Assembly: GCF_029626235.1 (NCBI RefSeq)
Contig: NZ_JARUBO010000005.1
Location: forward strand, 186,001 to 250,000
DNA from: Micromonospora sp. WMMD1120
Lineage (GTDB): Bacteria; Actinomycetota; Actinomycetes; Mycobacteriales; Micromonosporaceae
DNA: 64,000 bases
Direction: 5' to 3'
A program made the position numbers and the translations under genes. This document shows, piece after piece, positions 1 through 64,000 of the stretch. The notes beneath the pieces were generated by a model that saw nothing but the letters and a program-made list of their open reading frames with translations, had not been told where the DNA came from and ran no database searches. Each line of letters starts with the position of its first letter. Position 1 is the stretch's first letter.

Positions 1-578
1 AGCCGCTGCCCGCGACCGCCGACATCTACCTGGTGGGCGGCGGCGAGGACGGGCCGCAGGCGCTGGGCGCGCAGCGGCTGCTCGCCGACGGCGGCCTGCA
101 CCGGGCGGTCGCCCAGGGTTCGGTGGTGTTCGGCGTCTGCGCCGGCTACCAGTTGCTCGGCACCTCCTTCTTCGCGAAGGGTGTGCAGTGCCGTGGGCTG
201 GAGCTGCTCGACCTCCAGTCCGACCGCGGCCCGAGCCGCGCGGTGGGCGAGCTGGCCGGTGAGATCGACCCACGACTGGGCCTGCCCCCGCTGACCGGCT
301 TCGAGAACCACGGTGGCCGCACCCACCTCGGCCCGGAGGTCTCCCCGCTGGCCCGGGTCACCGCCGGGGTCGGCAACGACGGCGCCACCGAGGGCGCGTG
401 GCGCGGCAAGCTCCTGGGCACGTACTCGCACGGCCCGGCCCTGGCCCGCAACCCGGCCCTGGCCGACCTGCTGCTGCGCTGGGCCACCGGAGCGCACCAG
501 CTCCCACCACTCGACGACACCTGGTCGGACCGGCTCCGCAACGAGCGCCGCTCCGCGGTGGCCGCCGCCCGGGCATGA
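1..578 (+). CDS. gatD: Lipid II isoglutaminyl synthase, glutamine amidotransferase subunit GatD (5' partial)
   Basis: The reading frame is open from base 3, so the N-terminus lies outside the window. The product is a class I glutamine amidotransferase of the CobB/CobQ type. The nucleophile cysteine is in VCAGYQLLG (codon at 138-140) and a candidate catalytic histidine is in YSHGP (codon at 429-431). By family knowledge GatD releases ammonia from glutamine for MurT, which amidates D-Glu of lipid II in the cytoplasm. MurT would be expected just upstream, outside the window, so the partner is inferred. The stop overlaps the next start (ATGA), suggesting translational coupling. A cobyric-acid synthase-like enzyme is the main alternative, but the short length to the C-terminus fits GatD better. 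Confidence 0.85.
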   Translation, partial: PLPATADIYLVGGGEDGPQALGAQRLLADGGLHRAVAQGSVVFGVCAGYQLLGTSFFAKGVQCRGLELLDLQSDRGPSRAVGELAGEIDPRLGLPPLTGFENHGGRTHLGPEVSPLARVTAGVGNDGATEGAWRGKLLGTYSHGPALARNPALADLLLRWATGAHQLPPLDDTWSDRLRNERRSAVAAARA

Positions 579-1258
579 TCCACGCCGTCCGGCGGTTGCT
601 CCGGCAGCCGTCGGCCGCCCGGTTCGCCCTGCTCCTGCTGCTGATCGGTGGCTGCGGGCTGCTGCTGCTCCTGGTGCCCCGGCCGGACCCGGAGCAGCTA
701 CCGCTGCTGGCCGACCGGCTGGGTGACCTCGCTCCGGTGGCGGCGATCCTCGGCGGCGCGCTGCTGCTGGTCGCGCTGGTGCCCCGGACCTTCATCACGC
801 TCGCCGCGGGGGCGATCTTCGGTCCCCTGGAGGGCGCCGCGTACGCCCTGGGCGCCGCGCTGGTCGCCGCGGCCATCGGCTTCACCGTCGGTCGGTTGCT
901 CGGCCGGGAGTTCGTGGCCGAACGGGTCCGTGGCCGGCTGGCCCGCCTGGACGGCTGGTTCGCCCGGCAGAGCGTGCTCGGTGTGATCACCGTACGACTG
1001 CTGCCCATCGCCGGGTTCGGGCTGGTCAGCTACGGCTACGGCACGACCGGGGCGCGGGTGCTGCCGTTCCTGGCCGGCAGTGTGCTCGCGTCCGCGCCGA
1101 CCGCCTTCGGGTACGCGGCGCTCGGCGCGGCGGTCAGCTCCCCCGGCCACGTCAACTGGTACGCCGCCGCCCCCGCCAGCCTCGGCCTGATCGCCAGCCT
1201 GGTGCTGATCCACCAGTGGTGGCGCGCCGAGCGCCGCCGCCGAATCCCACACCCCTAA
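575..1258 (+). CDS. TVP38/TMEM64 (SNARE-associated, DedA-like) membrane protein
   Basis: A 227-residue integral membrane protein. Hydrophobic segments run through most of the chain, starting at about residue 15 (RFALLLLLIGGCGLLLLLV). The middle carries the SNARE-associated signature area: PRTFITLAAGAIFGPLEG, then a glycine-rich stretch and VGRLLGR. The family is proposed to act in lipid or small-molecule handling at the membrane; the substrate here cannot be told from sequence. The ATG at 575 overlaps the gatD stop by four bases. A longer frame begins at 398 but would lie inside gatD, so it is rejected. The gene ends just before a palindromic convergent junction. Confidence 0.8.
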   Translation: MIHAVRRLLRQPSAARFALLLLLIGGCGLLLLLVPRPDPEQLPLLADRLGDLAPVAAILGGALLLVALVPRTFITLAAGAIFGPLEGAAYALGAALVAAAIGFTVGRLLGREFVAERVRGRLARLDGWFARQSVLGVITVRLLPIAGFGLVSYGYGTTGARVLPFLAGSVLASAPTAFGYAALGAAVSSPGHVNWYAAAPASLGLIASLVLIHQWWRAERRRRIPHP

Positions 1259-1506
1259 CCCCACCCACCCCCACCCCGCCCCCAAACCCCCGCGCCCCCG
1301 CGCCCCGCCCCCACACCCCCGCCCCACACGCCCACGATCTTGCAGTTCCTGTCCCGACGAACCGCCCCTCAAGGGGCGAATCGGCAACCGAAACTGCAAG
1401 ATCGGCGAGGCGCGGAGCGCCGCGAGGCGCGGAGCGCCGCGAGGCGCGGAGCGCGCGCGGCCGCGCCCCGCGGCCGGGCGCGGGGCGCGGGGCGCGGCGT
1501 GACGGG
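1259..1506. repeat. Convergent junction with family A palindrome and three 17-bp repeats
   Basis: The gap between the TVP38 gene and leuS has three parts. First is a C-rich low-complexity run (1260-1330). Second is a palindrome with perfect 13-base arms CGATCTTGCAGTT (1335-1347) and AACTGCAAGATCG (1392-1404), with a nested hairpin GCCCCT/AGGGGC at 1364-1377. Third are three tandem copies of GCGAGGCGCGGAGCGCC (1405-1455; the last base differs in copy 3). A related palindrome lies at 9731-9802. It probably works as a two-way terminator; that role is inferred from its position. Confidence 0.8.
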
Positions 1507-4347
<2,841 letters not shown>

Positions 4348-4409
4348 CGTCTCTCCTCGCTTCGCTTCGCTTCGTCTCGGCGCCACCGGGCCGGACCGGC
4401 AGCGGGCAC

Positions 4410-4435
4410 AAAAAAGCCCCTCGCGCAGGAGGGGC
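4410..4435 (-). terminator. Intrinsic terminator of the leuS attenuator
   Basis: Read on the minus strand, GCCCCTC and GAGGGGC form a 7-bp stem with a 6-base loop (4416-4435), followed by six T residues (4410-4415). It lies between the leader peptide stop and the leuS start. A true U-tract terminator upstream of a gene in such a GC-rich genome is unusual and points to transcription attenuation. Confidence 0.85.
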
Positions 4436-4461
4436 CGCCGTGCTGTCGCTGTGTCAGCGCA

Positions 4462-4500
4462 TCAGCACGGCCCGGTAAGAAGCAGGAAGACTCCGGCCAT
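4462..4500 (-). CDS. leuL: leuS leader peptide MAGVFLLLTGPC (attenuator)
   Basis: A 12-residue ORF with three consecutive leucine codons, CTG-CTT-CTT. CTT is rarely used in this genome type, so ribosomes should be sensitive to leucyl-tRNA supply here. The last codons and stop lie in GCCGTGCTG, which is exactly complementary to CAGCACGGC downstream (9 bp, with an inner CGCTG/CAGCG stem), so ribosome position can change the RNA fold ahead of the terminator. GGGCCG in the peptide can also pair with CGGCCC at the terminator's left arm. Classical attenuators upstream of leuS have been predicted in some Streptomyces. Which pairing is the antiterminator is not resolved here. Confidence 0.8.
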   Translation of the reverse strand: MAGVFLLLTGPC

Positions 4501-4507
4501 GTCCCGC

Positions 4508-4513
4508 AGTGTA
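4508..4513 (-). promoter_or_regulatory. Putative -10 box of leuL-leuS (TACACT)
   Basis: TACACT on the minus strand fits the actinobacterial TAnnnT -10 pattern. Its end is 7 bases before the leader-peptide ATG, so the transcript would start at or within a base of the start codon (leaderless). No good -35 is seen. Confidence 0.45.
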
Positions 4514-4637
4514 CCCCGCCACCCGGTCCGTTGACGCGGCACTATCGCCGGGCCGGACCCGCGTACCCGTCGGCGCTTCGGCACCGTCCCTCCGCCTGGC
4601 TGATATCCGGTGCGTAACCGGCGGACTACCTGCGGGG

Positions 4638-4667
4638 TTCGGCGATAACGACAAACATGGTTAGCCT
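4638..4667 (+). promoter_or_regulatory. Possible promoter for the moxR operon
   Basis: TTCGGC (4638-4643) and TAGCCT (4662-4667) are spaced by 18 bases in the divergent leuS-moxR gap. The match to SigA-type consensus is partial. Apart from this and the leuL promoter, the 4501-4776 gap shows nothing else. Confidence 0.3.
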
Positions 4668-4776
4668 GAGAGGCCAGTGAGATTCCTGCGGCAATCGAGG
4701 CTCGACGTCGCGAACCCAACGGCGGGTCCAGGTGCTCTACAACAGAGCTGCCGTGACGGCGACGAGGAGGAGGCCC

Positions 4777-5829
4777 GTGACACAACAGACCTGGGACGAG
4801 GTGGGCGGCCTGCTGCCGCACGACGAGTTCCGCGCCGCCAGCGAGGCCATCGTGGCCAACATCGAGCAGGTCATCGAGGGTAAGACCGCCACCGTGCGGC
4901 TCGCTCTGGCCGTGCTGCTCGCCGAGGGCCACCTCCTCATCGAAGACGTTCCCGGGGTCGGCAAGACCAAACTGGCCAAGGCCCTCGCGCGGTCCATCGA
5001 CTGCACGGTGCGCCGTATCCAGTTCACTCCCGACCTGCTGCCCAGCGATGTCACCGGCGTCAGCGTCTACAACCAGGAGACCCACGACTTCGAGTTCCGC
5101 CCCGGCGCCGTGTTCGCCAACCTGGTGGTCGGCGACGAGATCAACCGTGCCTCCCCCAAGACGCAGTCGGCGTTGCTGGAGTGCATGGAGGAGCGGCAGG
5201 TCACCGTCGACGGGGTGACCTACCAGCTCCAGACCCCCTTCATGGTCATCGCCACGCAGAACCCGATCGAGATGGAGGGGACCTACCCGCTGCCGGAGGC
5301 GCAGCGGGACCGGTTCACCGCCCGCATCGCGATGGGTTACCCGGATTCCGGGGCCGAGCTGGCGATGCTCGACGGGCACGGCGCGACCGACCCGCTGCAC
5401 GAGCTGCGCCCGGTCTCCGACGCCGCCACCGTCCGGCAGCTCATCGCCACCGTCCGGCAGGTGCACGTCGCGGACGCGGTCAAGCAGTACGCGATCGACC
5501 TGGTCACCGCCACCCGCGAAGCCCCCGACCTGCGTCTCGGCGCGTCCCCCCGGGCGACCCTGCAACTGCTGCGCACCGCTCGGGCGGTCGCCGCCCTGGA
5601 GGGCCGCGACTACGTCCTCCCCGACGACCTCCAGGCGCTCGCGGTGCCGGTGCTCGCGCACCGCATCATCCCGACCGCCGACGCGCAGCTCGCCCGCCGC
5701 ACCACCGACGCGATCGTCTCGGAGCTGGTGCACCGCCTGCCGCTGCCGCACGACAGGCAGCGCAACCCCTACGACACCCGGCCCGCCACCGGCAACGGTC
5801 GCGCGCCCTACGAGCCACGGAGGCCATGA
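4777..5829 (+). CDS. MoxR-family AAA+ ATPase
   Basis: A 350-residue MoxR-type AAA+ chaperone-like ATPase. Walker A GVGKTKL is near residue 59, Walker B VVGDEINRA near 118, and ATQNPIEMEGTYPLPEAQ follows as the typical MoxR sensor region. MoxR proteins usually help assemble or activate partner proteins that carry VWA or DUF58 domains. The next two genes, DUF58 and a transglutaminase, are the standard partners, separated by 1 and 16 bases, so this is one operon. The GTG at 4777 is chosen because GGAGGAGG lies a few bases before it. The in-frame ATG at 4732 has no ribosome site. The cellular substrate is not known. Confidence 0.9.
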   Translation: MTQQTWDEVGGLLPHDEFRAASEAIVANIEQVIEGKTATVRLALAVLLAEGHLLIEDVPGVGKTKLAKALARSIDCTVRRIQFTPDLLPSDVTGVSVYNQETHDFEFRPGAVFANLVVGDEINRASPKTQSALLECMEERQVTVDGVTYQLQTPFMVIATQNPIEMEGTYPLPEAQRDRFTARIAMGYPDSGAELAMLDGHGATDPLHELRPVSDAATVRQLIATVRQVHVADAVKQYAIDLVTATREAPDLRLGASPRATLQLLRTARAVAALEGRDYVLPDDLQALAVPVLAHRIIPTADAQLARRTTDAIVSELVHRLPLPHDRQRNPYDTRPATGNGRAPYEPRRP

Positions 5830-5830
5830 C

Positions 5831-7129
5831 GTGCGTGCCGGGCTGCGCGGGCTGACCACCCGCGGCCGCTCCTTCCTCGCCGCCGCGGTGGCGGCAGCGG
5901 TCTCGGCCGGCATCCTCGGCGAGAAGGACCTGCTCCGGGTGGCGGTGCTGCTGGCCATCCTGCCGTTGCTCGCCGCCGCCTACGTCGGGCGCAGCCGGTA
6001 CAAGCTGGCCTGCAACCGTTCCCTGGACCCGCACCGGGTTCCGGTCGGCGCCAACTCCCGGGTCGTGCTGCGCCTGCAGAACCTGTCCCGGCTGCCGACC
6101 GGCACCCTCCTGCTGGAGGACCGGCTGCCGTACGCGCTGGGCAGCCGGCCCCGGGTGGTGTTGGAGCGGCTCGGCGCGCACCAGGCCAGCTCCGTGGCGT
6201 ACACCGTGCGGGCCGACGTGCGCGGGCGCTACGACGTGGGCCCGCTGGTGGTCCGGATGACCGACCCGTTCGGTCTCTGCGAGCTGGCCCGGTCCTTCCC
6301 CAGCACCGACCACCTGACGGTGATCCCGCAGGTCACCCCGCTGCCGTCGGTCCGGCTCCCCGGGGAGTACGCGGGCAGTGGCGACAGCCGGGCCCGCTCG
6401 GTGGCCGTGCACGGTGAGGACGACGCGGCGACCCGGGAGTACCGGCGCGGCGACGACCTGCGGCGAGTGCACTGGAAGTCCACGGCGCGCACCGGCGAGC
6501 TGATGGTGCGCCGCGAGGAGCAACCGTGGGAGAGCCGGGCCACCGTCGTCCTGGACACCCGGGCGTACGGCCACCGCGGCGAGGGCCCGACGGCCAGTTT
6601 CGAGTGGGCCGTCTCCGCGGCCGCGAGCATCGCCGTGCACCTGCGCCAGGCCGGCTACAAGCTGCGCCTGGTCACCGGCTCGGGGGTGGACGTGGACGCC
6701 TCGGAGGCCGGCGGTGACGGGGTGCTGCTGGACCACCTCGCGGAGGTCCGGCTGGATCAGCGCGCCGAGGTCGCCAGCCTGGTGCAGCGGGTTCGCGAGC
6801 GCGCCGACGGCGGTCTGATCATCGGCCTGTTCGGCACCGTGAGCGTGGCCGAGGCGGAGCTGCTGGCCGGGCTGCGGGGCAACGGCGCCACCTGCGTCGG
6901 TTTCCTCCTGAACAGCTCCACCTGGCTCAGCCTGCCGGAGAAGGCCCGCGCCGAGGCGGAGCACGCGCACGCCGCCTCCGCGCTCGCCATGCTGCAGAGC
7001 GGTTGGCGGGTGGTCGGCGTCGACCACGGCGCCCGGCTCCCGGCGCTCTGGCCGCAGGCCGGCCGGGGCTCCCAGGGGTTCGCCCTGCGCGCCGCGCTGG
7101 CCGAGACGGTGGCCGGCGGCGTCCGATGA
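5831..7129 (+). CDS. DUF58 domain protein
   Basis: A 432-residue protein. Two hydrophobic helices near the N-terminus (about residues 10-57) would anchor it in the membrane. An Ig-like middle part and the DUF58 core (VWA-like) follow, with the diagnostic DLRRVHWKSTARTGELMV near residue 210. DUF58 proteins pair with MoxR ATPases and are thought to act in cell-envelope or extracellular protein processing, but the biochemical role is not established. The GTG start at 5831 lies one base after the moxR stop. It is followed closely by the transglutaminase gene, so the three are probably co-translated. Confidence 0.88.
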   Translation: MRAGLRGLTTRGRSFLAAAVAAAVSAGILGEKDLLRVAVLLAILPLLAAAYVGRSRYKLACNRSLDPHRVPVGANSRVVLRLQNLSRLPTGTLLLEDRLPYALGSRPRVVLERLGAHQASSVAYTVRADVRGRYDVGPLVVRMTDPFGLCELARSFPSTDHLTVIPQVTPLPSVRLPGEYAGSGDSRARSVAVHGEDDAATREYRRGDDLRRVHWKSTARTGELMVRREEQPWESRATVVLDTRAYGHRGEGPTASFEWAVSAAASIAVHLRQAGYKLRLVTGSGVDVDASEAGGDGVLLDHLAEVRLDQRAEVASLVQRVRERADGGLIIGLFGTVSVAEAELLAGLRGNGATCVGFLLNSSTWLSLPEKARAEAEHAHAASALAMLQSGWRVVGVDHGARLPALWPQAGRGSQGFALRAALAETVAGGVR

Positions 7130-7145
7130 ACGGAAGGTCCCCCTC

Positions 7146-9617
7146 ATGACCCCCAGTCGGAACATCGGCGTGGTGGCGGCCGCCGCCACGCTGCTGGCCG
7201 CCGCGCCGCTGTCGGCCATCTTCCAGGGCTGGACGTGGCTGCTCGAGTCCATCATCGCGGTCGCCGTGGTGGCCGGTGTGGCGGCGTTGACCCGACTGGC
7301 CCGGGCACCCCTGTGGGGTCAGGTGCTGGGCATGCTGGCCGGCCTGGCGCTCGCCCTGACCTGGCTGTTCCCCAGCGGCAAGGAACTCCTCGCCGTGCTG
7401 CCCACGCCGAGCACGTTCGGCTACTTCGCCGACCTGCTGTCCGCCTCCGTGCAGGACATGCGCTCGTACGGGGTCGAGGTTCCGGACACCGATCCGCTGC
7501 TGTTCATCGCCGTGCTCGGCGTCGGCGGCGTCGCCGTACTCGTGGACGTCCTGGCCGTGGGGCTGCGCCGGCCCGCGCTGGCCGGGCTGCCGATGCTCGC
7601 CATCTACTCGGTGCCGGTCGCCGTCTACGTGGACAGCGTCCCGGCGGTGCCGTTCGTGGTCGGCGCCGCCGGCTACCTCTGGCTGCTGGTCACCGACAAC
7701 GTCGACCGCGTACGCCGCTTCGGCCGCCGGTTCACCGGCGACGGCCGCGACGTCGACGTGTGGGAGGCCTCGCCGCTGGCGGCCGCCGGCCGCCGGCTCG
7801 CGGTGGTCGGGGTGGTGCTGGCGGTGATGCTGCCGCTGGCGGTGCCCGGCATGACCGGCGGGCTGCTCGACTCGCTCAGCCGGGGGTCGGGCAACGGCAG
7901 TGGCAACGGCACCGGTCCGGGCGGCACGTCGGGCCGGATCGACCTGTTCGCCTCGCTCGCCGGCCAGCTCAACCAGTCCCAGGTGTCCGATCTGGTCAAG
8001 GTGACCACGTCCGAGCCGAACCCGTTCTACCTGCGGTACGCGGTCGCCGACGAGCTGCGACCCAACGGTTTCCAGGCGCGCAGCCCGAGCGGTCGGTCGG
8101 TCAACCGGAACCTGCCCGACCCGCTCGAACGGGCTGGCCGGGGCGTGCAGCAGACGACCTACCGGGCGACCGTCGAGGTCACCAAGAGCCTGAGCATGTC
8201 GCTGATGCCGGTGTACGCCGAGCCGGTGCGCGCCGACGACCTCAGCGACAACTGGCTGTACGACCCCGGCCAGCAGGTCGTCTTCTCCAACCGGGAGAAC
8301 TCCCGGGGCCGGAAGTACTCCTTCGACTACGTCCGCTCGACGTTCACGCCGGCGGTCCTGCGGGCCGCGCAGCCGCTGTCCACCGAGCACCCGATACGCC
8401 GGCAGATGACCGCCACCCCCGGGCCGGTGCCGGAGGTGGAGGAGCTGGTCAAGGGGCTGATCCAGGGCAAGCGCACGGACTACGACCGGGTGCTGGCGAT
8501 CTACCAGCACTTCTCCGCGGACAACGGGTTCAGCTACCGGTTGAGCACCGCGAGCGGCAGCAGCGGCCAGGACATCGTCAACTTCCTGACCAACAAGGTC
8601 GGCTACTGCCAGCAGTACGCCGCCGCGATGGCCTGGCTGGTCCGCTCGGCCGGCATCCCGGCCCGGGTGGCGTTCGGTTTCACCAACGGCAGCAACCGCG
8701 ACGGCGACACCTTCACGCTGACGAACCTCAACCTGCACGCCTGGACCGAGGTCTACTTCAACGGGGTGGGTTGGGTGCCGTTCGACGCCACCCCGGCGTA
8801 CGGGGTGCCGGGCTCCACCCGGTCCGCCTGGGCACCGGACACCGACGCGCCGGAGCCGACCACGCCGGGCAGCGGCACCGCCGAGACCCCGACGGATCCC
8901 GAGGCGACGGCCGGGCCGGCCGGACCGGACAACGCCGACCGGGACATCGACGACGGGCTCTCCCTCGGCGGGACGACGCCGGACGAGCAGCCACCGGCCT
9001 GGCCGTGGTGGGCAGCGGGCGTGGTGGCGCTGCTGCTCCTGCTCGCGGTGCCCGCGCTGCGCCGCGCGGCGCTGCGCCGACGACGGGCCGGCCGGGCGGC
9101 GAGGGCCGCGACGGCCCCCGTGACGGTCGACACCGGCACCGGACCGGACACCCGACCGGTGGTGGTCGGCGCGGACGCCAACCAGGCCCGCGCGGACGCG
9201 CACGCCGCCTGGGCGGAGTTGCTGGACACGCTCGTGGACTTCCGGGTCCCGGTCGATCCGACCGAGACGCCCCGGGCGACAGCCGACCGGCTGGTCCGGG
9301 ACACGCTGACGGACGACGACGCGATCGGGTCGGCACGGCTGCTCGGCCGGGCGGAGGAGCGGGCCCGCTACGCGCGGGATCCGCTGACCGGTGAGCGACT
9401 GCTGCCCGCCCTCCGTACGCTCCGGGGCGCGCTCGCCGCACGGGCGGATCGACGCACCCGCCTGGCCGCCGCCGTGCTGCCGCCGTCGGTGCTGCTGCAC
9501 TGGCGAACCGCCCTTGCGGACCGCTCCAGCCGGATGGTGGCGCTGACCGCGCAGGCCCGGCACCGGCTGCTGCGCTGGAACCCCCGGCGACTGCTGGCCG
9601 GACGAGCGGCCCGCTGA
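7146..9617 (+). CDS. TgpA-like membrane transglutaminase-domain protein
   Basis: An 823-residue membrane protein in three parts. The N-terminal third has several transmembrane helices. A long extracytoplasmic region holds a transglutaminase/cysteine-protease-like core, with catalytic Cys in KVGYCQQYAAAMAW (about 486), His in LNLHAWTEVYF (about 530) and Asp in WVPFDATPAY (about 545). A further helix near 620-640 precedes an Arg-rich cytoplasmic tail of the DUF4129 kind. This is the usual third member of the MoxR-DUF58-transglutaminase operon. All three catalytic residues are present, so it is probably active on the cell surface. The substrate is unknown. ATG at 7146 follows GGAAGG. Confidence 0.88.
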   Translation: MTPSRNIGVVAAAATLLAAAPLSAIFQGWTWLLESIIAVAVVAGVAALTRLARAPLWGQVLGMLAGLALALTWLFPSGKELLAVLPTPSTFGYFADLLSASVQDMRSYGVEVPDTDPLLFIAVLGVGGVAVLVDVLAVGLRRPALAGLPMLAIYSVPVAVYVDSVPAVPFVVGAAGYLWLLVTDNVDRVRRFGRRFTGDGRDVDVWEASPLAAAGRRLAVVGVVLAVMLPLAVPGMTGGLLDSLSRGSGNGSGNGTGPGGTSGRIDLFASLAGQLNQSQVSDLVKVTTSEPNPFYLRYAVADELRPNGFQARSPSGRSVNRNLPDPLERAGRGVQQTTYRATVEVTKSLSMSLMPVYAEPVRADDLSDNWLYDPGQQVVFSNRENSRGRKYSFDYVRSTFTPAVLRAAQPLSTEHPIRRQMTATPGPVPEVEELVKGLIQGKRTDYDRVLAIYQHFSADNGFSYRLSTASGSSGQDIVNFLTNKVGYCQQYAAAMAWLVRSAGIPARVAFGFTNGSNRDGDTFTLTNLNLHAWTEVYFNGVGWVPFDATPAYGVPGSTRSAWAPDTDAPEPTTPGSGTAETPTDPEATAGPAGPDNADRDIDDGLSLGGTTPDEQPPAWPWWAAGVVALLLLLAVPALRRAALRRRRAGRAARAATAPVTVDTGTGPDTRPVVVGADANQARADAHAAWAELLDTLVDFRVPVDPTETPRATADRLVRDTLTDDDAIGSARLLGRAEERARYARDPLTGERLLPALRTLRGALAARADRRTRLAAAVLPPSVLLHWRTALADRSSRMVALTAQARHRLLRWNPRRLLAGRAAR

Positions 9618-10163
9618 CCAACCCAACCCGAGGCGCCGGGGCGGCGCCCACCCCCGCCGCCCCGCTCTCATCCCCGCCCCACCCCCGCCCCACCCTCATC
9701 CCCACCCCGCCCCGCCCCACCCTCGCCCCCGCGATCTTGCACTAGCTGTCGTCGGTATGCCCCTTTTGACGGCTAATGTCTAGACAGAAACTGCAAGATC
9801 GCGTGGGGGTGAGGGGGTGAGGGGGCGGGGCGGGGCGGGGGGCGCGCCAGGCCACCAAGATCGTGCTCGATCCAGGAAAGAGGCCCCTCAACGCGCCCCG
9901 AGGCCACTACTTCCAGGACCGAGCGCGATCAACGGAGGGGCCCAGCGCGCCGGAAGGGCACGGGAAACCGACACCAGCGCGATCACGCGGAGGGTTTCGC
10001 GGCGCGCCGGGAGCGTGCGGATTCCGACGCCGCCACGCCCAGGGTTGGGCGCGATCACGCCGACAGACTGCGACGCGCCGGGGCGCGCGGATACGACGGA
10101 AGTCGCCGGGTGTCCGGCGACCGGCTCGTCGCGGCGTACGACCGCCTCAGCGGCGGGACGGGC
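9618..10163. repeat. Convergent junction: family A palindrome, G/C-skewed flanks and degenerate repeats
   Basis: This 546-base gap has no convincing gene. It contains a C-rich flank (9640-9730), a family A palindrome with arms GCGATCTTGCA (9731-9741) and TGCAAGATCGC (9792-9802) plus inner CTGTC/GACAG, and a G-rich flank (9803-9845). The C-rich and G-rich flanks can pair and extend the hairpin. Next come three loose copies of a unit that starts GCGCGATC (9923, 9977, 10049) and ends near GCGCGCCGG or ACGCGCCGG. The ORFs seen here have no recognisable content. Confidence 0.7.
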
Positions 10164-10565
10164 TCAGCGGTGCCCCTCCGGGCGCTGCCGCCACCTGTCC
10201 TCCATCCGGTCCAGCAGCGACGACCGGCGACCGGTACGGCCACCACCGCGCGGACGGCGACGACTCGTCGTGCCGCCCACCACGTGCAGGTCGGGTGACT
10301 GCGCCCGACGGTGGGACTGCACCGCGAACGCGGCCGACGCCAGCATGACGACGAAGCCCGCCACCGCCAGCGGTGGGGTCTTGATCACCGCGCCATAGAC
10401 CAGTAGAGCCAAGCCAGCAATGATCACGCCGGCGGCGACGAGCAGGCGACGCCGCGCGTGGAAGCGCGGATCGCTGGCGCGCACGGCCGAGGCGAATTTG
10501 GGGTCCTCGGCAAGCGACCGCTCGATCTGCTCGAACAGCCGCTGCTCGTGCTCCGAGAGCGGCAC
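10164..10565 (-). CDS. DUF3040 small membrane protein
   Basis: A 133-residue protein typical of actinobacterial DUF3040. The N-terminus MPLSEHEQRLFEQIERSL is the family hallmark, followed by two adjacent transmembrane helices (LLVAAGVIIAGLALLVYG and PLAVAGFVVMLASAAF). A basic, disordered C-terminal tail ends the chain. The function of the family is unknown. The GTG at 10565 is preceded by GGGGAGGAG. It is the last gene of the minus-strand series that begins with the sugar transporter, but a 115-base gap after dinB makes a separate promoter likely. Confidence 0.85.
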   Translation of the reverse strand: MPLSEHEQRLFEQIERSLAEDPKFASAVRASDPRFHARRRLLVAAGVIIAGLALLVYGAVIKTPPLAVAGFVVMLASAAFAVQSHRRAQSPDLHVVGGTTSRRRPRGGGRTGRRSSLLDRMEDRWRQRPEGHR

Positions 10566-10680
10566 GGCACTCCTCCCCGGTCACGTTGGTCGGCCCACTC
10601 GGGCCGACAGACCGTGGCAGCCATCCGGCTGCTTACCCGCAAGTCTACGAGGGGGGTCGCGCGTCGGAAAGCGGGACGAC

Positions 10681-11940
10681 CTACGGGTGCTCTGGATTTT
10701 CCTTTCGACGGGGATCACGGTCGCCCATCAGACTGGCCGGACCTATGACGGACCGCCCGAAACGGGCAGCAGCGGCGTCCGCGGCAGCTTCGGCCTCCCG
10801 CCAACCACGTTCGGGGGCGCCGAGAGCGAGCTGTTGGGAGAGGCCCTGCGCCGGGGCGAGCCCTTCCATCCGCACACCGACGAGGCGGATCCGCTCGCCC
10901 GGGTCCAACGCGGTGTAGAGCGCCCAGGCCGTGTCGAACATCTCCCGGGCGGTATCGGTGGGCACGTCGAGGGTCCGGGACCGGCTCACGGTGCGGAAGT
11001 CGGCCAGCCGGACCTTCAGCGCGACGGTGCGCCCGACCTGGCCGGAGCCACGCAACCGGACGCCGACCTTCGCGCTGAGCGCCAGAAGCGCACGGCGGAT
11101 CTCCAGCGGGTCGGCCACGTCGACGTCGAAGGTCACCTCCGCGCCGATCGACTTGTCCACGTGCTCGGGGCTGACCCGGCGCGGGTCCCGTCCCCAGGCC
11201 AGCTCGTGCAGGTGCGTCGCCGAGGCGGCGCCGACCGCGCGGCGGAGCATGCCCACCGGCGCCTCGGCGAGGTCGCCGACAGTGGCCAGGCCGAGCCGGC
11301 GCAGCGCCTCGGCGGCCCGCTCCCCCACCCCCCACAACGCGTTCACCGGCAACGGGTGCAGGAAGTCGAGCACCTGCCCGTGCGGGACGACCAGCAGGCC
11401 GTCCGGCTTGGCCCGGGTGGAGCCCAGCTTGGCAACGAACTTGCTCGGCGCCACCCCCACCGAGCAGGTCAACGCCTGCTCGTCGGCGACCCGGCGGCGG
11501 ATCAGCCGGGCGATGGTGGCCGGGGAGCCGAAGAGGCGGCGTGCGCCGGTCACGTCCAGGAACGCCTCGTCGAGGGAGAGCGGCTCGACGAGCGGGGTGA
11601 CGTCCCGGAAGATCTGCATGACCGCCCGCGAGGCCGCCGAGTAGGCGGTGAAATCCGGTGCCAGGTAGACCGCCTGCGGGCAGCGGGCACGCGCCTGGCT
11701 GGTCGGCATCGCGCTGCGGACGCCGTAGCGGCGGGCCTCGTAGCTGGCCGAGCTGACCACCCCGCGTGGCCCGAGCCCGCCGACGATCACCGGCCGGCCG
11801 CGGAGCTCGGGTCGGCGGCGCACCTCGACGGCGGCGAAGAAGGCGTCCATGTCGACGTGCAGGATCGGGCTGCCGGAGTCGTCGGCATCCGGCCCGAAGC
11901 GCGGATCGCCGCCCCGGGGCAACGACTGACTGCGGCCCAT
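10681..11940 (-). CDS. dinB: DNA polymerase IV (Y-family)
   Basis: A 419-residue Y-family translesion DNA polymerase. The catalytic acidic residues are visible in HVDMDAFFAAVE (near residue 30) and SLDEAFLDVTGA (near 120), so it should be active, unlike the ImuB homologue at 20.9 kb. A thumb with helix-hairpin-helix and a little-finger domain follow, and the C-terminal part LSQQLAL may be a clamp-binding peptide (inferred). No LexA box is seen just upstream. The gene is 42 bases after the phosphodiesterase gene and may be read through from it. GTG at 11943 is an equally possible start. Confidence 0.93.
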   Translation of the reverse strand: MGRSQSLPRGGDPRFGPDADDSGSPILHVDMDAFFAAVEVRRRPELRGRPVIVGGLGPRGVVSSASYEARRYGVRSAMPTSQARARCPQAVYLAPDFTAYSAASRAVMQIFRDVTPLVEPLSLDEAFLDVTGARRLFGSPATIARLIRRRVADEQALTCSVGVAPSKFVAKLGSTRAKPDGLLVVPHGQVLDFLHPLPVNALWGVGERAAEALRRLGLATVGDLAEAPVGMLRRAVGAASATHLHELAWGRDPRRVSPEHVDKSIGAEVTFDVDVADPLEIRRALLALSAKVGVRLRGSGQVGRTVALKVRLADFRTVSRSRTLDVPTDTAREMFDTAWALYTALDPGERIRLVGVRMEGLAPAQGLSQQLALGAPERGWREAEAAADAAAARFGRSVIGPASLMGDRDPRRKENPEHP

Positions 11941-11982
11941 CACGGCAGGTTAACCCGGGGGTACGACAGCACCGCCCGGCGG

Positions 11983-13155
11983 TCAGCCCCGGACGACCAG
12001 CAGCGGCACCGTCAGCTCGGTCGCGGTGTCCGACCCGTGGTACGCCACCAGCTTCGACGCCATCGGCCGCTCGGTACGACTGGCCATGACCGCGTACGTG
12101 TCGTTGCAGATCACCACGACGTCGCCGATCCGTGCGAGGTGCTCCTCGGCGACCGGCCCGAACCAGCCGGTTGCCACCACGGCGTCGCGGGTGCGGACCC
12201 GCGCCGCCTCGCCCAGCACCTCCGACCACGCGGCCATCACGTCGTCGACAGCGCCCGGCTCGACGTGCAGGTAACGCACCCGCGCCTCGCCGGCCACCAG
12301 CCGTACACCGGCCCGCAGGCGCGAGTCGGTGTCCAGGTCGAAGCGGTGCGCGGCGGGGATGTCGAGCTGCCCGTGGTCGGCGGTCACCAGCAGCGCCGCG
12401 TCCGACGGCAGCCCGTCGACCAGCCGGGCGAGCAGGCCGTCCACCTCGGTGGCGGCGATCCGCCAGGGCTCCGAGTCGACGCCGTGGACGTGGCCGTACC
12501 GGTCCAGGTCGGCGTGGTAACCGGAGACTAGCGTCGGCCCGGAGCCGGTGGCCAGGGCGGCCAGCATGGCGTCGGCCACCGCCTGGCCGCCGGCGGCGCC
12601 CCGGAAGTCGCCGCCCCGGTTCGCGGCCAGCGTCAACCCGCTGCCACCGAACTCCGGACGGCTCACCACCGTCGTGGTCACCCCCGCGGCGCGGGCGCGT
12701 TCAAGCTGGGTGGGCACCGGCTGCCAGGTCAACGGTGACGGGTCGGCGGCCCAGTCGGTGTGGGTGAGCACCCGGTCGGTGCCGGGCACCCGCACGGTGA
12801 AGCCGACCACCCCGTGCGCCCCCGGAGCGACACCGGTGCCCAGCGACACCAGGCTGGTCGGGGTGGTGGACGGGAAGCCGGCGACGAGCGGCCGGCCCAC
12901 CGTCGCCGCGAGTCCGGCGAGGGTCGGCGCGTACGGCGCGGCGGTCGGCACCTGGTACCACCCGAGCCCGTCCACCAGCAGCACGGCGATCCGACGTACG
13001 CCGACCAGCGCGGGCACGAGCCCGAGCGGATCGGGTGAGCCGGGCACGCCCAGCACGGCCAGCGCGCTGGGCAGCACGTCGGCGAGACGGCCGTCGCCGT
13101 GCTCCGGCCCGAGGACGTCCAGCGGCGCCGGCGGGCCGCCCGGTGCGGCGATCAT
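11983..13155 (-). CDS. Nucleotide pyrophosphatase/phosphodiesterase family protein
   Basis: A 390-residue enzyme of the alkaline-phosphatase superfamily (type I phosphodiesterase/nucleotide pyrophosphatase). Metal-binding Asp is in VLLVDGLGWY (near 55), the nucleophile Thr region is FPSTTPTSLVSLGTG (near 92), and a second metal site is TADHGQLDIP (near 257). No signal peptide is seen, so it is probably cytoplasmic. The ATG at 13155 overlaps the methyltransferase stop (ATGA). An upstream extension to 13578 lies inside the methyltransferase and is rejected. The natural substrate is not identifiable. Confidence 0.87.
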   Translation of the reverse strand: MIAAPGGPPAPLDVLGPEHGDGRLADVLPSALAVLGVPGSPDPLGLVPALVGVRRIAVLLVDGLGWYQVPTAAPYAPTLAGLAATVGRPLVAGFPSTTPTSLVSLGTGVAPGAHGVVGFTVRVPGTDRVLTHTDWAADPSPLTWQPVPTQLERARAAGVTTTVVSRPEFGGSGLTLAANRGGDFRGAAGGQAVADAMLAALATGSGPTLVSGYHADLDRYGHVHGVDSEPWRIAATEVDGLLARLVDGLPSDAALLVTADHGQLDIPAAHRFDLDTDSRLRAGVRLVAGEARVRYLHVEPGAVDDVMAAWSEVLGEAARVRTRDAVVATGWFGPVAEEHLARIGDVVVICNDTYAVMASRTERPMASKLVAYHGSDTATELTVPLLVVRG

Positions 13156-13919
13156 GCCGGTCGGCGGGCGAACAGGTGCAGTTGGGCGGCGAGGTCGCGG
13201 TACGGCACCTGGGCTGCCAGCGCGCGTTCCAGGTCGACCACGGCGGCGGACTGCCCGTCCGAGACGGCGGCCGGCAGCAGGTCGGCGAGCACGCGTACCC
13301 CGTGGATCTCCTCGACCATGAGCCCGGCGGCGCCGAGCAGCGCGGCGGCCCCGGTCGCGTCGTAGCGTCGCCGCAGGGTGTCGCGCGGGCCGGCGGTGCC
13401 GGCCGGGTCGGCGGCCAGGGCGGCCGCGACGTCCAGGTGCCCGTTCATCGCCCGGCCCAGCACGGCGGCGGCCCGGCCGGCCAACAGCACGCTCGCGGCG
13501 CCACCGGGGCGCAGCGCGGTGGCCACCGCGGTCACCACCGGCGTCGGATCGTCGACGACCTCCAGGACGGCGTGGCACAGCACCAGGTCGACGCCGGCCG
13601 GCTCGACCAGCCCGGCGAGCGCGTCACCGTCGCCCTGCACGGCGACGACCCGGTCGGCGACCCCGGCCTCGGCGGCGCGGCGGGTCAGCGCTGCCAACGC
13701 GTCCGGGCTGGCGTCGACCACAGTGACGCGGTGCCCGGCCTGGGCGAGGGGTACGGCGAAGCCGCCGGTGCCGCCGCCCACGTCCAGCACGGTCAGCTCG
13801 GCGTCGCCGCGTCGGTCCAGCTCGGCGCGCAGCACCGACCAGATCACTGCGGTACGGGGGGTCAGCGGCGGTCCGGCGAACCGGCCTCGGGTCTGCTCCA
13901 CCCGGTCGAGCCTAGTCAC
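13152..13919 (-). CDS. Class I SAM-dependent methyltransferase
   Basis: A 255-residue methyltransferase with the Rossmann SAM-binding motif VLDVGGGTGGF near residue 43, the acidic residue after strand 2 in VTVVDAS, and VDLVLCHAVLEV for motif IV. The layout resembles SmtA/UbiE-like proteins, but the substrate is unknown. It begins 9 bases after the last ABC permease and overlaps the next gene by four bases, so it is part of the transporter operon or reads through from it. GTG/ATG alternatives are not obvious; the ATG at 13919 gives a normal N-terminus. Confidence 0.87.
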   Translation of the reverse strand: MTRLDRVEQTRGRFAGPPLTPRTAVIWSVLRAELDRRGDAELTVLDVGGGTGGFAVPLAQAGHRVTVVDASPDALAALTRRAAEAGVADRVVAVQGDGDALAGLVEPAGVDLVLCHAVLEVVDDPTPVVTAVATALRPGGAASVLLAGRAAAVLGRAMNGHLDVAAALAADPAGTAGPRDTLRRRYDATGAAALLGAAGLMVEEIHGVRVLADLLPAAVSDGQSAAVVDLERALAAQVPYRDLAAQLHLFARRPA

Positions 13920-13928
13920 CTGCCGCGC

Positions 13929-14852
13929 TCAGCCCTTACGGCCGGTGGTGGCGATGCCCTCGACGAAGTGCCGCTGCGCCAGGAAGAACAGAATGATCAT
14001 CGGGATGGTGGCCAGGACGCTGCCGGCGAGCACGATCTCCCACTGCTGCTCACCGCCGTAGCCGAACCGGTCCAGCACCACCTTGAGACCGCGCGGCAGG
14101 GTGTAGAGCTGCTCGTCGCGCAGGTAGATGAGCGGCTTGAGCAGGTCCGTCCAACTGGCCTTGAACTCGAACACGAAGGCGACCAGCAACGCCGGTCGGA
14201 TCAGCGGAAACGCCATCTTCCAGAACAACTGCGGATAGCTCGCCCCGTCCACCCGGGCGGCCTCGAAGTATTCCCGCGGCAGCGACAGCAGGAACTGCCG
14301 CAGCAGGAAGATGTAGAACGCGGAGCCGAACAGGTTGCCCGCCCAGAGCGGCACCTGCGTGTTCGTCAGACCCAGGTTCGACCAGATCAGGTACGTCGGG
14401 ATCATGGTGACCGCGAACGGCAGCATCATGGTCGCCAGCACCAGCCCGAAGAGCAGGTTGCGACCGGGAAACCGGAAGTAGGCGAAGCCGAAGGCCACCC
14501 AGGCGCTGGAGAGGGTGACCGCCGTGGCGGCGGCGACCCCGACCACCACGCTGTTGCCGAACCAGGTCAGCAGCGGCACGGCCCGCCACGCCTCGGCGTA
14601 GTTCTCCGGGGCGAACGGCAGGGGCAGGAAGCCGGGGGCGAAGACGTACTCCCGGGGGCGCAGTGAGGCGCTGACCAGCCAGACGAACGGCAGCATGAAG
14701 ATCACCGCGGCGCCGACGAGAGCCGCGACGAAGAGCACCCGGCGCCAGGGTGACCGGCCGGGCTCCTCGGCCGGCGGGCGGCGCGCCGCCGACCGGGCCG
14801 GCCGGAGGCCGGGTACCGGTGCGGCGGCGCTGCGTTCGACGGCTGTCGTCAC
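13929..14852 (-). CDS. Carbohydrate ABC transporter permease (MalG-like)
   Basis: A 307-residue inner-membrane permease with six predicted helices. The EAA loop that contacts the ATPase is EAARVDGASYPQLFWKMAFP near residue 196. After a Pro/Arg-rich N-terminal tail the first helix is VLFVAALVGAAVIFMLPFVW. It is the second permease of a CUT1-type sugar importer. The GTG start overlaps the stop of a tiny coupled ORF (GTGA). No ATPase gene is present nearby. In actinobacteria such importers usually share a separate MsiK-type ATPase, which I infer here. Confidence 0.92.
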   Translation of the reverse strand: MTTAVERSAAAPVPGLRPARSAARRPPAEEPGRSPWRRVLFVAALVGAAVIFMLPFVWLVSASLRPREYVFAPGFLPLPFAPENYAEAWRAVPLLTWFGNSVVVGVAAATAVTLSSAWVAFGFAYFRFPGRNLLFGLVLATMMLPFAVTMIPTYLIWSNLGLTNTQVPLWAGNLFGSAFYIFLLRQFLLSLPREYFEAARVDGASYPQLFWKMAFPLIRPALLVAFVFEFKASWTDLLKPLIYLRDEQLYTLPRGLKVVLDRFGYGGEQQWEIVLAGSVLATIPMIILFFLAQRHFVEGIATTGRKG

Positions 14853-15022
14853 GGCTGGTTCCCGGCTGCCAACTCGTCCTCCGCCCGGGACCGCCGGGCG
14901 TTCGCCACCGGCCCGTCGGTGACCTGGTACTCGCGCGGCTCCAGGCGCTGGGCGGGCACCCAGCCGGCGGTCAGTCGGGTCCGTCGCGCGTTGGCCACGC
15001 CGTTGTGGCCCATCATGCCCAT
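14849..15022 (-). CDS. 57-residue ORF coupled between two ABC permease genes
   Basis: A short ORF fills the whole space between the two permease genes. Its ATG shares one base with the upstream permease stop (TGATG) and its stop overlaps the downstream permease GTG (GTGA), so all three should be translated in sequence. The product starts MGMMGHNGVANARRTR and carries the octet VANARRTR (residues 9-16) again as VANARRSR (39-46). It is basic and hydrophilic with no membrane segment. I do not recognise a family. It may be a small transporter partner, a coupling peptide with no function of its own, or the product of an internal duplication. Exact fit to both neighbours is the main evidence that it is real. 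Confidence 0.6.
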   Translation of the reverse strand: MGMMGHNGVANARRTRLTAGWVPAQRLEPREYQVTDGPVANARRSRAEDELAAGNQP

Positions 15023-15969
15023 CACTTGTCTTCCCCCTCGTAGTACACGAACCGGTTGCTGAGTTTCACCTGCACCAGGGTGATCACCAAGATAATCACG
15101 AAGAGCAGCCAGGCCATCGCCGAGGCGAGGCCCATGTGGAGGAACTGGAACGCCTCCCGGAACAGGTGGATGACGTAGAAGCTCGCCGCGTCGCTGTTGA
15201 ACGAGCTCTGGGTCTGCCGGTTACCGAAGTACATCGTGTAGACCTCGGTGAACATCTGTAGCGACGCGATCGTGTTGACGATCAACGTGAAGAACAGCGC
15301 CCCCGAGATCATCGGCAGGGTGACCGAGCGGAACCGGGCCCAGGGGCCTGCGCCGTCGATGGCCGCCGCCTCGTACAGGTCGCGCGGGACGTTCTGCAAC
15401 GCGGCCAGGTAGATGATCACGGTGGAGCCGAGACTCCACAGGCTCATCAGGATGATGCCCGGCATCACCCAGTTCGGGTCGGTGGTCCAACTCGGACCGG
15501 AAACCCCGACCCATCCGAGCGCCCGGTTGATCAAGCCGTCCTGGGTGTTGAGCAACAGCAGGAACAGGATGCCGACGGCCACCGCCGGGGTCATCACCGG
15601 CAGGTAGAAGACGGTCCGGAAGAACCCCTGCAACCGGCCGACCCGCTTGAGCAGCAGCGCCAACCCCAGCGAGATCAGCATCACCAGCGGCACGTGCAGC
15701 GCCGTGTAGTAGACCGTGTTGCCCAGGCTGCGGGCGACCGACGGGTCGCTCATCAGCTCCCGGTAGTTGTCCAGCCCGGTGTACTCGGGTGGGTTGATCA
15801 CGTCGTACTCGGTGAAGCTCAACCACAGGCTCGCGACCATCGGCCCGGCGTAGAAGACCAGGAACCCGACGATCCAGGGCGCCAGGAAGAGGTACGCCCA
15901 GCGGGCCTCCCGCCGGGCCAGCGGCGTACGGCGACGCCGGCCCGGGGCGGGAGCGGTGACGGTGGCCAC
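15022..15969 (-). CDS. Carbohydrate ABC transporter permease (MalF-like)
   Basis: A 315-residue permease with six predicted helices. The EAA loop is EAAAIDGAGPWARFRSVTLP near residue 201. A short basic N-terminus (GRRRRTPLARREARW) precedes helix 1. It forms the importer channel with the MalG-like protein encoded two ORFs downstream. It follows the binding-protein gene by 6 bases. Substrate class is inferred to be an oligosaccharide because of the CUT1 architecture; no glycosidase is linked to the operon to refine that. Confidence 0.92.
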   Translation of the reverse strand: MATVTAPAPGRRRRTPLARREARWAYLFLAPWIVGFLVFYAGPMVASLWLSFTEYDVINPPEYTGLDNYRELMSDPSVARSLGNTVYYTALHVPLVMLISLGLALLLKRVGRLQGFFRTVFYLPVMTPAVAVGILFLLLLNTQDGLINRALGWVGVSGPSWTTDPNWVMPGIILMSLWSLGSTVIIYLAALQNVPRDLYEAAAIDGAGPWARFRSVTLPMISGALFFTLIVNTIASLQMFTEVYTMYFGNRQTQSSFNSDAASFYVIHLFREAFQFLHMGLASAMAWLLFVIILVITLVQVKLSNRFVYYEGEDK

Positions 15970-15975
15970 CGTCTC

Positions 15976-17325
15976 CTACTTCGCGGCCTTGTCGAGGGCC
16001 GCCGCGGCCTCTCCCTGGGCCCGCCGCAACGCCTGTGCGGGCTGCTCCTGACCGGCGAGCACCCGGTTGACGGCGTCGTAGTACGCCTTGTCGAACTCGG
16101 CGCCGGCCGGCGAGGCGGGCACCGCGAACGCGGCGTCCTGCACCGAGCGGATGGTGACCACCGCGTCGTCGAAGCGCTTGTTGCCGGTCGGCTGGTACAG
16201 CTCGTCGAAGATCCTCTTGTCCGCCTCCTCGTTGGCGGTGTAGAGGCCGGTGAACGGCTGACCGGCGGCCTTGCGGGCGTCCACCCGGGCCTTGGCGGCG
16301 GCCACCCAGGTGTCGGTGGCGGTCATCTGCTTGACGAACGCGCACGCGGCGTCCGGGTTCTTCGCGCCCTTGGTGATCACCCAGGCCTGCCCGGCGGACT
16401 GGGTCAGCGGCCTGCCCTGCCGGTCCACGAACGGCTTGACCACCAGCTCGGCGTTCGGGGTGTTCTTGGCGGCCTGGTTGAGGAACCACTCCTCCATGGG
16501 CCACGCCACGATCTGGTTCTTCGACAGCGGGTTCTGCGCGCCGAAGAAGTCGAAGGTGTCCCGGAACGACTTGAAGTTTCCCCAGCCACCCTGCTGCCGG
16601 ATGAGGTTGACCCCGGTGGTCAGCGCTTCGATCACCTTGGGGTCGTCCAGCTTGGCGGTACGGCCGTCGGCGGAGAGCATGTCGGCTCCGTTGGCCTTGG
16701 CCCACATCGGCAGGAACTCGGGGATCTTCGGGTCGATGCCGATCCGGGTGAGCCGCCCGCCGGAGACCGCGGCCAACCTCGCGTTGAGCGCGGGCAGCGC
16801 CGCCCAGTCCGCCAGGTTCACCTGGTCGGCGGTCATACCGAGCTGCTTGAGCAGCGCTTCGTTGAGGTAGACCACCCGGACCGTGGAGAACTCCGGGATG
16901 CCGTAGACGGTGCCGTCGAGGGTGACCTGCTCGCGCGCGGCGGGCCGGTACTGCGCGAGGTCGATGTTCTGCTTCTCGACACAGTCGGTGAGCGGCTGGA
17001 TGGAGCCGCGCTTGGCGTACGTGCCGATCAGTTTGCGGTCCATGTAGACCAGGTCCGGCGGGTTGCCCGAGGCGACGGCGGAGAGGAACTGCTGCTCGTC
17101 GAAGGCGCCCTCGGTGATCGTCAGCTCGACGTCCGGGTGGTCCCGCTTGAACGCGTCGACGCGGGTGGTGGCGATCTCGTCGGAGAAGCCGAAACCCATG
17201 GTGCTGAGCGTGCCCCTGGTGGCGGTGCCGCCCTGCTCGCCGTCGCCGCCACCGACGCCTCCGCAGCCGGCGAGCGCCACTGTGAGCGCGCCGACGACCG
17301 CTGTCGCCCGCAGTATCCGTGCCAT
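15976..17325 (-). CDS. Sugar ABC transporter substrate-binding lipoprotein
   Basis: A 449-residue extracellular solute-binding protein of family 1. The N-terminus has a lipoprotein signal peptide with lipobox LAGC (cysteine at about residue 21) followed by a glycine-rich linker, so it is anchored outside the membrane. DxxxGFGFSDE and PEFSTVRVVYLNEALLKQLG are typical of the MalE-like fold. It is first in the operon with two permeases. GGGGAGGA precedes the ATG. The 96-base gap upstream toward dnaE2 is the likely promoter area, but I see no clear LacI-type operator in it. Confidence 0.92.
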   Translation of the reverse strand: MARILRATAVVGALTVALAGCGGVGGGDGEQGGTATRGTLSTMGFGFSDEIATTRVDAFKRDHPDVELTITEGAFDEQQFLSAVASGNPPDLVYMDRKLIGTYAKRGSIQPLTDCVEKQNIDLAQYRPAAREQVTLDGTVYGIPEFSTVRVVYLNEALLKQLGMTADQVNLADWAALPALNARLAAVSGGRLTRIGIDPKIPEFLPMWAKANGADMLSADGRTAKLDDPKVIEALTTGVNLIRQQGGWGNFKSFRDTFDFFGAQNPLSKNQIVAWPMEEWFLNQAAKNTPNAELVVKPFVDRQGRPLTQSAGQAWVITKGAKNPDAACAFVKQMTATDTWVAAAKARVDARKAAGQPFTGLYTANEEADKRIFDELYQPTGNKRFDDAVVTIRSVQDAAFAVPASPAGAEFDKAYYDAVNRVLAGQEQPAQALRRAQGEAAAALDKAAK

Positions 17326-17421
17326 CTGGTCCTCCCCGAATCCGCGCGCCGCACCGCCCGCGCGACCTGCACTGCTCCTCTTCTCCTCGACTCCGAGCCC
17401 GAAACACCGGTAACGAAAAGA

Positions 17422-20400
17422 TCACCGAAAGTCACGGGAGGCGGGGCTGACCGGCGGCTCGATCGCGTCCAGCCGGTCGGCGACCAGGTTGGTCACCCCC
17501 TCGTGCCGCTGCAACCGCCCCCGGACCACCAGCGCGGCGCTGGTCCGGGCCACCCGCCGGTAGCGCTGCCACAACCCCGGTGAGCAGGTGACGTTGAGCA
17601 TCCCGGTCTCGTCCTCCAGGTTGAGGAAGGTGACCCCGCCCGCGGTCGCCGGACGTTGTCGGTGGGTGACGATGCCGCCGACGCGGATCCGCTGTCCCGG
17701 TTCCACCCGGCCCAGCCGGGCGATCGGCACCGCGCCGAGCACGTCGAGCTGCCCCCTGATGAACCGGGCGGGATGGCTCTCCGGGGACAACCCGGTGGCC
17801 CACACGTCGGCGACCAGCCGGTCCACCGCCTCCATCCCCGGCAGCGTCGGGGCCGCCGCGCCGGTCACCGTGCCGGGCAGCCGGCCCGGCCGGTCCTGGG
17901 CCGCCGCGCCGGCGGCCCAGAGCGCCTGCCGCCGGGTCAGGCCGAAACAGGCGAAGGCGTCCGCGGTGGCCAACGCCTCCAGCTGCGCCGCGGTGAGACC
18001 GACCCGCCGGGCCAGATCCGGCATGTCCCGGTACGGCCCGTGCGCCGCCCGCTCGGCCTCGATCCGCTCGGCCACCTCGACGCCGAGGGTACGCACGCTG
18101 GACAGCCCCAACCGGACGGCCGGCCCGCCCAGCCCCCAGGCGTGCGGCGGCTCCCCCGGCACGCTGCCCCAGCGGGTGTCCGGGGTGGACTCCAACACCG
18201 CCTTCGCGCCGCTGGCGTTGATGTCCGGGCGGTGGACCTGCACCCCGTGCCGGCGGGCGTCGTCGACCAGGGTCTGCGGGGAGTAGAAGCCCATCGGTTG
18301 GGCGTTGAGCAGCGCGGCCAGGAACGGCGCCGGGTGGTAGCGCTTGAGCCAGGAGCTGGCGTACACCAGGTAGGCGAAGCTCATCGCGTGGCTCTCCGGG
18401 AAACCGTAGCTGGCGAACGCGGTGAGCTTGCGGTAGACGTCGTCGGCCAGCTCGCCGGTGATGCCCCGCTCGGCCATCCCGGCGTAGAGCCGGTCGGCGA
18501 TCCGGTTCATCCGCTCGACCGAGCGTTTGGCGCCCATCGCCCGACGCAGCTGGTCGGCCTCGGCCGCGTCGAAGCCGGCCAGGTCGATGGCGAGCTGCAT
18601 CAACTGCTCCTGGAACAGCGGCACCCCCAGGGTCTTCTCCAGCGCGTTGCGCATCAGCGGGTGCGCGAAGGTCACCGGCTCCTGGCCGTTCTTGCGCCTG
18701 ATGAACGGGTGCACCGAGCCACCCTGGATCGGACCGGGCCGGATCAGCGCCACCTCGACCACCAGGTCGTAGAACTCGCGCGGCTTGAGCCGGGGCAGGG
18801 TGGCCATCTGGGCCCGACTCTCCACCTGGAACACCCCCACCGAGTCGGCCCGGCAGAGCATGTCGTAGACCTCCGGGTCGTCCAGGGTCATGTCACCCAG
18901 GTCGAGACTCTCGCCGATCATGTCGTAGCCGTAGTGCAGGGCGGAGAGCATGCCGAGGCCGAGCAGGTCGAACTTGACCAGGCCCACAGCGGCGCAGTCG
19001 TCCTTGTCCCACTGCAGGACGCTGCGCCCGGGCATCCGCCCCCACTCCACCGGGCAGACCTCGATCACCGGCCGGTCGCAGATCACCATGCCGCCGGAGT
19101 GGATGCCCAGGTGCCGGGGGAACGTCTGCAACTCGTTGGCGTACTGCACCACCTGCTCGGGGATGTTCTCGACGTCGACGGTGGCGACCGAGCCCCACCT
19201 GTCGATCTGCTTGCTCCAGGCGTCCTGCTGCCCCGGCGAGTAACCGAACGCCTTGGCCACGTCCCGCACCGCCGACCGGGGCCGGTAGGAGATGACGTTG
19301 GCGACCTGGGCGGCGTGCTCCCGGCCGTAGCGGGTGTAGACGTGCTGGATCACCTCCTCCCGCCGGTCGGACTCGATGTCCACGTCGATGTCCGGTGGGC
19401 CGTCCCGTTCCGGGGCGAGGAAGCGCTCGAAGAGCAGTTGGTGCCGGACCGCGTCCACGTTGGTGATCCGCAGCGCGTAGCAGACCGCCGAGTTGGCCGC
19501 CGACCCCCGGCCCTGGCAGTAGATGTCCTGCTTCCGGCAGAACGTGACGATGTCGTAGACCACCAGGAAGTAGCCGGGGAATCCCAACTCCTCGATCATG
19601 TTCAGTTCGTGGTCGAGCTGCGCGTACGCCGTCGGGTGCGCCTGCGGCGGCCCGTAGCGCTCGCGGGCCCCGTCGGCGGTCAGCTTCCGCAGCCAGCTCA
19701 TCTCGGTGTGCCCCGGCGGCACCGGGTACGCCGGCAACCGCGGCGCAACCAGTTGCAGGTCGAAGGCCAGCTCCGCGCCGAACTCGGCGGCCCGCGCCAC
19801 CGCCCCCGGGTACGCGGCGAACCGGGCCGCCATCTCCGCCCCGCTGCGCAGGTGGGCGGTGGCCGCCGCGGGCAACCAGCCGTCGATCTCGTCCAGACTG
19901 CGCCGGGCCCGCACCGCGGCGACGGTGGTGGCCAGGCGACGCCGGCCGGGGCTGGCGTAGTGCACGTTGTTGCTGGCCACCGTCGGCAGCCCGGCCGCGG
20001 CGGCCAGTTCGGCGAGCGCGTCGTTGCGGTCGGCGTCGACCGGATGACCGTGGTCGGTCAGCTCCACCGCCACCGTCTCCGCCCCGAAGAGCGCGGTCAG
20101 CCGGTCCAACTCGCGGGCCGCCGCGTCCACCCCCTCGGTGAGCAGGGCCCCCGGCACGTGCCCCTTGCGGCAGCCGGTCAACACCAGCACGTGGTCGCGC
20201 AGCTCGGCGGCGACCTCCTCCAGCTCCCCGTAGACCGGGCGGCCCTTCTCCCCACCCCGCAACTGGGCGCGGGCGATGGTGGTGGCCAGCCGGGCGTACC
20301 CCTCGTGGCCGTGCGCGAGCACCAGCAGGTGCGCGCCGTGCGGGTCCGGCTCGCCGTTCTGCGGGCCGGGCAGCCCGAGGGACAGCTCCGCGCCGAAGAT

Positions 20401-20784
20401 GGTCGGCAGGCCCAGCGTACGAGCCGCCTCGGCGAAGCGGACCACCCCGTAGAAGCCGTCGTGGTCGGTGACGGCGAGCGCGGTGAGCCCCAGCCGGGCC
20501 GCCTCCTCGGCCAGCTCCTCCGGGTGACTGGCACCGTCGAGAAAGCTGAAGTTGGTGTGCGCGTGCAGCTCCGCGTAGGGCACCACGCCGTCCGGGCGGG
20601 TCAGCTCCGGTGGCTGGTACTGCTCGCGCCGACGGCTCCAGGCTGGGGAGTCGCCCCCGTCGGCGTCCACGGCGAGCGGGTCCACCACGTGCAGGTGCCG
20701 TTCGCCAGGCCTCTTGCCGCCGGGTTTTCCGGAGAGCACCCGCTCCAGCTCCGACCAGGGCATCTTCGGGTTGTGGAAGCTCAT
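17422..20784 (-). CDS. dnaE2: Error-prone DNA polymerase III alpha subunit DnaE2
   Basis: A 1120-residue C-family polymerase. Order: PHP domain (AELHAHTNFSFLDGASHPEE near 70), polymerase palm with the metal-binding PDIDVDIESDRREE near 461, helix-hairpin-helix region, and a C-terminal OB fold (IRVGGIVTHRQRPATAGGVTF near 1030). It lacks the extra C-terminal tail of replicative DnaE1. DnaE2 works with ImuA' and ImuB in DNA-damage-induced mutagenesis. The ATG at 20784 follows GGGAGGG and begins MSFHNPKMPW. The upstream ATG at 20841 falls inside a direct repeat. The gene follows imuB with a 132-base spacer and may have its own promoter as well as SOS read-through. Confidence 0.95.
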   Translation of the reverse strand: MSFHNPKMPWSELERVLSGKPGGKRPGERHLHVVDPLAVDADGGDSPAWSRRREQYQPPELTRPDGVVPYAELHAHTNFSFLDGASHPEELAEEAARLGLTALAVTDHDGFYGVVRFAEAARTLGLPTIFGAELSLGLPGPQNGEPDPHGAHLLVLAHGHEGYARLATTIARAQLRGGEKGRPVYGELEEVAAELRDHVLVLTGCRKGHVPGALLTEGVDAAARELDRLTALFGAETVAVELTDHGHPVDADRNDALAELAAAAGLPTVASNNVHYASPGRRRLATTVAAVRARRSLDEIDGWLPAAATAHLRSGAEMAARFAAYPGAVARAAEFGAELAFDLQLVAPRLPAYPVPPGHTEMSWLRKLTADGARERYGPPQAHPTAYAQLDHELNMIEELGFPGYFLVVYDIVTFCRKQDIYCQGRGSAANSAVCYALRITNVDAVRHQLLFERFLAPERDGPPDIDVDIESDRREEVIQHVYTRYGREHAAQVANVISYRPRSAVRDVAKAFGYSPGQQDAWSKQIDRWGSVATVDVENIPEQVVQYANELQTFPRHLGIHSGGMVICDRPVIEVCPVEWGRMPGRSVLQWDKDDCAAVGLVKFDLLGLGMLSALHYGYDMIGESLDLGDMTLDDPEVYDMLCRADSVGVFQVESRAQMATLPRLKPREFYDLVVEVALIRPGPIQGGSVHPFIRRKNGQEPVTFAHPLMRNALEKTLGVPLFQEQLMQLAIDLAGFDAAEADQLRRAMGAKRSVERMNRIADRLYAGMAERGITGELADDVYRKLTAFASYGFPESHAMSFAYLVYASSWLKRYHPAPFLAALLNAQPMGFYSPQTLVDDARRHGVQVHRPDINASGAKAVLESTPDTRWGSVPGEPPHAWGLGGPAVRLGLSSVRTLGVEVAERIEAERAAHGPYRDMPDLARRVGLTAAQLEALATADAFACFGLTRRQALWAAGAAAQDRPGRLPGTVTGAAAPTLPGMEAVDRLVADVWATGLSPESHPARFIRGQLDVLGAVPIARLGRVEPGQRIRVGGIVTHRQRPATAGGVTFLNLEDETGMLNVTCSPGLWQRYRRVARTSAALVVRGRLQRHEGVTNLVADRLDAIEPPVSPASRDFR

Positions 20785-20836
20785 CGGGCCGCCCTCCCGG
20801 GTGGCCGGGTCCCGGCGGCCGGACCCGCTGGCGAGC

Positions 20837-20874
20837 GACATACCTGAGAGTCATAGATATGCCTGACAGTCATA
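20837..20874 (-). repeat. Two contiguous 19-bp direct repeats upstream of dnaE2
   Basis: On the plus strand GACATACCTGAGAGTCATA (20837-20855) is followed at once by GATATGCCTGACAGTCATA (20856-20874), 16 of 19 identical. A third partial copy, AGTCATAGAT, lies at 20919-20928 in the end of imuB. The spacing of about two helical turns suggests a regulator binding site for dnaE2. It does not match a LexA box. Function is inferred. Confidence 0.6.
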
Positions 20875-20916
20875 TCGCTCTTCGGGACGCCCGCCTCCGA
20901 CCTGGGGCGCACCGCC

Positions 20917-22566
20917 TCAGTCATAGATCGCCTCCACCAGCCACCGCCCGGCCTCGACGGCCAGCAGCAGGGCGGCGCCGTCGGCCAGGCTGACCTGGAA
21001 ACGGGCGCGGCGACGGGCCTCGGCCGGCGCCCACCAGCGCTCGTCCACCGGCCACGGGCCGGCCCAGCCCACGATCTCCGTCGGCTGGCCGGAGCCGACC
21101 ACCAGCCGGGCCGGTGGGGCGCTCACCGCCAACCGCGCGCTGATCACCACCGGTTCACCGGCGGCGTCGTGCACGGTGGCCGCGAGCGGGCTGGGCAGCA
21201 CCACCGCCGGCGCGGGCGGCGGCAGCCGGCCCGGCCACGGCGGAACTGCGCCGCCGCTGCGGTCAGCGGGCCGACCGGAGCCGGCGGCCCGGTCGGCGCC
21301 GCTGGTGATCGGCTCGCCGGGCAGCGGGGCGGGGCCGGGGCGGGCCGGAAGGCGTTCGTCGCCCCACGGCACCAGTCGCACCTGGTCGGCCGGGGAGCGC
21401 CCGCCACCGAGCACGGCGGTGACCACCGCCTCCGGGCCGAGGATGCCCTGCACCCGGCTCAACGCCCGATGGGCCCGCTCCCGCTCCTCGCCGGTCTCCC
21501 CCCACAGGCCGGTCTGCAGGCCGGCCTGTGCGATCACCCCGTCCGGGATCAGCCGCAGCCGGATGATGCCGGCCGTCGGTCGGGCCGGTCGGGCGCCGGT
21601 GCGGCCGGCGCTGCCGGAGAGCCACCCGTCGAGCTGCCAGCGCACCCGGTCGGCGATGGCCGCGGCGGTGAGCAGCCCGTCGTGCCGCCACACCCGGTGC
21701 AGCTCCTGCCCGTGCTCGGTGACCGCCTCGATGCCGAGCCGGGTGCAGGCCAGCCCGTGCCCGGCCAGCCGATCGTGCAGCTGCTCCGCCAGCGCCCGGG
21801 CCACGAACGCCGCCGTGTCGACCCGGTCGATCGGCTCCTCGTGTTCCGCGGTCACCGTCAGGTCGGACGGCGGCTGCCGGACGGCGAGCGGGCGGTGGTC
21901 CCGCCCGGCGGCCAGCCGGTGGGCCAGCGCGCCGTCGAACCCGAACCGGGCCAGCACGTCGCCGGCCGGCAGCGCGGCGAAGTCGCCGAGGGTACGCACC
22001 CCCAGCCGGCGCAGCAGGTCGGCCAGCGCCGACCGGCCGAGCGCCTCGACCGGCAGCCCGGCCAGGAACTCCGGTGTCCCGCCCGGCACCACCACCCGGC
22101 CGGCGCGCGCGGCCAACCCGGCCGCGAACACCCCGTCGGCGATGCCGACCTGGCTCTCCACCAGGCAGGACTGGGCGACGTGCTCGATGATCCGCTCGGC
22201 GGCCGCCTCCTCGCCACCCAGGTAACGGCTCGGCCCCCGGGCGGCCACCGCGCAGGCGCCCGGCCGGACCACCTCGACGCCCGCCACCAGCTCCTCCACC
22301 GCGGCGACCACCGGCTCGAACGCCCGGGCGTCCCGGCCCGGGTCGTACTCCACGACGGTGAGCTGGGGGCAGCGGCCCTGCGCCTCCCGTTTGCGCAGGC
22401 CCCGCCGCACCCCCTCGGCGCGGGCCCGCTCGGAGCAGGCGACCACCCGGTTGGCGTGCAGCACGGCGACCGGGCCGGTCGCCGGCACCCCGTCGACGAT
22501 CTCGGCGGCGAGGACCGGCCAGTCGGGGCACCACAGCAGCAGGGTCCGTGCCGGCGAACCGGTCAT
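20917..22566 (-). CDS. imuB: ImuB, inactive Y-family polymerase of the mutasome
   Basis: A 549-residue Y-family homologue. The catalytic acidic residues of active Y polymerases are missing: the DxDxF position reads LLLWCPDWPVLAAE and the second site reads RYLGGEEAAAERI. This is the hallmark of ImuB, which serves as a scaffold linking DnaE2, ImuA' and the sliding clamp. A C-terminal region of about 190 residues, with a Pro/Gly-rich linker and then VVGSGQPTEIVGWAGPWPVD, is typical for actinobacterial ImuB. The ATG overlaps the imuA' stop (ATGA). Confidence 0.93.
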   Translation of the reverse strand: MTGSPARTLLLWCPDWPVLAAEIVDGVPATGPVAVLHANRVVACSERARAEGVRRGLRKREAQGRCPQLTVVEYDPGRDARAFEPVVAAVEELVAGVEVVRPGACAVAARGPSRYLGGEEAAAERIIEHVAQSCLVESQVGIADGVFAAGLAARAGRVVVPGGTPEFLAGLPVEALGRSALADLLRRLGVRTLGDFAALPAGDVLARFGFDGALAHRLAAGRDHRPLAVRQPPSDLTVTAEHEEPIDRVDTAAFVARALAEQLHDRLAGHGLACTRLGIEAVTEHGQELHRVWRHDGLLTAAAIADRVRWQLDGWLSGSAGRTGARPARPTAGIIRLRLIPDGVIAQAGLQTGLWGETGEERERAHRALSRVQGILGPEAVVTAVLGGGRSPADQVRLVPWGDERLPARPGPAPLPGEPITSGADRAAGSGRPADRSGGAVPPWPGRLPPPAPAVVLPSPLAATVHDAAGEPVVISARLAVSAPPARLVVGSGQPTEIVGWAGPWPVDERWWAPAEARRRARFQVSLADGAALLLAVEAGRWLVEAIYD

Positions 22567-23288
22567 CCCCTACCGACCAGGGAAAGCGGCGCGGCCGGTC
22601 GGCTCGCGGGCGAGGACAGCGTGCGGGGGATCACCCGGGTCAGCTCGGAGCCCGGAAGCCAGACCTTGATCTCCTTGGGGCGGGCGGCTGCCCCGCGTCC
22701 GCGCGCCGAGACGGTGATCTCCCGGCGGCGCAGCCGTCCCCGACCCCGACCGAGCCCCTCCCACACCCCACGGACCACCTGGAGCGTCACGTCGGCGCCG
22801 TCCCACCGGCCGTACGGAACGAGCACGCTGCCGCGCTGCCGGGCGCGGGCGGCCAACCGGGTGGCGACCGAGGTGGAGACCGTGGCCGGCACGGCGGTGA
22901 CCACGACGTCCACCCCGTCGATCAGCGCGGCGACCACAGTGGCCCACTCGGGGCCGGGGGTCGGCACCAGGGCCAGCCGGTCCAGGGCGATGCCCAGCTC
23001 GGCGGCAGCGCCCACGCCGAACGTCGGCACGCCGACCACGGCACACCACGAGCCGGCCCGGGACGCCTCGGCGAGCAGGGCCAGCATCAGCGAGGTGCCA
23101 CCGCTGCGCCGGGGCTGGCCGGCGGCGACCGCTATGGTGCTGCCCCGGCGCAGGCCCCGGTTGGGCAGCAGACCGGTCAGCTCGGGCACCACCGGCAGCA
23201 CCCGGTGGCCGCCGACCGGGTCGGGCGCGCTCGCCGGGCGCACCAGGTCGGCCAGCGCGGCGGAACCGACCACCATGCGGCCCGCCAT
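22563..23288 (-). CDS. imuA': ImuA', RecA-like mutasome accessory protein
   Basis: A 241-residue RecA-fold protein. The Walker A position reads AAGQPRRSGGTSL and lacks the usual GK[ST] lysine, as expected for the ImuA' group rather than an active RecA. ELGIALDRLALVPTPGPEW is typical of the family core. It bridges RecA and ImuB in mycobacterial work. The ATG at 23288 follows GGGGGAG. A longer frame to 23384 has no ribosome site. It starts 103 bases after the HEPN gene and is probably on the same SOS transcript. Confidence 0.88.
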   Translation of the reverse strand: MAGRMVVGSAALADLVRPASAPDPVGGHRVLPVVPELTGLLPNRGLRRGSTIAVAAGQPRRSGGTSLMLALLAEASRAGSWCAVVGVPTFGVGAAAELGIALDRLALVPTPGPEWATVVAALIDGVDVVVTAVPATVSTSVATRLAARARQRGSVLVPYGRWDGADVTLQVVRGVWEGLGRGRGRLRRREITVSARGRGAAARPKEIKVWLPGSELTRVIPRTLSSPASRPAAPLSLVGRG

Positions 23289-23391
23289 TGGACCAACTCC
23301 CCCGTCGTTGCTGTGGATCAAGATCAGGACCGACACGCCGTGTCGCCGACCGCCCGGCTCCCCCCGCGGGGCGGCCGGCGACACGGCCGGA

Positions 23392-23841
23392 TCAGGCGGC
23401 GAGGCCGTCCAGGGCCGGTTGGTGGGCCATGCCGAGCGTGGTCTCCACCACCGTCACGAACTGTTCGGCCGCGCGGAGCAGGTCGTCGGCCTCCCGGGCG
23501 CTGACCACCCGGGGGATGCCCGCCTCGGCGGCGGCCCGTTTGCTGGCCCCGGCGGCGAAGAAGCGGGACCACTCGTCGAGCTCCGGAGCGACGGCGCAGA
23601 GCAGGACCCAGACGCTGGTGATCCGGTTGCGACGGCTCGGCGCGGGTCGGGCGCGGGCGGCGAGCAGGGCGGCCGCCGCGCGCAGCGCCGCCAGGTGGGC
23701 GGCCGCGTAGCGCAGGCCGTCAGGTCGGGTCTGGCCGGCCTCGACCAGCCCACCACGGGCCAACGTGAGGAGTTGGGCGGGGGTGCGGTGCGGCAGCACG
23801 TGCGCCGGCACCGTCGGCGCCTGAGCCGGGTTTGTCGCCAT
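23392..23841 (-). CDS. SAV_6107-family HEPN domain protein
   Basis: A 149-residue helical protein of the SAV_6107-like HEPN family. The core from about residue 20 (PAQLLTLARGGLVEAG) to EQFVTVVETTLGM is all helix, with a conserved HLAALRAAAALLAARARP. I do not see the RxxxxH ribonuclease motif of toxin HEPNs, so an RNase role is not supported. The ATG at 23841 follows GGAGGAGA. It is the first standard gene after the LexA boxes and lies directly before imuA'-imuB-dnaE2, which suggests a DNA-damage role; that is inference. Confidence 0.82.
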   Translation of the reverse strand: MATNPAQAPTVPAHVLPHRTPAQLLTLARGGLVEAGQTRPDGLRYAAAHLAALRAAAALLAARARPAPSRRNRITSVWVLLCAVAPELDEWSRFFAAGASKRAAAEAGIPRVVSAREADDLLRAAEQFVTVVETTLGMAHQPALDGLAA

Positions 23842-23969
23842 CAGTGTTTCTCCTCCACGTGGCCGAGACGTCGCTCCCGGCGCGCTGAAGCCGCCGACGG
23901 GACGCCGAGGTCGGTGGTGCGGAGGAAGACGCACCGGGTGCGGCCGGCCGGGTGTGGACGCTTCCCCAC
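23841..23969 (-). CDS. Possible 42-residue ORF coupled to the HEPN gene
   Basis: A GTG-started ORF ends EEKH and its stop shares a base with the HEPN start (TGATG). It begins inside the right arm of a strong hairpin and has no clear ribosome site. The C-terminal part, RTTDLGVPSAASARRERRLG, looks protein-like, but nothing is recognised. It could simply be read-through of a random frame. Confidence 0.2.
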   Translation of the reverse strand: MGKRPHPAGRTRCVFLRTTDLGVPSAASARRERRLGHVEEKH

Positions 23970-23985
23970 ACCACACCCGGCCGGC
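23943..23985 (-). other. 15-bp perfect hairpin in the SOS operon leader
   Basis: GCCGGCCGGGTGTGG (23943-23957) and its exact complement CCACACCCGGCCGGC (23971-23985) flank a 13-base loop. It lies between the LexA boxes and the HEPN start, in what should be the untranslated leader. No T-tract follows. Confidence 0.7.
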
Positions 23986-23999
23986 GGACCGGCGGGTGC

Positions 24000-24036
24000 G
24001 TTGCCCGCCGCCCGGGGGTCGTGGGCGGCGGGCAAC
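24000..24036 (-). other. 14-bp perfect hairpin in the SOS operon leader
   Basis: GTTGCCCGCCGCCC (24000-24013) and GGGCGGCGGGCAAC (24023-24036) pair perfectly around a 9-base loop. It is 14 bases from the hairpin at 23943. Together they could attenuate or stabilise the operon mRNA, or serve as a barrier between divergent units. Confidence 0.7.
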
Positions 24037-24143
24037 GCTCCTGCCTGTTGGGACCGGGCTCGCGACTGCCCGGAAACCCGGGTGCGGCCCGCGGAGCCGC
24101 ACCGCCCGGAGTCGGCGCCGCGAAACACCGCGCTCCGGCTGGT

Positions 24144-24159
24144 TGGAACGGGCGTTCGA
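24144..24159 (-). promoter_or_regulatory. LexA (SOS) box 1: TGGAACGGGCGTTCGA
   Basis: Matches the actinobacterial SOS box TCGAAC-N4-GTTCGA at 11 of 12 fixed bases. It lies upstream of the HEPN-imuA'-imuB-dnaE2 series and 21 bases, centre to centre, from box 2. Confidence 0.75.
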
Positions 24160-24164
24160 GGCAA

Positions 24165-24180
24165 TCGAACACTCGTTCTA
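24165..24180 (-). promoter_or_regulatory. LexA (SOS) box 2: TCGAACACTCGTTCTA
   Basis: Matches TCGAAC-N4-GTTCGA at 11 of 12 fixed bases. With box 1 it forms a tandem pair two helical turns apart, in the divergent gap between the mutasome genes and the carotenoid operon. It could also affect the plus-strand promoter. Confidence 0.75.
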
Positions 24181-24284
24181 ACTGCTGCTGACAGTACACC
24201 TCCCCACCGACGAAAATGCAACGTGTGACGCGCTGGGCGTACCCGCCGGGTGAACCGGCACCGGTGAACCGGAAGAATGACGGC

Positions 24285-24359
24285 ATGCGGCCACACCCGA
24301 ACGTACGAGCGGCGCACGCCGCGCCCACCCTCGCCGGCGATCTGGCCGAGGTGGCGTGA
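24285..24359 (+). CDS. Possible 24-residue upstream peptide coupled to the CrtA-like gene
   Basis: An ATG at 24285 with GGAAG about nine bases upstream opens a 24-codon ORF whose stop overlaps the next GTG start (GTGA). An in-frame ATG at 24216 would extend it to 47 residues. The sequence, MRPHPNVRAAHAAPTLAG onward, has no recognisable feature. It may serve only to couple translation. Confidence 0.3.
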   Translation: MRPHPNVRAAHAAPTLAGDLAEVA

Positions 24360-25093
24360 GCACGCCTCCGGAGTTGGTCACACTGCACGTGTGGCGGACG
24401 TCCCGCGGCGCGCTGCCCCGGGCGCTGACCCGGATGGCGGTGGACCCGCGCCGGCTGCGCGCCCTGCCGGGCGTGCGGTTCGGCAAGCTGCTGGGCACCG
24501 GGACGGGCACCGACTTCGGGCCGAGGGACGCCGACCTGACCCGGTGGGCCGCGCTCACCGTCTGGGACTCCCCCACCGCCGCCGACGACTTCGACGACTC
24601 GTCGGTCGGTCGCGGCTGGGCGCGCATCGCCCACGCCGGGGTACGCATCGACCTGCGCCCGCTGACCAGCCGGGGCGAGTGGTCCGGCCAGCGGCCGTTC
24701 GGCGACCCGCCGGGCGGTTCGGTCACCGGACCGGTGCTGGCGCTGACCCGGGCCCGACTGCGGGCCCGCCGGGCGGCCACCTTCTGGCGGGCGATCCCCC
24801 CGGTGGCCGCCGCCCTGCGTGACGCGCCCGGGCTGCTGGCCCGGTTCGGCGTCGGAGAGGCGCCGCTGGGCTGGCAGGGCACCGTGAGCGTGTGGCGCGA
24901 CCCGACAGACCTGGTGGCGTTCGCGTACCGTCACCCGGAGCATCGGGCGGCGATCATGCGAACCCCCACCGAGGGTTGGTACGCCGAGGAGCTGTTCGCC
25001 CGGTTCGAGGTGCGCGACGTGGTCGGCGACCGGACGGTGCTCGGATGGGTCACCGACGGCGACTCGGAGACGGTGAAGGGTGGACGGGCATGA
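24356..25093 (+). CDS. crtA: CrtA-like (spheroidene monooxygenase-type) carotenoid oxygenase
   Basis: A 245-residue protein resembling spheroidene monooxygenase. The best marker is the C-terminal block with FAYRHPEHRAAIMRTPTEGW followed by YAEELFARFEV. The N-terminal half has an ABM-like alpha/beta pattern (LVTLHVWRTSRGALPRALTRM). CrtA enzymes oxidise C2 of 1-hydroxylated acyclic carotenoid ends. In this operon with CruF, CruC and CrtD it would supply the 2'-oxygen of a sioxanthin-like end group; that assignment is inference. The GTG overlaps an upstream short ORF, and the stop overlaps the GNAT start (ATGA). Confidence 0.72.
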   Translation: MSTPPELVTLHVWRTSRGALPRALTRMAVDPRRLRALPGVRFGKLLGTGTGTDFGPRDADLTRWAALTVWDSPTAADDFDDSSVGRGWARIAHAGVRIDLRPLTSRGEWSGQRPFGDPPGGSVTGPVLALTRARLRARRAATFWRAIPPVAAALRDAPGLLARFGVGEAPLGWQGTVSVWRDPTDLVAFAYRHPEHRAAIMRTPTEGWYAEELFARFEVRDVVGDRTVLGWVTDGDSETVKGGRA

Positions 25094-25641
25094 GGTTGGT
25101 GCGCTGGACACCGGACGATCTCGTCCGGCGGCTGGACGACGTGGTCGCCGTCTACGGCGAGGCGATGGGGTACCGCACCGACCTGCTGGAGGCCCGGCGC
25201 GGCTACATCGCCACCCACGTCCGCCGACCGGGTTTCCGGGCGGTCGCCAGCCTGACCAGCGAAGGCCACCTCGCCGGCTTCGGCTACGGCTACCTGGGCG
25301 CCACCGGGCAGTGGTGGCACGACCAGGTGCACAGGGCGCTGGACGCCCCCGCCCGCAAGCGCTGGCTCACCCACTGCTTCGAGGTGGTCGAGTTGCACGT
25401 CCGGCCACCCGCGCAGGGTCACCGCCTGGGCACCGGCCAGCTCCGCGCGCTGCTCGGCATGGCCGAGGGCGACACCACGCTGCTGTCCACCCCGGAGGCC
25501 GACGAGCAGACCTCACGGGCCTGGCGGCTGTACCGGCGGTTCGGCTTCGTCGACGTCCTGCGCGACTTCCACTTCCCCGGCGACGAGCGGCCGTTCGGGG
25601 TGCTCGGCCGGGATCTGCCGCTCGAGCAACCGGCGTCATGA
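25090..25641 (+). CDS. GNAT-family acetyltransferase
   Basis: A 183-residue GNAT N-acetyltransferase-like protein. The acetyl-CoA binding region is VELHVRPPAQGHRLGTGQLR (near residue 100-120), with the typical R-G-x-G-x-G/A loop degenerate here as QGHRLG. The C-terminal LYRRFGFVDVLRDF is the usual GNAT strand-helix end. It is sandwiched by four-base overlaps between crtA-like and cruF genes, so it is made with the carotenoid enzymes. No role for a GNAT is established in this pathway; it may be a passenger or modify a small molecule. Confidence 0.8.
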   Translation: MRLVRWTPDDLVRRLDDVVAVYGEAMGYRTDLLEARRGYIATHVRRPGFRAVASLTSEGHLAGFGYGYLGATGQWWHDQVHRALDAPARKRWLTHCFEVVELHVRPPAQGHRLGTGQLRALLGMAEGDTTLLSTPEADEQTSRAWRLYRRFGFVDVLRDFHFPGDERPFGVLGRDLPLEQPAS

Positions 25642-26540
25642 CCCGACGGATGCCCTGGGCGCTGCTCGCGGTCCTGGTGCTCGCCCAGATCTGCTACCCG
25701 CTCACCACCGGCGCCACCCGGGCCGGGCTCACCGTGGCCACCGTCGTTCTCGGTTGGCTGCTCTCGGTCGGCCACGCGCTGCTCAGCCGGGGCCCACGGG
25801 TCGCCGCGGCGCTGGTGACGGTGGCCACCGGCGGCGGGTTCGCGATCGAGGCGATCGGGGTGGCGACCGGCGTGCCGTTCGGCAGCTACGACTACTCCGG
25901 CGAGCTGGGGCCCAAGCTGGCCGGGGTACCGCTGATCATCCCGCTGGCCTGGACCTGGATGGCCTGGCCAGCCTGGCTGGCAGCGGTCCGGCTGACCGGG
26001 GGCGCCGGCACGACGACCGACGGCACCGGCACCGGCACCGGCACCGGCACGACAGCCGACGGCACCGGCACCGGCACGACGGCCGGCCGGTGGGTGGGGC
26101 GGATCGCGCTGGCCACCGTGGGGTTGGCCAGCTGGGACCTCTTCCTCGATCCGCAGATGGTGGCCGAGGGCTACTGGGTCTGGCGCGACGCCACCCCGGC
26201 GCTGCCCGGCCTGCCCGGCATCCCGGTCAGCAACTACCTGGGCTGGGTGCTCTTCGCGGTGCTGATGATGAGCGCGCTCCGCCCGCTGGCCGGGCCGGCC
26301 ACCGCGCACACCGACGCCCGGGACCACCCGATGGTCGCGCTCTACCTGTGGACGTACCTCTCCAGCATCCTGGCCCACGCGGTCTTCCTCGACCTGCCCG
26401 CGTCGGCGCTCTGGGGCGCCGCCGGCATGGCGGTCACCGCCGTACCGCTGGCGGTGACGGTGCTGCGGGCCCGGCGGGGCCGCGACCCGGGCCGGGCGGA
26501 CCGACGGCCGATCCGCGCCGGCGTCGACGCGACCCGATGA
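25638..26540 (+). CDS. cruF: Carotenoid hydratase CruF-type protein
   Basis: A 300-residue polytopic membrane protein of the CruF/bisanhydrobacterioruberin hydratase family (DUF422). Seven or so helices are visible, with the conserved GVPFGSYDYSGELGPKLAG and WDLFLDPQMVAEGYWVW. CruF adds water across the terminal double bond of acyclic psi ends, making the 1'-hydroxyl later glycosylated by CruC. A low-complexity Thr-Gly insert, encoded by repeated GGCACC between 26022 and 26083, sits in a loop between helices near residues 128-150. Both ends overlap neighbours by four bases. Confidence 0.85.
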   Translation: MTRRMPWALLAVLVLAQICYPLTTGATRAGLTVATVVLGWLLSVGHALLSRGPRVAAALVTVATGGGFAIEAIGVATGVPFGSYDYSGELGPKLAGVPLIIPLAWTWMAWPAWLAAVRLTGGAGTTTDGTGTGTGTGTTADGTGTGTTAGRWVGRIALATVGLASWDLFLDPQMVAEGYWVWRDATPALPGLPGIPVSNYLGWVLFAVLMMSALRPLAGPATAHTDARDHPMVALYLWTYLSSILAHAVFLDLPASALWGAAGMAVTAVPLAVTVLRARRGRDPGRADRRPIRAGVDATR

Positions 26541-27664
26541 CGGTCCCGCTCGCCCTGCTGGTCGTCGTCGCCGCGCTGACCGCGCACACCTGGGTCAACG
26601 CGGCCCGGTGGTTGCGCCGGCCCACCGACCGGCCCGACGCGGTCGACGAGCCGGTCGCCGTGCTGCTCCCGCTGCGCGACGAGGCCACCCGGGTCACGCC
26701 GTGCCTGCGCGCCCTGCTCGCCCAGCGCGGCGTTCCCGGACTGCGGGTCGTGGTCCTCGACGACGGCTCCACCGACGGCACCGCCGACGTGGTCCGCGCG
26801 GTGGCCGGCGACGACCCCCGGGTCACAGTGCTCACCGGGGTCGCCCCACCGCCCGGCTGGCTGGGCAAGCCGCACGCCTGCTGGCAGCTGGCCACCCGGG
26901 CCGACCCGGAGGCCACCGCGCTGGTCTTCGTCGACGCCGACGTGGTGCTCGCCCCGCACGCCGTGGCGGCGGCCGTCACCGAGCTGCGCACCGCCCGCGC
27001 CACGTTGCTGTCGCCGTACCCCCGGATCGTGGTGGCGACGGCGGCCGACCGGTTGGTGCAGCCGCTGTTGCAGTGGCTCTGGCTGACCTTCCTGCCGCTG
27101 CGGGCGATGGAGCGCTCGCCGCGGCCGTCGCTGGCCGCGGCGGGCGGGCAGTTCCTGGTGGTGGACCGGGCCGGCTACACCGCCGCCGGCGGGCACGCCG
27201 CGGTCGCTGACAAGATCCTGGAGGACGTCGAGCTGGCCCGGGCGGTCAAGCGCGCCGGCGGGCGGATCGCCCTGGCTGACGGCTCGCGGCTGGCCACCTG
27301 CCGGATGTACGACGACTGGCCGCAACTGCGCGACGGGTACTCGAAGTCGCTCTGGGCGTCGTTCGGGCACCCCGGCACGGCGGCGGCCGTGCTGGCGGCG
27401 TTGCTGCTGCTCTACACCGCCCCGCCGCTGGTGGCGGTGACGGGTGTGGCGGTCGGCGCGCCGGGGGTGGCCGCCGTGGGCCTGGCCGGCTACCTGCTCG
27501 GGGTGGCCGGGCGGGTGCTCACCGCCCGCGCGACCGGCGGCCGGTGGTGGCCCGACGCGCTCGCACACCCCGTGTCGGTCGTGGTCCTCGGTTGGTTGAC
27601 ACTGCGGTCGTACCATCTGCGGAAGCGACGTCGCCTGACCTGGCGGGGTCGCCCGGTCAGCTAG
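26537..27664 (+). CDS. cruC: Carotenoid glycosyltransferase CruC (GT2 family)
   Basis: A 375-residue membrane-bound GT2 glycosyltransferase. An N-terminal helix is followed by the catalytic domain: nucleotide-sugar site VAVLLPLRDEA and VVLDDGSTDGTADV, metal-binding VFVDADV, and acceptor/catalytic region KILEDVELARAVK with the QxxRW-like area near RDGYSKSLW. Two to three C-terminal helices follow. CruC attaches a sugar to the 1'-hydroxyl made by CruF. It is coupled by ATGA to cruF and followed by crtD after 11 bases. Confidence 0.83.
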   Translation: MTVPLALLVVVAALTAHTWVNAARWLRRPTDRPDAVDEPVAVLLPLRDEATRVTPCLRALLAQRGVPGLRVVVLDDGSTDGTADVVRAVAGDDPRVTVLTGVAPPPGWLGKPHACWQLATRADPEATALVFVDADVVLAPHAVAAAVTELRTARATLLSPYPRIVVATAADRLVQPLLQWLWLTFLPLRAMERSPRPSLAAAGGQFLVVDRAGYTAAGGHAAVADKILEDVELARAVKRAGGRIALADGSRLATCRMYDDWPQLRDGYSKSLWASFGHPGTAAAVLAALLLLYTAPPLVAVTGVAVGAPGVAAVGLAGYLLGVAGRVLTARATGGRWWPDALAHPVSVVVLGWLTLRSYHLRKRRRLTWRGRPVS

Positions 27665-27675
27665 GGAGGCGCGGC

Positions 27676-29163
27676 ATGGCGCGGATCGTGGTCGTCGGCG
27701 CCGGAGTGGGCGGCCTCGCCACCGCCGCCCGGCTGGCCGCCACCGGGCACCAGGTGACGGTCCTCGAACGGGCCGGCACTGTCGGCGGCAAGCTCGGCCG
27801 GTACGTGCACGACACGGCGGCCGGGTCGTTCCACTTCGACACCGGGCCGAGCCTGCTCACCCTGCCCGAGGTGTTCCACGACCTGTTCGAGGCGACCGGC
27901 GCGAAGCTCGACGAGTACCTGGACCTGACACCGCTGGACCCGATCGTCCGGCACGTCTTCCCCGGCGGTGGCCCGACAGTGGACTCGTGCGCCGACCCGG
28001 TGGAGTTCACCGCCCGGATCGGGGCGGCCCTCGGTGACCGGGCGGCGGCCGACTGGCAGCGGCTGTGGCGTCGCGCCGCGCGGGTGTGGCACGCCTCCTC
28101 GCGGGACATCCTGCGCCGTACCGTCGACTCCCCGCGCGACCTCGCGTCGCTGGCCTGGCGGGTGGGCGACCTGGCCGCCATCGCGCCCGGTCGCACCCTG
28201 CGCGGCCTGGGCCGTCGACACCTGTCCGACCCGCGGCTACGGATGCTGCTGGACCGGTACGCCACGTACACCGGCGCCGACCCACGCCGGGCGCCGGCGG
28301 CGCTGGTCGCGGTCCCCTACGCGGAGCTGGCCTTCGGCGGCTGGTACCTGCGCGGCGGGCTGGGCACCCTCGCCGACGCGCTGCTGACCCGTTGCCTGGA
28401 TCTCGGCGTGGTCGTGCAGACCGACGCCACCGTCACCCGGATCGACGCCGCCGGTGGCCGGGTGCACGGGGTACGCATCGCCGGCGTCACCGCGCCGGTG
28501 CCCGCCGACGTGGTGGTGGCCAACGTGGACGCGCTCACCGTCTACCGGGACCTGCTACCCCACCCACGCCGGCTGGCCGGGCTGACCGACCGCAGCCTCG
28601 CCGGCTTCGTGCTGCTGCTCGGCGTCTCCGGCAGCACCGGGCTGGCCCACCACAACGTCTTCTTCCCCGACGACTACGACGCCGAGTTCGACGCGGTCTT
28701 CGGCGATCCCGGTCGGGGCGTGCGGGCCCGACCGGCCGCCGACCCGACGGTGTTCGTCACAGTGGCCGACGACCCGATGGTCCGCCCGGCCGGGCACGAG
28801 GCGTGGTTCGTACTGGTCAACGCCCCACGGCAGGGCACCGCGGCGGGCGCTGTCGACTGGCGACGGCCGGGGCTGGCCGACGCGTACGCCGATCGGGTCC
28901 TGGACGTGCTGGCGCAACGCGGCGTGGACGTGCGCGACCGGCTGCTGTTCCGGGAGGTGCGTACTCCGGCCGACCTGGACGCGGCCACCGGCACGCCGGG
29001 CGGAGCGATCTACGGCACCGCCGGTGGGCTGCTCCGCCCGGCCAACCGGGGGCCGGCGCACGGGCTGTGGCTGGTGGGCGGCTCCACCCACCCGGGCGGC
29101 GGCCTGCCGATGGTGACCCTCTCCGCGCAGATCGTCGCCGACGAGATCGGTCCCGCCTGGTAG
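27676..29163 (+). CDS. crtD: Carotenoid 3,4-desaturase (CrtD/CrtI family)
   Basis: A 495-residue FAD-dependent carotenoid desaturase. The N-terminal dinucleotide motif is VVVGAGVGGLATAARLAATG with ERAGTVGGKLGRY, and the C-terminal FAD signature is GLWLVGGSTHPGGGLPMV. By context with CruF and CruC the likely step is 3',4'-desaturation of a 1'-hydroxylated end. Phytoene desaturase (CrtI) is the alternative, but crtB and crtE are not clustered here. ATG at 27676 follows AGGGAGG. Together these genes match the detached sub-cluster of the sioxanthin pathway known from Salinispora. Confidence 0.87.
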   Translation: MARIVVVGAGVGGLATAARLAATGHQVTVLERAGTVGGKLGRYVHDTAAGSFHFDTGPSLLTLPEVFHDLFEATGAKLDEYLDLTPLDPIVRHVFPGGGPTVDSCADPVEFTARIGAALGDRAAADWQRLWRRAARVWHASSRDILRRTVDSPRDLASLAWRVGDLAAIAPGRTLRGLGRRHLSDPRLRMLLDRYATYTGADPRRAPAALVAVPYAELAFGGWYLRGGLGTLADALLTRCLDLGVVVQTDATVTRIDAAGGRVHGVRIAGVTAPVPADVVVANVDALTVYRDLLPHPRRLAGLTDRSLAGFVLLLGVSGSTGLAHHNVFFPDDYDAEFDAVFGDPGRGVRARPAADPTVFVTVADDPMVRPAGHEAWFVLVNAPRQGTAAGAVDWRRPGLADAYADRVLDVLAQRGVDVRDRLLFREVRTPADLDAATGTPGGAIYGTAGGLLRPANRGPAHGLWLVGGSTHPGGGLPMVTLSAQIVADEIGPAW

Positions 29164-29180
29164 GCGGGGCCTCCCGGCCG

Positions 29181-29209
29181 CGCCGGGCCGGGGCTCGACG
29201 GGCCCGGCG
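29181..29209. terminator. Hairpin between convergent crtD and CDP-alcohol gene
   Basis: CGCCGGGCC (29181-29189) pairs with GGCCCGGCG (29201-29209) around an 11-base loop in the 62-base convergent gap. Probably a two-way terminator without a T-tract. Confidence 0.55.
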
Positions 29210-29225
29210 GTTCAGCGGGCGGCGG

Positions 29226-29915
29226 CTACTCGACGTCGAGCAGGGCGCGGCGGATGCTGGAGAGCAGCTGCCCCAGGCCGAAGCCGGCCAACAGCACCCA
29301 CACCGCTGTCGCCATGGTGATGGTGCCAGCGGCCAGGTCCGGCTCGATCAGCCCGGCCAGCCCGGCGACCACCAGCCCGCCCAACGCCACCGAGACCCGG
29401 GTGGGCCGTTCGCCCACCGTCACCGCGCCGATGTCGCGCATGCCGGCGGCGACCGCCCGGGCCCGGACGTACTCGTGCAGCCAGGACAGCGCGCCGCCCG
29501 CGACGACCAGCCCACCCGGCGCCCCCAGCAGCCAGAAGGCCAGCAACCACGCCACCTCACCGAGCCGGTCGGCGACCGAGTCGTAGACGTAGCCGAGCCG
29601 GGTGGTGCGGCCGGTGGCGACCGCCACCGCGCCGTCCACGCTGTCGGCCACCGCGGCGAGCAGCACGAACAGCGCGCCGAGGAACGGCCCGTCCCCCGGC
29701 CGGTCCACCAGCAACGGTACGCAGAAGCAGAGCAGCACGCCGGCAACGGTGACCGCGGTGGGGCTGACCCGCAGCCGGCCCAGCACGTACCCGACGTGGT
29801 ACGCGAACCGCAGCCAGGCGCGCACCACCGGCGCCGCGCCCCGGGGGTCGAACCCGCCGTGCAGTCGCGCCCACGCCGTGGCGTACTGATCCCAGTTCAG
29901 CTGTGTGCCCACCAC
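29226..29915 (-). CDS. CDP-alcohol phosphatidyltransferase family protein
   Basis: A 229-residue membrane protein with about six helices. The family motif DGxxARx8GxxxDxxxD is present except for one position: the stretch reads DGAVAVATGRTTRLG then YVYDSVADR. The four aspartates and the glycine are kept, but the Arg after Ala is Val. The family joins a CDP-activated group to an alcohol such as inositol phosphate or glycerol phosphate. Because of the changed residue I do not name a substrate. It starts GTG at 29915 and ends facing crtD. It is 44 bases downstream of metF on the same strand. Confidence 0.83.
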   Translation of the reverse strand: MVGTQLNWDQYATAWARLHGGFDPRGAAPVVRAWLRFAYHVGYVLGRLRVSPTAVTVAGVLLCFCVPLLVDRPGDGPFLGALFVLLAAVADSVDGAVAVATGRTTRLGYVYDSVADRLGEVAWLLAFWLLGAPGGLVVAGGALSWLHEYVRARAVAAGMRDIGAVTVGERPTRVSVALGGLVVAGLAGLIEPDLAAGTITMATAVWVLLAGFGLGQLLSSIRRALLDVE

Positions 29916-29959
29916 GGCTCAACCGTCGTGCCGGGCATCAGGTGTCGCGGGCCCGGCGT

Positions 29960-30877
29960 TCACACCCGAGCGCCGGCCTTCAGGTTCTGCCAGACCTCGC
30001 GGGTAGCGGTGGACCGGTTGAGGGTGATGAAGTGGATTCCCGGAACGCCCTCGTCGAGCAGCCGGCGGCACATCTCGCTGGCCTGCTCGACGCCGAGCCG
30101 ACGGACGGCCTCCGGGTCGTCGGCGACGCGTTCGAAGCGGGCCGCCAGCGCGGGCGGGAACGGCGCGCCGGACAACTGCACCGACCGTTCGATGGTGCCG
30201 ATCTGGGTCACCGGCATCACTCCGGCGAGGATCGGGGTGTCACAGCCGGCGGCGGTCACCCGGTCGCGCAGCCGCAGGTAGTCGTCGGCGTCGAAGAACA
30301 TCTGCGTGATCGCGAACTCCGCGCCGGCCCGGCACTTGCGGACGAACTGCGCCGTGTCGCTGGCCACGTCGGGCGAGCGGGGGTGCTTGTAGGGAAACGC
30401 CGCCACGCCGACGCTGAAGTCGCCGGCGTCGCGCACCAGGCGGACCAGGTCCTCGGCGTAGTCCACACCCTCGGGGTGGCGGACCCACTCACCGCCCGGG
30501 TTGCCCGGCGGGTCGCCGCGGACGGCCAGCACGTTGCGCACCCCCACCCCGGCGAGCCGGCCGACCACGTGCCGCAGCTCGGCGACGGAGTGGTTGACGG
30601 CGGTGAGGTGGGCCATCGGCAGCAGGGTGGTCTCGGTGGCGATCCGCTCGGTCACCGCCACCGTGGTGTCCCGGGTCGAGCCGCCCGCGCCGTACGTGAT
30701 CGACACGAACGACGGTCGCAGCGACTCCAACTCGCGGATGGCCTGCCAGAGCAGCCGCTCCCCCGCCTCGGTCTTGGGCGGGAAGAACTCGAACGAGAAG
30801 GTCGGCTGGTGCTCACGGATCAGCTCCCCGATCGCCGGCTGCGGATTGGGGAGTTTCGAGGGAAGACCGAGCGCCAC
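29960..30877 (-). CDS. metF: Methylenetetrahydrofolate reductase
   Basis: A 305-residue flavoprotein that reduces 5,10-methylene-THF to 5-methyl-THF for methionine synthesis. The core signatures are FSFEFFPPKTEAGERLL with the catalytic Glu, SITYGAGGSTRD, VRGDPP and FDADDYLRLRDRV. Length matches bacterial MetF. The start codon GTG at 30877 lies 6 bases after TAGAGT (30884-30889 read on the minus strand), a good actinobacterial -10, so the mRNA may be leaderless. It opposes a small HTH gene across a 262-base gap. Confidence 0.95.
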   Translation of the reverse strand: MALGLPSKLPNPQPAIGELIREHQPTFSFEFFPPKTEAGERLLWQAIRELESLRPSFVSITYGAGGSTRDTTVAVTERIATETTLLPMAHLTAVNHSVAELRHVVGRLAGVGVRNVLAVRGDPPGNPGGEWVRHPEGVDYAEDLVRLVRDAGDFSVGVAAFPYKHPRSPDVASDTAQFVRKCRAGAEFAITQMFFDADDYLRLRDRVTAAGCDTPILAGVMPVTQIGTIERSVQLSGAPFPPALAARFERVADDPEAVRRLGVEQASEMCRRLLDEGVPGIHFITLNRSTATREVWQNLKAGARV

Positions 30878-30883
30878 GCCCCG

Positions 30884-30889
30884 ACTCTA
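30884..30889 (-). promoter_or_regulatory. Putative -10 box of metF (TAGAGT)
   Basis: TAGAGT fits TAnnnT and ends six bases before the GTG start, suggesting a leaderless transcript. No strong -35 is seen. Confidence 0.4.
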
Positions 30890-31068
30890 GCGGTCGTTGC
30901 CGTCACGACCCAGGCGCTTCCCACCCCGGTGTCCGGTGCCGCCCGATGTGCGGGGCGACACTGCCCGAAAAGGCGGGCGGGCGGGAAGGCGTCGTACCTG
31001 CGGGGTAGTAATGGTGCTGCGGGAGGGGCGGTGGGGGCGGCCCCGGGCCCGCGGGGGTCGGTGACCGA

Positions 31069-31113
31069 GCGGTGACGCGGTCCCGTCCGGTCCGGCCGGC
31101 GGGCCGTCACCGC
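31069..31113 (+). other. 9-bp inverted repeat upstream of the HTH gene
   Basis: GCGGTGACG (31069-31077) and CGTCACCGC (31105-31113) are exact complements around a 27-base loop, ending 26 bases before the HTH gene start. Could be an autoregulatory operator or a leader hairpin. Confidence 0.4.
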
Positions 31114-31139
31114 ACCGCTGCCCGCCAGGAGGACGGCCC

Positions 31140-31529
31140 ATGACCCCGCCCGCTTCGTCGTGTCCCACCCAGCTCGGGCCATTGCTGGCCCGGTGCCGGC
31201 TGGCCCGTGGCTGGAGCCAACGGCGTACCGCCGCCGAGTTGTGCACCGCCGCCGGAGTCCCGACGCTGAGCCGGCACGAGGTGTCCCGGTGGGAACGGGG
31301 GCGGCGCGTGCCGGGCGGGTTCTGGCTCGGCTGGCTCGCCGCCGTCCTGGGCGTCCCGCTGGTCGTGCTCGCCGAGGCCGCCGCGGCCACCCGCCGGGCC
31401 GGTGCGACCGGAGCCACCCGGCCGGGCCGGGCCACGGCGGCCGGCACCCGACCGGCGGGGCGGACGGGTCCGGGCCGCACCGGCGGGACCACGCGTGGCG
31501 GTGGAGCGCGAGCCACGGTGACCCGCTAG
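31140..31529 (+). CDS. Small XRE-type helix-turn-helix protein
   Basis: A 129-residue protein. Residues 10-75 form a Cro/CI-type helix-turn-helix: LGPLLARCRLARGWSQRRTA, then LSRHEVSRWERGRRVPGGFW. The remaining 45 residues are a Gly/Arg/Thr-rich disordered basic tail. Probably a DNA-binding regulator; targets unknown. ATG follows AGGAGG. The polyprenyl synthase gene begins 9 bases after its stop, so the two are likely co-transcribed. Confidence 0.78.
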   Translation: MTPPASSCPTQLGPLLARCRLARGWSQRRTAAELCTAAGVPTLSRHEVSRWERGRRVPGGFWLGWLAAVLGVPLVVLAEAAAATRRAGATGATRPGRATAAGTRPAGRTGPGRTGGTTRGGGARATVTR

Positions 31530-31538
31530 CGTCGGGGC

Positions 31539-32621
31539 GTGACCCACGCTGCTTCCGTGTCCCCCGTCGACCGCGCCGGCCTGCGGCAGCGCGTCGACAA
31601 GGCCCTCACCGAGTTCCTGGCCAGCCAACGGGTCCGGCTCGCCGCGGTGGACGACGCCCTGGGCCCGGTGGCCGAGGCGATCGAGGCGTTCGTGCTCGGT
31701 GGCGGCAAGCGACTGCGTCCGGCTTTCGCGTACTGGGGATTCCGCGGGGCCGGTGGGGTGGACGGCGACCAGGTGGTCACCGCCCTGGCCGCGCTGGAGC
31801 TCGTCCAGGCCAGCGCCCTGGTCCACGACGATCTGATGGACCGCTCGGACACCCGCCGGGGCGAGCCGGCGGTGCACCGACGGTTCGCCAGGCGGCACCG
31901 GAAGGCCGGCTGGGGCGGCGACCCGGACAGCTTCGGCGACGCCGCCGCCATCCTGCTCGGTGACCTCTGCCTGGTCTGGTCCGACGAGTTGCTGCACTCC
32001 TCCGGCCTGGACCTCTGGTCGTTGGCCCGGGCGCGGCCGGTGTTCGACGAGATGCGCACCGAGGTGACCGTCGGGCAGTACCTCGACGTGCTGACGCAGG
32101 TCACCCGGGACACCTCGGTGGAGCGGGCCAGCAAGGTCGCCCGGTACAAGTCCGCGAAGTACACGGTCGAGCGGCCGATGCTGATGGGCGCCGCGCTGGC
32201 CGACGCGGCGGACGACGTGAAGGTGGCCTACTCGGCGTACGGGCTGCCGCTGGGCGAGGCGTTCCAGCTCCGCGACGACGTGCTGGGGGTCTTCGGCGAC
32301 CCGGCGCAGACCGGCAAACCGGCCGGGGACGACCTGCGCGAGGGCAAGCGCACCTACCTCGTCGCGGCGACGGTGGAGACCACCGACGACGCCGGTCGGG
32401 AGCTGCTGCTCAGCCGGCTCGGCGACCCGGACCTGGACGAGCGCGGAGTGGCCCGGCTCCGCGAGGTGATCTCGGCGAGCGGGGCCCTGACCCGCACCGA
32501 GCAGCGGATCGTCACACTGACCGACGCCGCGCTGGCCGCGCTGAGCACCGTCGACCTCGACACCGAGGCCCGCCAGGCCCTGGTGGACCTGGCCGTCGCC
32601 GCCACCCGCCGAAGCGACTAA
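31539..32621 (+). CDS. Polyprenyl (geranylgeranyl-type) diphosphate synthase
   Basis: A 360-residue trans-isoprenyl diphosphate synthase. The first aspartate-rich motif is HDDLMDRSD near residue 97 and the second is RDDVLGVFGD near 244, with GGKRLRPAF and KYTVERPM also conserved. It condenses isopentenyl diphosphate with allylic substrates; chain length cannot be fixed without modelling, but IdsA-like GGPP synthase is likely. In the same neighbourhood in M. tuberculosis is idsA2 (Rv2173). It might feed carotenoid synthesis, but location alone does not prove it. GTG start at 31539. Confidence 0.9.
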   Translation: MTHAASVSPVDRAGLRQRVDKALTEFLASQRVRLAAVDDALGPVAEAIEAFVLGGGKRLRPAFAYWGFRGAGGVDGDQVVTALAALELVQASALVHDDLMDRSDTRRGEPAVHRRFARRHRKAGWGGDPDSFGDAAAILLGDLCLVWSDELLHSSGLDLWSLARARPVFDEMRTEVTVGQYLDVLTQVTRDTSVERASKVARYKSAKYTVERPMLMGAALADAADDVKVAYSAYGLPLGEAFQLRDDVLGVFGDPAQTGKPAGDDLREGKRTYLVAATVETTDDAGRELLLSRLGDPDLDERGVARLREVISASGALTRTEQRIVTLTDAALAALSTVDLDTEARQALVDLAVAATRRSD

Positions 32622-32623
32622 AC

Positions 32624-32703
32624 CCCGGCGTCCCGGCGTCCCGGCGTCCCGGCGTCCCGGCGTCCCGGCGTCCCGGCGTCCCGGCGTCCCGGCGTCCCGG
32701 CGT
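32624..32703. repeat. Ten exact tandem copies of CCCGGCGT
   Basis: An uninterrupted 8-bp repeat, ten copies, 80 bases, starting two bases after the synthase stop codon and ending against the family B palindrome. Copies are identical, so the array is probably young or unstable in length. Confidence 0.95.
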
Positions 32704-32704
32704 C

Positions 32705-32759
32705 GATCATGAACTTAGCGCCACGACACGCCGGCGCAATGGTCACTAACTTCATGATC
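32705..32759. repeat. Family B palindrome, copy 1
   Basis: Arms GATCATGAACTTAG (32705-32718) and CTAACTTCATGATC (32746-32759) pair with one mismatch. The loop shares CCACGACACGCCGGCGC with copy 2 at 36281-36353. It is followed by two 15-bp G-rich repeats (GGGCCTGGGCGGGGC). It lies between convergent genes. Confidence 0.85.
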
Positions 32760-32806
32760 AACCCCTGGGGCCTGGGCGGGGCGGGCCTGGGCGGGGCGGG
32801 GTTGGG

Positions 32807-33196
32807 TCAGAAGCCTAGGGCTTGGGCTCGGCGTTTCACCTCGCGGGCCTGGTCTCCGCCCAGGGCGGCGGCCGGAGTTGCGCCGGGGAGAGTGTCGTCC
32901 GGCTCGTAGAGCCAGCGCAGGGCGGCCTCGTCGTCGTATCCGTTGTCGGAGAGCAGGTTGAGCACCCCGGGCAGGTGCTTGCGCACGGTCTGGTTGGCGA
33001 CCAGGTCCGCCGGGATCCGGCGAACGCCGTCGCGGCGAACCGCCAGCAGCTCCCGGTCGCGGATCATCTGGTGCACCTTGCTGATCGACACGTCGAGGCG
33101 TTCGGCGACATCGGGCAGGGTCAACCAGCCGGCCGGGTCGGTGGGTCCGGCGAGTCGCAGGTCGGGCTCGGCCTGGTCGGGTACGGGTTCGGTCAC
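32807..33196 (-). CDS. Rv2175c-like DNA-binding protein
   Basis: A 129-residue protein with an N-terminal winged-helix/excisionase-like domain (GWLTLPDVAERLDVSISKVH, RDRELLAVRRDGVRRIPADLV) and a helical C-terminal domain (LPGVLNLLSDNGYDDEAALRW). This is the layout of M. tuberculosis Rv2175c, a DNA-binding protein phosphorylated by the kinase PknL. The gene diverges from a PknL-like kinase gene here too, which supports the match. The GTG at 33196 is chosen because the product then begins VTEPVPDQ like homologues. A frame to 33394 would cross the kinase promoter. Confidence 0.83.
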   Translation of the reverse strand: MTEPVPDQAEPDLRLAGPTDPAGWLTLPDVAERLDVSISKVHQMIRDRELLAVRRDGVRRIPADLVANQTVRKHLPGVLNLLSDNGYDDEAALRWLYEPDDTLPGATPAAALGGDQAREVKRRAQALGF

Positions 33197-33346
33197 CCGA
33201 CCACCCTGCCACGCCGCCACCGCAACGAGCCACCGGCACCCCGCACCATCGATCGACAGCCTCTGCTCGGACCAGCGCTGACCAGCGGAGATGGGGTGGC
33301 CAGCGCGGCGGGACGGTCCGGTTCGGCGTACGGCTGTAGCATCCTG

Positions 33347-33376
33347 TTCAACCCTCACCCTCTGGACACATAGACT
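33347..33376 (+). promoter_or_regulatory. Putative promoter of the PASTA kinase gene
   Basis: TTCAAC (33347-33352) and TAGACT (33371-33376) with an 18-base spacer, eight bases before the ATG. A transcript would have almost no leader. Confidence 0.45.
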
Positions 33377-33384
33377 GCCTGCCG

Positions 33385-35373
33385 ATGGACACACAGGTCG
33401 CCGACACGTTGCTGGGCTCGCTGATCGACGGGCGCTACCGCATTCGCGGTCGCGTGGCCCGTGGTGGCATGGCGACCGTTTACACCGCCACCGACGAGCG
33501 TCTTGAGCGCACCGTCGCTGTCAAGATCATTCATCCGACCCAGGCGCCCGAGGCGCGGGCCCGGGTCGCCAACTTCGTGGCGCGGTTCACCGACGAGGCG
33601 AAGACCATCGCCCGGCTGACCCATCCGAACGTGGTGGCGGTCTACGACCAGGGCACGCACGCCGGCCTGCCGTACCTGGTGATGGAGTACGTCCGCGGTC
33701 GCACCCTGCGCGACGTGCTGGCCGAACGACGCCGGCTCAACCCCGACGAGGCGCTGGCCATCGTCGAGCAGATGCTCGCGGCGATCGCCGCCGCACACCG
33801 GGCCGGCCTGGTGCACCGCGACGTCAAACCGGAGAACGTGCTGGTCGCCGAGGCGCCCACCGGTGGCGTCGCCAACCTGGTCGACAGCGTGGTCAAGGTG
33901 GCCGACTTCGGTCTGGCCCGGGCGGTCGAGGCGAGCGCGGACGAGGCGCAGGGCAACCAACTGATGGCCACCGTGGCGTACGTCGCCCCGGAGCTGGTCA
34001 CCGAGGGCCGCGCCGATCCGCGTACCGATGTCTACTCGGCCGGCATCGTGCTGTTCGAGATGCTGACCGGCCGGGTGCCGTACGACGGGGACCGCCCGGT
34101 CGACGTCGCCTGGCAGCACGTCGACCGGGACGTACCGATGCCGTCCACGCTGGTGCCCGGCCTGCCGTCGGTCCTCGACGACCTGGTGCAGCGGGCGACC
34201 CGGCGCGATCCCGCCGCACGACCCGCGGACGCCGGCGCCCTGCTGGCCGAGGTGCAGGTGGCCCGGGACCGCCTGGGCGACGCCAACAGCCACACCGCGG
34301 TGCTCCGGCCGGTGAGTGGGCCGCCGCCGCTCGACCAGCCGACGATGATGGTCGCGACGGTCCGACCGCCCGACCGCCCGGCCTGGGCCCGCCTGCCGGA
34401 GGGGGCCAGCAGCCAGGGGGCGGGGCGGCGGCGGGCCAACCCGGGTGCGGCCGAGGGTCTGGCCGCCCGGTTCGCCGAGTTCCGCAGTTCCGTGCTGGGC
34501 AATCCGCGTGGCCGGCTGGCCGTCGCGGCAGTGGTGGTGGCGCTGGGTCTGGTGGCCGCCGTCGGCGGCTGGTGGTTCGGCGTCGGCCGTTACACGGCCA
34601 CCCCGCAGCTGGTGAGCCTGAGCAAGGCCGAGGCGCAGGCGCAGGCCGACCGCGCCGGGCTCCTCCTGAAGTACGCGGAGCCGCGTTTCGACGAGAAGGC
34701 CCCGAAGGACAGCGTGCTCGGGCAGAGCCCGGCGTCCGCTGCCAAGATCCTCAAGGGCGGCACGATCACCCTGACCCTGTCGCTCGGCCCGGAGCGCTTC
34801 CCCGTGCCGGACGTCATCGGCAAGGAGTACGAGCTGGCCGAGGCGGACCTGGTCAACGTGAAGCTGGTGGTGGTCAAGGGCACCGCCCGCTACGACGACA
34901 CCCTGCCGTCGGGGGTCGTGCTGGACAGCTCCCCCAAGGTGGGCACCGAGGTCAAACCGGGCACGAAGATCACCCTCATCCTCAGCCGGGGCAGGGCGCC
35001 GGTGACGGTGCCGAACCTGGTCGGCAAGAGCCTGACCGAGGCCCGGGCCACGCTCGCCCAGCTCAACCTGGTGCTCGCGGAGACCTACAAGGACTCCGAC
35101 AAGCCGAAGGACGAGATCCTCGGCCAGAGCCCGGCCGACGGCGCGGGCGTGGAGAAGGGCACCCAGGTCAAGCTGGACGTCAGCAAGGGCCCACCGCTGG
35201 CCGTGCTGCCCCGGGTGATCGACCTGCCCTGTCAGCAGGCCAAGCAGTTGCTGGAGAGCCAGGGCTACCCGGTGACGGTGGCGGTCAACCCGAACGCCGT
35301 GGTCCGGATCCAGGCCCCCGGCGAGAATTCGCAGGTGCCGCCGGGCACCCCGGTCGTCATCACGTGTTTCTGA
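33385..35373 (+). CDS. pknL: PknL-like Ser/Thr protein kinase with four PASTA domains
   Basis: A 662-residue membrane kinase. The kinase domain (about 12-285) has GRVARGGMATVY, VAVKIIHP, VHRDVKPENVL and VADFGLA, so all catalytic elements are present. A Pro/Ala-rich juxtamembrane stretch leads to one helix near 375-395 (LAVAAVVVALGLVAAVGGWW). Four extracytoplasmic PASTA repeats follow, the last ending in a lone terminal Cys-Phe. PASTA domains bind muropeptides or lipid II, linking wall state to phosphorylation. M. tuberculosis PknL itself lacks PASTA domains, so the orthology is by locus and catalytic domain rather than architecture. Confidence 0.9.
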   Translation: MDTQVADTLLGSLIDGRYRIRGRVARGGMATVYTATDERLERTVAVKIIHPTQAPEARARVANFVARFTDEAKTIARLTHPNVVAVYDQGTHAGLPYLVMEYVRGRTLRDVLAERRRLNPDEALAIVEQMLAAIAAAHRAGLVHRDVKPENVLVAEAPTGGVANLVDSVVKVADFGLARAVEASADEAQGNQLMATVAYVAPELVTEGRADPRTDVYSAGIVLFEMLTGRVPYDGDRPVDVAWQHVDRDVPMPSTLVPGLPSVLDDLVQRATRRDPAARPADAGALLAEVQVARDRLGDANSHTAVLRPVSGPPPLDQPTMMVATVRPPDRPAWARLPEGASSQGAGRRRANPGAAEGLAARFAEFRSSVLGNPRGRLAVAAVVVALGLVAAVGGWWFGVGRYTATPQLVSLSKAEAQAQADRAGLLLKYAEPRFDEKAPKDSVLGQSPASAAKILKGGTITLTLSLGPERFPVPDVIGKEYELAEADLVNVKLVVVKGTARYDDTLPSGVVLDSSPKVGTEVKPGTKITLILSRGRAPVTVPNLVGKSLTEARATLAQLNLVLAETYKDSDKPKDEILGQSPADGAGVEKGTQVKLDVSKGPPLAVLPRVIDLPCQQAKQLLESQGYPVTVAVNPNAVVRIQAPGENSQVPPGTPVVITCF

Positions 35374-36239
35374 TGCCGGCGATCCAGTCGCGGCCGGTGG
35401 GCGCACACGCCCCCACCTCGGGCGGGTTGGCGAAGGCCACCCTGCCGTACGCCGACGCGACCGGCGCCCGGGTGGTGCAGGTCTACGTCTCCAACTCGCG
35501 GGGCTGGGCGCTGCCCGCCGGTGACCCCGGACAGGACGCCCTGTTCCGGGACGGTTGCGCCGAGCGGGGCATCCCCGCGTACATCCACGCCTCGCTGCTG
35601 GTCAACCTCGGTTCCCCGACAGCGGCCACTGTCGAGAGGTCGGCCCAGACACTGGAGCACGCGCTGCGTCGGGGCGTGGCGATCGGCGCCCGCGCGGTGG
35701 TCTTCCACGCGGGCAGCTCGGTGGACGAGGGGCACGCCGAGGCCGCGATGCGGCAGGTCCGCGAGGAGTTGCTGCCGCTGCTCGACTGGGCCGCCGACGC
35801 GGGCGGGCCGATGCTGCTGGTCGAGCCGAGCGCGGGCGGCGGCCGGTCGCTCGCGTCCCGGGTCGAGCAGCTCGGGCCCTACCTGGACGCGGTGGACCGG
35901 CATCCGATGCTCGGCGTCTGCTTCGACACCTGCCACGCCTGGGCGGCCGGTCACGACCTGGCGGCCGAGGGTGGCATGACGGCGACCCTGGACACGCTGG
36001 TCGCCACGGTCGGCGCGGACCGGTTGCGGCTGGTGCACGCCAACGACTCGAAGGATCTCTGCGGCTCAACCCGGGACCGGCACGAGAACATCGGCAAGGG
36101 CACCATCGGTGAGCCCGCCTTCGCCGAGCTGATGGCGCATCCCGCCACCGACGGCGTTCCCGTCGTGGTGGAAACCCCGAGTGAGAAGCAGCTCGGCCAC
36201 GCGGCCGACATCCAAACCCTAACCCGCCTCTCCCCCTGA
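35373..36239 (+). CDS. nfo: Deoxyribonuclease IV (endonuclease IV, AP endonuclease)
   Basis: A 288-residue TIM-barrel AP endonuclease. Zinc ligands are seen in VFHAGSS, LLVEPSAG, GVCFDTCHAWAAG, RLVHANDSKD and DRHENIGKGTIG, in the standard order of Nfo. It cuts DNA 5' of abasic sites in base-excision repair. The ATG shares one base with the kinase stop (TGATG), so it is translated with it. No regulatory link is obvious beyond that. It ends before a family B palindrome. Confidence 0.94.
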   Translation: MPAIQSRPVGAHAPTSGGLAKATLPYADATGARVVQVYVSNSRGWALPAGDPGQDALFRDGCAERGIPAYIHASLLVNLGSPTAATVERSAQTLEHALRRGVAIGARAVVFHAGSSVDEGHAEAAMRQVREELLPLLDWAADAGGPMLLVEPSAGGGRSLASRVEQLGPYLDAVDRHPMLGVCFDTCHAWAAGHDLAAEGGMTATLDTLVATVGADRLRLVHANDSKDLCGSTRDRHENIGKGTIGEPAFAELMAHPATDGVPVVVETPSEKQLGHAADIQTLTRLSP

Positions 36240-36280
36240 CCCCCACACCCAACCCTGTCCCTGGCCCCCGTCCGGCCCTA

Positions 36281-36353
36281 GCCCCGGTTGATCATGAAGT
36301 TGTGGCCACGACACGCCGGCGCGAGTGGCCATAACTTCATGATCAACCGGGGC
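36281..36353. repeat. Family B palindrome, copy 2 (28-base arms)
   Basis: Left arm 36281-36308 and right arm 36326-36353 are complementary at 27 of 28 positions, the exception being a possible G-U pair. They include GGTTGATCATGAAGTT and AACTTCATGATCAACC. The 17-base loop contains CGACACGCCGGCGCGAG. G-rich repeats of about 12 bp follow (36351-36400). It lies between convergent nfo and the threonine aldolase gene. Confidence 0.9.
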
Positions 36354-36416
36354 CAGGGCTGGGGCCAGGCGGGGGGCCAGGCGGGGGGCCAGGCCGGGGG
36401 GGCAGCGGGGGTGGGG

Positions 36417-37448
36417 TTATCTGGCGCTCAGGATGGGGGGGAGGACTTGTAGGGCTCGGTTGATGTCGGCGTCGGTGAGGCCCAGATGGGTGACCAGGCG
36501 GGCGGTACGGGGGCCGAGCACCGAGATCAGCACACCTTCCGCTCGGGCGGCGGCGGCGAGCGTGCGGGCGTCCAGGACGTGCTTGGTCAGGTCCAGCGCG
36601 ACCAGGTTGGTGCGGACCGTGCTGGCGAGCACGCCGAACGGCGCGACCGCCTCGGCCAGTCGGGCCGCCCGCGCGTGGTCGTCCGCCAGTCGGTCGATGT
36701 GGTGCGCGAGCGCGTACCGGCCGGCGGCGGCGAGGATGCCGGCCTGACGCATGCCACCGCCCATCCGCTTGCGGATCATCCGGGCTCGTTCGATCTTCTC
36801 CGAGCTGCCCACGACAAGCGAGCCGACCGGCGCGCCGAGCCCCTTGGAGAGGCACACGGAGAGCGTGTCGAAGAGCCGACCGTACTCGATGAGCGGCACC
36901 CCGTCGGCGACGTGCGCGTGCCAGATCCGGGCGCCGTCGCAGTGCAGCGCGAGACCCGCGTCGTCGGCGACCTCGCGCAGGTCCCGCAGGGTGGCCAGCG
37001 GGATCACCCCACCGCCCCGGCGGTTGTGGGTCTGCTCGACGGCGATCGCGCGGGTGGGGACGGCGAAGTATCCGTCCGGCCGGATCATCCCGGCCACGAC
37101 CTCCGGGTCGATGTCCGCGCCGACCGCCGGCCAGGTCCGCGAGGAGATTCCGCCGTACGCGGCCGCGGCCCCGATCTCGTACGTGACGACGTGCGCGTCG
37201 GCGTCGCAGAGCAGCTCGTCGCCGGGCGGCACCAACAGCTGCAGAGCGATCTGGTTGGCCATCGACCCGCTCGGGGCGAACAGCGCGGCCTCGTGCCCGA
37301 ACAGCGCGGCGACCTCGGCTTCGAGGGCGTTGACTGTCGGGTCCTCGCCGTAGACGTCGTCACCGACCTCGGCGGTGGCCATCGCCTCGCGCATCCCGGC
37401 GGTGGGCCGGGTCACCGTGTCGGACCGGAGATCAACGAGGTCAGCCAC
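36417..37448 (-). CDS. ltaE: Low-specificity L-threonine aldolase
   Basis: A 343-residue PLP fold-type I enzyme that splits threonine (and allo-threonine) to glycine and acetaldehyde. Markers: [18 protein letters not shown] at the N-terminus, [24 protein letters not shown] with the PLP-contacting Asp, and the PLP lysine in [17 protein letters not shown] at 37448 follows GGGAGGA. The frame can be extended to 37505, but that would overlap aroG. It follows aroG by 49 bases and may share its transcript. Confidence 0.92.
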
Positions 37449-37497
37449 TGTCCTCCCTTCGGCTGCCGACCGCGGGCTCGCAAGCTCACTCCTCGCG

Positions 37498-39508
<2,011 letters not shown>

Positions 39509-39630
39509 GATCACCTTTTCGTCGTCGGTGTCGAGATGTGCCGAGCCGCGAGTCTGCCATATCGGGCCTACCGATCCCAACGGCGGCGGCCCGGCCGACG
39601 CTGGGCGTCGACCGGGCCGCTGCGGCACGG

Positions 39631-39661
39631 GCGGGAAGGGGCGGTGCGGGCCCCTTCCCGC
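39631..39661 (-). terminator. Hairpin downstream of the chitinase gene
   Basis: GCGGGAAGGGGC (39631-39642) pairs with GCCCCTTCCCGC (39650-39661), a 12-bp stem with a 7-base loop, 27 bases after the chitinase stop. A second weaker GC hairpin lies at 39583-39620. Confidence 0.7.
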
Positions 39662-39688
39662 CGTGTGGGTGGTGCGTCGGCCCTCGGC

Positions 39689-41305
39689 TCAGCCGAGACC
39701 GCCCCTGATGGCGCTGATCAGCTCACCGTTGCTGGTGTCACCGGAGAGCTCCCAGAAGAACGCGCCACCGAGGCCCTGGTTGTTCGCGTACGTCATCTTG
39801 CCGTTGATGGTCGACGGGGTGTCGTAGCTCCACCAGTTGCTGCCGCACTTGGCGTACGCGGTGCCGGCGATCGTGCCGGTGGCCGGGCAGGTGTTCTTGA
39901 GGACCTTGTAGTCCTCGATGCCCGCCTCGTAGGTGCCCGGCGCCGCGCCGGTGGCGGTGCCACCCGGAGCGGCCTGGGTGACGCCGGTCCAGCCCCGGCC
40001 GTAGAAGCCGATGCCGAGCAGCAGCTTGTTGGCCGGGATGCCCTTGCTCTTGAGTTTCTGGATCGCCGCGTCGGAGTTGAAGCCCTGCTGCGGGATGCCG
40101 GTGTACGACGTCAGCGGCGAGTGCGGGGCGGTCGGGCCCTGCGCGTTGAACGCGCCGAAGTAGTCGTAGGTCATCGGCATCAGCCAGTTGAGGTTGCCGA
40201 TCGCGCCGGCGTAGTCGGTGGCGTCGATCTTGCCGCCGTTGCTGCCGTCCGCGGTGATGGCGGCGGTGACCAGGGCACTGGACCCGAACTTCGACCTAAG
40301 CGCGCCGATCACGTTCTTGAACGCGTTCGGGCCGCTGCTGTCACAGGTCAGACCGCAGGCGTTCGGGTACTCCCAGTCGACGTCGATGCCGTCGAAGACG
40401 TCCGCCCAGCGCGGGTCCTCGACCAGGTTGTAGCAGCTGTCGGCGAACGCGGCCGGGTTCTGCGCGGCCTGGGTGAAGCCGCCGGACCAGGTCCAGCCGC
40501 CGAACGACCAGATCACCTTGAGGTGCGGGTTCAGCCGCTTGAGCTTGCGCAGCTGGTTGAAGCTGCCGCGCAGCGGCTGGTCCCAGGTGTCGGCGACGCC
40601 GTCGACGCTCTCCGCCGCGGTGTACGCCTTCTCGTAGTCGGCGTAGCTGTCACCGATCGAGCAGCGGCCACCGGTGGTGTTGCCGAAGGCGTACAGGATG
40701 TGGGTGAGCTTGGCGGCCGAGCCGCTGGTCTGGATGTTCTTGACGTGGTAGTTGCGCCCGTAGACACCCCACTCGGCGAAGTAGCCGACGACCTTCTTGC
40801 CGCCGGTGTTCGGCGGCGGGGTGGTCGGTGGCGGGGTCGTCGGCGGCGGCGTGGTCGGCGGGGTGGTGGTCGGTGGCGTCGTGGTCGGCGGGCTGGTCGG
40901 GGTGCCGCCGCCGCACGCCGCCCCGTTGATGGTGCAGTTCAGCGGCGCCTTGAAGGCGCCGGTGCCGTTGTAGCCCCAGCTGAACGAGGCGCCGGGGGCG
41001 ATCGGGCCACCCCAGCTCTTCTTGACCGCGACGTAGTGGTTGCCGCTGCTGGTCACGTCGGCGTCCCAGGCGCTGCTGATCGTGGTGCCGGAGGGCAGGT
41101 CGAACTCGATGCGCCAGGTGCTGACGGCGGCACTCGAACCGTTGGTGATGGTCACCCTCGTCTCGTGACCGGTCCCCCAGTCCTGTGCCCTGGTGAACGT
41201 GGTGGTGACACTGCCGGCACCGAACGCGCCCGTCACCGGCACCGCCGCGGCGGCGAGGGCGACCACGGCACCGGCCCAGAGGGCCCGGCGGAGCGATCTT
41301 TTCAT
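39689..41305 (-). CDS. Secreted chitinase: CBM2 + Thr/Pro linker + GH18
   Basis: A 538-residue exported glycoside hydrolase. Signal peptide (MKRSLRRALWAGAVVALAAA...), CBM2 carbohydrate-binding domain at about 31-132 with two cysteines near its ends, a Thr-Pro linker (about 133-168), then a GH18 catalytic barrel. The GH18 signature DGIDVDWEYP holds the catalytic Glu near residue 310. SFGGWTWSGGF is the second GH18 motif. It should degrade chitin in the medium. Upstream is a palindromic box, GGAAACTTTCC. No partner gene is linked; the next plus-strand gene is unrelated. Confidence 0.94.
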   Translation of the reverse strand: MKRSLRRALWAGAVVALAAAAVPVTGAFGAGSVTTTFTRAQDWGTGHETRVTITNGSSAAVSTWRIEFDLPSGTTISSAWDADVTSSGNHYVAVKKSWGGPIAPGASFSWGYNGTGAFKAPLNCTINGAACGGGTPTSPPTTTPPTTTPPTTPPPTTPPPTTPPPNTGGKKVVGYFAEWGVYGRNYHVKNIQTSGSAAKLTHILYAFGNTTGGRCSIGDSYADYEKAYTAAESVDGVADTWDQPLRGSFNQLRKLKRLNPHLKVIWSFGGWTWSGGFTQAAQNPAAFADSCYNLVEDPRWADVFDGIDVDWEYPNACGLTCDSSGPNAFKNVIGALRSKFGSSALVTAAITADGSNGGKIDATDYAGAIGNLNWLMPMTYDYFGAFNAQGPTAPHSPLTSYTGIPQQGFNSDAAIQKLKSKGIPANKLLLGIGFYGRGWTGVTQAAPGGTATGAAPGTYEAGIEDYKVLKNTCPATGTIAGTAYAKCGSNWWSYDTPSTINGKMTYANNQGLGGAFFWELSGDTSNGELISAIRGGLG

Positions 41306-41323
41306 GAGGCGTCTCCCGAACTG

Positions 41324-41341
41324 TTAGGAAACTTTCCAAAA
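41324..41341 (-). promoter_or_regulatory. Candidate operator of the chitinase gene (TTAGGAAACTTTCCAAAA)
   Basis: A near-perfect inverted repeat, GGAAA-C-TTTCC with extended TT/AA ends, 19-36 bases before the chitinase ATG. Its AT-rich, symmetric form stands out from the GC-rich surroundings and overlaps the expected 5' leader. Regulator unknown. Confidence 0.55.
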
Positions 41342-41506
41342 GAGATGCTGAGACGGTACTCACACCGTCATCAGTTCGTCAAGATGCGCATGTTTCGATT
41401 TCCCCTGGTGCACGGAGCGCTGATCGCCGCCGGCCGCGGACCCACCGCCGCCACCGGTGGCCCGCCCGTTCCGGGCACGCGACCGGCCGACGCGTAGCCT
41501 CGTCCC

Positions 41507-41998
41507 ATGACCGTGTTCGACATCCCCATCGATGCCCTCGACGGCGGCCCCGCCGACCTGGCCCGCCACCGCGGCCGGGCGCTCCTGATCGTGAACGTGG
41601 CCTCCCGCTGCGGCCTGACCCCGCAGTACGCCGGCCTCCAGGCGCTCGCCGACGCGTACGCCGACCGCGGCCTGGTGGTGCTCGGCGTGCCGTGCAACCA
41701 GTTCGCCGGGCAGGAGCCGGGCAGCGCCGCCGAGATCAGCGAGTTCTGCCAGGTCAACTACGGCGTCACCTTCCCGCTCACCGAGAAGGTCGACGTCAAC
41801 GGCCCGGACCGGCACCCGCTCTACACCGCGCTCGTGGACACCCCGGACGCCGACGGGCACGCCGGGGACGTCCGGTGGAACTTCGAGAAGTTCCTCGTCG
41901 CCCCGGACGGCACTGTCGCCGCCCGCTTCGCCCCCACCGTCGATCCGCAGTCCGACGACCTCCGCACGGCCGTCGAGAAGGTCCTCCCCGCCGCCTGA
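41507..41998 (+). CDS. Glutathione peroxidase family thiol peroxidase
   Basis: A 163-residue peroxidase of the GPx fold. The catalytic Cys is in NVASRCGLTPQY (near residue 36). The Gln of FAGQEPG and the Trp-Asn of WNFEKF complete the catalytic set. Cys in GVPCNQF and EFCQVNYG could serve as the resolving cysteine, so it probably uses thioredoxin or mycothiol-linked reductants, since actinobacteria generally lack glutathione. It is cytoplasmic. It diverges from the chitinase gene across about 200 bases. Confidence 0.92.
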   Translation: MTVFDIPIDALDGGPADLARHRGRALLIVNVASRCGLTPQYAGLQALADAYADRGLVVLGVPCNQFAGQEPGSAAEISEFCQVNYGVTFPLTEKVDVNGPDRHPLYTALVDTPDADGHAGDVRWNFEKFLVAPDGTVAARFAPTVDPQSDDLRTAVEKVLPAA

Positions 41999-42168
41999 GC
42001 CCGCCGCCTGAGCCCGCCGAGCGGGCGCGTCGTGTCGTCGACGGCGCGACGGCCACGGCGAAACCTCTTGATCAACACGCCGGACCGACCGGCCGGTGGC
42101 CGGTCGGGCCGTAGGTTGGACGGGATGGGTCCGGAATGCGTCGCGGGTGGACGGAGTTGGCAACGGGC

Positions 42169-42843
42169 ATGACAACTGTGGGACTGATCGGCAGTGGCCA
42201 CATCGGCGGCACCGTCGCCCGGCTGGCCGTGGCCGCCGGCTACGACGTGGTGCTGAGCAACTCACGCGGTCCGGAGACGCTGACGGATCTCGTCGACGAG
42301 TTGGGTGAGCACGCCAGCGCCGGCACCGCCCAGGACGCGGCCCGGGTCGGCGACCTGGTGGTGGTCAGCGTGCCGCTGAAGGCGTACCGCGCGGTGCCCG
42401 TCGAACCACTGGCCGGCAAGGTCGTCATCGACACCAACAACTACTACCCGCAGCGCGACGGGGCCTTCCCGGAGCTGGACTCGGGCGAGATCACCAGCAG
42501 CGAACTGCTCCAGCGGCACCTGCCCGACTCGCGGGTGGTCAAGGTCTTCAACAACATCTACTTCGCTGGCCTGGCCGCGCTGGCCCGGCCGTCCGGCGCC
42601 GCCGACCGCAGCGCGCTCGCCGTCGCCGGTGACGACGCCGCCGCGAAGGCCGAGGTGACGGCCTTCCTGGACCGGATCGGGTACGACGCCGTCGACGTCG
42701 GCCCGCTGGCCGAGGGGTGGCGCTACCAGCCGGACACCCCGGCGTACGGCACGCTCTACTCGGCCACGCCCACCGACTGGGAGCACCCGGCGCCGGGTGA
42801 CGCCGAGAAGCTGCGCGCCGCACTGGCCGCCGCCACCCGTTGA
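42169..42843 (+). CDS. NAD(P)-binding F420/NADP oxidoreductase-like protein
   Basis: A 224-residue protein with an N-terminal Rossmann motif GLIGSGHIGGTVARLA and SNSRGPETL, then DLVVVSVPLKAY and VVIDTNNYYPQRDG. VVKVFNNI is typical of the family of NADPH-dependent F420 reductases. The C-terminal half lacks a membrane anchor. It might shuttle electrons between NADP and F420, but many paralogues have other substrates, so only the family is called. ATG at 42169 begins MTTVGLIG. It faces the GT87 gene with a 28-base gap. Confidence 0.8.
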   Translation: MTTVGLIGSGHIGGTVARLAVAAGYDVVLSNSRGPETLTDLVDELGEHASAGTAQDAARVGDLVVVSVPLKAYRAVPVEPLAGKVVIDTNNYYPQRDGAFPELDSGEITSSELLQRHLPDSRVVKVFNNIYFAGLAALARPSGAADRSALAVAGDDAAAKAEVTAFLDRIGYDAVDVGPLAEGWRYQPDTPAYGTLYSATPTDWEHPAPGDAEKLRAALAAATR

Positions 42844-42871
42844 GCACCGCCGCCGCCCCTCCGGCAGCCGC

Positions 42872-44473
42872 CTACCGGCTGGTCGTACGGAGGGCGGCGG
42901 CGAGTTCGTCGTCGTAGCTGGCGATCGGCCGGCCGTCGGCGGCGTACGCGACAAGTCGCCCCTGGGCCATCGTCGCCGCCCGGAACGAGAACGTCCGGGT
43001 GCCCGGATAGGCGGCGAGCAGCGGGATGCTCCGGGGCGCCCCGCCCGGCGCGGAGTAGTACTCCAGGCGGGTCACCGCCGCGGAGACCACGCCGTTGACC
43101 CGCACCTTGGTCTTCTCCGCGCGGGTGCCGAAGGTCACCGGCGCGTCGGTGGCGTACCGGGCGCACTCGGCCGGCCCGCGGCAGACGAAGAAGTACCGGG
43201 GGTTGACCACGTCGTCAATGGTGTACGCCTTGAAGGTCGGGTCGGCGCCCGCCGGCAGCGGCTGCACGGCGAAGAAGGCGACCGCCACGGTGGCCGTGAC
43301 GCCCACCCGCAGCCACGCCCGCCCGGCGGTGGGCCGCCTGCTCGTACGCCGGGCGGCGACGGCTACCCCGCCGAAGCCGACCAGGCACAGCAGGCCCACG
43401 CCCACGGCGCGGGCGTTCTCGAAGAGGAACTGCACGCCGGGTCGGGTCGAGATCGGACTGAGCACCGCGCCCAGCGAGACCACCATGGCGGCGAGCAGCG
43501 CCGCACCGCCAACCCGCTGGGCGACCCCGGACGCGCCGATCAGCAGCATCGCGGCGAGCACCGGCCACACCTGGTGGTGGGTCCAGGACACCGGCGACGC
43601 GGCCACCGTGGCGCAGCCGACGAGCACAACGGCGTGCCCGGGCCGACCGTGCCGCGTCAACTGTCGGGCCCGCAGCAGCGCCACCGCGCAGATCAGCGCC
43701 ACCAGGCCCGCCCAGAGCAGCGGCAGCGTCGACTCGTCCACGCCGACGCGCAGCAACATCCCGTGCACCGACTGGTTGCCCAGCGAGGCCAGGTTGCCGA
43801 TCCGGGAGGTCTGCCGGACGGCCTCGGTCCAGTACGTCCAACTCTCGGTGGGCAGCACGACCGCGCCGAGCCCCGCGCAGGCCAGGAACGTGACCGCTGC
43901 CCGGCCCGCGTCACGGTAGCGCCGGACGGCGAGGAAGTAGACAACGAACAGCAGCGGGGTGAGCTTGATCGCCGCGGCCACCCCGACCAGCGTCCCGCGC
44001 AGCCGGGGCGGCACCAGGCCGATCCCGTCCACCAGGGCCAGCAGCACGATGAAGATGCTGACCTGACCGAAGCGGAGGTTGCTCTGCACCGGCGCGGAGA
44101 GCAGCAGCACGGTGGCCGTCAGCGCCACGACGAGTGGGCGCCGGGACTGTCGGGTGGTCAGCGCGGCGCCGACCGACCCGGCGATGGCGACGACCGCCGC
44201 GCACGTCGCGACCAACCAGATCAGCTGGAGTATGCCCTCGCTGACGGCGGTGATCGGCCACAGCACGAGAGCGGCGAACGGCGGATAGGTGAACGGACCC
44301 CCGTTCTCCGCGACGTACCCGTACAGTGGCCGGCCGGCCCGCAGGTCGGCCAACGCGCCGTAGTAGATGTGCAGGTCGGAGAGGCGATCCGGCCGCCGCA
44401 GGACGAGCACGGCGGAGACCAGCGCGACGACGACGAAGGTCGCCCACGCCAGCGCCACCCGGCGATCCCGCAT
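42872..44473 (-). CDS. GT87-family polyprenol-phosphate-mannose-type membrane glycosyltransferase
   Basis: A 533-residue polytopic protein with about ten helices, matching GT87/DUF2029 mannosyltransferases. The catalytic Asp is probably in DLHIYYGALADLRAGRPLYG near residue 34, with ENGGPFTYPPFAALV just after. A C-terminal extracytoplasmic domain of about 120 residues (after PLPAGADPTFKAYTIDD) is unusual and has two cysteines (FVCRGPAECARY). The family uses polyprenyl-phosphate-sugar donors outside the membrane. The acceptor is unknown. The ATG at 44473 gives a short N-terminus directly before helix 1; a longer frame would overlap the divergent gene. Confidence 0.8.
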   Translation of the reverse strand: MRDRRVALAWATFVVVALVSAVLVLRRPDRLSDLHIYYGALADLRAGRPLYGYVAENGGPFTYPPFAALVLWPITAVSEGILQLIWLVATCAAVVAIAGSVGAALTTRQSRRPLVVALTATVLLLSAPVQSNLRFGQVSIFIVLLALVDGIGLVPPRLRGTLVGVAAAIKLTPLLFVVYFLAVRRYRDAGRAAVTFLACAGLGAVVLPTESWTYWTEAVRQTSRIGNLASLGNQSVHGMLLRVGVDESTLPLLWAGLVALICAVALLRARQLTRHGRPGHAVVLVGCATVAASPVSWTHHQVWPVLAAMLLIGASGVAQRVGGAALLAAMVVSLGAVLSPISTRPGVQFLFENARAVGVGLLCLVGFGGVAVAARRTSRRPTAGRAWLRVGVTATVAVAFFAVQPLPAGADPTFKAYTIDDVVNPRYFFVCRGPAECARYATDAPVTFGTRAEKTKVRVNGVVSAAVTRLEYYSAPGGAPRSIPLLAAYPGTRTFSFRAATMAQGRLVAYAADGRPIASYDDELAAALRTTSR

Positions 44474-44653
44474 CGACCGAGAATAGGCGAACCCGGGGCT
44501 TCCGGTGGTCCCGCGCGACAGTCGGATCGGACGGTAGTCGACGACGACCGGACCTGGAGAAACGCCGGCTCGGCAACTTGCGTCGCAGTCCCGTACACGG
44601 GACCCTTTTTCTCTGGGATGCCGCCCGCTCACCGAACGTGCCCCGGAGGCGAC

Positions 44654-45514
44654 ATGCACACGTTCCGTACCCTGACCCGCCGGCTGCTGGCCGGCGTCGG
44701 CACGCTCCTGCTCGGCGCCGCCCTCGGGGCCGCCGGCACGCCCGCGCCGGCCGGCGCCGCGGACACCGTCGGCTACGTCCGGCTCGCCCACCTCTCCCCC
44801 GACACCCCGGCGGTCGACGTCTACCTGGCCGCGCCGGGCAACGCGAAGCCGCAGGTCTTCCCAGGGGTCGGGTACGGCGTGGTCTCCGACTACCTCGAAC
44901 TCGCGCCGGGCCGGTACGCGGTGGCCATGCGCGAGGCCGGCGCACCGGCCAGCGATCCGCCGGTGCTCACCACCGAGGTCGCGGTGACCAGCGGGGGCGC
45001 CTACACGGTGGCCGGCGTCGGCCGGTACGCCGACCTGGGGCTGCGGGTGCTCAACGACGATCTGAGCGCGCCCACCGACGGCCGCGCCAAGGTGCGGGTC
45101 GTGCAGGCGTCGGTGCGGACCCCGGTGCTGGACGTCGCGGCCGCCGACGGCCCGATGATCGCCGACGGGGTGCAGTTCGCCACCACCACCGAGTACCAGC
45201 AGGTCGAGCCGGGCAACTGGCGGCTGCGGCTGACCGGGGCCGGCGGTCCGAGCACCGACGCCGAGGTGCGGCTCACCGGTGGCGCGGTCTACTCGCTGCT
45301 GGTGCTCGACGCCAAGCGGGGCGGGCTCACCGCCGAGCTGCGCCGCGACGCCCAGGGCGGCACCGTCGTCCCGGCCGGCGGGGTGGACACCGGCGCCGGT
45401 GGCACCGCCGGAGGCGGGCTCGACGCGTACCCGATGATCGCCGGCGGGCTGGCCACGGCGGCCGCCGTGCTGGCGGTGCTGCTCTGGCGCCGACGGCGGC
45501 GCACGACCTGGTGA
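44654..45514 (+). CDS. DUF4397 surface protein with C-terminal anchor
   Basis: A 286-residue exported protein. Signal peptide (LAGVGTLLLGAALGAAG), two DUF4397 beta-domains (start YVRLAHLSPDTPAVDVYLAA; second near KVRVVQASVRTPVLDV). The C-terminus is PAGGVDTGAGGTAGGG, a hydrophobic helix, and an RRRRRTTW tail, which is the layout of a sortase substrate although no LPxTG is seen. The class F sortase gene overlaps its stop (GTGA). The pair is common in actinobacteria. The function of DUF4397 is unknown. Confidence 0.85.
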   Translation: MHTFRTLTRRLLAGVGTLLLGAALGAAGTPAPAGAADTVGYVRLAHLSPDTPAVDVYLAAPGNAKPQVFPGVGYGVVSDYLELAPGRYAVAMREAGAPASDPPVLTTEVAVTSGGAYTVAGVGRYADLGLRVLNDDLSAPTDGRAKVRVVQASVRTPVLDVAAADGPMIADGVQFATTTEYQQVEPGNWRLRLTGAGGPSTDAEVRLTGGAVYSLLVLDAKRGGLTAELRRDAQGGTVVPAGGVDTGAGGTAGGGLDAYPMIAGGLATAAAVLAVLLWRRRRRTTW

Positions 45515-46215
45515 GCGCCGGGCCGGAGCTGTCCATCCGGCGGCACCGCGACCGCCGGGTGCCGCTGGCCGCGCTGGTCGCGGCCGGCACGGCGGTCTGC
45601 CTGGCCGCCGGCACCGGGGTCGGGCTGGCCACCACCGGTCCGCCCCCGCCGACGGCGAGCTGGCACCCCGGCGCCGGCCTCGGACTGGCCACCACCGCTC
45701 CGCCCCCGCCGACGGCGAGCTGGCACCCCGGCTGCGGCGACACCTGCCCGTCCGGGGCCGCCACGCCCGCCGCGTCGGAGCCACCCACACGGGTACGCGT
45801 GCCGCGCATCGACGTCGACACGGCCCTCACGGTGTTGGGCCTGGACCGCGCCGGAGCGCTGGTCCCGCCGCGCGACTTCGCCACCGCCGGCTGGTACGGC
45901 GGTGGCCCGGCACCTGGCGACACCGGCCCGGCGGTGCTCGCCGGTCACCTGGACTCACGACGCGGCCCGGCGGTCTTCGCCCGGCTCGGCGAGCTGCGGC
46001 CCGGCGACCGGGTGGAGGTGTGGCGCGGCGGACAGCTGTTGTCGTTCCGGGTCACCGGGTCGCTGCGGACCCGCAAGGACAGCTTCCCGACGGCGCTGGT
46101 GTACGGGCCGACGCCGGGCGCGGAGCTGCGCCTGGTCACCTGCGGGGGCGACTTCGACAGGCGGCGCGGGCACTACCGGGACAACGTGGTGGTGTTCGCG
46201 GTCCGCGACTCGTGA
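45511..46215 (+). CDS. Class F sortase
   Basis: A 234-residue sortase with an N-terminal helix (VPLAALVAAGTAVCLAAG) and an extracytoplasmic catalytic domain. Catalytic His is in LAGHLDS, Cys in LVTCGG and Arg in GHYRDNVVV. Between anchor and catalytic domain is a duplicated stretch, GLATTGPPPPTASWHPG then GLATTAPPPPTASWHPG, encoded by a 60-bp direct repeat at 45621-45740. It presumably attaches the DUF4397 protein encoded upstream. The stop TGA lies in the first unit of a 42-bp tandem array. Confidence 0.9.
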   Translation: MSAGPELSIRRHRDRRVPLAALVAAGTAVCLAAGTGVGLATTGPPPPTASWHPGAGLGLATTAPPPPTASWHPGCGDTCPSGAATPAASEPPTRVRVPRIDVDTALTVLGLDRAGALVPPRDFATAGWYGGGPAPGDTGPAVLAGHLDSRRGPAVFARLGELRPGDRVEVWRGGQLLSFRVTGSLRTRKDSFPTALVYGPTPGAELRLVTCGGDFDRRRGHYRDNVVVFAVRDS

Positions 46216-46505
46216 TCCACTCGGCGTCCCAGGGTGTCGGGGCCACCAGCCACGTGATCCACTCGCCGTCCCGGGATGTCGGGGCCACCAGCCACGTGAT
46301 CCACTCGCCGTCCCGGCATGTCGGGGCCACCAGCCACGTGATCCACTCGCCGTCCCGGCATGTCGGGGCCACCAGCCACGTGATCCACTCGCCGTCCCGG
46401 GATGTCGGGGCCACCAGCCATATGATCCACTCGACATACCGGCATTTCGGGGCCACCAGCCGCATGATCCACTCGGCATACCGGGATAGCGCGGCCTCCG
46501 GCCAC
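46212..46505. repeat. Seven tandem 42-bp repeats after the sortase gene
   Basis: Units begin at 46212, 46254, 46296, 46338, 46380, 46422 and 46464. Units 2-5 are nearly identical; 6 and 7 are diverged. Each contains GTGATCCACTC (ATGATCCACTC in the last two), a small hairpin CCCGGCATGTCGGGG or variant, and GGCCACCAGCC. The first unit includes the sortase stop. An inverted fragment GTCGAGTGGATCA lies at 46532-46544. Spacer-free and uniform, so it is not a CRISPR. Confidence 0.95.
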
Positions 46506-46682
46506 CTTCGAAGGCGCGGTTTTGCGGGAAGTCGAGTGGATCAACGGTTTCTCCGGCGTCGCCGTCGGGGAGCGCGCGCCGGCCGGCGGACGGGACCGCG
46601 TCACGGCGGGCACCGTCAGAGAGGGCGGGCACCGTCAGAGAGGGCGGGCACCGTCAGAGAGGGCGTCGCCGTCAGAGAGGGC
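46506..46682. repeat. 19-bp tandem repeats at the 3' end of the DUF2203 gene
   Basis: GGGCACCGTCAGAGAGGGC occurs at 46608, 46627 and 46646, with an 18-base variant at 46665-46682. The gene-proximal unit holds the DUF2203 stop codon. The remaining 46506-46607 shows no gene. With the 42-bp array, the 456-base convergent gap is almost wholly repetitive. Confidence 0.9.
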
Positions 46683-47022
46683 GTCGGCCGGCGAAGCCAC
46701 ACTCGGCGCGGTGGTACCAGCGCACGTCGGAGTCGCCCTCCAACCAGCACCACAGCACGGCGCGGCCGGCCCGCTCGCCCGGGAAGTCGAGCAGCACCGG
46801 CGCGATGCCCTTGATCTGGATGTCGTGCTGGTGCAGCTCGTCGACGACGGCGTGCAGGCGGGCCTCCAGACCCTTGACCTCGGCCAGCCCGCCGAGCGCG
46901 CTCACCCCGTGGTCGGCCAGGTCGGCGCGCAACTCGGCAAGGTCGGCCCGAACCCGGATCAGCTCGTCGACGCGCGGTCGCAGGGTGGCCACCAGGTGCC
47001 GGGCCTGGGCGAGTGTGAACAC
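46672..47022 (-). CDS. DUF2203 family protein
   Basis: A 116-residue protein of DUF2203. An N-terminal helical part, VFTLAQARHLVATLRPRVDE, leads to a coiled-coil-like region, then the family C-terminal block GIAPVLLDFPGERAGRAVLW and DVRWYHRAECGFAGRRPL. Function is unknown. GTG at 47022 is chosen because the family starts with F-x-L-x-E/Q-A just after the first residue; a CATACT box about seven bases upstream might give a leaderless mRNA. It may be transcribed with proC, whose stop is 69 bases upstream. Confidence 0.82.
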   Translation of the reverse strand: MFTLAQARHLVATLRPRVDELIRVRADLAELRADLADHGVSALGGLAEVKGLEARLHAVVDELHQHDIQIKGIAPVLLDFPGERAGRAVLWCWLEGDSDVRWYHRAECGFAGRRPL

Positions 47023-47091
47023 CGGGCCAGTATGCGCCACGCTCCGCCCGGCGGTGTGCCCGCGCACCCGGCGCGTGCCCGGCCTGGCGGG

Positions 47092-47910
47092 TCAGTCGGC
47101 CTGGGCGGCCAGCTCGCGGGCGCGGTCGCGGGCGGCCTCCAGCGCGGCCAGCAGCGCGGCACGTACACCGTGCCTCTCCAGCTCCCGGATCGCGGAGATG
47201 GTGGTGCCGGCCGGGGAGGTGACCGCCTCGCGCAGCTTGACCGGGTGCTCGCCGGAGTCGCGCAACATGACCGCCGAACCGATCGCCGTCTGCACGATCA
47301 ACTCGTGCGCCACCTGGCGCGGCAGCCCGAGCAGGATCCCCGCGTCGATCATGGCCTCGACCAGCAGGTAGAAGTAGGCGGGACCGGAGCCGGAGAGCGC
47401 GGTGACCGCGTCCTGCTGGGACTCGGGGACCCGGATGGTCCGGCCGAGCGGCGTGAACATCTCCTCGGCCAGCGCGAGGTGCGCCCCGGTGGCGTACGCC
47501 CCGGCCGAGATCGCGCTCATCGCCTCGTCGACGAGCGCCGGGGTGTTGGTCATCACCCGGACCACCGGGGTGCCCTCCGGCAGCCGGCGGCTGAAGAAGG
47601 TGGTGGGCAGGCCGGCGCAGAGCGAGATGACGAGCTTGTCGGCCGGCACCTTGGGCCCGATCTCGTCGAGCAGCGCCCCGGCGTCCTGCGGCTTGACCGA
47701 GATCGCGAGCACCGCCGCCTCGTCGACGGCGGTCAGGTTGTCGACCACCCGGACGCCGTAGCGGGCCGTCAACTCCTCGGCGCGGGCGGGTCGACGGGCG
47801 GTGGCGAGCAGCCGGTCCACCGGCCATCCCGAGCGCAGCAGCCCGGAGAGCATCAGCTCCCCGATCTTGCCCGCGCCGATCACCGCGACGGTGTGCACGT
47901 CGGTGGACAT
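47092..47910 (-). CDS. proC: Pyrroline-5-carboxylate reductase
   Basis: A 272-residue enzyme that reduces pyrroline-5-carboxylate to proline with NAD(P)H, the last step of proline synthesis. Seen: Rossmann motif VAVIGAGKIGELMLSG, VRVMTNTPALVDEAMSAIS, ALSGSGPAYFYLLVEAMIDA and the C-terminal signature LREAVTSPAGTT. The length matches bacterial ProC. It follows pfkA with a 72-base gap on the same strand; the two are metabolically unrelated. Confidence 0.95.
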   Translation of the reverse strand: MSTDVHTVAVIGAGKIGELMLSGLLRSGWPVDRLLATARRPARAEELTARYGVRVVDNLTAVDEAAVLAISVKPQDAGALLDEIGPKVPADKLVISLCAGLPTTFFSRRLPEGTPVVRVMTNTPALVDEAMSAISAGAYATGAHLALAEEMFTPLGRTIRVPESQQDAVTALSGSGPAYFYLLVEAMIDAGILLGLPRQVAHELIVQTAIGSAVMLRDSGEHPVKLREAVTSPAGTTISAIRELERHGVRAALLAALEAARDRARELAAQAD

Positions 47911-47982
47911 GGCGGCCGTACCCCCTCGGGTCGGGTGGCGGCACGGTGCGCCCGCGAGCCCACCGTGCCGCCGACCGGTCGA

Positions 47983-49011
47983 TCAGCTGCCGAAGAAGAC
48001 CTCGGCCTCGGCGTACCGCTCCAGCGGCACGGTCTTCAGCTCGCGGGTGGCGTCGGCGAGGGGCACCCGGACGATGTCGGTGCTCTGCATCGCGACCATC
48101 TTGCCCCAGTCACCGTCGTTGACCGCGTCGATCGCCTGCAGGCCCAGCCGGGTGGCGAGGACCCGGTCGAAGGCCGTCGGGGTGCCACCGCGCTGGATGT
48201 GGCCGAGCACCACGGTGCGGGCCTCCTTGCCGGTCTTGGCCTCCAGCTGCTCGGCGAGCCACTGACCGATGCCACCCAGGCGGACGTGGCCGAACGCGTC
48301 CAGCTCCTGGTTGTGCAGCACCATCTGGCCGTCGAGCGGCTGGGCGCCCTCGGCGACGACGACGATCGGGGCGTACTGGTGCTGGAAGCGCTTCTCGACG
48401 TAACCGGCGACCTGCTCGACGTCGAACTGCCGCTCCGGCAGCAGGATCACGTTGGCGCCGCCGGCCAGGCCGGCGTGCAGGGCGATCCAGCCGGCGTGCC
48501 GGCCCATGACCTCGACGACCAGGGTGCGGTGGTGGCTCTCCGCGGTGGTGTGCAGGCGGTCGATGGCCTCCATCGCGATGTTCACAGCGGTGTCGAAGCC
48601 GAAGGTGTAGTCGGTGGCGCCGAGGTCGTTGTCGATCGTCTTCGGCACGCCGACCACCTGCACGCCCAGCTCGTAGAGCTTGGTCGCGACACCGAGGGTG
48701 TCCTCGCCGCCGATCGCGATCAGCGCGTCCACGCCCTGCTCGGCGAGGTTGTTCTTGATCCGCTCGACGCCGTTTTCGATCTTGAACGGGTTGGTCCGGG
48801 ACGAGCCGAGGATGGTGCCGCCGCGAGGCAGGATGCCGCGCACGTCGGCGATGCCGAGCGGCCGGGTCAGACCCTCGAGCGGGCCCTTCCAACCATCCCG
48901 GAAGCCCACGAACTCGTGACCGTAGGTGGCGACGCCCTTGCGGACCACCGCCCGGATGACCGCGTTGAGACCCGGGCAGTCGCCGCCGCCGGTGAGCACG
49001 CCGATACGCAT
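47983..49011 (-). CDS. pfkA: 6-phosphofructokinase, probably pyrophosphate-dependent
   Basis: A 342-residue PfkA-family enzyme of upper glycolysis. GVLTGGGDCPGLNAVIRAV is the phosphate-binding N-terminus. Two positions that separate donors are informative: GGED has Asp where ATP enzymes have Gly (about position 104), and VPKTIDND has Lys where they have Gly (about 124). Asp plus Lys is the pattern of PPi-dependent enzymes, including that of the actinomycete Amycolatopsis methanolica. PPi use is therefore likely, though not proved. ATG at 49011 follows GGAGGAT; the extra eight residues from 49035 are possible. Confidence 0.92.
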   Translation of the reverse strand: MRIGVLTGGGDCPGLNAVIRAVVRKGVATYGHEFVGFRDGWKGPLEGLTRPLGIADVRGILPRGGTILGSSRTNPFKIENGVERIKNNLAEQGVDALIAIGGEDTLGVATKLYELGVQVVGVPKTIDNDLGATDYTFGFDTAVNIAMEAIDRLHTTAESHHRTLVVEVMGRHAGWIALHAGLAGGANVILLPERQFDVEQVAGYVEKRFQHQYAPIVVVAEGAQPLDGQMVLHNQELDAFGHVRLGGIGQWLAEQLEAKTGKEARTVVLGHIQRGGTPTAFDRVLATRLGLQAIDAVNDGDWGKMVAMQSTDIVRVPLADATRELKTVPLERYAEAEVFFGS

Positions 49012-49172
49012 GATCCGCTCATCCTCCTGGAGCATCAGGTAAAGCCCGATTTGCCCCAGGGTATGTGTCAGGTCAGACCATCGGCGCCGTTGCCGGCCCG
49101 GGGCGGGCCGTCACTGCGCACTGTAGTCGCCCCGCCAGTACGGCGACAGCGCGCCCCGGTCGCCGATTCCGG

Positions 49173-49676
49173 TCAGTAGGAGACCTCGTGGTTCTCGCCG
49201 GGCTTCGGCGGCTGGCCGGTGAGCGCGGCCTTCGCGTAGCCGAACAGGTTGACGACGGTGCTGTTCGGCGAGTCCCAGTACTCGGCGGAGCTGCTGTGCA
49301 CCTTGATCAGGGTGAGCCCGGGGGTGTCCACCCCGTCGGGGAACCACGCCTTGAGCATGGGGTTCCACAGCTGCTCGGCCCGGGCCCTGTCGAACCCCTC
49401 GGTGGCGGTGCCGGAGATCGACACCCACGCGTGGTGCTTCTGGTCGGAGAAGGCGACGTTGACCTCCGGGTTCACCCGGATCTGGCGGATCTTGGCGGAG
49501 TCGGCGTGGGCGAAGAACCACAGGTCCCCGTCGAACTCGGCCTCCTGGAGCCCCATCGGCCGGCTCACCTGCCGCCCGTCCACGGCGGTCGTGGTGAGCA
49601 TGCAGATCCGCGCGGCCCGGGCCAACTCGGTGACCCGGGCGCGCGCCTCGGCGGCGGTGGACGGCTCGTTGTTCAT
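49173..49676 (-). CDS. Pyridoxamine 5'-phosphate oxidase-like flavin split-barrel protein
   Basis: A 167-residue split-barrel protein of the general stress/PPOX group. ICMLTTTAVDGRQVSRPMG, LWFFAHADSAKIRQIRVNP and VNVAFSDQKHHAWVSISGTA outline the FMN-barrel. HSSSAEYWDSPNS is the C-terminal signature of the general stress protein 26 type. The flavin or F420 preference is not clear. ATG begins MNNEPST. It is alone between pfkA and an exoribonuclease, all on the minus strand. Confidence 0.87.
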   Translation of the reverse strand: MNNEPSTAAEARARVTELARAARICMLTTTAVDGRQVSRPMGLQEAEFDGDLWFFAHADSAKIRQIRVNPEVNVAFSDQKHHAWVSISGTATEGFDRARAEQLWNPMLKAWFPDGVDTPGLTLIKVHSSSAEYWDSPNSTVVNLFGYAKAALTGQPPKPGENHEVSY

Positions 49677-49753
49677 GGCGACACTCCCTCGGCTCGGCTG
49701 ACGAACCGTTGCCCGGGACAGAACCGGTCAAACCTCCGACTGTCCGACCACCC

Positions 49754-50251
49754 TCAGCGGGCCGTCATCGCCCGCCACCGGGCCAGATTGTGCCGGGCGT
49801 CGACGAGGGCGTCGTGCCGGGCCGCGTCCGCGTCCGGCAGGGTCGGCCGACCCCTGTCGTCCCAGAGCTGCCGCAGCTCTTTGGTGTATCGGGGGATCTC
49901 CCGCGGCAGCGCCGGCATGGCGCCCCAGAGCTGCGCGAGCACCACGTGGTCGTACGCGGCGTACCAGGCCCACAGCTCCAACTGCTCCCCCGGCCGGTCC
50001 CGGATCGGCTCGACCAGGAAGTCGTACAGGTCGTCACGGATGCGCGCCCGGGAGCGCCAGGCCCGGTCCGCCGGCGACGGCAGCTTGTCCAGCACGTTGC
50101 GGCGGACCCACGGCACGGCGCGGGAGTCGTCGAACTCGGTGGAGACCGCGTAAAACTCGCGGCCGTACTCGTCGACGACACCGATCGAGACGAGGTCGAC
50201 GACGGTGCCGTCCTCGATGAACTCGCAGTCGTAGAAGTAGCGGTAGACCAT
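49754..50251 (-). CDS. Rv2179c-like 3'-5' exoribonuclease
   Basis: A 165-residue DEDDh exonuclease. The acidic residues are in YFYDCEFIEDG, the middle Asp in WYAAYDHVVL, and the histidine-aspartate pair in HDALVDARHNLARW. Very close in layout to M. tuberculosis Rv2179c, which trims 3' overhangs of RNA. ATG at 50251 follows GAGGATGG; another ATG at 50260 is in frame. In M. tuberculosis this gene lies beside aroG (Rv2178c); here it is about 11 kb away, so the block has been opened. Confidence 0.88.
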   Translation of the reverse strand: MVYRYFYDCEFIEDGTVVDLVSIGVVDEYGREFYAVSTEFDDSRAVPWVRRNVLDKLPSPADRAWRSRARIRDDLYDFLVEPIRDRPGEQLELWAWYAAYDHVVLAQLWGAMPALPREIPRYTKELRQLWDDRGRPTLPDADAARHDALVDARHNLARWRAMTAR

Positions 50252-50332
50252 TCCGGCCATCCTCGCCCACCGCGGCCGGGGAGCGTCCGGCGGGGGCCGG
50301 ACCGGCACCCGGGGAAACGGGACGGCACCGTT

Positions 50333-50345
50333 CGTGACGGTCACG
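50333..50345. promoter_or_regulatory. Palindrome CGTGACGGTCACG upstream of the Crp-type gene
   Basis: A perfect 13-base palindrome with a single central base, 157 bases before the crp GTG, in the 250-base divergent gap. It contains the GTGA...TCAC core of Crp-family sites but with shorter spacing, so it is only a candidate autoregulatory site. Confidence 0.3.
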
Positions 50346-50501
50346 GAAGTGCTTCGAGGGGTGTACAGCAAGCGACCGGACCGTCATGATCTGATGTGTA
50401 CCGCTACCGGACGCCGAATCGGTGTCAGTTCATCCTGTCGGGGCCCATCAGGTTCGCCCGGTGAGCGAGTTGTGGTCCATGACCGGGGGAGGGGTTGGGC
50501 C

Positions 50502-51194
50502 GTGGAGGTTCGCCTGCCAGAGCCGGGTGACGCGCTCACGGGTGTCGAGATGTTCGCTGGGCTGGAGCCCGAGGTCCGGCAGCGGGTCATCGCCGCCGCC
50601 GTTCCGCGTACCTATCGCAAGGGCCAACTGCTCTTCGTAGAGAACGACCCCGGCGAGTCACTGATCGTGCTGCGACGTGGCGCGGTGGCCGTCTTCCGCA
50701 CCGCGCCCACCGGCGAACGGGCCGTGCTGTCGGTTATCCGTCCACCGGACGTGCTCGGCGAGGTCTCGCTGCTGGACGCGTCGACCCGGTCCGCGTCGGC
50801 GGAGGCCATCGAGGACTGCGCGGCCCTCGCGCTCTCCCGGGGCGCGTTCATGGAGCTGGTGCACTCCAACCCCCGCATCCTGGACGCGGTGATGCGCTCG
50901 CTCGGCGGGCTGATCCGCCGGCTCACCGAGCAGAACGCCGACCACGTCTTCCTCGACCTGCCCGGCCGGGTCGCCAAGACGCTGGTCCGACTGGCCGGCG
51001 AGAGCCAGGCGCCGATGATCACGATCGAGCTCAACCAGAGCCAGCTGGCCGAGATGGCCGGCGGGTCGCGGCAGAGCGTCAACCAGGCCATCGGCTCGTT
51101 CGCGAGCCGCGGTTGGCTGCGCACCGAGGGGCGCCGCATCGTGGTGACCGACGTGGCCGCGCTGCGCCGCCGCGCCGGCATGAACGACCGCTGA
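50502..51194 (+). CDS. Crp/Fnr-family transcription regulator
   Basis: A 230-residue regulator. The cyclic-nucleotide-binding domain (about 10-120) includes YRKGQLLFVENDPGESLIVL and PPDVLGEVSLLDASTRSASA, where RSAS is the phosphate-binding region of cAMP sites. A long dimer helix is followed by the helix-turn-helix SQLAEMAGGSRQSVNQAIGS. cAMP binding is plausible but not certain. GTG at 50502 follows GGGGGAGGGG and gives a family-typical N-terminus; a longer frame from 50334 adds an unlikely tail. The stop lies in the first unit of a 41-bp array. Confidence 0.9.
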   Translation: MEVRLPEPGDALTGVEMFAGLEPEVRQRVIAAAVPRTYRKGQLLFVENDPGESLIVLRRGAVAVFRTAPTGERAVLSVIRPPDVLGEVSLLDASTRSASAEAIEDCAALALSRGAFMELVHSNPRILDAVMRSLGGLIRRLTEQNADHVFLDLPGRVAKTLVRLAGESQAPMITIELNQSQLAEMAGGSRQSVNQAIGSFASRGWLRTEGRRIVVTDVAALRRRAGMNDR

Positions 51195-51302
51195 CCGTCC
51201 GCCCCGACGGCATCGTCGGCTTGTACGACCGCTGACCGTCCGCCCCGACGGCATCGTCGGCATGTACGACCGCTGACCGTCCGCACCGACGGCATCGTCG
51301 GC
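51184..51302. repeat. Three tandem 41-bp hairpin repeats after the Crp-type gene
   Basis: Units start at 51184, 51225 and 51266, each ACGACCGCTGACCGTCCGC... and each containing the small hairpin CCGACGGCATCGTCGG. The first unit overlaps the last codons and stop of the regulator gene, so the 3' end was duplicated downstream. Confidence 0.92.
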
Positions 51303-51388
51303 GACCGCGGCCTCCGGGCGCGGACGCCCACCGCCCCTTCCCGCGGCACCCGTCAACCACCCGCTGCGGCGACCCGCACGCACGGCTG

Positions 51389-51413
51389 CGCCGGCTGCCA
51401 CTGGCAGCCGGCG
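51389..51413. terminator. 11-bp hairpin between convergent Crp-type gene and the small peptide gene
   Basis: CGCCGGCTGCC (51389-51399) and GGCAGCCGGCG (51403-51413) form a perfect stem with a 3-base loop. Placed to stop transcription from both sides. Confidence 0.7.
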
Positions 51414-51444
51414 TCACCGTCTGTCGCGAATCGACGCGTCGGGT

Positions 51445-51591
51445 TCAGCGGGTCGGGCCCAGCCAGCGGGTCGCACCCGGCCAGCGGGTCGCGGACGCCT
51501 GGTAACCGGGGCCCGCCCAGAAACCCGGCCCGGCCCAGAAGCCCGGTCCGGCCCAGCCGGTCGCCGTCGTGGTGGTCGTGGTCGTCGCCAT
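51445..51591 (-). CDS. 48-residue Trp-rich repeat peptide
   Basis: A short ORF with a good ribosome site (GAGGAGAC, five to six bases before the ATG). The product has three parts: MA followed by seven threonines, three tandem hexapeptides WAGPGF, WAGPGF, WAGPGY (residues 13-30), and then QAS followed by ATRWPG, ATRWLG, PTR. Both repeat blocks come from 18-bp DNA units, with third-position differences that suggest selection on the protein. It has five Trp and no Cys. I do not recognise a family. It could be a small secreted or modified peptide, or a structural peptide; no modifying enzyme is adjacent. It diverges from an MFS transporter gene 201 bases away. Confidence 0.6.
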   Translation of the reverse strand: MATTTTTTTATGWAGPGFWAGPGFWAGPGYQASATRWPGATRWLGPTR

Positions 51592-51792
51592 GTCGTCTCC
51601 TCGGTCGAAGCGAAGTGCCTGTCTGCCGAGAACGTTATGACGTGGAGCCGTGGAACAAAATAGGACAAATCGACACTAATCACTGGCTGAAGAGCGGTTG
51701 TCGGCTCCCCCTCCCCGTTGACAAGGTTGCCGCGCCCCACCTGTTCGAGGGCCCCCGGCCGACAAACCAGCAGCAGTGAGGAGCCACCGGTC

Positions 51793-53013
51793 ATGTCACT
51801 ACTCCGCGGCAATGTCGCCTTTGGTCGGTACTGGTCCGCGCGCCTGGTGTCGTACACCGGTGACCAGTTGGCCCGCACGGCCCTGCTGATCGCGGTCTAC
51901 GACCGGCACGGCGGCGGCGCCGTCGCCCTGCTGCTTCTCGCGTCGACGCTCCCCCGGCTGCTCGGTCCGCTGCTCGGCGCCCTGGCCGACAGGTTCGACC
52001 AGCGCCGGCTGATGATCGGTTGCGACACCGCGCAGGCGCTGACGTACCTCGCCGTGGCGCTGCTCGCGCCACCTCTGCCCGTGCTGCTGGCGCTGATCAC
52101 CGCGGCCACCACCGCCGCCACCGCGTTCACGCCCGCCGGACGCAGCCTGCTGCCCCGCCTGGTCGAGCGCGAGCACCTACCGGCGGCGAACGCGCAGCTC
52201 GCGACCGGTGTCAACGTTGGACTTGCGGCCGGTCCGGCGCTCGGCGGCCTGCTGCTGGCCACCATCGGCCTGACCGCCACGCTGCTCGTGGACGTGGCGA
52301 CCTTCGTGCTCTCCGCGCTGCTGATCGGCGGTGTCCGTACGCTCTCGACGACCGGGGCCACCCGCCGTCAGGAGACCCTGCCCACAGTGCTGCGCGAAGG
52401 GCTACGGGTGGTCCGGGGACACCGCGTGGTCCGCGCGGTCTCGGTCGGGTTCCTGGTGATGGTGGCGTTCGCCGCGCTGGACAATCTCGCGATCGTCCCC
52501 CTCGGACGCGCCGAGCTGGGCGCCAGCGAGGTGCTGATCGGCCTGCTGGGAACCGCCTACGGCGTCGGGATGGTGCTCGGGCCGCTGTGCCTCGCCAGGA
52601 CCGGCGTACCCGTTCGGATGGACCTGGTCCTCTACGGCGCGCTGCTCGCCCTCGGCATCGGCACGCTGGCCACCGGCCTCAGCCCGGTGATCGCGTTCGC
52701 CCTCGCCGGTCAGGCGGTGGCCGGTGTCGGCGCGGGCTGGCACAACGTCGCCGCGGACACCCTCATCCAGCAGAACGTGCCGGCCGACCGGCTCGGCGTG
52801 GTCTTCGGCACCGTCTACATGTTCCCGTACGCGGCGGAGGGGCTGGCCTACGCCGTCGGCGCGCCGCTGCTGGCGCTGGCGGGGCCACGCTGGGTGCTGG
52901 TCGTCTCGGGGTTGGGCGTCCTGGCCACCCTGGGGCTGATCGCTCCGCTGCTCACCCGGGCCCTGGGGCTACGGCTGCCGGCCCTGGGGAGGCTGGTGCC
53001 GAGCAACGGGTGA
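51793..53013 (+). CDS. MFS transporter
   Basis: A 406-residue major facilitator with about twelve helices. The N-terminal part, RGNVAFGRYWSARLVSYTGD, and the loop LGALADRFDQRRLMIGCD between helices 2 and 3 are typical of the MFS_3/enterobactin-exporter-like group common in actinobacteria. The loop carries the GxLaDrxdrr signature. Substrate unknown; drug or peptide efflux is possible. ATG at 51793 follows GAGGAG, and an exact TTGACA (51718-51723) is a good -35 candidate. The longer frame from 51718 would start inside the promoter. Confidence 0.87.
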   Translation: MSLLRGNVAFGRYWSARLVSYTGDQLARTALLIAVYDRHGGGAVALLLLASTLPRLLGPLLGALADRFDQRRLMIGCDTAQALTYLAVALLAPPLPVLLALITAATTAATAFTPAGRSLLPRLVEREHLPAANAQLATGVNVGLAAGPALGGLLLATIGLTATLLVDVATFVLSALLIGGVRTLSTTGATRRQETLPTVLREGLRVVRGHRVVRAVSVGFLVMVAFAALDNLAIVPLGRAELGASEVLIGLLGTAYGVGMVLGPLCLARTGVPVRMDLVLYGALLALGIGTLATGLSPVIAFALAGQAVAGVGAGWHNVAADTLIQQNVPADRLGVVFGTVYMFPYAAEGLAYAVGAPLLALAGPRWVLVVSGLGVLATLGLIAPLLTRALGLRLPALGRLVPSNG

Positions 53014-53032
53014 GGGAAACCCCTGAAGAGTG

Positions 53033-53061
53033 CGGCCGGCGGACCGTGGGTCCGCCGGCCG
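53033..53061. terminator. 13-bp hairpin between convergent MFS and small acidic protein genes
   Basis: CGGCCGGCGGACC (53033-53045) and GGTCCGCCGGCCG (53049-53061) pair perfectly around GTG. Fills most of the 60-base convergent gap. Confidence 0.8.
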
Positions 53062-53073
53062 TCACCCGTCTGA

Positions 53074-53331
53074 TCAGTCCCCCGTGCTGTCGGCCGGCGG
53101 CGCGCCCGGACCGGGGCCGATCTTCTTCGGATCGACCGGCTTAACGGGCGTGGGCGTGCTCGACGAGGTGGTCGTGGTCTCCCCCGACCCGCTCGACTGA
53201 CCCTCAGGCTCTTCCACCATGCCCTGCTCCTCCAGTTCGGCGAGAGTCACCGCGTCGACGTCGACTGTGTCGCCCGCAGCCCACAGCTTGCCTCCCGAAT
53301 CGGTCCACGAGGCGGACAATCGCACCTGCAC
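53074..53331 (-). CDS. Small acidic protein of unknown function
   Basis: An 85-residue protein. The first half, VQVRLSASWTDSGGKLWAAG then DTVDVDAVTLAELEEQGMVE, could be a small beta-rich domain. The second half is a disordered Ser/Thr/Pro-rich tail (SSGSGETTTTSSSTPTP). GTG at 53331 follows GGGAGAG. No family recognised with certainty. A frame to 53406 is possible but has no ribosome site. It diverges from the large cyclase-ATPase gene. Confidence 0.6.
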   Translation of the reverse strand: MQVRLSASWTDSGGKLWAAGDTVDVDAVTLAELEEQGMVEEPEGQSSGSGETTTTSSSTPTPVKPVDPKKIGPGPGAPPADSTGD

Positions 53332-53462
53332 GGCACTCTCCCTGACATGAAACTTCCTGGTACGGAACACTAACCCCGTCCGATCGACGCCGTTGCCCGC
53401 CCGCACGTCGGGTACCCGACTGGCAGGGTGGGACGAGATACTGACCTCTTTCGCCCACGGAG

Positions 53463-56400
53463 CTGACCATCGACCTCAAGTGTGGACACTGCGCACGGGC
53501 GGCCGGGCCGGACGACCGCTTCTGCGGCGGGTGCGGCCAACCGCTCGCGGTCACCTGTGCGCACTGCGGCCATGCCAACAGCACCGAGGCCAACTTCTGC
53601 ACCGGCTGCGGGCAGCCGTTGCGGGACCACGTCGTCGTCGTGCAGGAGGACCGGCGCCAGGTCAGCGTGCTCTTCATCGACATCGTCGACTTCACCCGCT
53701 ACGCGGAGCAGGCCGACCCGGAGCAGGCCCGCAGCCTCCAGCAGGGCTATTTCGCGACGGTGCGGCGGATCGTGCACCAGTACGGCGGTGTGGTCGAGAA
53801 ATACATCGGCGACGCGGTGATGGCGCTGTTCGGCGCGCCGGTGGCCACCGACAACGACGCGTTGCGGTGCGTCCGCGCCGGCCTGGAGCTGCAACGGAGT
53901 CTTGCCCGCCAGCCCGCCGGCCCGCAGCCGCCGCTCGGTTTCCGGGTCGGCATCGCGACCGGTGAGGCGCTGGTCGACCTCTCCGCCACCCGCGACGGCG
54001 GGCAGGCGTTCGTCACCGGCGACGTGGTCAACACGGCGTCCCGGTTGCAGAGTTTCGCCCCGCCGGGCGGTGTCGTCGTCGACGAGAGCACCTGGTCGGC
54101 CACCCGCCACGAGATGGAGTACGACGACCAGCCTCCGGTGACCCTGCGTGGCCGGACCGCCGTGAGCCGGATCTGGTTGGCCGTCCAGGTACGACCGCAC
54201 CGGGACCCGGCCGGCGCCGAGCTGACCCCGATGGTGGACCGGGAGCACGAGCGTGGCCTGCTGGTCAACGCGCTGCACCGGATGGTGACCGAACGGACCT
54301 CCCAGCTGGTGACGGTGTTCGGGCCCGCCGGGGTGGGCAAGAGCCGGCTGCTGCGCGAGCTGGCCCGGCACGCCGACAGCCTGCCCGGTCCGTCGATCAC
54401 CTGGCTCGTCGGGCAGTGTCCGCCGTTCGGCGAGAACGTCACCTGGGCCGCGTTGTCGGACATCGTGAAGGCGTGGCTGGGTGTGCCGGAGGCGGACGAC
54501 CCGACCACGCTGCGGGAACGGCTGCGGACCCGGCTGGGGCAGCTCGCCGACCCGCACGCGACCCGACTGGCCGAGGCGCTCGGGCCGCTGATCGGCGTAC
54601 CCGGTGAACGACTCACCCCGGGCGAGACGGAGGCCGGCTGGCGGCGCTTCCTGCTCTGCGTCGCCGGCGCCGGACCCACGGTGCTGGTCTTCGAGGACAT
54701 GCACTGGGCCGACCAGGCGATGCTCGCCTTCGTCGAGCAGTTGGGCGCGTCGGCCCGACAGGTTCCGCTGCTGGTCGTCGCGACCGCCCGTCCGGAGCTG
54801 CGGGAACGGCATCCGGCGTGGACCGGCACGATCAGCGGCGCGATGTCCATCTCGGTGCCGCCCATGCACGACACCGACATCGACACCCTCTACTCGCTGC
54901 TTCTCGGGCAGTCGACGCTGCCCACCAGCGCGCGTACCCCGCTGATCGAGTTCGCCGACGGCAACCCGCTCTACGCACAGGAGTACGCCCGGATGCTGCT
55001 CGACGGCGGCCTGCTCGACGCGGTCGGCTCGGCCGTCCACCTCGACCCGGGTGGCGGCGCGGAGATGCCCCGCACGGTGCAGGCCGTCATCGCCAACCGG
55101 CTGGACCTGCTCGACCCGGCGGACCGGGCGGTGCTCCAGGCCGCCGCGGTGGTCGGCATGCAGTTCTGGGCCGCCCCGGTGGCCACGGCGCTGGGCCGGC
55201 CGGTGGAGTGGGTGGAGCGCGCGCTGGACCGGCTGCAACGTCGCGACCTGGTATACGAGCAGAGCACCTCGACGATGCCCGGCCAGTCCGAGTACCGGTT
55301 CCGGCACATCCTGGTGCGGGACGTCTGCTACCAGCGGTTGCCCCGGGCCGAGCGGGTGGTACGCCACCAACGCACCGCCGACTGGATGGCGCAGCTCACC
55401 GACGGTCGGCAGCACGACCTGGCGGAGGTGCTGGCCAACCACCGCTGGGCGGCGCACGAGATCGCCCGCACCGTCGGTCTGGACACCGCTCCGTACGCCC
55501 CGGAGGCGCGGGCCGCGCTGCACCGTGCGGCCCGCCGGGCGTACGAGCTGCACGCGCTGGACACCGCGGCGGCGCTGGTGGGGCGGGCCCTGGCCCTGGA
55601 CGTCGGACCGGACCCGGCGCTGGAGTTGTTCGACGCCGAGCTGGCGTTCTACCGCGACGGTGACGCCTTCCTGGTGGCCGGCGGCACGGACACCGTCAGC
55701 CGGTTGGCCGACCGGCTCACCGAGAGCGGCGACCGGACCGGCGCGGCGCGCGCCTGGACGCTGCTCGCGACCGCCGCGTGGAGTCGCGCCGACCGATCGG
55801 CGACCCTGCGCTGCCTGGACCAGGCGATCGGCATCTACAGCGAGCTGCCGGACAGCCAGGAGAAGGCGGGGGCGCTGCTGGAGCTGGCCCGGGTGCACAT
55901 GCTGAACGCGGAGACCGATCCGGCGTGCGCCGCCGCCCGGGCTGCGGAGTCCCTCGCCGAGCGGCTCCAGCTACGGGAGGTCCAGGCCAACGCCCAGATC
56001 ACCCTCGCCGTGGCGCGGTACCTGGCCGGGTCGGCCTCGGCGTACGCGGAGCTGGCCGAGGTCACCGAGCACTGCCGGGTGGAGCGGCTGACCAGCCGAC
56101 GGCGGGCGGTGCAGAACCTGGCCTGGGCGTTGCAGGAGGAGGGTGACCTGGCCGGCTCGGCCCAGTTGGTCGACGAACAGCTCACCCTCGACCCGGGCGG
56201 CGAGCACAGCCTCGCCACCAGCTTCGCCGACCAGTGGGCCCGGGCGTACTACGCCGGTGACTGGACGGCCGCGCAGGCGATGGCGGCGGAGTCGACCCGG
56301 CGGCCCACCGCGGAGTGGGATCTGCACATCGTGGCGGTCTCCGGCTGGATGCGCGGGCTGGCCGGCGAGCGGGACGGGTCGGCGGACGCGGACGAGGCGG

Positions 56401-56939
56401 GCCCGGATCTGGTCGAGCGGGCGCTGGTCGCGGCGCGCCGCAGCGGGTTCCACCGGGTGCTGCGCTCCACCCTGGCGCACGCCGCCCTCTGCCGCGCGGT
56501 GCAGGGCCGCCGGGACGATGCGATGGCGCTGCTGACCGAGTTGGACGAGGACTGGCGGCGGACCCGGATGATTCCGTTCGCGGAGTGGGTGCCGGCCGTC
56601 GGGCACGTCGCCGGGGTGCTCGGCACGGACGCGGCCCGGCTGGTCCGGGAGATGCTCGACCGGGCGCCCCGGATGACCCCGTGGGCGCGCGCCGCCCGCC
56701 AGGTCGCCGACGCGACGCTGGCGCGGCACGCCGGGGACCTGCCGACCGCCACGGACCTGCTGGGCTCGGCGGCGGCGAGCTACGCCCGGATGGCCGACGT
56801 GACCGACGAGATCATCACGACGGCGCTGGCGATCGGCCCGTTGGGCGAGACCGACCCGCCGGCCGCCTCGGTGGCCCGCGCCCGGCTGCACGAGTTCGCC
56901 ACCCGCCACCACGCCCCCACCCTGCTCCACCTGGCCTGA
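53463..56939 (+). CDS. Zinc-ribbon, class III cyclase, AAA ATPase and TPR regulator
   Basis: A large multidomain regulator of about 1158 residues if read from the in-frame CTG at 53463. Order: two zinc ribbons with four CxxC knuckles (KCGHC, FCGGC, TCAHC, FCTGC), a class III adenylate/guanylate cyclase domain (VLFIDIVDFTRY with both metal Asp; EKYIGDAVMALFG), an STAND-type ATPase (GPAGVGKSRLLRELA; VLVFEDMHWADQ), and about 450 residues of helical TPR-like repeats. There is no ATG, GTG or TTG start upstream of the zinc ribbons; the first such codon is the TTG at 53619, after them. CTG replacing ATG in a CTG-ACC-ATC start is my best reading. Ligand unknown. Confidence 0.85.
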   Translation: MTIDLKCGHCARAAGPDDRFCGGCGQPLAVTCAHCGHANSTEANFCTGCGQPLRDHVVVVQEDRRQVSVLFIDIVDFTRYAEQADPEQARSLQQGYFATVRRIVHQYGGVVEKYIGDAVMALFGAPVATDNDALRCVRAGLELQRSLARQPAGPQPPLGFRVGIATGEALVDLSATRDGGQAFVTGDVVNTASRLQSFAPPGGVVVDESTWSATRHEMEYDDQPPVTLRGRTAVSRIWLAVQVRPHRDPAGAELTPMVDREHERGLLVNALHRMVTERTSQLVTVFGPAGVGKSRLLRELARHADSLPGPSITWLVGQCPPFGENVTWAALSDIVKAWLGVPEADDPTTLRERLRTRLGQLADPHATRLAEALGPLIGVPGERLTPGETEAGWRRFLLCVAGAGPTVLVFEDMHWADQAMLAFVEQLGASARQVPLLVVATARPELRERHPAWTGTISGAMSISVPPMHDTDIDTLYSLLLGQSTLPTSARTPLIEFADGNPLYAQEYARMLLDGGLLDAVGSAVHLDPGGGAEMPRTVQAVIANRLDLLDPADRAVLQAAAVVGMQFWAAPVATALGRPVEWVERALDRLQRRDLVYEQSTSTMPGQSEYRFRHILVRDVCYQRLPRAERVVRHQRTADWMAQLTDGRQHDLAEVLANHRWAAHEIARTVGLDTAPYAPEARAALHRAARRAYELHALDTAAALVGRALALDVGPDPALELFDAELAFYRDGDAFLVAGGTDTVSRLADRLTESGDRTGAARAWTLLATAAWSRADRSATLRCLDQAIGIYSELPDSQEKAGALLELARVHMLNAETDPACAAARAAESLAERLQLREVQANAQITLAVARYLAGSASAYAELAEVTEHCRVERLTSRRRAVQNLAWALQEEGDLAGSAQLVDEQLTLDPGGEHSLATSFADQWARAYYAGDWTAAQAMAAESTRRPTAEWDLHIVAVSGWMRGLAGERDGSADADEAGPDLVERALVAARRSGFHRVLRSTLAHAALCRAVQGRRDDAMALLTELDEDWRRTRMIPFAEWVPAVGHVAGVLGTDAARLVREMLDRAPRMTPWARAARQVADATLARHAGDLPTATDLLGSAAASYARMADVTDEIITTALAIGPLGETDPPAASVARARLHEFATRHHAPTLLHLA

Positions 56940-56971
56940 CCACTGCCCGGGTCGACCCGGGCAGTGGTCAG
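56936..56971. terminator. 36-base perfect palindrome holding both stop codons
   Basis: CTGACCACTGCCCGGGTC and its exact complement form an 18-bp stem with no loop base left over. The cyclase-gene TGA (56937-56939) and the acyltransferase TGA (56968-56970, minus strand) sit at mirror positions in the two arms. Serves as a shared terminator for the convergent genes. Confidence 0.9.
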
Positions 56972-57666
56972 GCGGCCAGCGGCGTCGCGGCGGGCTGCTT
57001 GAGCTTCTGGGCGTAGATGTCGACGTACTCCCGACCGGAGAGTTCCATCAACTCGTACATGATCTCGTCGGTGACCGCGCGCTCGACGAACCGGTCGCCG
57101 GCCAGGCCGGCGTAGCGGGAGAAGTCCAGGGGCGCCCCGAAGCGGATCCGGACCCGGTCGATCCTGGGGATGATCTTGCCCGGCGGCTGGATCTCGTCGG
57201 CGTTGAGCATCGCCACCGGCACCACCACCGCGCCGCTCTCCAGGGCGAGCCGGGCCACCCCGGTCTTGCCCCGGTAGAGCCGCCCGTCCGGGGAGCGGGT
57301 GCCCTCCGGGTAGATGCCGGCCACTCCCCCGGCGCGCAGCACCCGCAACTGGGTGTCCAGCGCGGCGCGGGCGGCCTGACCGCCGGAGCGGTCCACCGGG
57401 ATGGTGCCGGTGCCGACGAAGAACATCTTCGTCAACCAGCCCTTGAGGCCCTTGCCGGTGAAGTACTCGGCCTTCGCCACGAAGGTGACCTTCCGGGGGA
57501 TGATCAGCGGCGTGAAGATCGAGTCGGAGAAGGATAGGTGGTTGCTGGCCAGGATCACCGGACCGGTCGCCGGCACGTGGCGCAGGCCCTCCACCTGCGG
57601 ACGGAAGATCAGCTTGAGTAGCGGACCGAGGAGGACGTACTTCAGCAGCCAGTAGAGCACCGGCAT
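56968..57666 (-). CDS. 1-acyl-sn-glycerol-3-phosphate acyltransferase (PlsC family)
   Basis: A 232-residue membrane-associated acyltransferase. The catalytic motif is NHLSFSD (HxxxxD), and the substrate-binding motif is YPEGTRSPDG. The N-terminal helix MPVLYWLLKYVLLGPLLKLI would place it at the membrane. It acylates lysophosphatidic acid or a related lipid. A PlsC-like gene (Rv2182c) is also part of the M. tuberculosis block near aroG and Rv2179c. ATG at 57666 follows GGAAGGG. A frame up to 57810 adds non-homologous residues. Confidence 0.9.
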   Translation of the reverse strand: MPVLYWLLKYVLLGPLLKLIFRPQVEGLRHVPATGPVILASNHLSFSDSIFTPLIIPRKVTFVAKAEYFTGKGLKGWLTKMFFVGTGTIPVDRSGGQAARAALDTQLRVLRAGGVAGIYPEGTRSPDGRLYRGKTGVARLALESGAVVVPVAMLNADEIQPPGKIIPRIDRVRIRFGAPLDFSRYAGLAGDRFVERAVTDEIMYELMELSGREYVDIYAQKLKQPAATPLAA

Positions 57667-57922
57667 CCCTTCCGTGGGGGGCAACGACAGCGCGGGGCTG
57701 AGACATCGAACCATGCGACGATCGTCGAGATCGCACGTGTCGCGCAAGAACGGACAAAGGAGGCCCGCCACGACCTGCGGCGGCGGCCGTGACTTTGGAA
57801 GACGCGACACAACGCACTCCCGGAACCATGCCCTGACGTGTCACGATTCAGAGCACGGCGTACCGACCAGACGCCGGGGCAGGGTGCGCCGCGCCGGAAG
57901 GCGCGTTAAGGGGGATGTCCGG

Positions 57923-58771
57923 GTGTCAGCGGGTGGAGCCCGCCGGGGACGGCGGGACAACGGGCTCGACGCGAACGAGTACGCCGTCGTCGGCGACGTC
58001 GATCCGCGCGTCGGTGAGCACCTGCTCGACGTGCTGGCCGCCGGTGGGATCGCCGCCTACCTGCAACCCTCCGCCGACCTCAACCCGGTCACCCGCACCA
58101 CGACAGTGCCGGCCCGACCGGTCGACCGGCTCTACGTCGACCGCTCGCACCTGAGCACCGCCCGCGACTACCTGACCCAGCTCGCCGACGAGTCCACCCC
58201 GGAGCAGTCGCCGGCCCGCGACGAGCCGGACATCGACGCCGAGTGGGCGCGGATCGTCGCCGGATTCCACACCACCTCCGCCGGTGAGCACCCGTGGCCC
58301 GCGGCCGAGGACGTCGACGAGCGCGACACCCGGGACGAACCGACCGCCGGTCCGATGGCCCGTTCCGCGGGCGACGAGCCGAGCCCGACCGCCACCGACG
58401 TGCGCCGGCTGCCGTCCGCGACAGACATCTCCGGCATCTCCGTCGGGCGTGGCACCCGGCCGGACGAGCCCTCGCTCCTGGACGGGCTGGACACCTTCGG
58501 CGCCGACCTGCCCGACGAGGACGACGACGAGACCTACCACCCGCCTCCGCCGCCGCCGCTGCCCCGGGTCAGCAAGTACGCGGTGATCGGCGTGCTCGGT
58601 GTGGTCGTCGGGTTCGTGCTCTTCCTCTTCCCCTGGCTGCTCCCGGTGGATCGTTCCGCGGTCACCCTGTTCGGCTTCACCGGCATCCTGGCCGGCTTCG
58701 TCACGTTGATCTGGCGGCTGCGCCCCGGCGACGAGGACGAGGACGACCCGGACAACGGCGCCGTGGTCTGA
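57923..58771 (+). CDS. Membrane protein with cytosolic DUF2007-like domain
   Basis: A 282-residue protein. The N-terminal 80 residues (NEYAVVGDVDPRVGEHLLDV then LAAGGIAAYLQPS) resemble a small regulatory DUF2007-type alpha/beta fold. About 130 acidic, disordered residues with a DEDDDE stretch and proline run follow, then two transmembrane helices (YAVIGVLGVVVGFVLFLFPW and LFGFTGILAGFVTLIWRL) and an acidic tail. Function unknown. GTG at 57923 follows AAGGGGGA. The frame opens at 57674, but the extra 83 residues are Arg-rich and unlikely. Confidence 0.68.
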   Translation: MSAGGARRGRRDNGLDANEYAVVGDVDPRVGEHLLDVLAAGGIAAYLQPSADLNPVTRTTTVPARPVDRLYVDRSHLSTARDYLTQLADESTPEQSPARDEPDIDAEWARIVAGFHTTSAGEHPWPAAEDVDERDTRDEPTAGPMARSAGDEPSPTATDVRRLPSATDISGISVGRGTRPDEPSLLDGLDTFGADLPDEDDDETYHPPPPPPLPRVSKYAVIGVLGVVVGFVLFLFPWLLPVDRSAVTLFGFTGILAGFVTLIWRLRPGDEDEDDPDNGAVV

Positions 58772-58830
58772 GCACCGGCCCGCATCCCGGGACGGCAGCG
58801 CCCTGCCGGTGGCGTAACAGTGGTGTAACT

Positions 58831-58841
58831 TACTGTCAGTA
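58831..58841. promoter_or_regulatory. Palindrome TACTGTCAGTA upstream of otsA
   Basis: A perfect 11-base palindrome in an AT-rich patch (GTAACTTACTGTCAGTAGGAA), about 80 bases before otsA. Could be a repressor site overlapping the promoter. Confidence 0.35.
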
Positions 58842-58871
58842 GGAATACCGCTGTACGTCACTTCCCCCGCT

Positions 58872-58906
58872 GACTGACCGGTTTTCCTTTATCGCGGCGG
58901 TCAGTC
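58872..58906 (+). promoter_or_regulatory. 9-bp inverted repeat in the otsA leader
   Basis: GACTGACCG (58872-58880) and CGGTCAGTC (58898-58906) pair exactly with a 17-base loop containing GTTTTCCTTTATCG. It ends 14 bases before the otsA ATG, so it could affect ribosome loading or bind a regulator. Confidence 0.45.
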
Positions 58907-58920
58907 CTCTGCCGATCGGA

Positions 58921-60426
58921 ATGCCCGAGATGCGACAGAGTTCCCTCGTTGTGGTGGCCAACCGCCTCCCCATCGACGACAGTCAGGCGCCCGACGGGGC
59001 CTGCGAGTGGCGCCGCAGCCCCGGTGGGCTGGTCAGCGCGCTGCACCCGCTCCTGCGGCACACCCCGGCGACCTGGGTCGGCTGGGCCGGCGGCACCGGA
59101 GCGGCCCCCTCCCTACCCGACGTGGACGGCGTCCGGATGCACACCGTCCCGCTCAGCCCCGAAGACCTGCGCGACCACTACGAGGGGTTCGCCAACGCGA
59201 CCCTCTGGCCGCTCTACCACGACGCGGTGGAGCAGCCGCAGCACCACCGCCGGTGGTGGGAGGCGTACCAGCGGGTCAACCAGCGCTTCGCCGAGGCGAC
59301 GGCCGAGGTGGCCGAGCCGGGTGGGATGGTCTGGGTGCAGGATTACCACCTGCAACTGGTCCCCGGTCAGCTCCGCGCGCTCCGGCCGGACCTGCGCATC
59401 GGCTTCTTCCTGCACGTGCCGTTCCCGCCACCGGAACTCTTCATGCAACTGCCCCGCCGGGCCGAGTTGCTGCGCGGCATGCTCGGCGCCGACCTGGTCG
59501 GCTTCCAACGCGTCCAGGCGGCGCACAACTTCGCCCAGTTGGTGACCCGGGTGCTGGATCTGCCCGCCACCGACCGGCGGATCGGCATCGACGACCGGGT
59601 CGTCCGCATCGGCGCGTTCCCGGTCTCCATCGACACCGCCGAGATGGCCGCGCTCGCCGCCCGCCCGGACGTGGCCGCCCGCGCCCGCCGGCTCCGTCTG
59701 GACCTGGGCGACCCCCGACAGGTCATCCTCAGCGTGGACCGGATGGACTACACCAAGGGCATCGAGCAGCGCCTCAAGGCGTACAGCGAGCTGCTCGCCG
59801 CCGGCGACGTCAAGGTCCGTGACACGGTGCTGGTGCAGGTCGCCATGCCGAGCCGGGAGCGCGTCGGCCAGTACCAGATCCTGCGGGAGCGGATCGAACG
59901 CGAGGTGGGCCGGATCAACGGCGAGTTCGGCCGGGTCGGCGAGCCGGCGATCCACTACCTCACCCAGCCCTTCGACCGGGCCGAGCTGGCCGCGCTCTAC
60001 CGGGTCGCCGACGTGATGGCGGTGACCCCGCTGCGCGACGGGATGAACCTGGTCGCCAAGGAGTACGTGGCCGCCCGGGTCGATGACACCGGCGCGCTGC
60101 TGCTCAGCGAGTTCGCCGGCACCGCGGCCGAGCTGTCCCAGGCGTACCTGGTCAACCCGCACGACCTGGAGGGGCTCAAGCAGGGCCTGCGCGCGGCGTT
60201 GCGGGCCAGCCCGGCCGACACCACCGAGCGGATGCGGGCCATGCGGGCGTACCTGCACCAGCACGACATCCGGGCCTGGGCCCGCTCCTACCTGCGGGCG
60301 CTCGACGAGGGTGGCGTGCTGGTCAGTCGCCTGACCAGCACCGACGGCGGTCCGGACGGCGCCGTCCGGGTGCCCCGGCCCAGCACCGCGCCCAGCGGCC
60401 CCGCCGTTCACCAGGCCCGCGGCTGA
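58921..60426 (+). CDS. otsA: Trehalose-6-phosphate synthase
   Basis: A 501-residue GT20 enzyme that makes trehalose 6-phosphate from a nucleotide-glucose and glucose 6-phosphate, for stress protection. Conserved: [82 protein letters not shown] and [13 protein letters not shown] at 58921 and a second at 58930 are both possible; neither has a strong ribosome site. No otsB is adjacent. Inverted repeats upstream suggest control. Confidence 0.95.
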
Positions 60427-60438
60427 CCGCCGCGGGCC
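60414..60438. terminator. 9-bp hairpin at the otsA/hydrolase convergent junction
   Basis: GGCCCGCGG (60414-60422) pairs with CCGCGGGCC (60430-60438). The otsA stop codon lies in the loop. The two genes are only 18 bases apart. Confidence 0.7.
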
Positions 60439-60444
60439 GGCCGT

Positions 60445-61266
60445 TCAGCGCGCCGCGGGCTCCTTCTCCAGCCAGTCGAGGATCGCGTCGATCGGCTCCG
60501 CCCACCGCGCGTCGAGCATCAGGTCGTGACCCATCTCGGGGAAGAGCAGCGGCGCCGAGCCGTACCGGCGGGCCACCCGGGTCAACGTCGACGCCGGCAC
60601 CACCCGGTCGTCCGGGCTGCCCAGCACCAGCACCGGCGGCGCGCCCACGGCCGGCTCGGCCTCCCGCGCGCCCAGCAGGGCCCACTGCGCCCGCCGGCCC
60701 GCCCGCCCGAGCCGCCCGACGTACCGGCGGGCGTCCTCCTCCGGCAGCTCCGGGCTGAACAACTGCCCCCGGTTGAGCCGCAGCGGGCCCCCGAACACCG
60801 CCGGCAGCGTGCCGGAAGGATTGCGGCGCAGCGCCGCGCCCAGCAGCCCCCAACCGCCGAAGACCGGCGCCACCAGCACCGCGCCCCGCGCCGGGTAGCG
60901 GGCCAGGGCGTGCGACACCACCAGGGCCCCGGCGCCGTGCCCCACCAGCACCGCCTGTCGCGGCAGGCTCGCCGCCACCTGGACCACATCATGGGCGTAC
61001 GCCCGCAGCGTCGCCTCCGGCGCCGGCTCACTGCCACCGTGCCCGCGCAGGCTCACCGCGTACGCCGGAAAGCCCCGCGCCGCCGTGTGCCCCAGCCAGT
61101 GCTCGGCGAACGCCCACGCGCCGTGCCCGAACCCGGGTACGAAGAGCAACGGCGGACGCCCCTGCTCCACGTCGGGAACCGCGCTGAGCACCTCCCGCCG
61201 GGCCGGTCGGACCGGACGGGACCACTCCCGGCCCCGCATGATCCGCAGGTCGCTCCCGGCGCTCAT
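60445..61266 (-). CDS. Alpha/beta hydrolase with nucleophile Ser replaced by Gly
   Basis: A 273-residue alpha/beta-hydrolase fold protein. FVPGFGHGAWAFAEHWLGHT is the oxyanion-region start, and the nucleophile elbow reads LVGHGAGALVV where GHSxG is expected, so Ser is Gly (codon GGC instead of AGC). The acid region GSPDDRVVP and the His in EMGHDLMLD remain. As read, it should lack normal esterase chemistry; it may bind ligands, or use another nucleophile. It is coupled to the flavin monooxygenase gene by ATGA, as oxygenase-hydrolase pairs often are. Confidence 0.85.
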   Translation of the reverse strand: MSAGSDLRIMRGREWSRPVRPARREVLSAVPDVEQGRPPLLFVPGFGHGAWAFAEHWLGHTAARGFPAYAVSLRGHGGSEPAPEATLRAYAHDVVQVAASLPRQAVLVGHGAGALVVSHALARYPARGAVLVAPVFGGWGLLGAALRRNPSGTLPAVFGGPLRLNRGQLFSPELPEEDARRYVGRLGRAGRRAQWALLGAREAEPAVGAPPVLVLGSPDDRVVPASTLTRVARRYGSAPLLFPEMGHDLMLDARWAEPIDAILDWLEKEPAAR

Positions 61267-62666
61267 TTACCCTCCAGCTCCACGAGGGCGCGCTCGACGG
61301 CGCGCAGGTAGTCGGCGTGACCGACCTCGAACCAGTGCCGGCTGCTCTCCTTGACCTGCCCGGAGTACCGTTCGCCGGCCCGGTCGCGGACCCGCTGCGC
61401 GAACGCCGCGGCACGCTCCGGCCGGTCCCGGCGGGCCCGCAGCAGGCGGGCGAAGAGCACCATCTGCCAGTGCGACAGCGTGAACAGCCCGGAGTCCGGC
61501 TGCACCAGACCGGCGACCGCCAGCGTCGGATGCCCGGGGGTGAACGCGTTGAGCCACAGCGTGGGTCGACCCGCACCCGCGCTGTCGCCGAAGACCGACG
61601 CGTCGAGGAACTCGAAGCGCGGCAGGTAGCCGGTGGCGAAGACGACCACCTCGGGATCGATCTCGCGCCCGTCGGCCAGCTCCACGGCGTACGGGTGGAA
61701 CCGGGCGAGGTCCGGCACCGGGCCGATGGCGCCGTGCCCCACGTAGTAGACGAGCTGACTGTTCGCGATGGGGTGCGTCTCGTACACCCGGTGGTCGGGT
61801 TTGGGCAGCCCGAAGCGGGTCAGGTCACCGACCGTCAGCCGCAGCGTCCAGTGGTAGAGCCACTGCCGCACGCGCAGCGGCACCCGCAGCGCCAGCAGGG
61901 TGTCGTTGACCTGGTCGGCGGGACGGCCGAGCACGTACTTCGGGGCGTACCAGTACCCGCGGCGGGTGGAGTGCCAGCAGCGGGACGCCTGCTGGGCGGC
62001 CTCGACGGCGATGTCGCAGCCGGTGTTGCCGGCGCCGACCACCAGCACCCGCTTGCCGCGTAGCTGCGCCGGGTCCTTGTAGGACGAGGCGTGCATGATC
62101 TCGCCCCGGAACTGCTCCAGGCCCTCGTAGCGGGGCAGCTTCGGCGACCAGTTGTGCCCGTTGGCGATCACCACGGCGGCGTACCGGGAGGTCCGCTCGG
62201 GGCCGTACCCGCCGGTGGAGCGGGTGGTGACGTCCCAGCGTTCGCCCTCGGCGGGCTCGACCCGGATCACCTCGGTGCCGAACCAGATGTGCGAGCGCAG
62301 GTCGAAGTGGTCGGCGTAGCGCTCGAAGTAGGACAGCAACTGGCTGTGGTGCGGGTAGTCCGGCCAGGAGTCCGGCATCGGGAAGTCCGGGAACTGGGTG
62401 AACGGCTTCGAGGAGATGAGGTGGGTGCTGGCGTACACGGGGCTGCGGTCGTGCCGCCAGTTCCAGGCGCCGCCGACGCCGGTCTCCCGTTCGTAGCAGT
62501 CCACGCCGAACCCGTGCTCGCGCAGGTTCTTGATGGCCGTCAGGCCGCTGGCCCCGGCCCCGATGACGCAGACGGTGTCGCCCCGGTCGGAGACCGGGCG
62601 GCCGCCGCCCGACGCGGGCGGGGCCGCCTCCGGGTCGGGCCGGCCGTGGTCGGTGGAGGTGGACAC
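61263..62666 (-). CDS. Flavin-containing monooxygenase
   Basis: A 467-residue FAD/NADPH monooxygenase. FAD motif CVIGAGASGLTAIKNLREHG near residue 32, FMO identifying motif FRGEIMHASSY, NADPH motif VVGAGNTGCDIA, and FATGY near the C-terminal part. The motif ends in Tyr rather than the Trp of Baeyer-Villiger enzymes, so N/S-oxygenation is favoured, but Baeyer-Villiger activity is not excluded. GTG at 62666 follows AGGAGAG. The longer frame from 63341 is a shadow over the next gene. Confidence 0.9.
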   Translation of the reverse strand: MSTSTDHGRPDPEAAPPASGGGRPVSDRGDTVCVIGAGASGLTAIKNLREHGFGVDCYERETGVGGAWNWRHDRSPVYASTHLISSKPFTQFPDFPMPDSWPDYPHHSQLLSYFERYADHFDLRSHIWFGTEVIRVEPAEGERWDVTTRSTGGYGPERTSRYAAVVIANGHNWSPKLPRYEGLEQFRGEIMHASSYKDPAQLRGKRVLVVGAGNTGCDIAVEAAQQASRCWHSTRRGYWYAPKYVLGRPADQVNDTLLALRVPLRVRQWLYHWTLRLTVGDLTRFGLPKPDHRVYETHPIANSQLVYYVGHGAIGPVPDLARFHPYAVELADGREIDPEVVVFATGYLPRFEFLDASVFGDSAGAGRPTLWLNAFTPGHPTLAVAGLVQPDSGLFTLSHWQMVLFARLLRARRDRPERAAAFAQRVRDRAGERYSGQVKESSRHWFEVGHADYLRAVERALVELEGK

Positions 62667-62779
62667 CGGAAACTCTCCTTTTGTACGGCACGGGTGCCGG
62701 TCGCCGCGAAATCCTCTCCACAACGGAGCCGGATGTCCAGCCCCGACGCGGGACACGTCGGCGCCGGGCCGGGATCGGG

Positions 62780-63472
62780 TCAGTCGGCGGTGGGCAGGAG
62801 CAGGTCGACGAGGACCGGGAAGTGGTCGCTGGCCCGGCGGGTCTGCGGGGTGTCCACCACGTCGTAGTCGACGACGGTGATCCGCGGGTCGACGAAGAGC
62901 GCGTCGATACGCCGGCGCGGGTCGGCGCAGGAGTAGGTGAGCCGCTCCGCCCGGTCGGCCGCCACGGCGGCGTCGGTCAGCCCGCGCGCCACCGTCGCCC
63001 AGGCCGGCCCGTCCGGCCCCTCGTTCAGGTCCGCCCCGGCGACCACCGGGCTGGTCGCCGCGTCCAGCTCCCGCTTGAGCTCGGCGGCCTGCGCCGGACG
63101 TTCGGCCGGGTCGGTGGACAGGTGCGAGCCGGCGAGGGTGAACCGGGCGTCGCCGACCCGGCAGTCGGCGTACGCCGCGCCGCGCAGGTGCCGGCCGGGG
63201 GTCAGCGGGAAGCGCTGGCAGCGGGTGGCGCGGACCTGGACCCGCAGGCTGGTCAGCAGCAGGTTGCCCAGCGCGGGCAGCCCACCCGCGGCCACCACCA
63301 GCCCGAACGACTCGGCCAGCGTGGCGGACTTCTGCCGCCACCGGAACCGGCGCGGCCCCTCCTGCACGATCACCACGTCCGGTCGCGCGGCCCGGACCAC
63401 CGCCGCCAACGCGGCGGTGTCGTCGCGCTGGCTGTGGATGTTGTACGACACCACACGCAGCGGCACGCCCAC
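62780..63472 (-). CDS. Endonuclease/exonuclease/phosphatase family hydrolase
   Basis: A 230-residue EEP-fold enzyme. Metal and catalytic residues are in VVSYNIHSQRDD (Asn), VIVQEGP (Glu), GSHLSTDP (His), VAGADLNEGPDG (Asp, Asn) and RASDHFPVLVDL (Asp-His). No signal peptide is seen. It could act on a nucleic acid, phosphoinositide-like or sugar-phosphate ester; substrate unknown. GTG at 63472 is 10 bases after the ROK gene stop, and another GTG at 63466 is possible. It is followed by the monooxygenase gene after 113 bases. Confidence 0.85.
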   Translation of the reverse strand: MGVPLRVVSYNIHSQRDDTAALAAVVRAARPDVVIVQEGPRRFRWRQKSATLAESFGLVVAAGGLPALGNLLLTSLRVQVRATRCQRFPLTPGRHLRGAAYADCRVGDARFTLAGSHLSTDPAERPAQAAELKRELDAATSPVVAGADLNEGPDGPAWATVARGLTDAAVAADRAERLTYSCADPRRRIDALFVDPRITVVDYDVVDTPQTRRASDHFPVLVDLLLPTAD

Positions 63473-63482
63473 GCCGGCCGCC

Positions 63483-64000
63483 TCAGATCCGACGGGCCAG
63501 GTCGGCGGCGCCGATGACACCGGCCCTGTTGCCCAGCTCGGCAGGGAGCACCTCGGCGACCGGCAGGCGACCACGCTGGGCGAGCGCGTCGGCGTACGAC
63601 CGGCGGGTCGGACCGAGCAGCAGGTCACCGGCGTCGATCACGCCGCCGCCGACCACCAGCGCCTGCGGGTCGAGGATCTGCGCCATGTCGGCGAGGCTGG
63701 TGCCCAGCCAGCGACCGATCTGGGCGAACGCCTCGGCGGACACCGGGTCGCCGCCCTGCGCGGCGGCGGTCACCATCGGCCCGGTGATCGCCTCGGCCTC
63801 ACCGCCGGCCAGGTCCAGCAGCGCGGCGGCACGGTGCGGCTCCTGGCGGGCGCCGGCCCGGGCGAAGCGCACCAGGGCGCTGCCGCTGGCGTACTGCTCG
63901 ATGCAACCGAGCCGGCCGCAACCGCACTGGTGCCCGTCGGGCACGGCGAGCATGTGCCCCAGCTCGGCGGCGATGCCGTGCGCGCCGCGCATCAGGTCGC
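63483..64000 (-). CDS. ROK-family glucokinase (N-terminus outside the window)
   Basis: The C-terminal 170 or so residues of a ROK kinase. The zinc motif is CGCGRLGCIEQYASGSA, preceded by GIAAELGHMLAVPDGHQ with the histidine ligand. ILDPQALVVGGGVIDAGDLL is the ATP-side signature near the end. The family phosphorylates glucose; actinobacterial ROK glucokinases (GlkA) act in glycolysis and carbon repression. The frame is open at the window end, so length and start are not visible. The stop is 10 bases before the EEP gene, suggesting one operon. Confidence 0.9.
   Translation of the reverse strand, partial: DLMRGAHGIAAELGHMLAVPDGHQCGCGRLGCIEQYASGSALVRFARAGARQEPHRAAALLDLAGGEAEAITGPMVTAAAQGGDPVSAEAFAQIGRWLGTSLADMAQILDPQALVVGGGVIDAGDLLLGPTRRSYADALAQRGRLPVAEVLPAELGNRAGVIGAADLARRI

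Follow-up and report, generated by a model that had tools for sequence, protein, structure and literature searches.

Several described systems resemble in part the locus considered here, and we begin with the closest of them. The microcin C operon (mccA and mccC) likewise combines a short ribosomal peptide with an MFS exporter, MccC, which exports that kind of peptide (PMC9239234). Our locus differs in having divergent genes rather than one operon and many repeats rather than one short peptide, and among the genes common to the loci compared, where neighbours were typed in part, there is none like mccB (for an MccB-type adenylyltransferase). The streptococcal ryptides enter the comparison through the NCBIfam model of ryptide-export MFS proteins (NF041056), which the MFS of our locus matches weakly, at 32 bits against a cut-off of 575; the score is thus far below cut-off, and no modifying enzyme is linked here. 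Because the portion of PMC13361665 available mentions ryptides and not MFS proteins, the link between the two rests on the name of that model. The multi-core precursors of fungi and plants are also made of tandem near-identical units, whereas the present locus is bacterial and has no known processing site or protease. Indolicidin is a short, Trp-rich antimicrobial peptide that contains Trp and Pro. The family described here is also short and contains both residues (net charge 0 to +5), but it follows a strict W-x-G-P repeat. Regulators of the AcrZ/MgtS type are tiny proteins acting on a transporter (PMC10710835); here a tiny protein is likewise paired with one, although no membrane helix is predicted in it (low confidence). 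Topic searches of the literature return nothing resembling a peptide-MFS system, as judged from the lists of hits, and the motifs WAGPTR, WAGPGF, WAGPGY and GWAGPG occur in no paper of the literature searched, a collection mostly free of subscription papers. Searches of genomes for ribosomal peptides commonly take modifying enzymes as their starting point, and they would then overlook a peptide that has a common MFS pump as its sole constant partner. The observations below suggest, from sequence comparison, that such a peptide and its pump, whose genes lie back to back in certain soil actinobacteria, form an undescribed two-gene peptide system with a predicted function.

The window, the whole 64,000-nucleotide stretch analysed from the 7.15-Mb genome of Micromonospora sp. 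WMMD1120, carries the gene of a repeat peptide at complement(51445..51591), assigned from its sequence, its homologues and selection tests. The product, MATTTTTTTATGWAGPGFWAGPGFWAGPGYQASATRWPGATRWLGPTR, has 48 aa and five Trp, and runs from a Thr-rich N-terminus through WAGPGF, WAGPGF, WAGPGY, an intervening QASATR, WPGATR and WLGPTR to the stop codon TGA. A ribosome-site-like GAGGAG (51597..51602, minus strand) lies 5 nt before the ATG, with a comparable purine-rich stretch in the relatives, so the 48-codon ORF with five Trp and a good ribosome site is as the first-pass annotation described it. The gene contains two 18-bp arrays (TRF). The first-pass annotation had read two different hexapeptide blocks in it, the second written (ATRW)2. 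We find a single repeat type instead: WPGATR, WLGPTR and WAGPGF are all one W-x-G-[PA]-[GT]-x unit, and two unrelated blocks are ruled out because all Trp of the family (102/102 in 20 peptides) fit one W-x-G unit.

Across the family the unit is W-x-G-P-(G/T)-(F/Y/R), present in 2-7 copies per peptide; it is kept while the repeat number varies between peptides. Every GP lies within [WY]-x-GP (98/98 in the same 20 peptides). The W-x-G and [WY]-x-GP counts are non-circular, while the per-position unit counts are partly circular, the search pattern fixing W/Y, G, P/A and G/T/S. They use 20 of the 21 peptides, that of G151 being identical to that of G097 and omitted. The last two residues are TR or SR in every one of the 21 peptides. 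The free position x is A in 72 of 104 units, followed by V (11), P (6), L (6), M (3) and others (6), and in the G097 peptide (GWIGPTR-GWAGPTR-GWVGPTR-GWLGPTR) it is the sole difference among four units. Lengths range from 20 aa (MIKNERTWAGPTRTWAGPTR, G757) to 60 aa (G158). The N-terminal stretch before the repeats is usually Ser/Thr-rich, but in G327 and G757 it is short and not Thr-rich. The composition is Gly/Pro-rich, and structure models predict a disordered peptide with no helix (low confidence: pLDDT 47, five sequences). The first-pass annotation had seen no likeness to a known toxin or RiPP precursor, and the window peptide has no match in NCBIfam, Pfam or PADLOC and one PHROGs row at E 0.1. 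Its homologue P0001 has none in the phage and plasmid collections searched, and two sub-threshold Rfam rows both fall outside the peptide gene.

The next question is whether the frame is coding. With a minimum length of 30 aa, 65 ORFs overlap the 7 kb examined, and the repeat region is open in most of its other frames as well; chance ORFs are thus common in the region, which makes conservation the real test. Non-coding repeats that drift, and are open by accident, would agree with a high GC content that leaves most frames open and with the varying number of units. The peptide frame, however, has a pN/pS of 0.40 in both Micromonospora groups (16 peptides, in groups of 9 and 7, with the g51 peptides left out), as compared to 1.3-1.7 in four of the five other frames, all from a nucleotide-only alignment; the remaining one, antisense frame -2, shares the wobble positions and gives 0.45 and 0.48. 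With protein-guided alignments the two groups give 0.25 and 0.41 for the peptide, and the MFS has 0.16 in the first group against 0.25 for the peptide. Third codon positions differ with about double the frequency of first or second ones. This frame-specific pN/pS rules out non-coding drift for practical purposes, and the 102/102 Trp in W-x-G and the conservation of the peptide across genera also speak against it, so that we give the idea almost no credence. The selection for the protein that the first-pass annotation had suspected is thereby borne out, and the two outcomes that it had named as damaging, a frame not conserved in relatives and drift of non-coding repeats, did not come out against the ORF. 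The comparisons confirm the peptide ORF as a genuine protein-coding gene under purifying selection.

We turn our attention to the distribution of the peptide and its neighbour. A single-sequence search gives one homologue, of 60 aa, in M. chersina; a profile search gives six protein rows, of which four are clear homologues (P0001-P0004) and two are set aside (P0005, E 0.1; P0006, E 1.6). Genome searches listed 21 of 151 genomes, from which G070, G116, G125, G129, G157 and G172 were dropped on translation as low-complexity look-alikes, and 10 of 200 genomes, from which G196, G254 and G317 were dropped likewise; in a further set 61/61 genomes matched at E up to 1, with G000 and G002 taken as real and the other rows translated in part. 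A class-wide peptide profile search of 394 genomes, scoring 17 candidates per genome, finds none outside the family (two genomes were listed and G673 was dropped), with the proviso that short members can escape, the profile having missed the 20-aa G757 peptide that was found via its MFS. The DNA pattern WxGPTR-stop matches 208 of 250 family genomes, with counts that by eye are about those of a reversed control and thus uninformative.

A search with the MFS gives matches in 14 of 151 genus genomes, and a divergent upstream peptide of the same design is found in 14/14. Its profile gives 18 matches in 160 genus genomes (16 full-length, G151 in two frames, and a fragment in G019) and 13 in 250 family genomes, including four full-length ones from genus g51 (G327, G330, G757 and G750), which is probably Actinoplanes, since MFS proteins of named Actinoplanes are 65-66% identical to that of the window. 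An order-level MFS search of 229 genomes returns matches in three already known genomes only, and the plasmid collection searched contains no match. The pair is also present in the M. trifolii and M. tarensis loci, with peptides equal to those of G145 and G078 (these may be the same genomes). Altogether the peptide stands beside 20/20 full-length MFS of the subclade (16 Micromonospora and four g51, Actinoplanes-like), and with G151 there are 21 genomes in which a peptide with a purine-rich stretch before its ATG is divergent from the MFS. Conservation beside the same MFS, proposed earlier as a check, is therefore found, and it shows the peptide gene to be tied to this divergent transporter gene. 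Among ORFs of at least 90 aa, the size covered by the gene-sharing comparison, the MFS is the only gene common to the four g51 loci, the window and G151.

Several genomes depart from the pairing. In G151 the peptide is intact, while the MFS next to it falls into two frames. In the G019 locus (L175 1430-1927) MFS and peptide survive as one shared remnant; a single apparent deletion would account for the loss of MFS codons 1 to ~151, the promoter and the peptide start. Rugosimonospora africana has an in-frame MFS (L077 3501-4889), 58 and 72% identical in two segments, with a central-loop insertion of about 70 residues, and no peptide is found beside it at this locus; the gene order of G194, one of the 13 family matches, agrees with L077. 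Two Dactylosporangium MFS proteins (37 and 39% identical) have no such peptide. In the MFS tree with Dactylosporangium outside, the Rugosimonospora-type clade, of which R. africana is the sole member read, is surrounded by peptide-bearing rows, and the simplest reading of this sequence tree is therefore an old peptide-MFS association lost in that clade. In P0049-P0051 the central loop of this MFS carries xGP repeats without Trp.

The window MFS (51793..53013, plus strand) has 406 aa and a predicted all-helical MFS fold. PF07690 and PF05977 are above their cut-offs, and the best NCBIfam row is TIGR00900 (167.8 bits against a cut-off of 319.6), from which it is DHA3-like, below cut-off. Its profile relatives (TIGR00900, EntS, Mef(A), Tap and the ryptide-export model) are H+ antiporters and exporters, all below cut-offs. 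The structure model has a pLDDT of 90.6 and its best PDB match is MdfA; of two PDB profile searches, one is empty and the other gives weak NorA rows (E 0.04). By family and by modelled fold this is an efflux-type transporter.

A divergent region of 201 bp (51592..51792) separates the two start codons. The start-to-start distance is 200-214 nt in Micromonospora (for G072, 202 nt, or 223 if a later Met is counted) and 163-166 nt in g51. Alignments show that the region is conserved within Micromonospora, the block CAAAAT..GACA.AT (51656..51671) being well conserved. A sigma-70 consensus scan of the region finds no promoter, so promoter assignments are inferred, including that of a possible -10 element on the peptide strand (ACGTTA at 51632..51637, minus strand; ACGCTA in most relatives). 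On the other side of the peptide gene, 31 nt after the stop codon, lies a perfect 11-bp GC hairpin (51389..51413, minus strand), which resembles a terminator but lacks a T run. In 20/21 genomes a perfect stem of 10 bp or more is found 4-48 nt after the stop, and it is longer than the best of 200 shuffles in only 6/21, because the DNA is GC-rich. In Micromonospora the hairpin may serve crp as well.

This crp gene (50334..51194, plus strand), for a Crp/Fnr-type regulator, is the Micromonospora flank of the pair, convergent downstream of the peptide gene in 17/17 Micromonospora loci (16 with a full MFS, and G151). Beyond the MFS lie a small protein, one stretch of which resembles DUF7210 below threshold (53074..53406, minus strand), and, as outer flank, a protein with an adenylate/guanylate cyclase domain and AAA (53619..56939, plus strand); both are present in 16 of the 17 loci, the exception within the stretch examined being G111. 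Where the MFS is absent (28 loci), the small protein and then the cyclase come after crp; 30 loci were read from 45 matching genomes, and two of the 30 have the MFS. What lies beside the pair changes from genus to genus, and among ORFs of 90 aa or more the g51 neighbourhoods have the MFS alone in common: G327 and G757 have a DUF5317 gene (L071 8590-9279; L244 7212-7853) on the peptide's strand, starting about 70 nt after the peptide and behind the hairpin, while G330 and G750 contain one further MFS apiece, 36% alike. All the loci compared share no third gene of that size, and no modifying-enzyme domain is found among the adjacent window genes typed. Neither the PADLOC defence profiles nor, for the small neighbour, the phage collection searched gives a match.

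Because the unit number is free while the unit is kept and its x varies, our main reading, to which we give not quite an even chance, is that of a peptide precursor with several units that yields a product for export by the MFS. Gene 1 would encode a short precursor with an N-terminal stretch, 2-7 units and a (T/S)R end; gene 2, read from the shared 163-214 bp divergent region, would encode the DHA3-like exporter. The MFS would move out the whole peptide or units cut by general proteases, the cutting being assumed since a peptide of 20-60 aa is probably large for an MFS cavity. Export would also protect the producer, and outside the cell the units would serve as an antagonist or signal. We infer the exporter role, the repeats as product (by multi-core logic) and the outside action alike. 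The 20/20 pairing and the exporters among the sub-cut-off profile relatives speak for export. Against it, no processing or modifying enzyme is linked at the loci compared, R. africana keeps its in-frame MFS without the peptide, and G151 keeps an intact peptide beside a split MFS. Efflux MFS proteins of this kind usually carry small molecules, and this one may therefore have another substrate. If the pump does export the peptide, the locus would represent a simple type of peptide-export cassette that is new and has a clear testable unit. An unmodified precursor would even yield a set of near-identical W-x-G-P-T-R peptides with dedicated MFS export and without linked maturase or protease, a peptide library from one tiny gene; this further step we consider rather unlikely.

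The pairing is explained equally well if the peptide is a disordered small protein that remains with the cell, inside or at its surface, and by binding the MFS or a partner switches transport or sets its specificity, as AcrZ does for AcrB or hepcidin for ferroportin. The fold search with the MFS returns ferroportin entries, one of them hepcidin-bound. Small-protein modulators of transporters are known (PMC10710835). The Gly/Pro density speaks against a membrane helix of the AcrZ type, as does, at low confidence, the helix-free model; a tolerance of 2-7 units would be less expected of a regulator and fits less well than with export. We regard this alternative as somewhat unlikely; if it holds, an MFS transporter would have a peptide regulator of an unusual, probably disordered kind. 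Modification of the Trp units by an enzyme encoded elsewhere, followed by MFS export, would make the peptide a RiPP precursor. Its repeated aromatic core-like units, the distinct N-terminus of most members, the transporter and the weak match to the ryptide-export model are in keeping with that, and frame-specific selection points to a ribosomal precursor; but the shared third gene and the modifying-enzyme domain expected nearby were absent from the loci and genes described above, and we think such a pathway distinctly improbable.

Still more doubtful is a cis-acting leader peptide, in which translation or arrest at Trp, Gly-Pro or the terminal codons would control a downstream gene. A short Trp-rich ORF followed by a hairpin invites this idea, as does the DUF5317 gene in G327 and G757. 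These are, however, the only 2 of 21 loci with a same-strand downstream gene: crp is convergent in all the Micromonospora loci, in G330 and G750 no gene of 90 aa or more was called next downstream on the peptide's strand, and the MFS is divergent and hence on another transcript.

A few further repeats were seen around the pair. The DUF7210-like neighbour ends in [WY]xGP[GTS] tails in Micromonospora where the cyclase is about 63% identical to that of the window (L202, L208 and L192), in YVGPS in Rugosimonospora (L077 4992-5294), and in KIGPGP in pair-bearing genomes and others near them; the W-x-G-P unit may thus be a wider short motif that also occurs in these tails. At the DNA level, about three 41-bp direct repeats with 95% matches run across the end of crp (window 51176-51302), and elsewhere the window contains a 42-bp tandem array of 6.3 copies (46211-46505) and a perfect 8-bp array of 10.1 copies (32624-32704).
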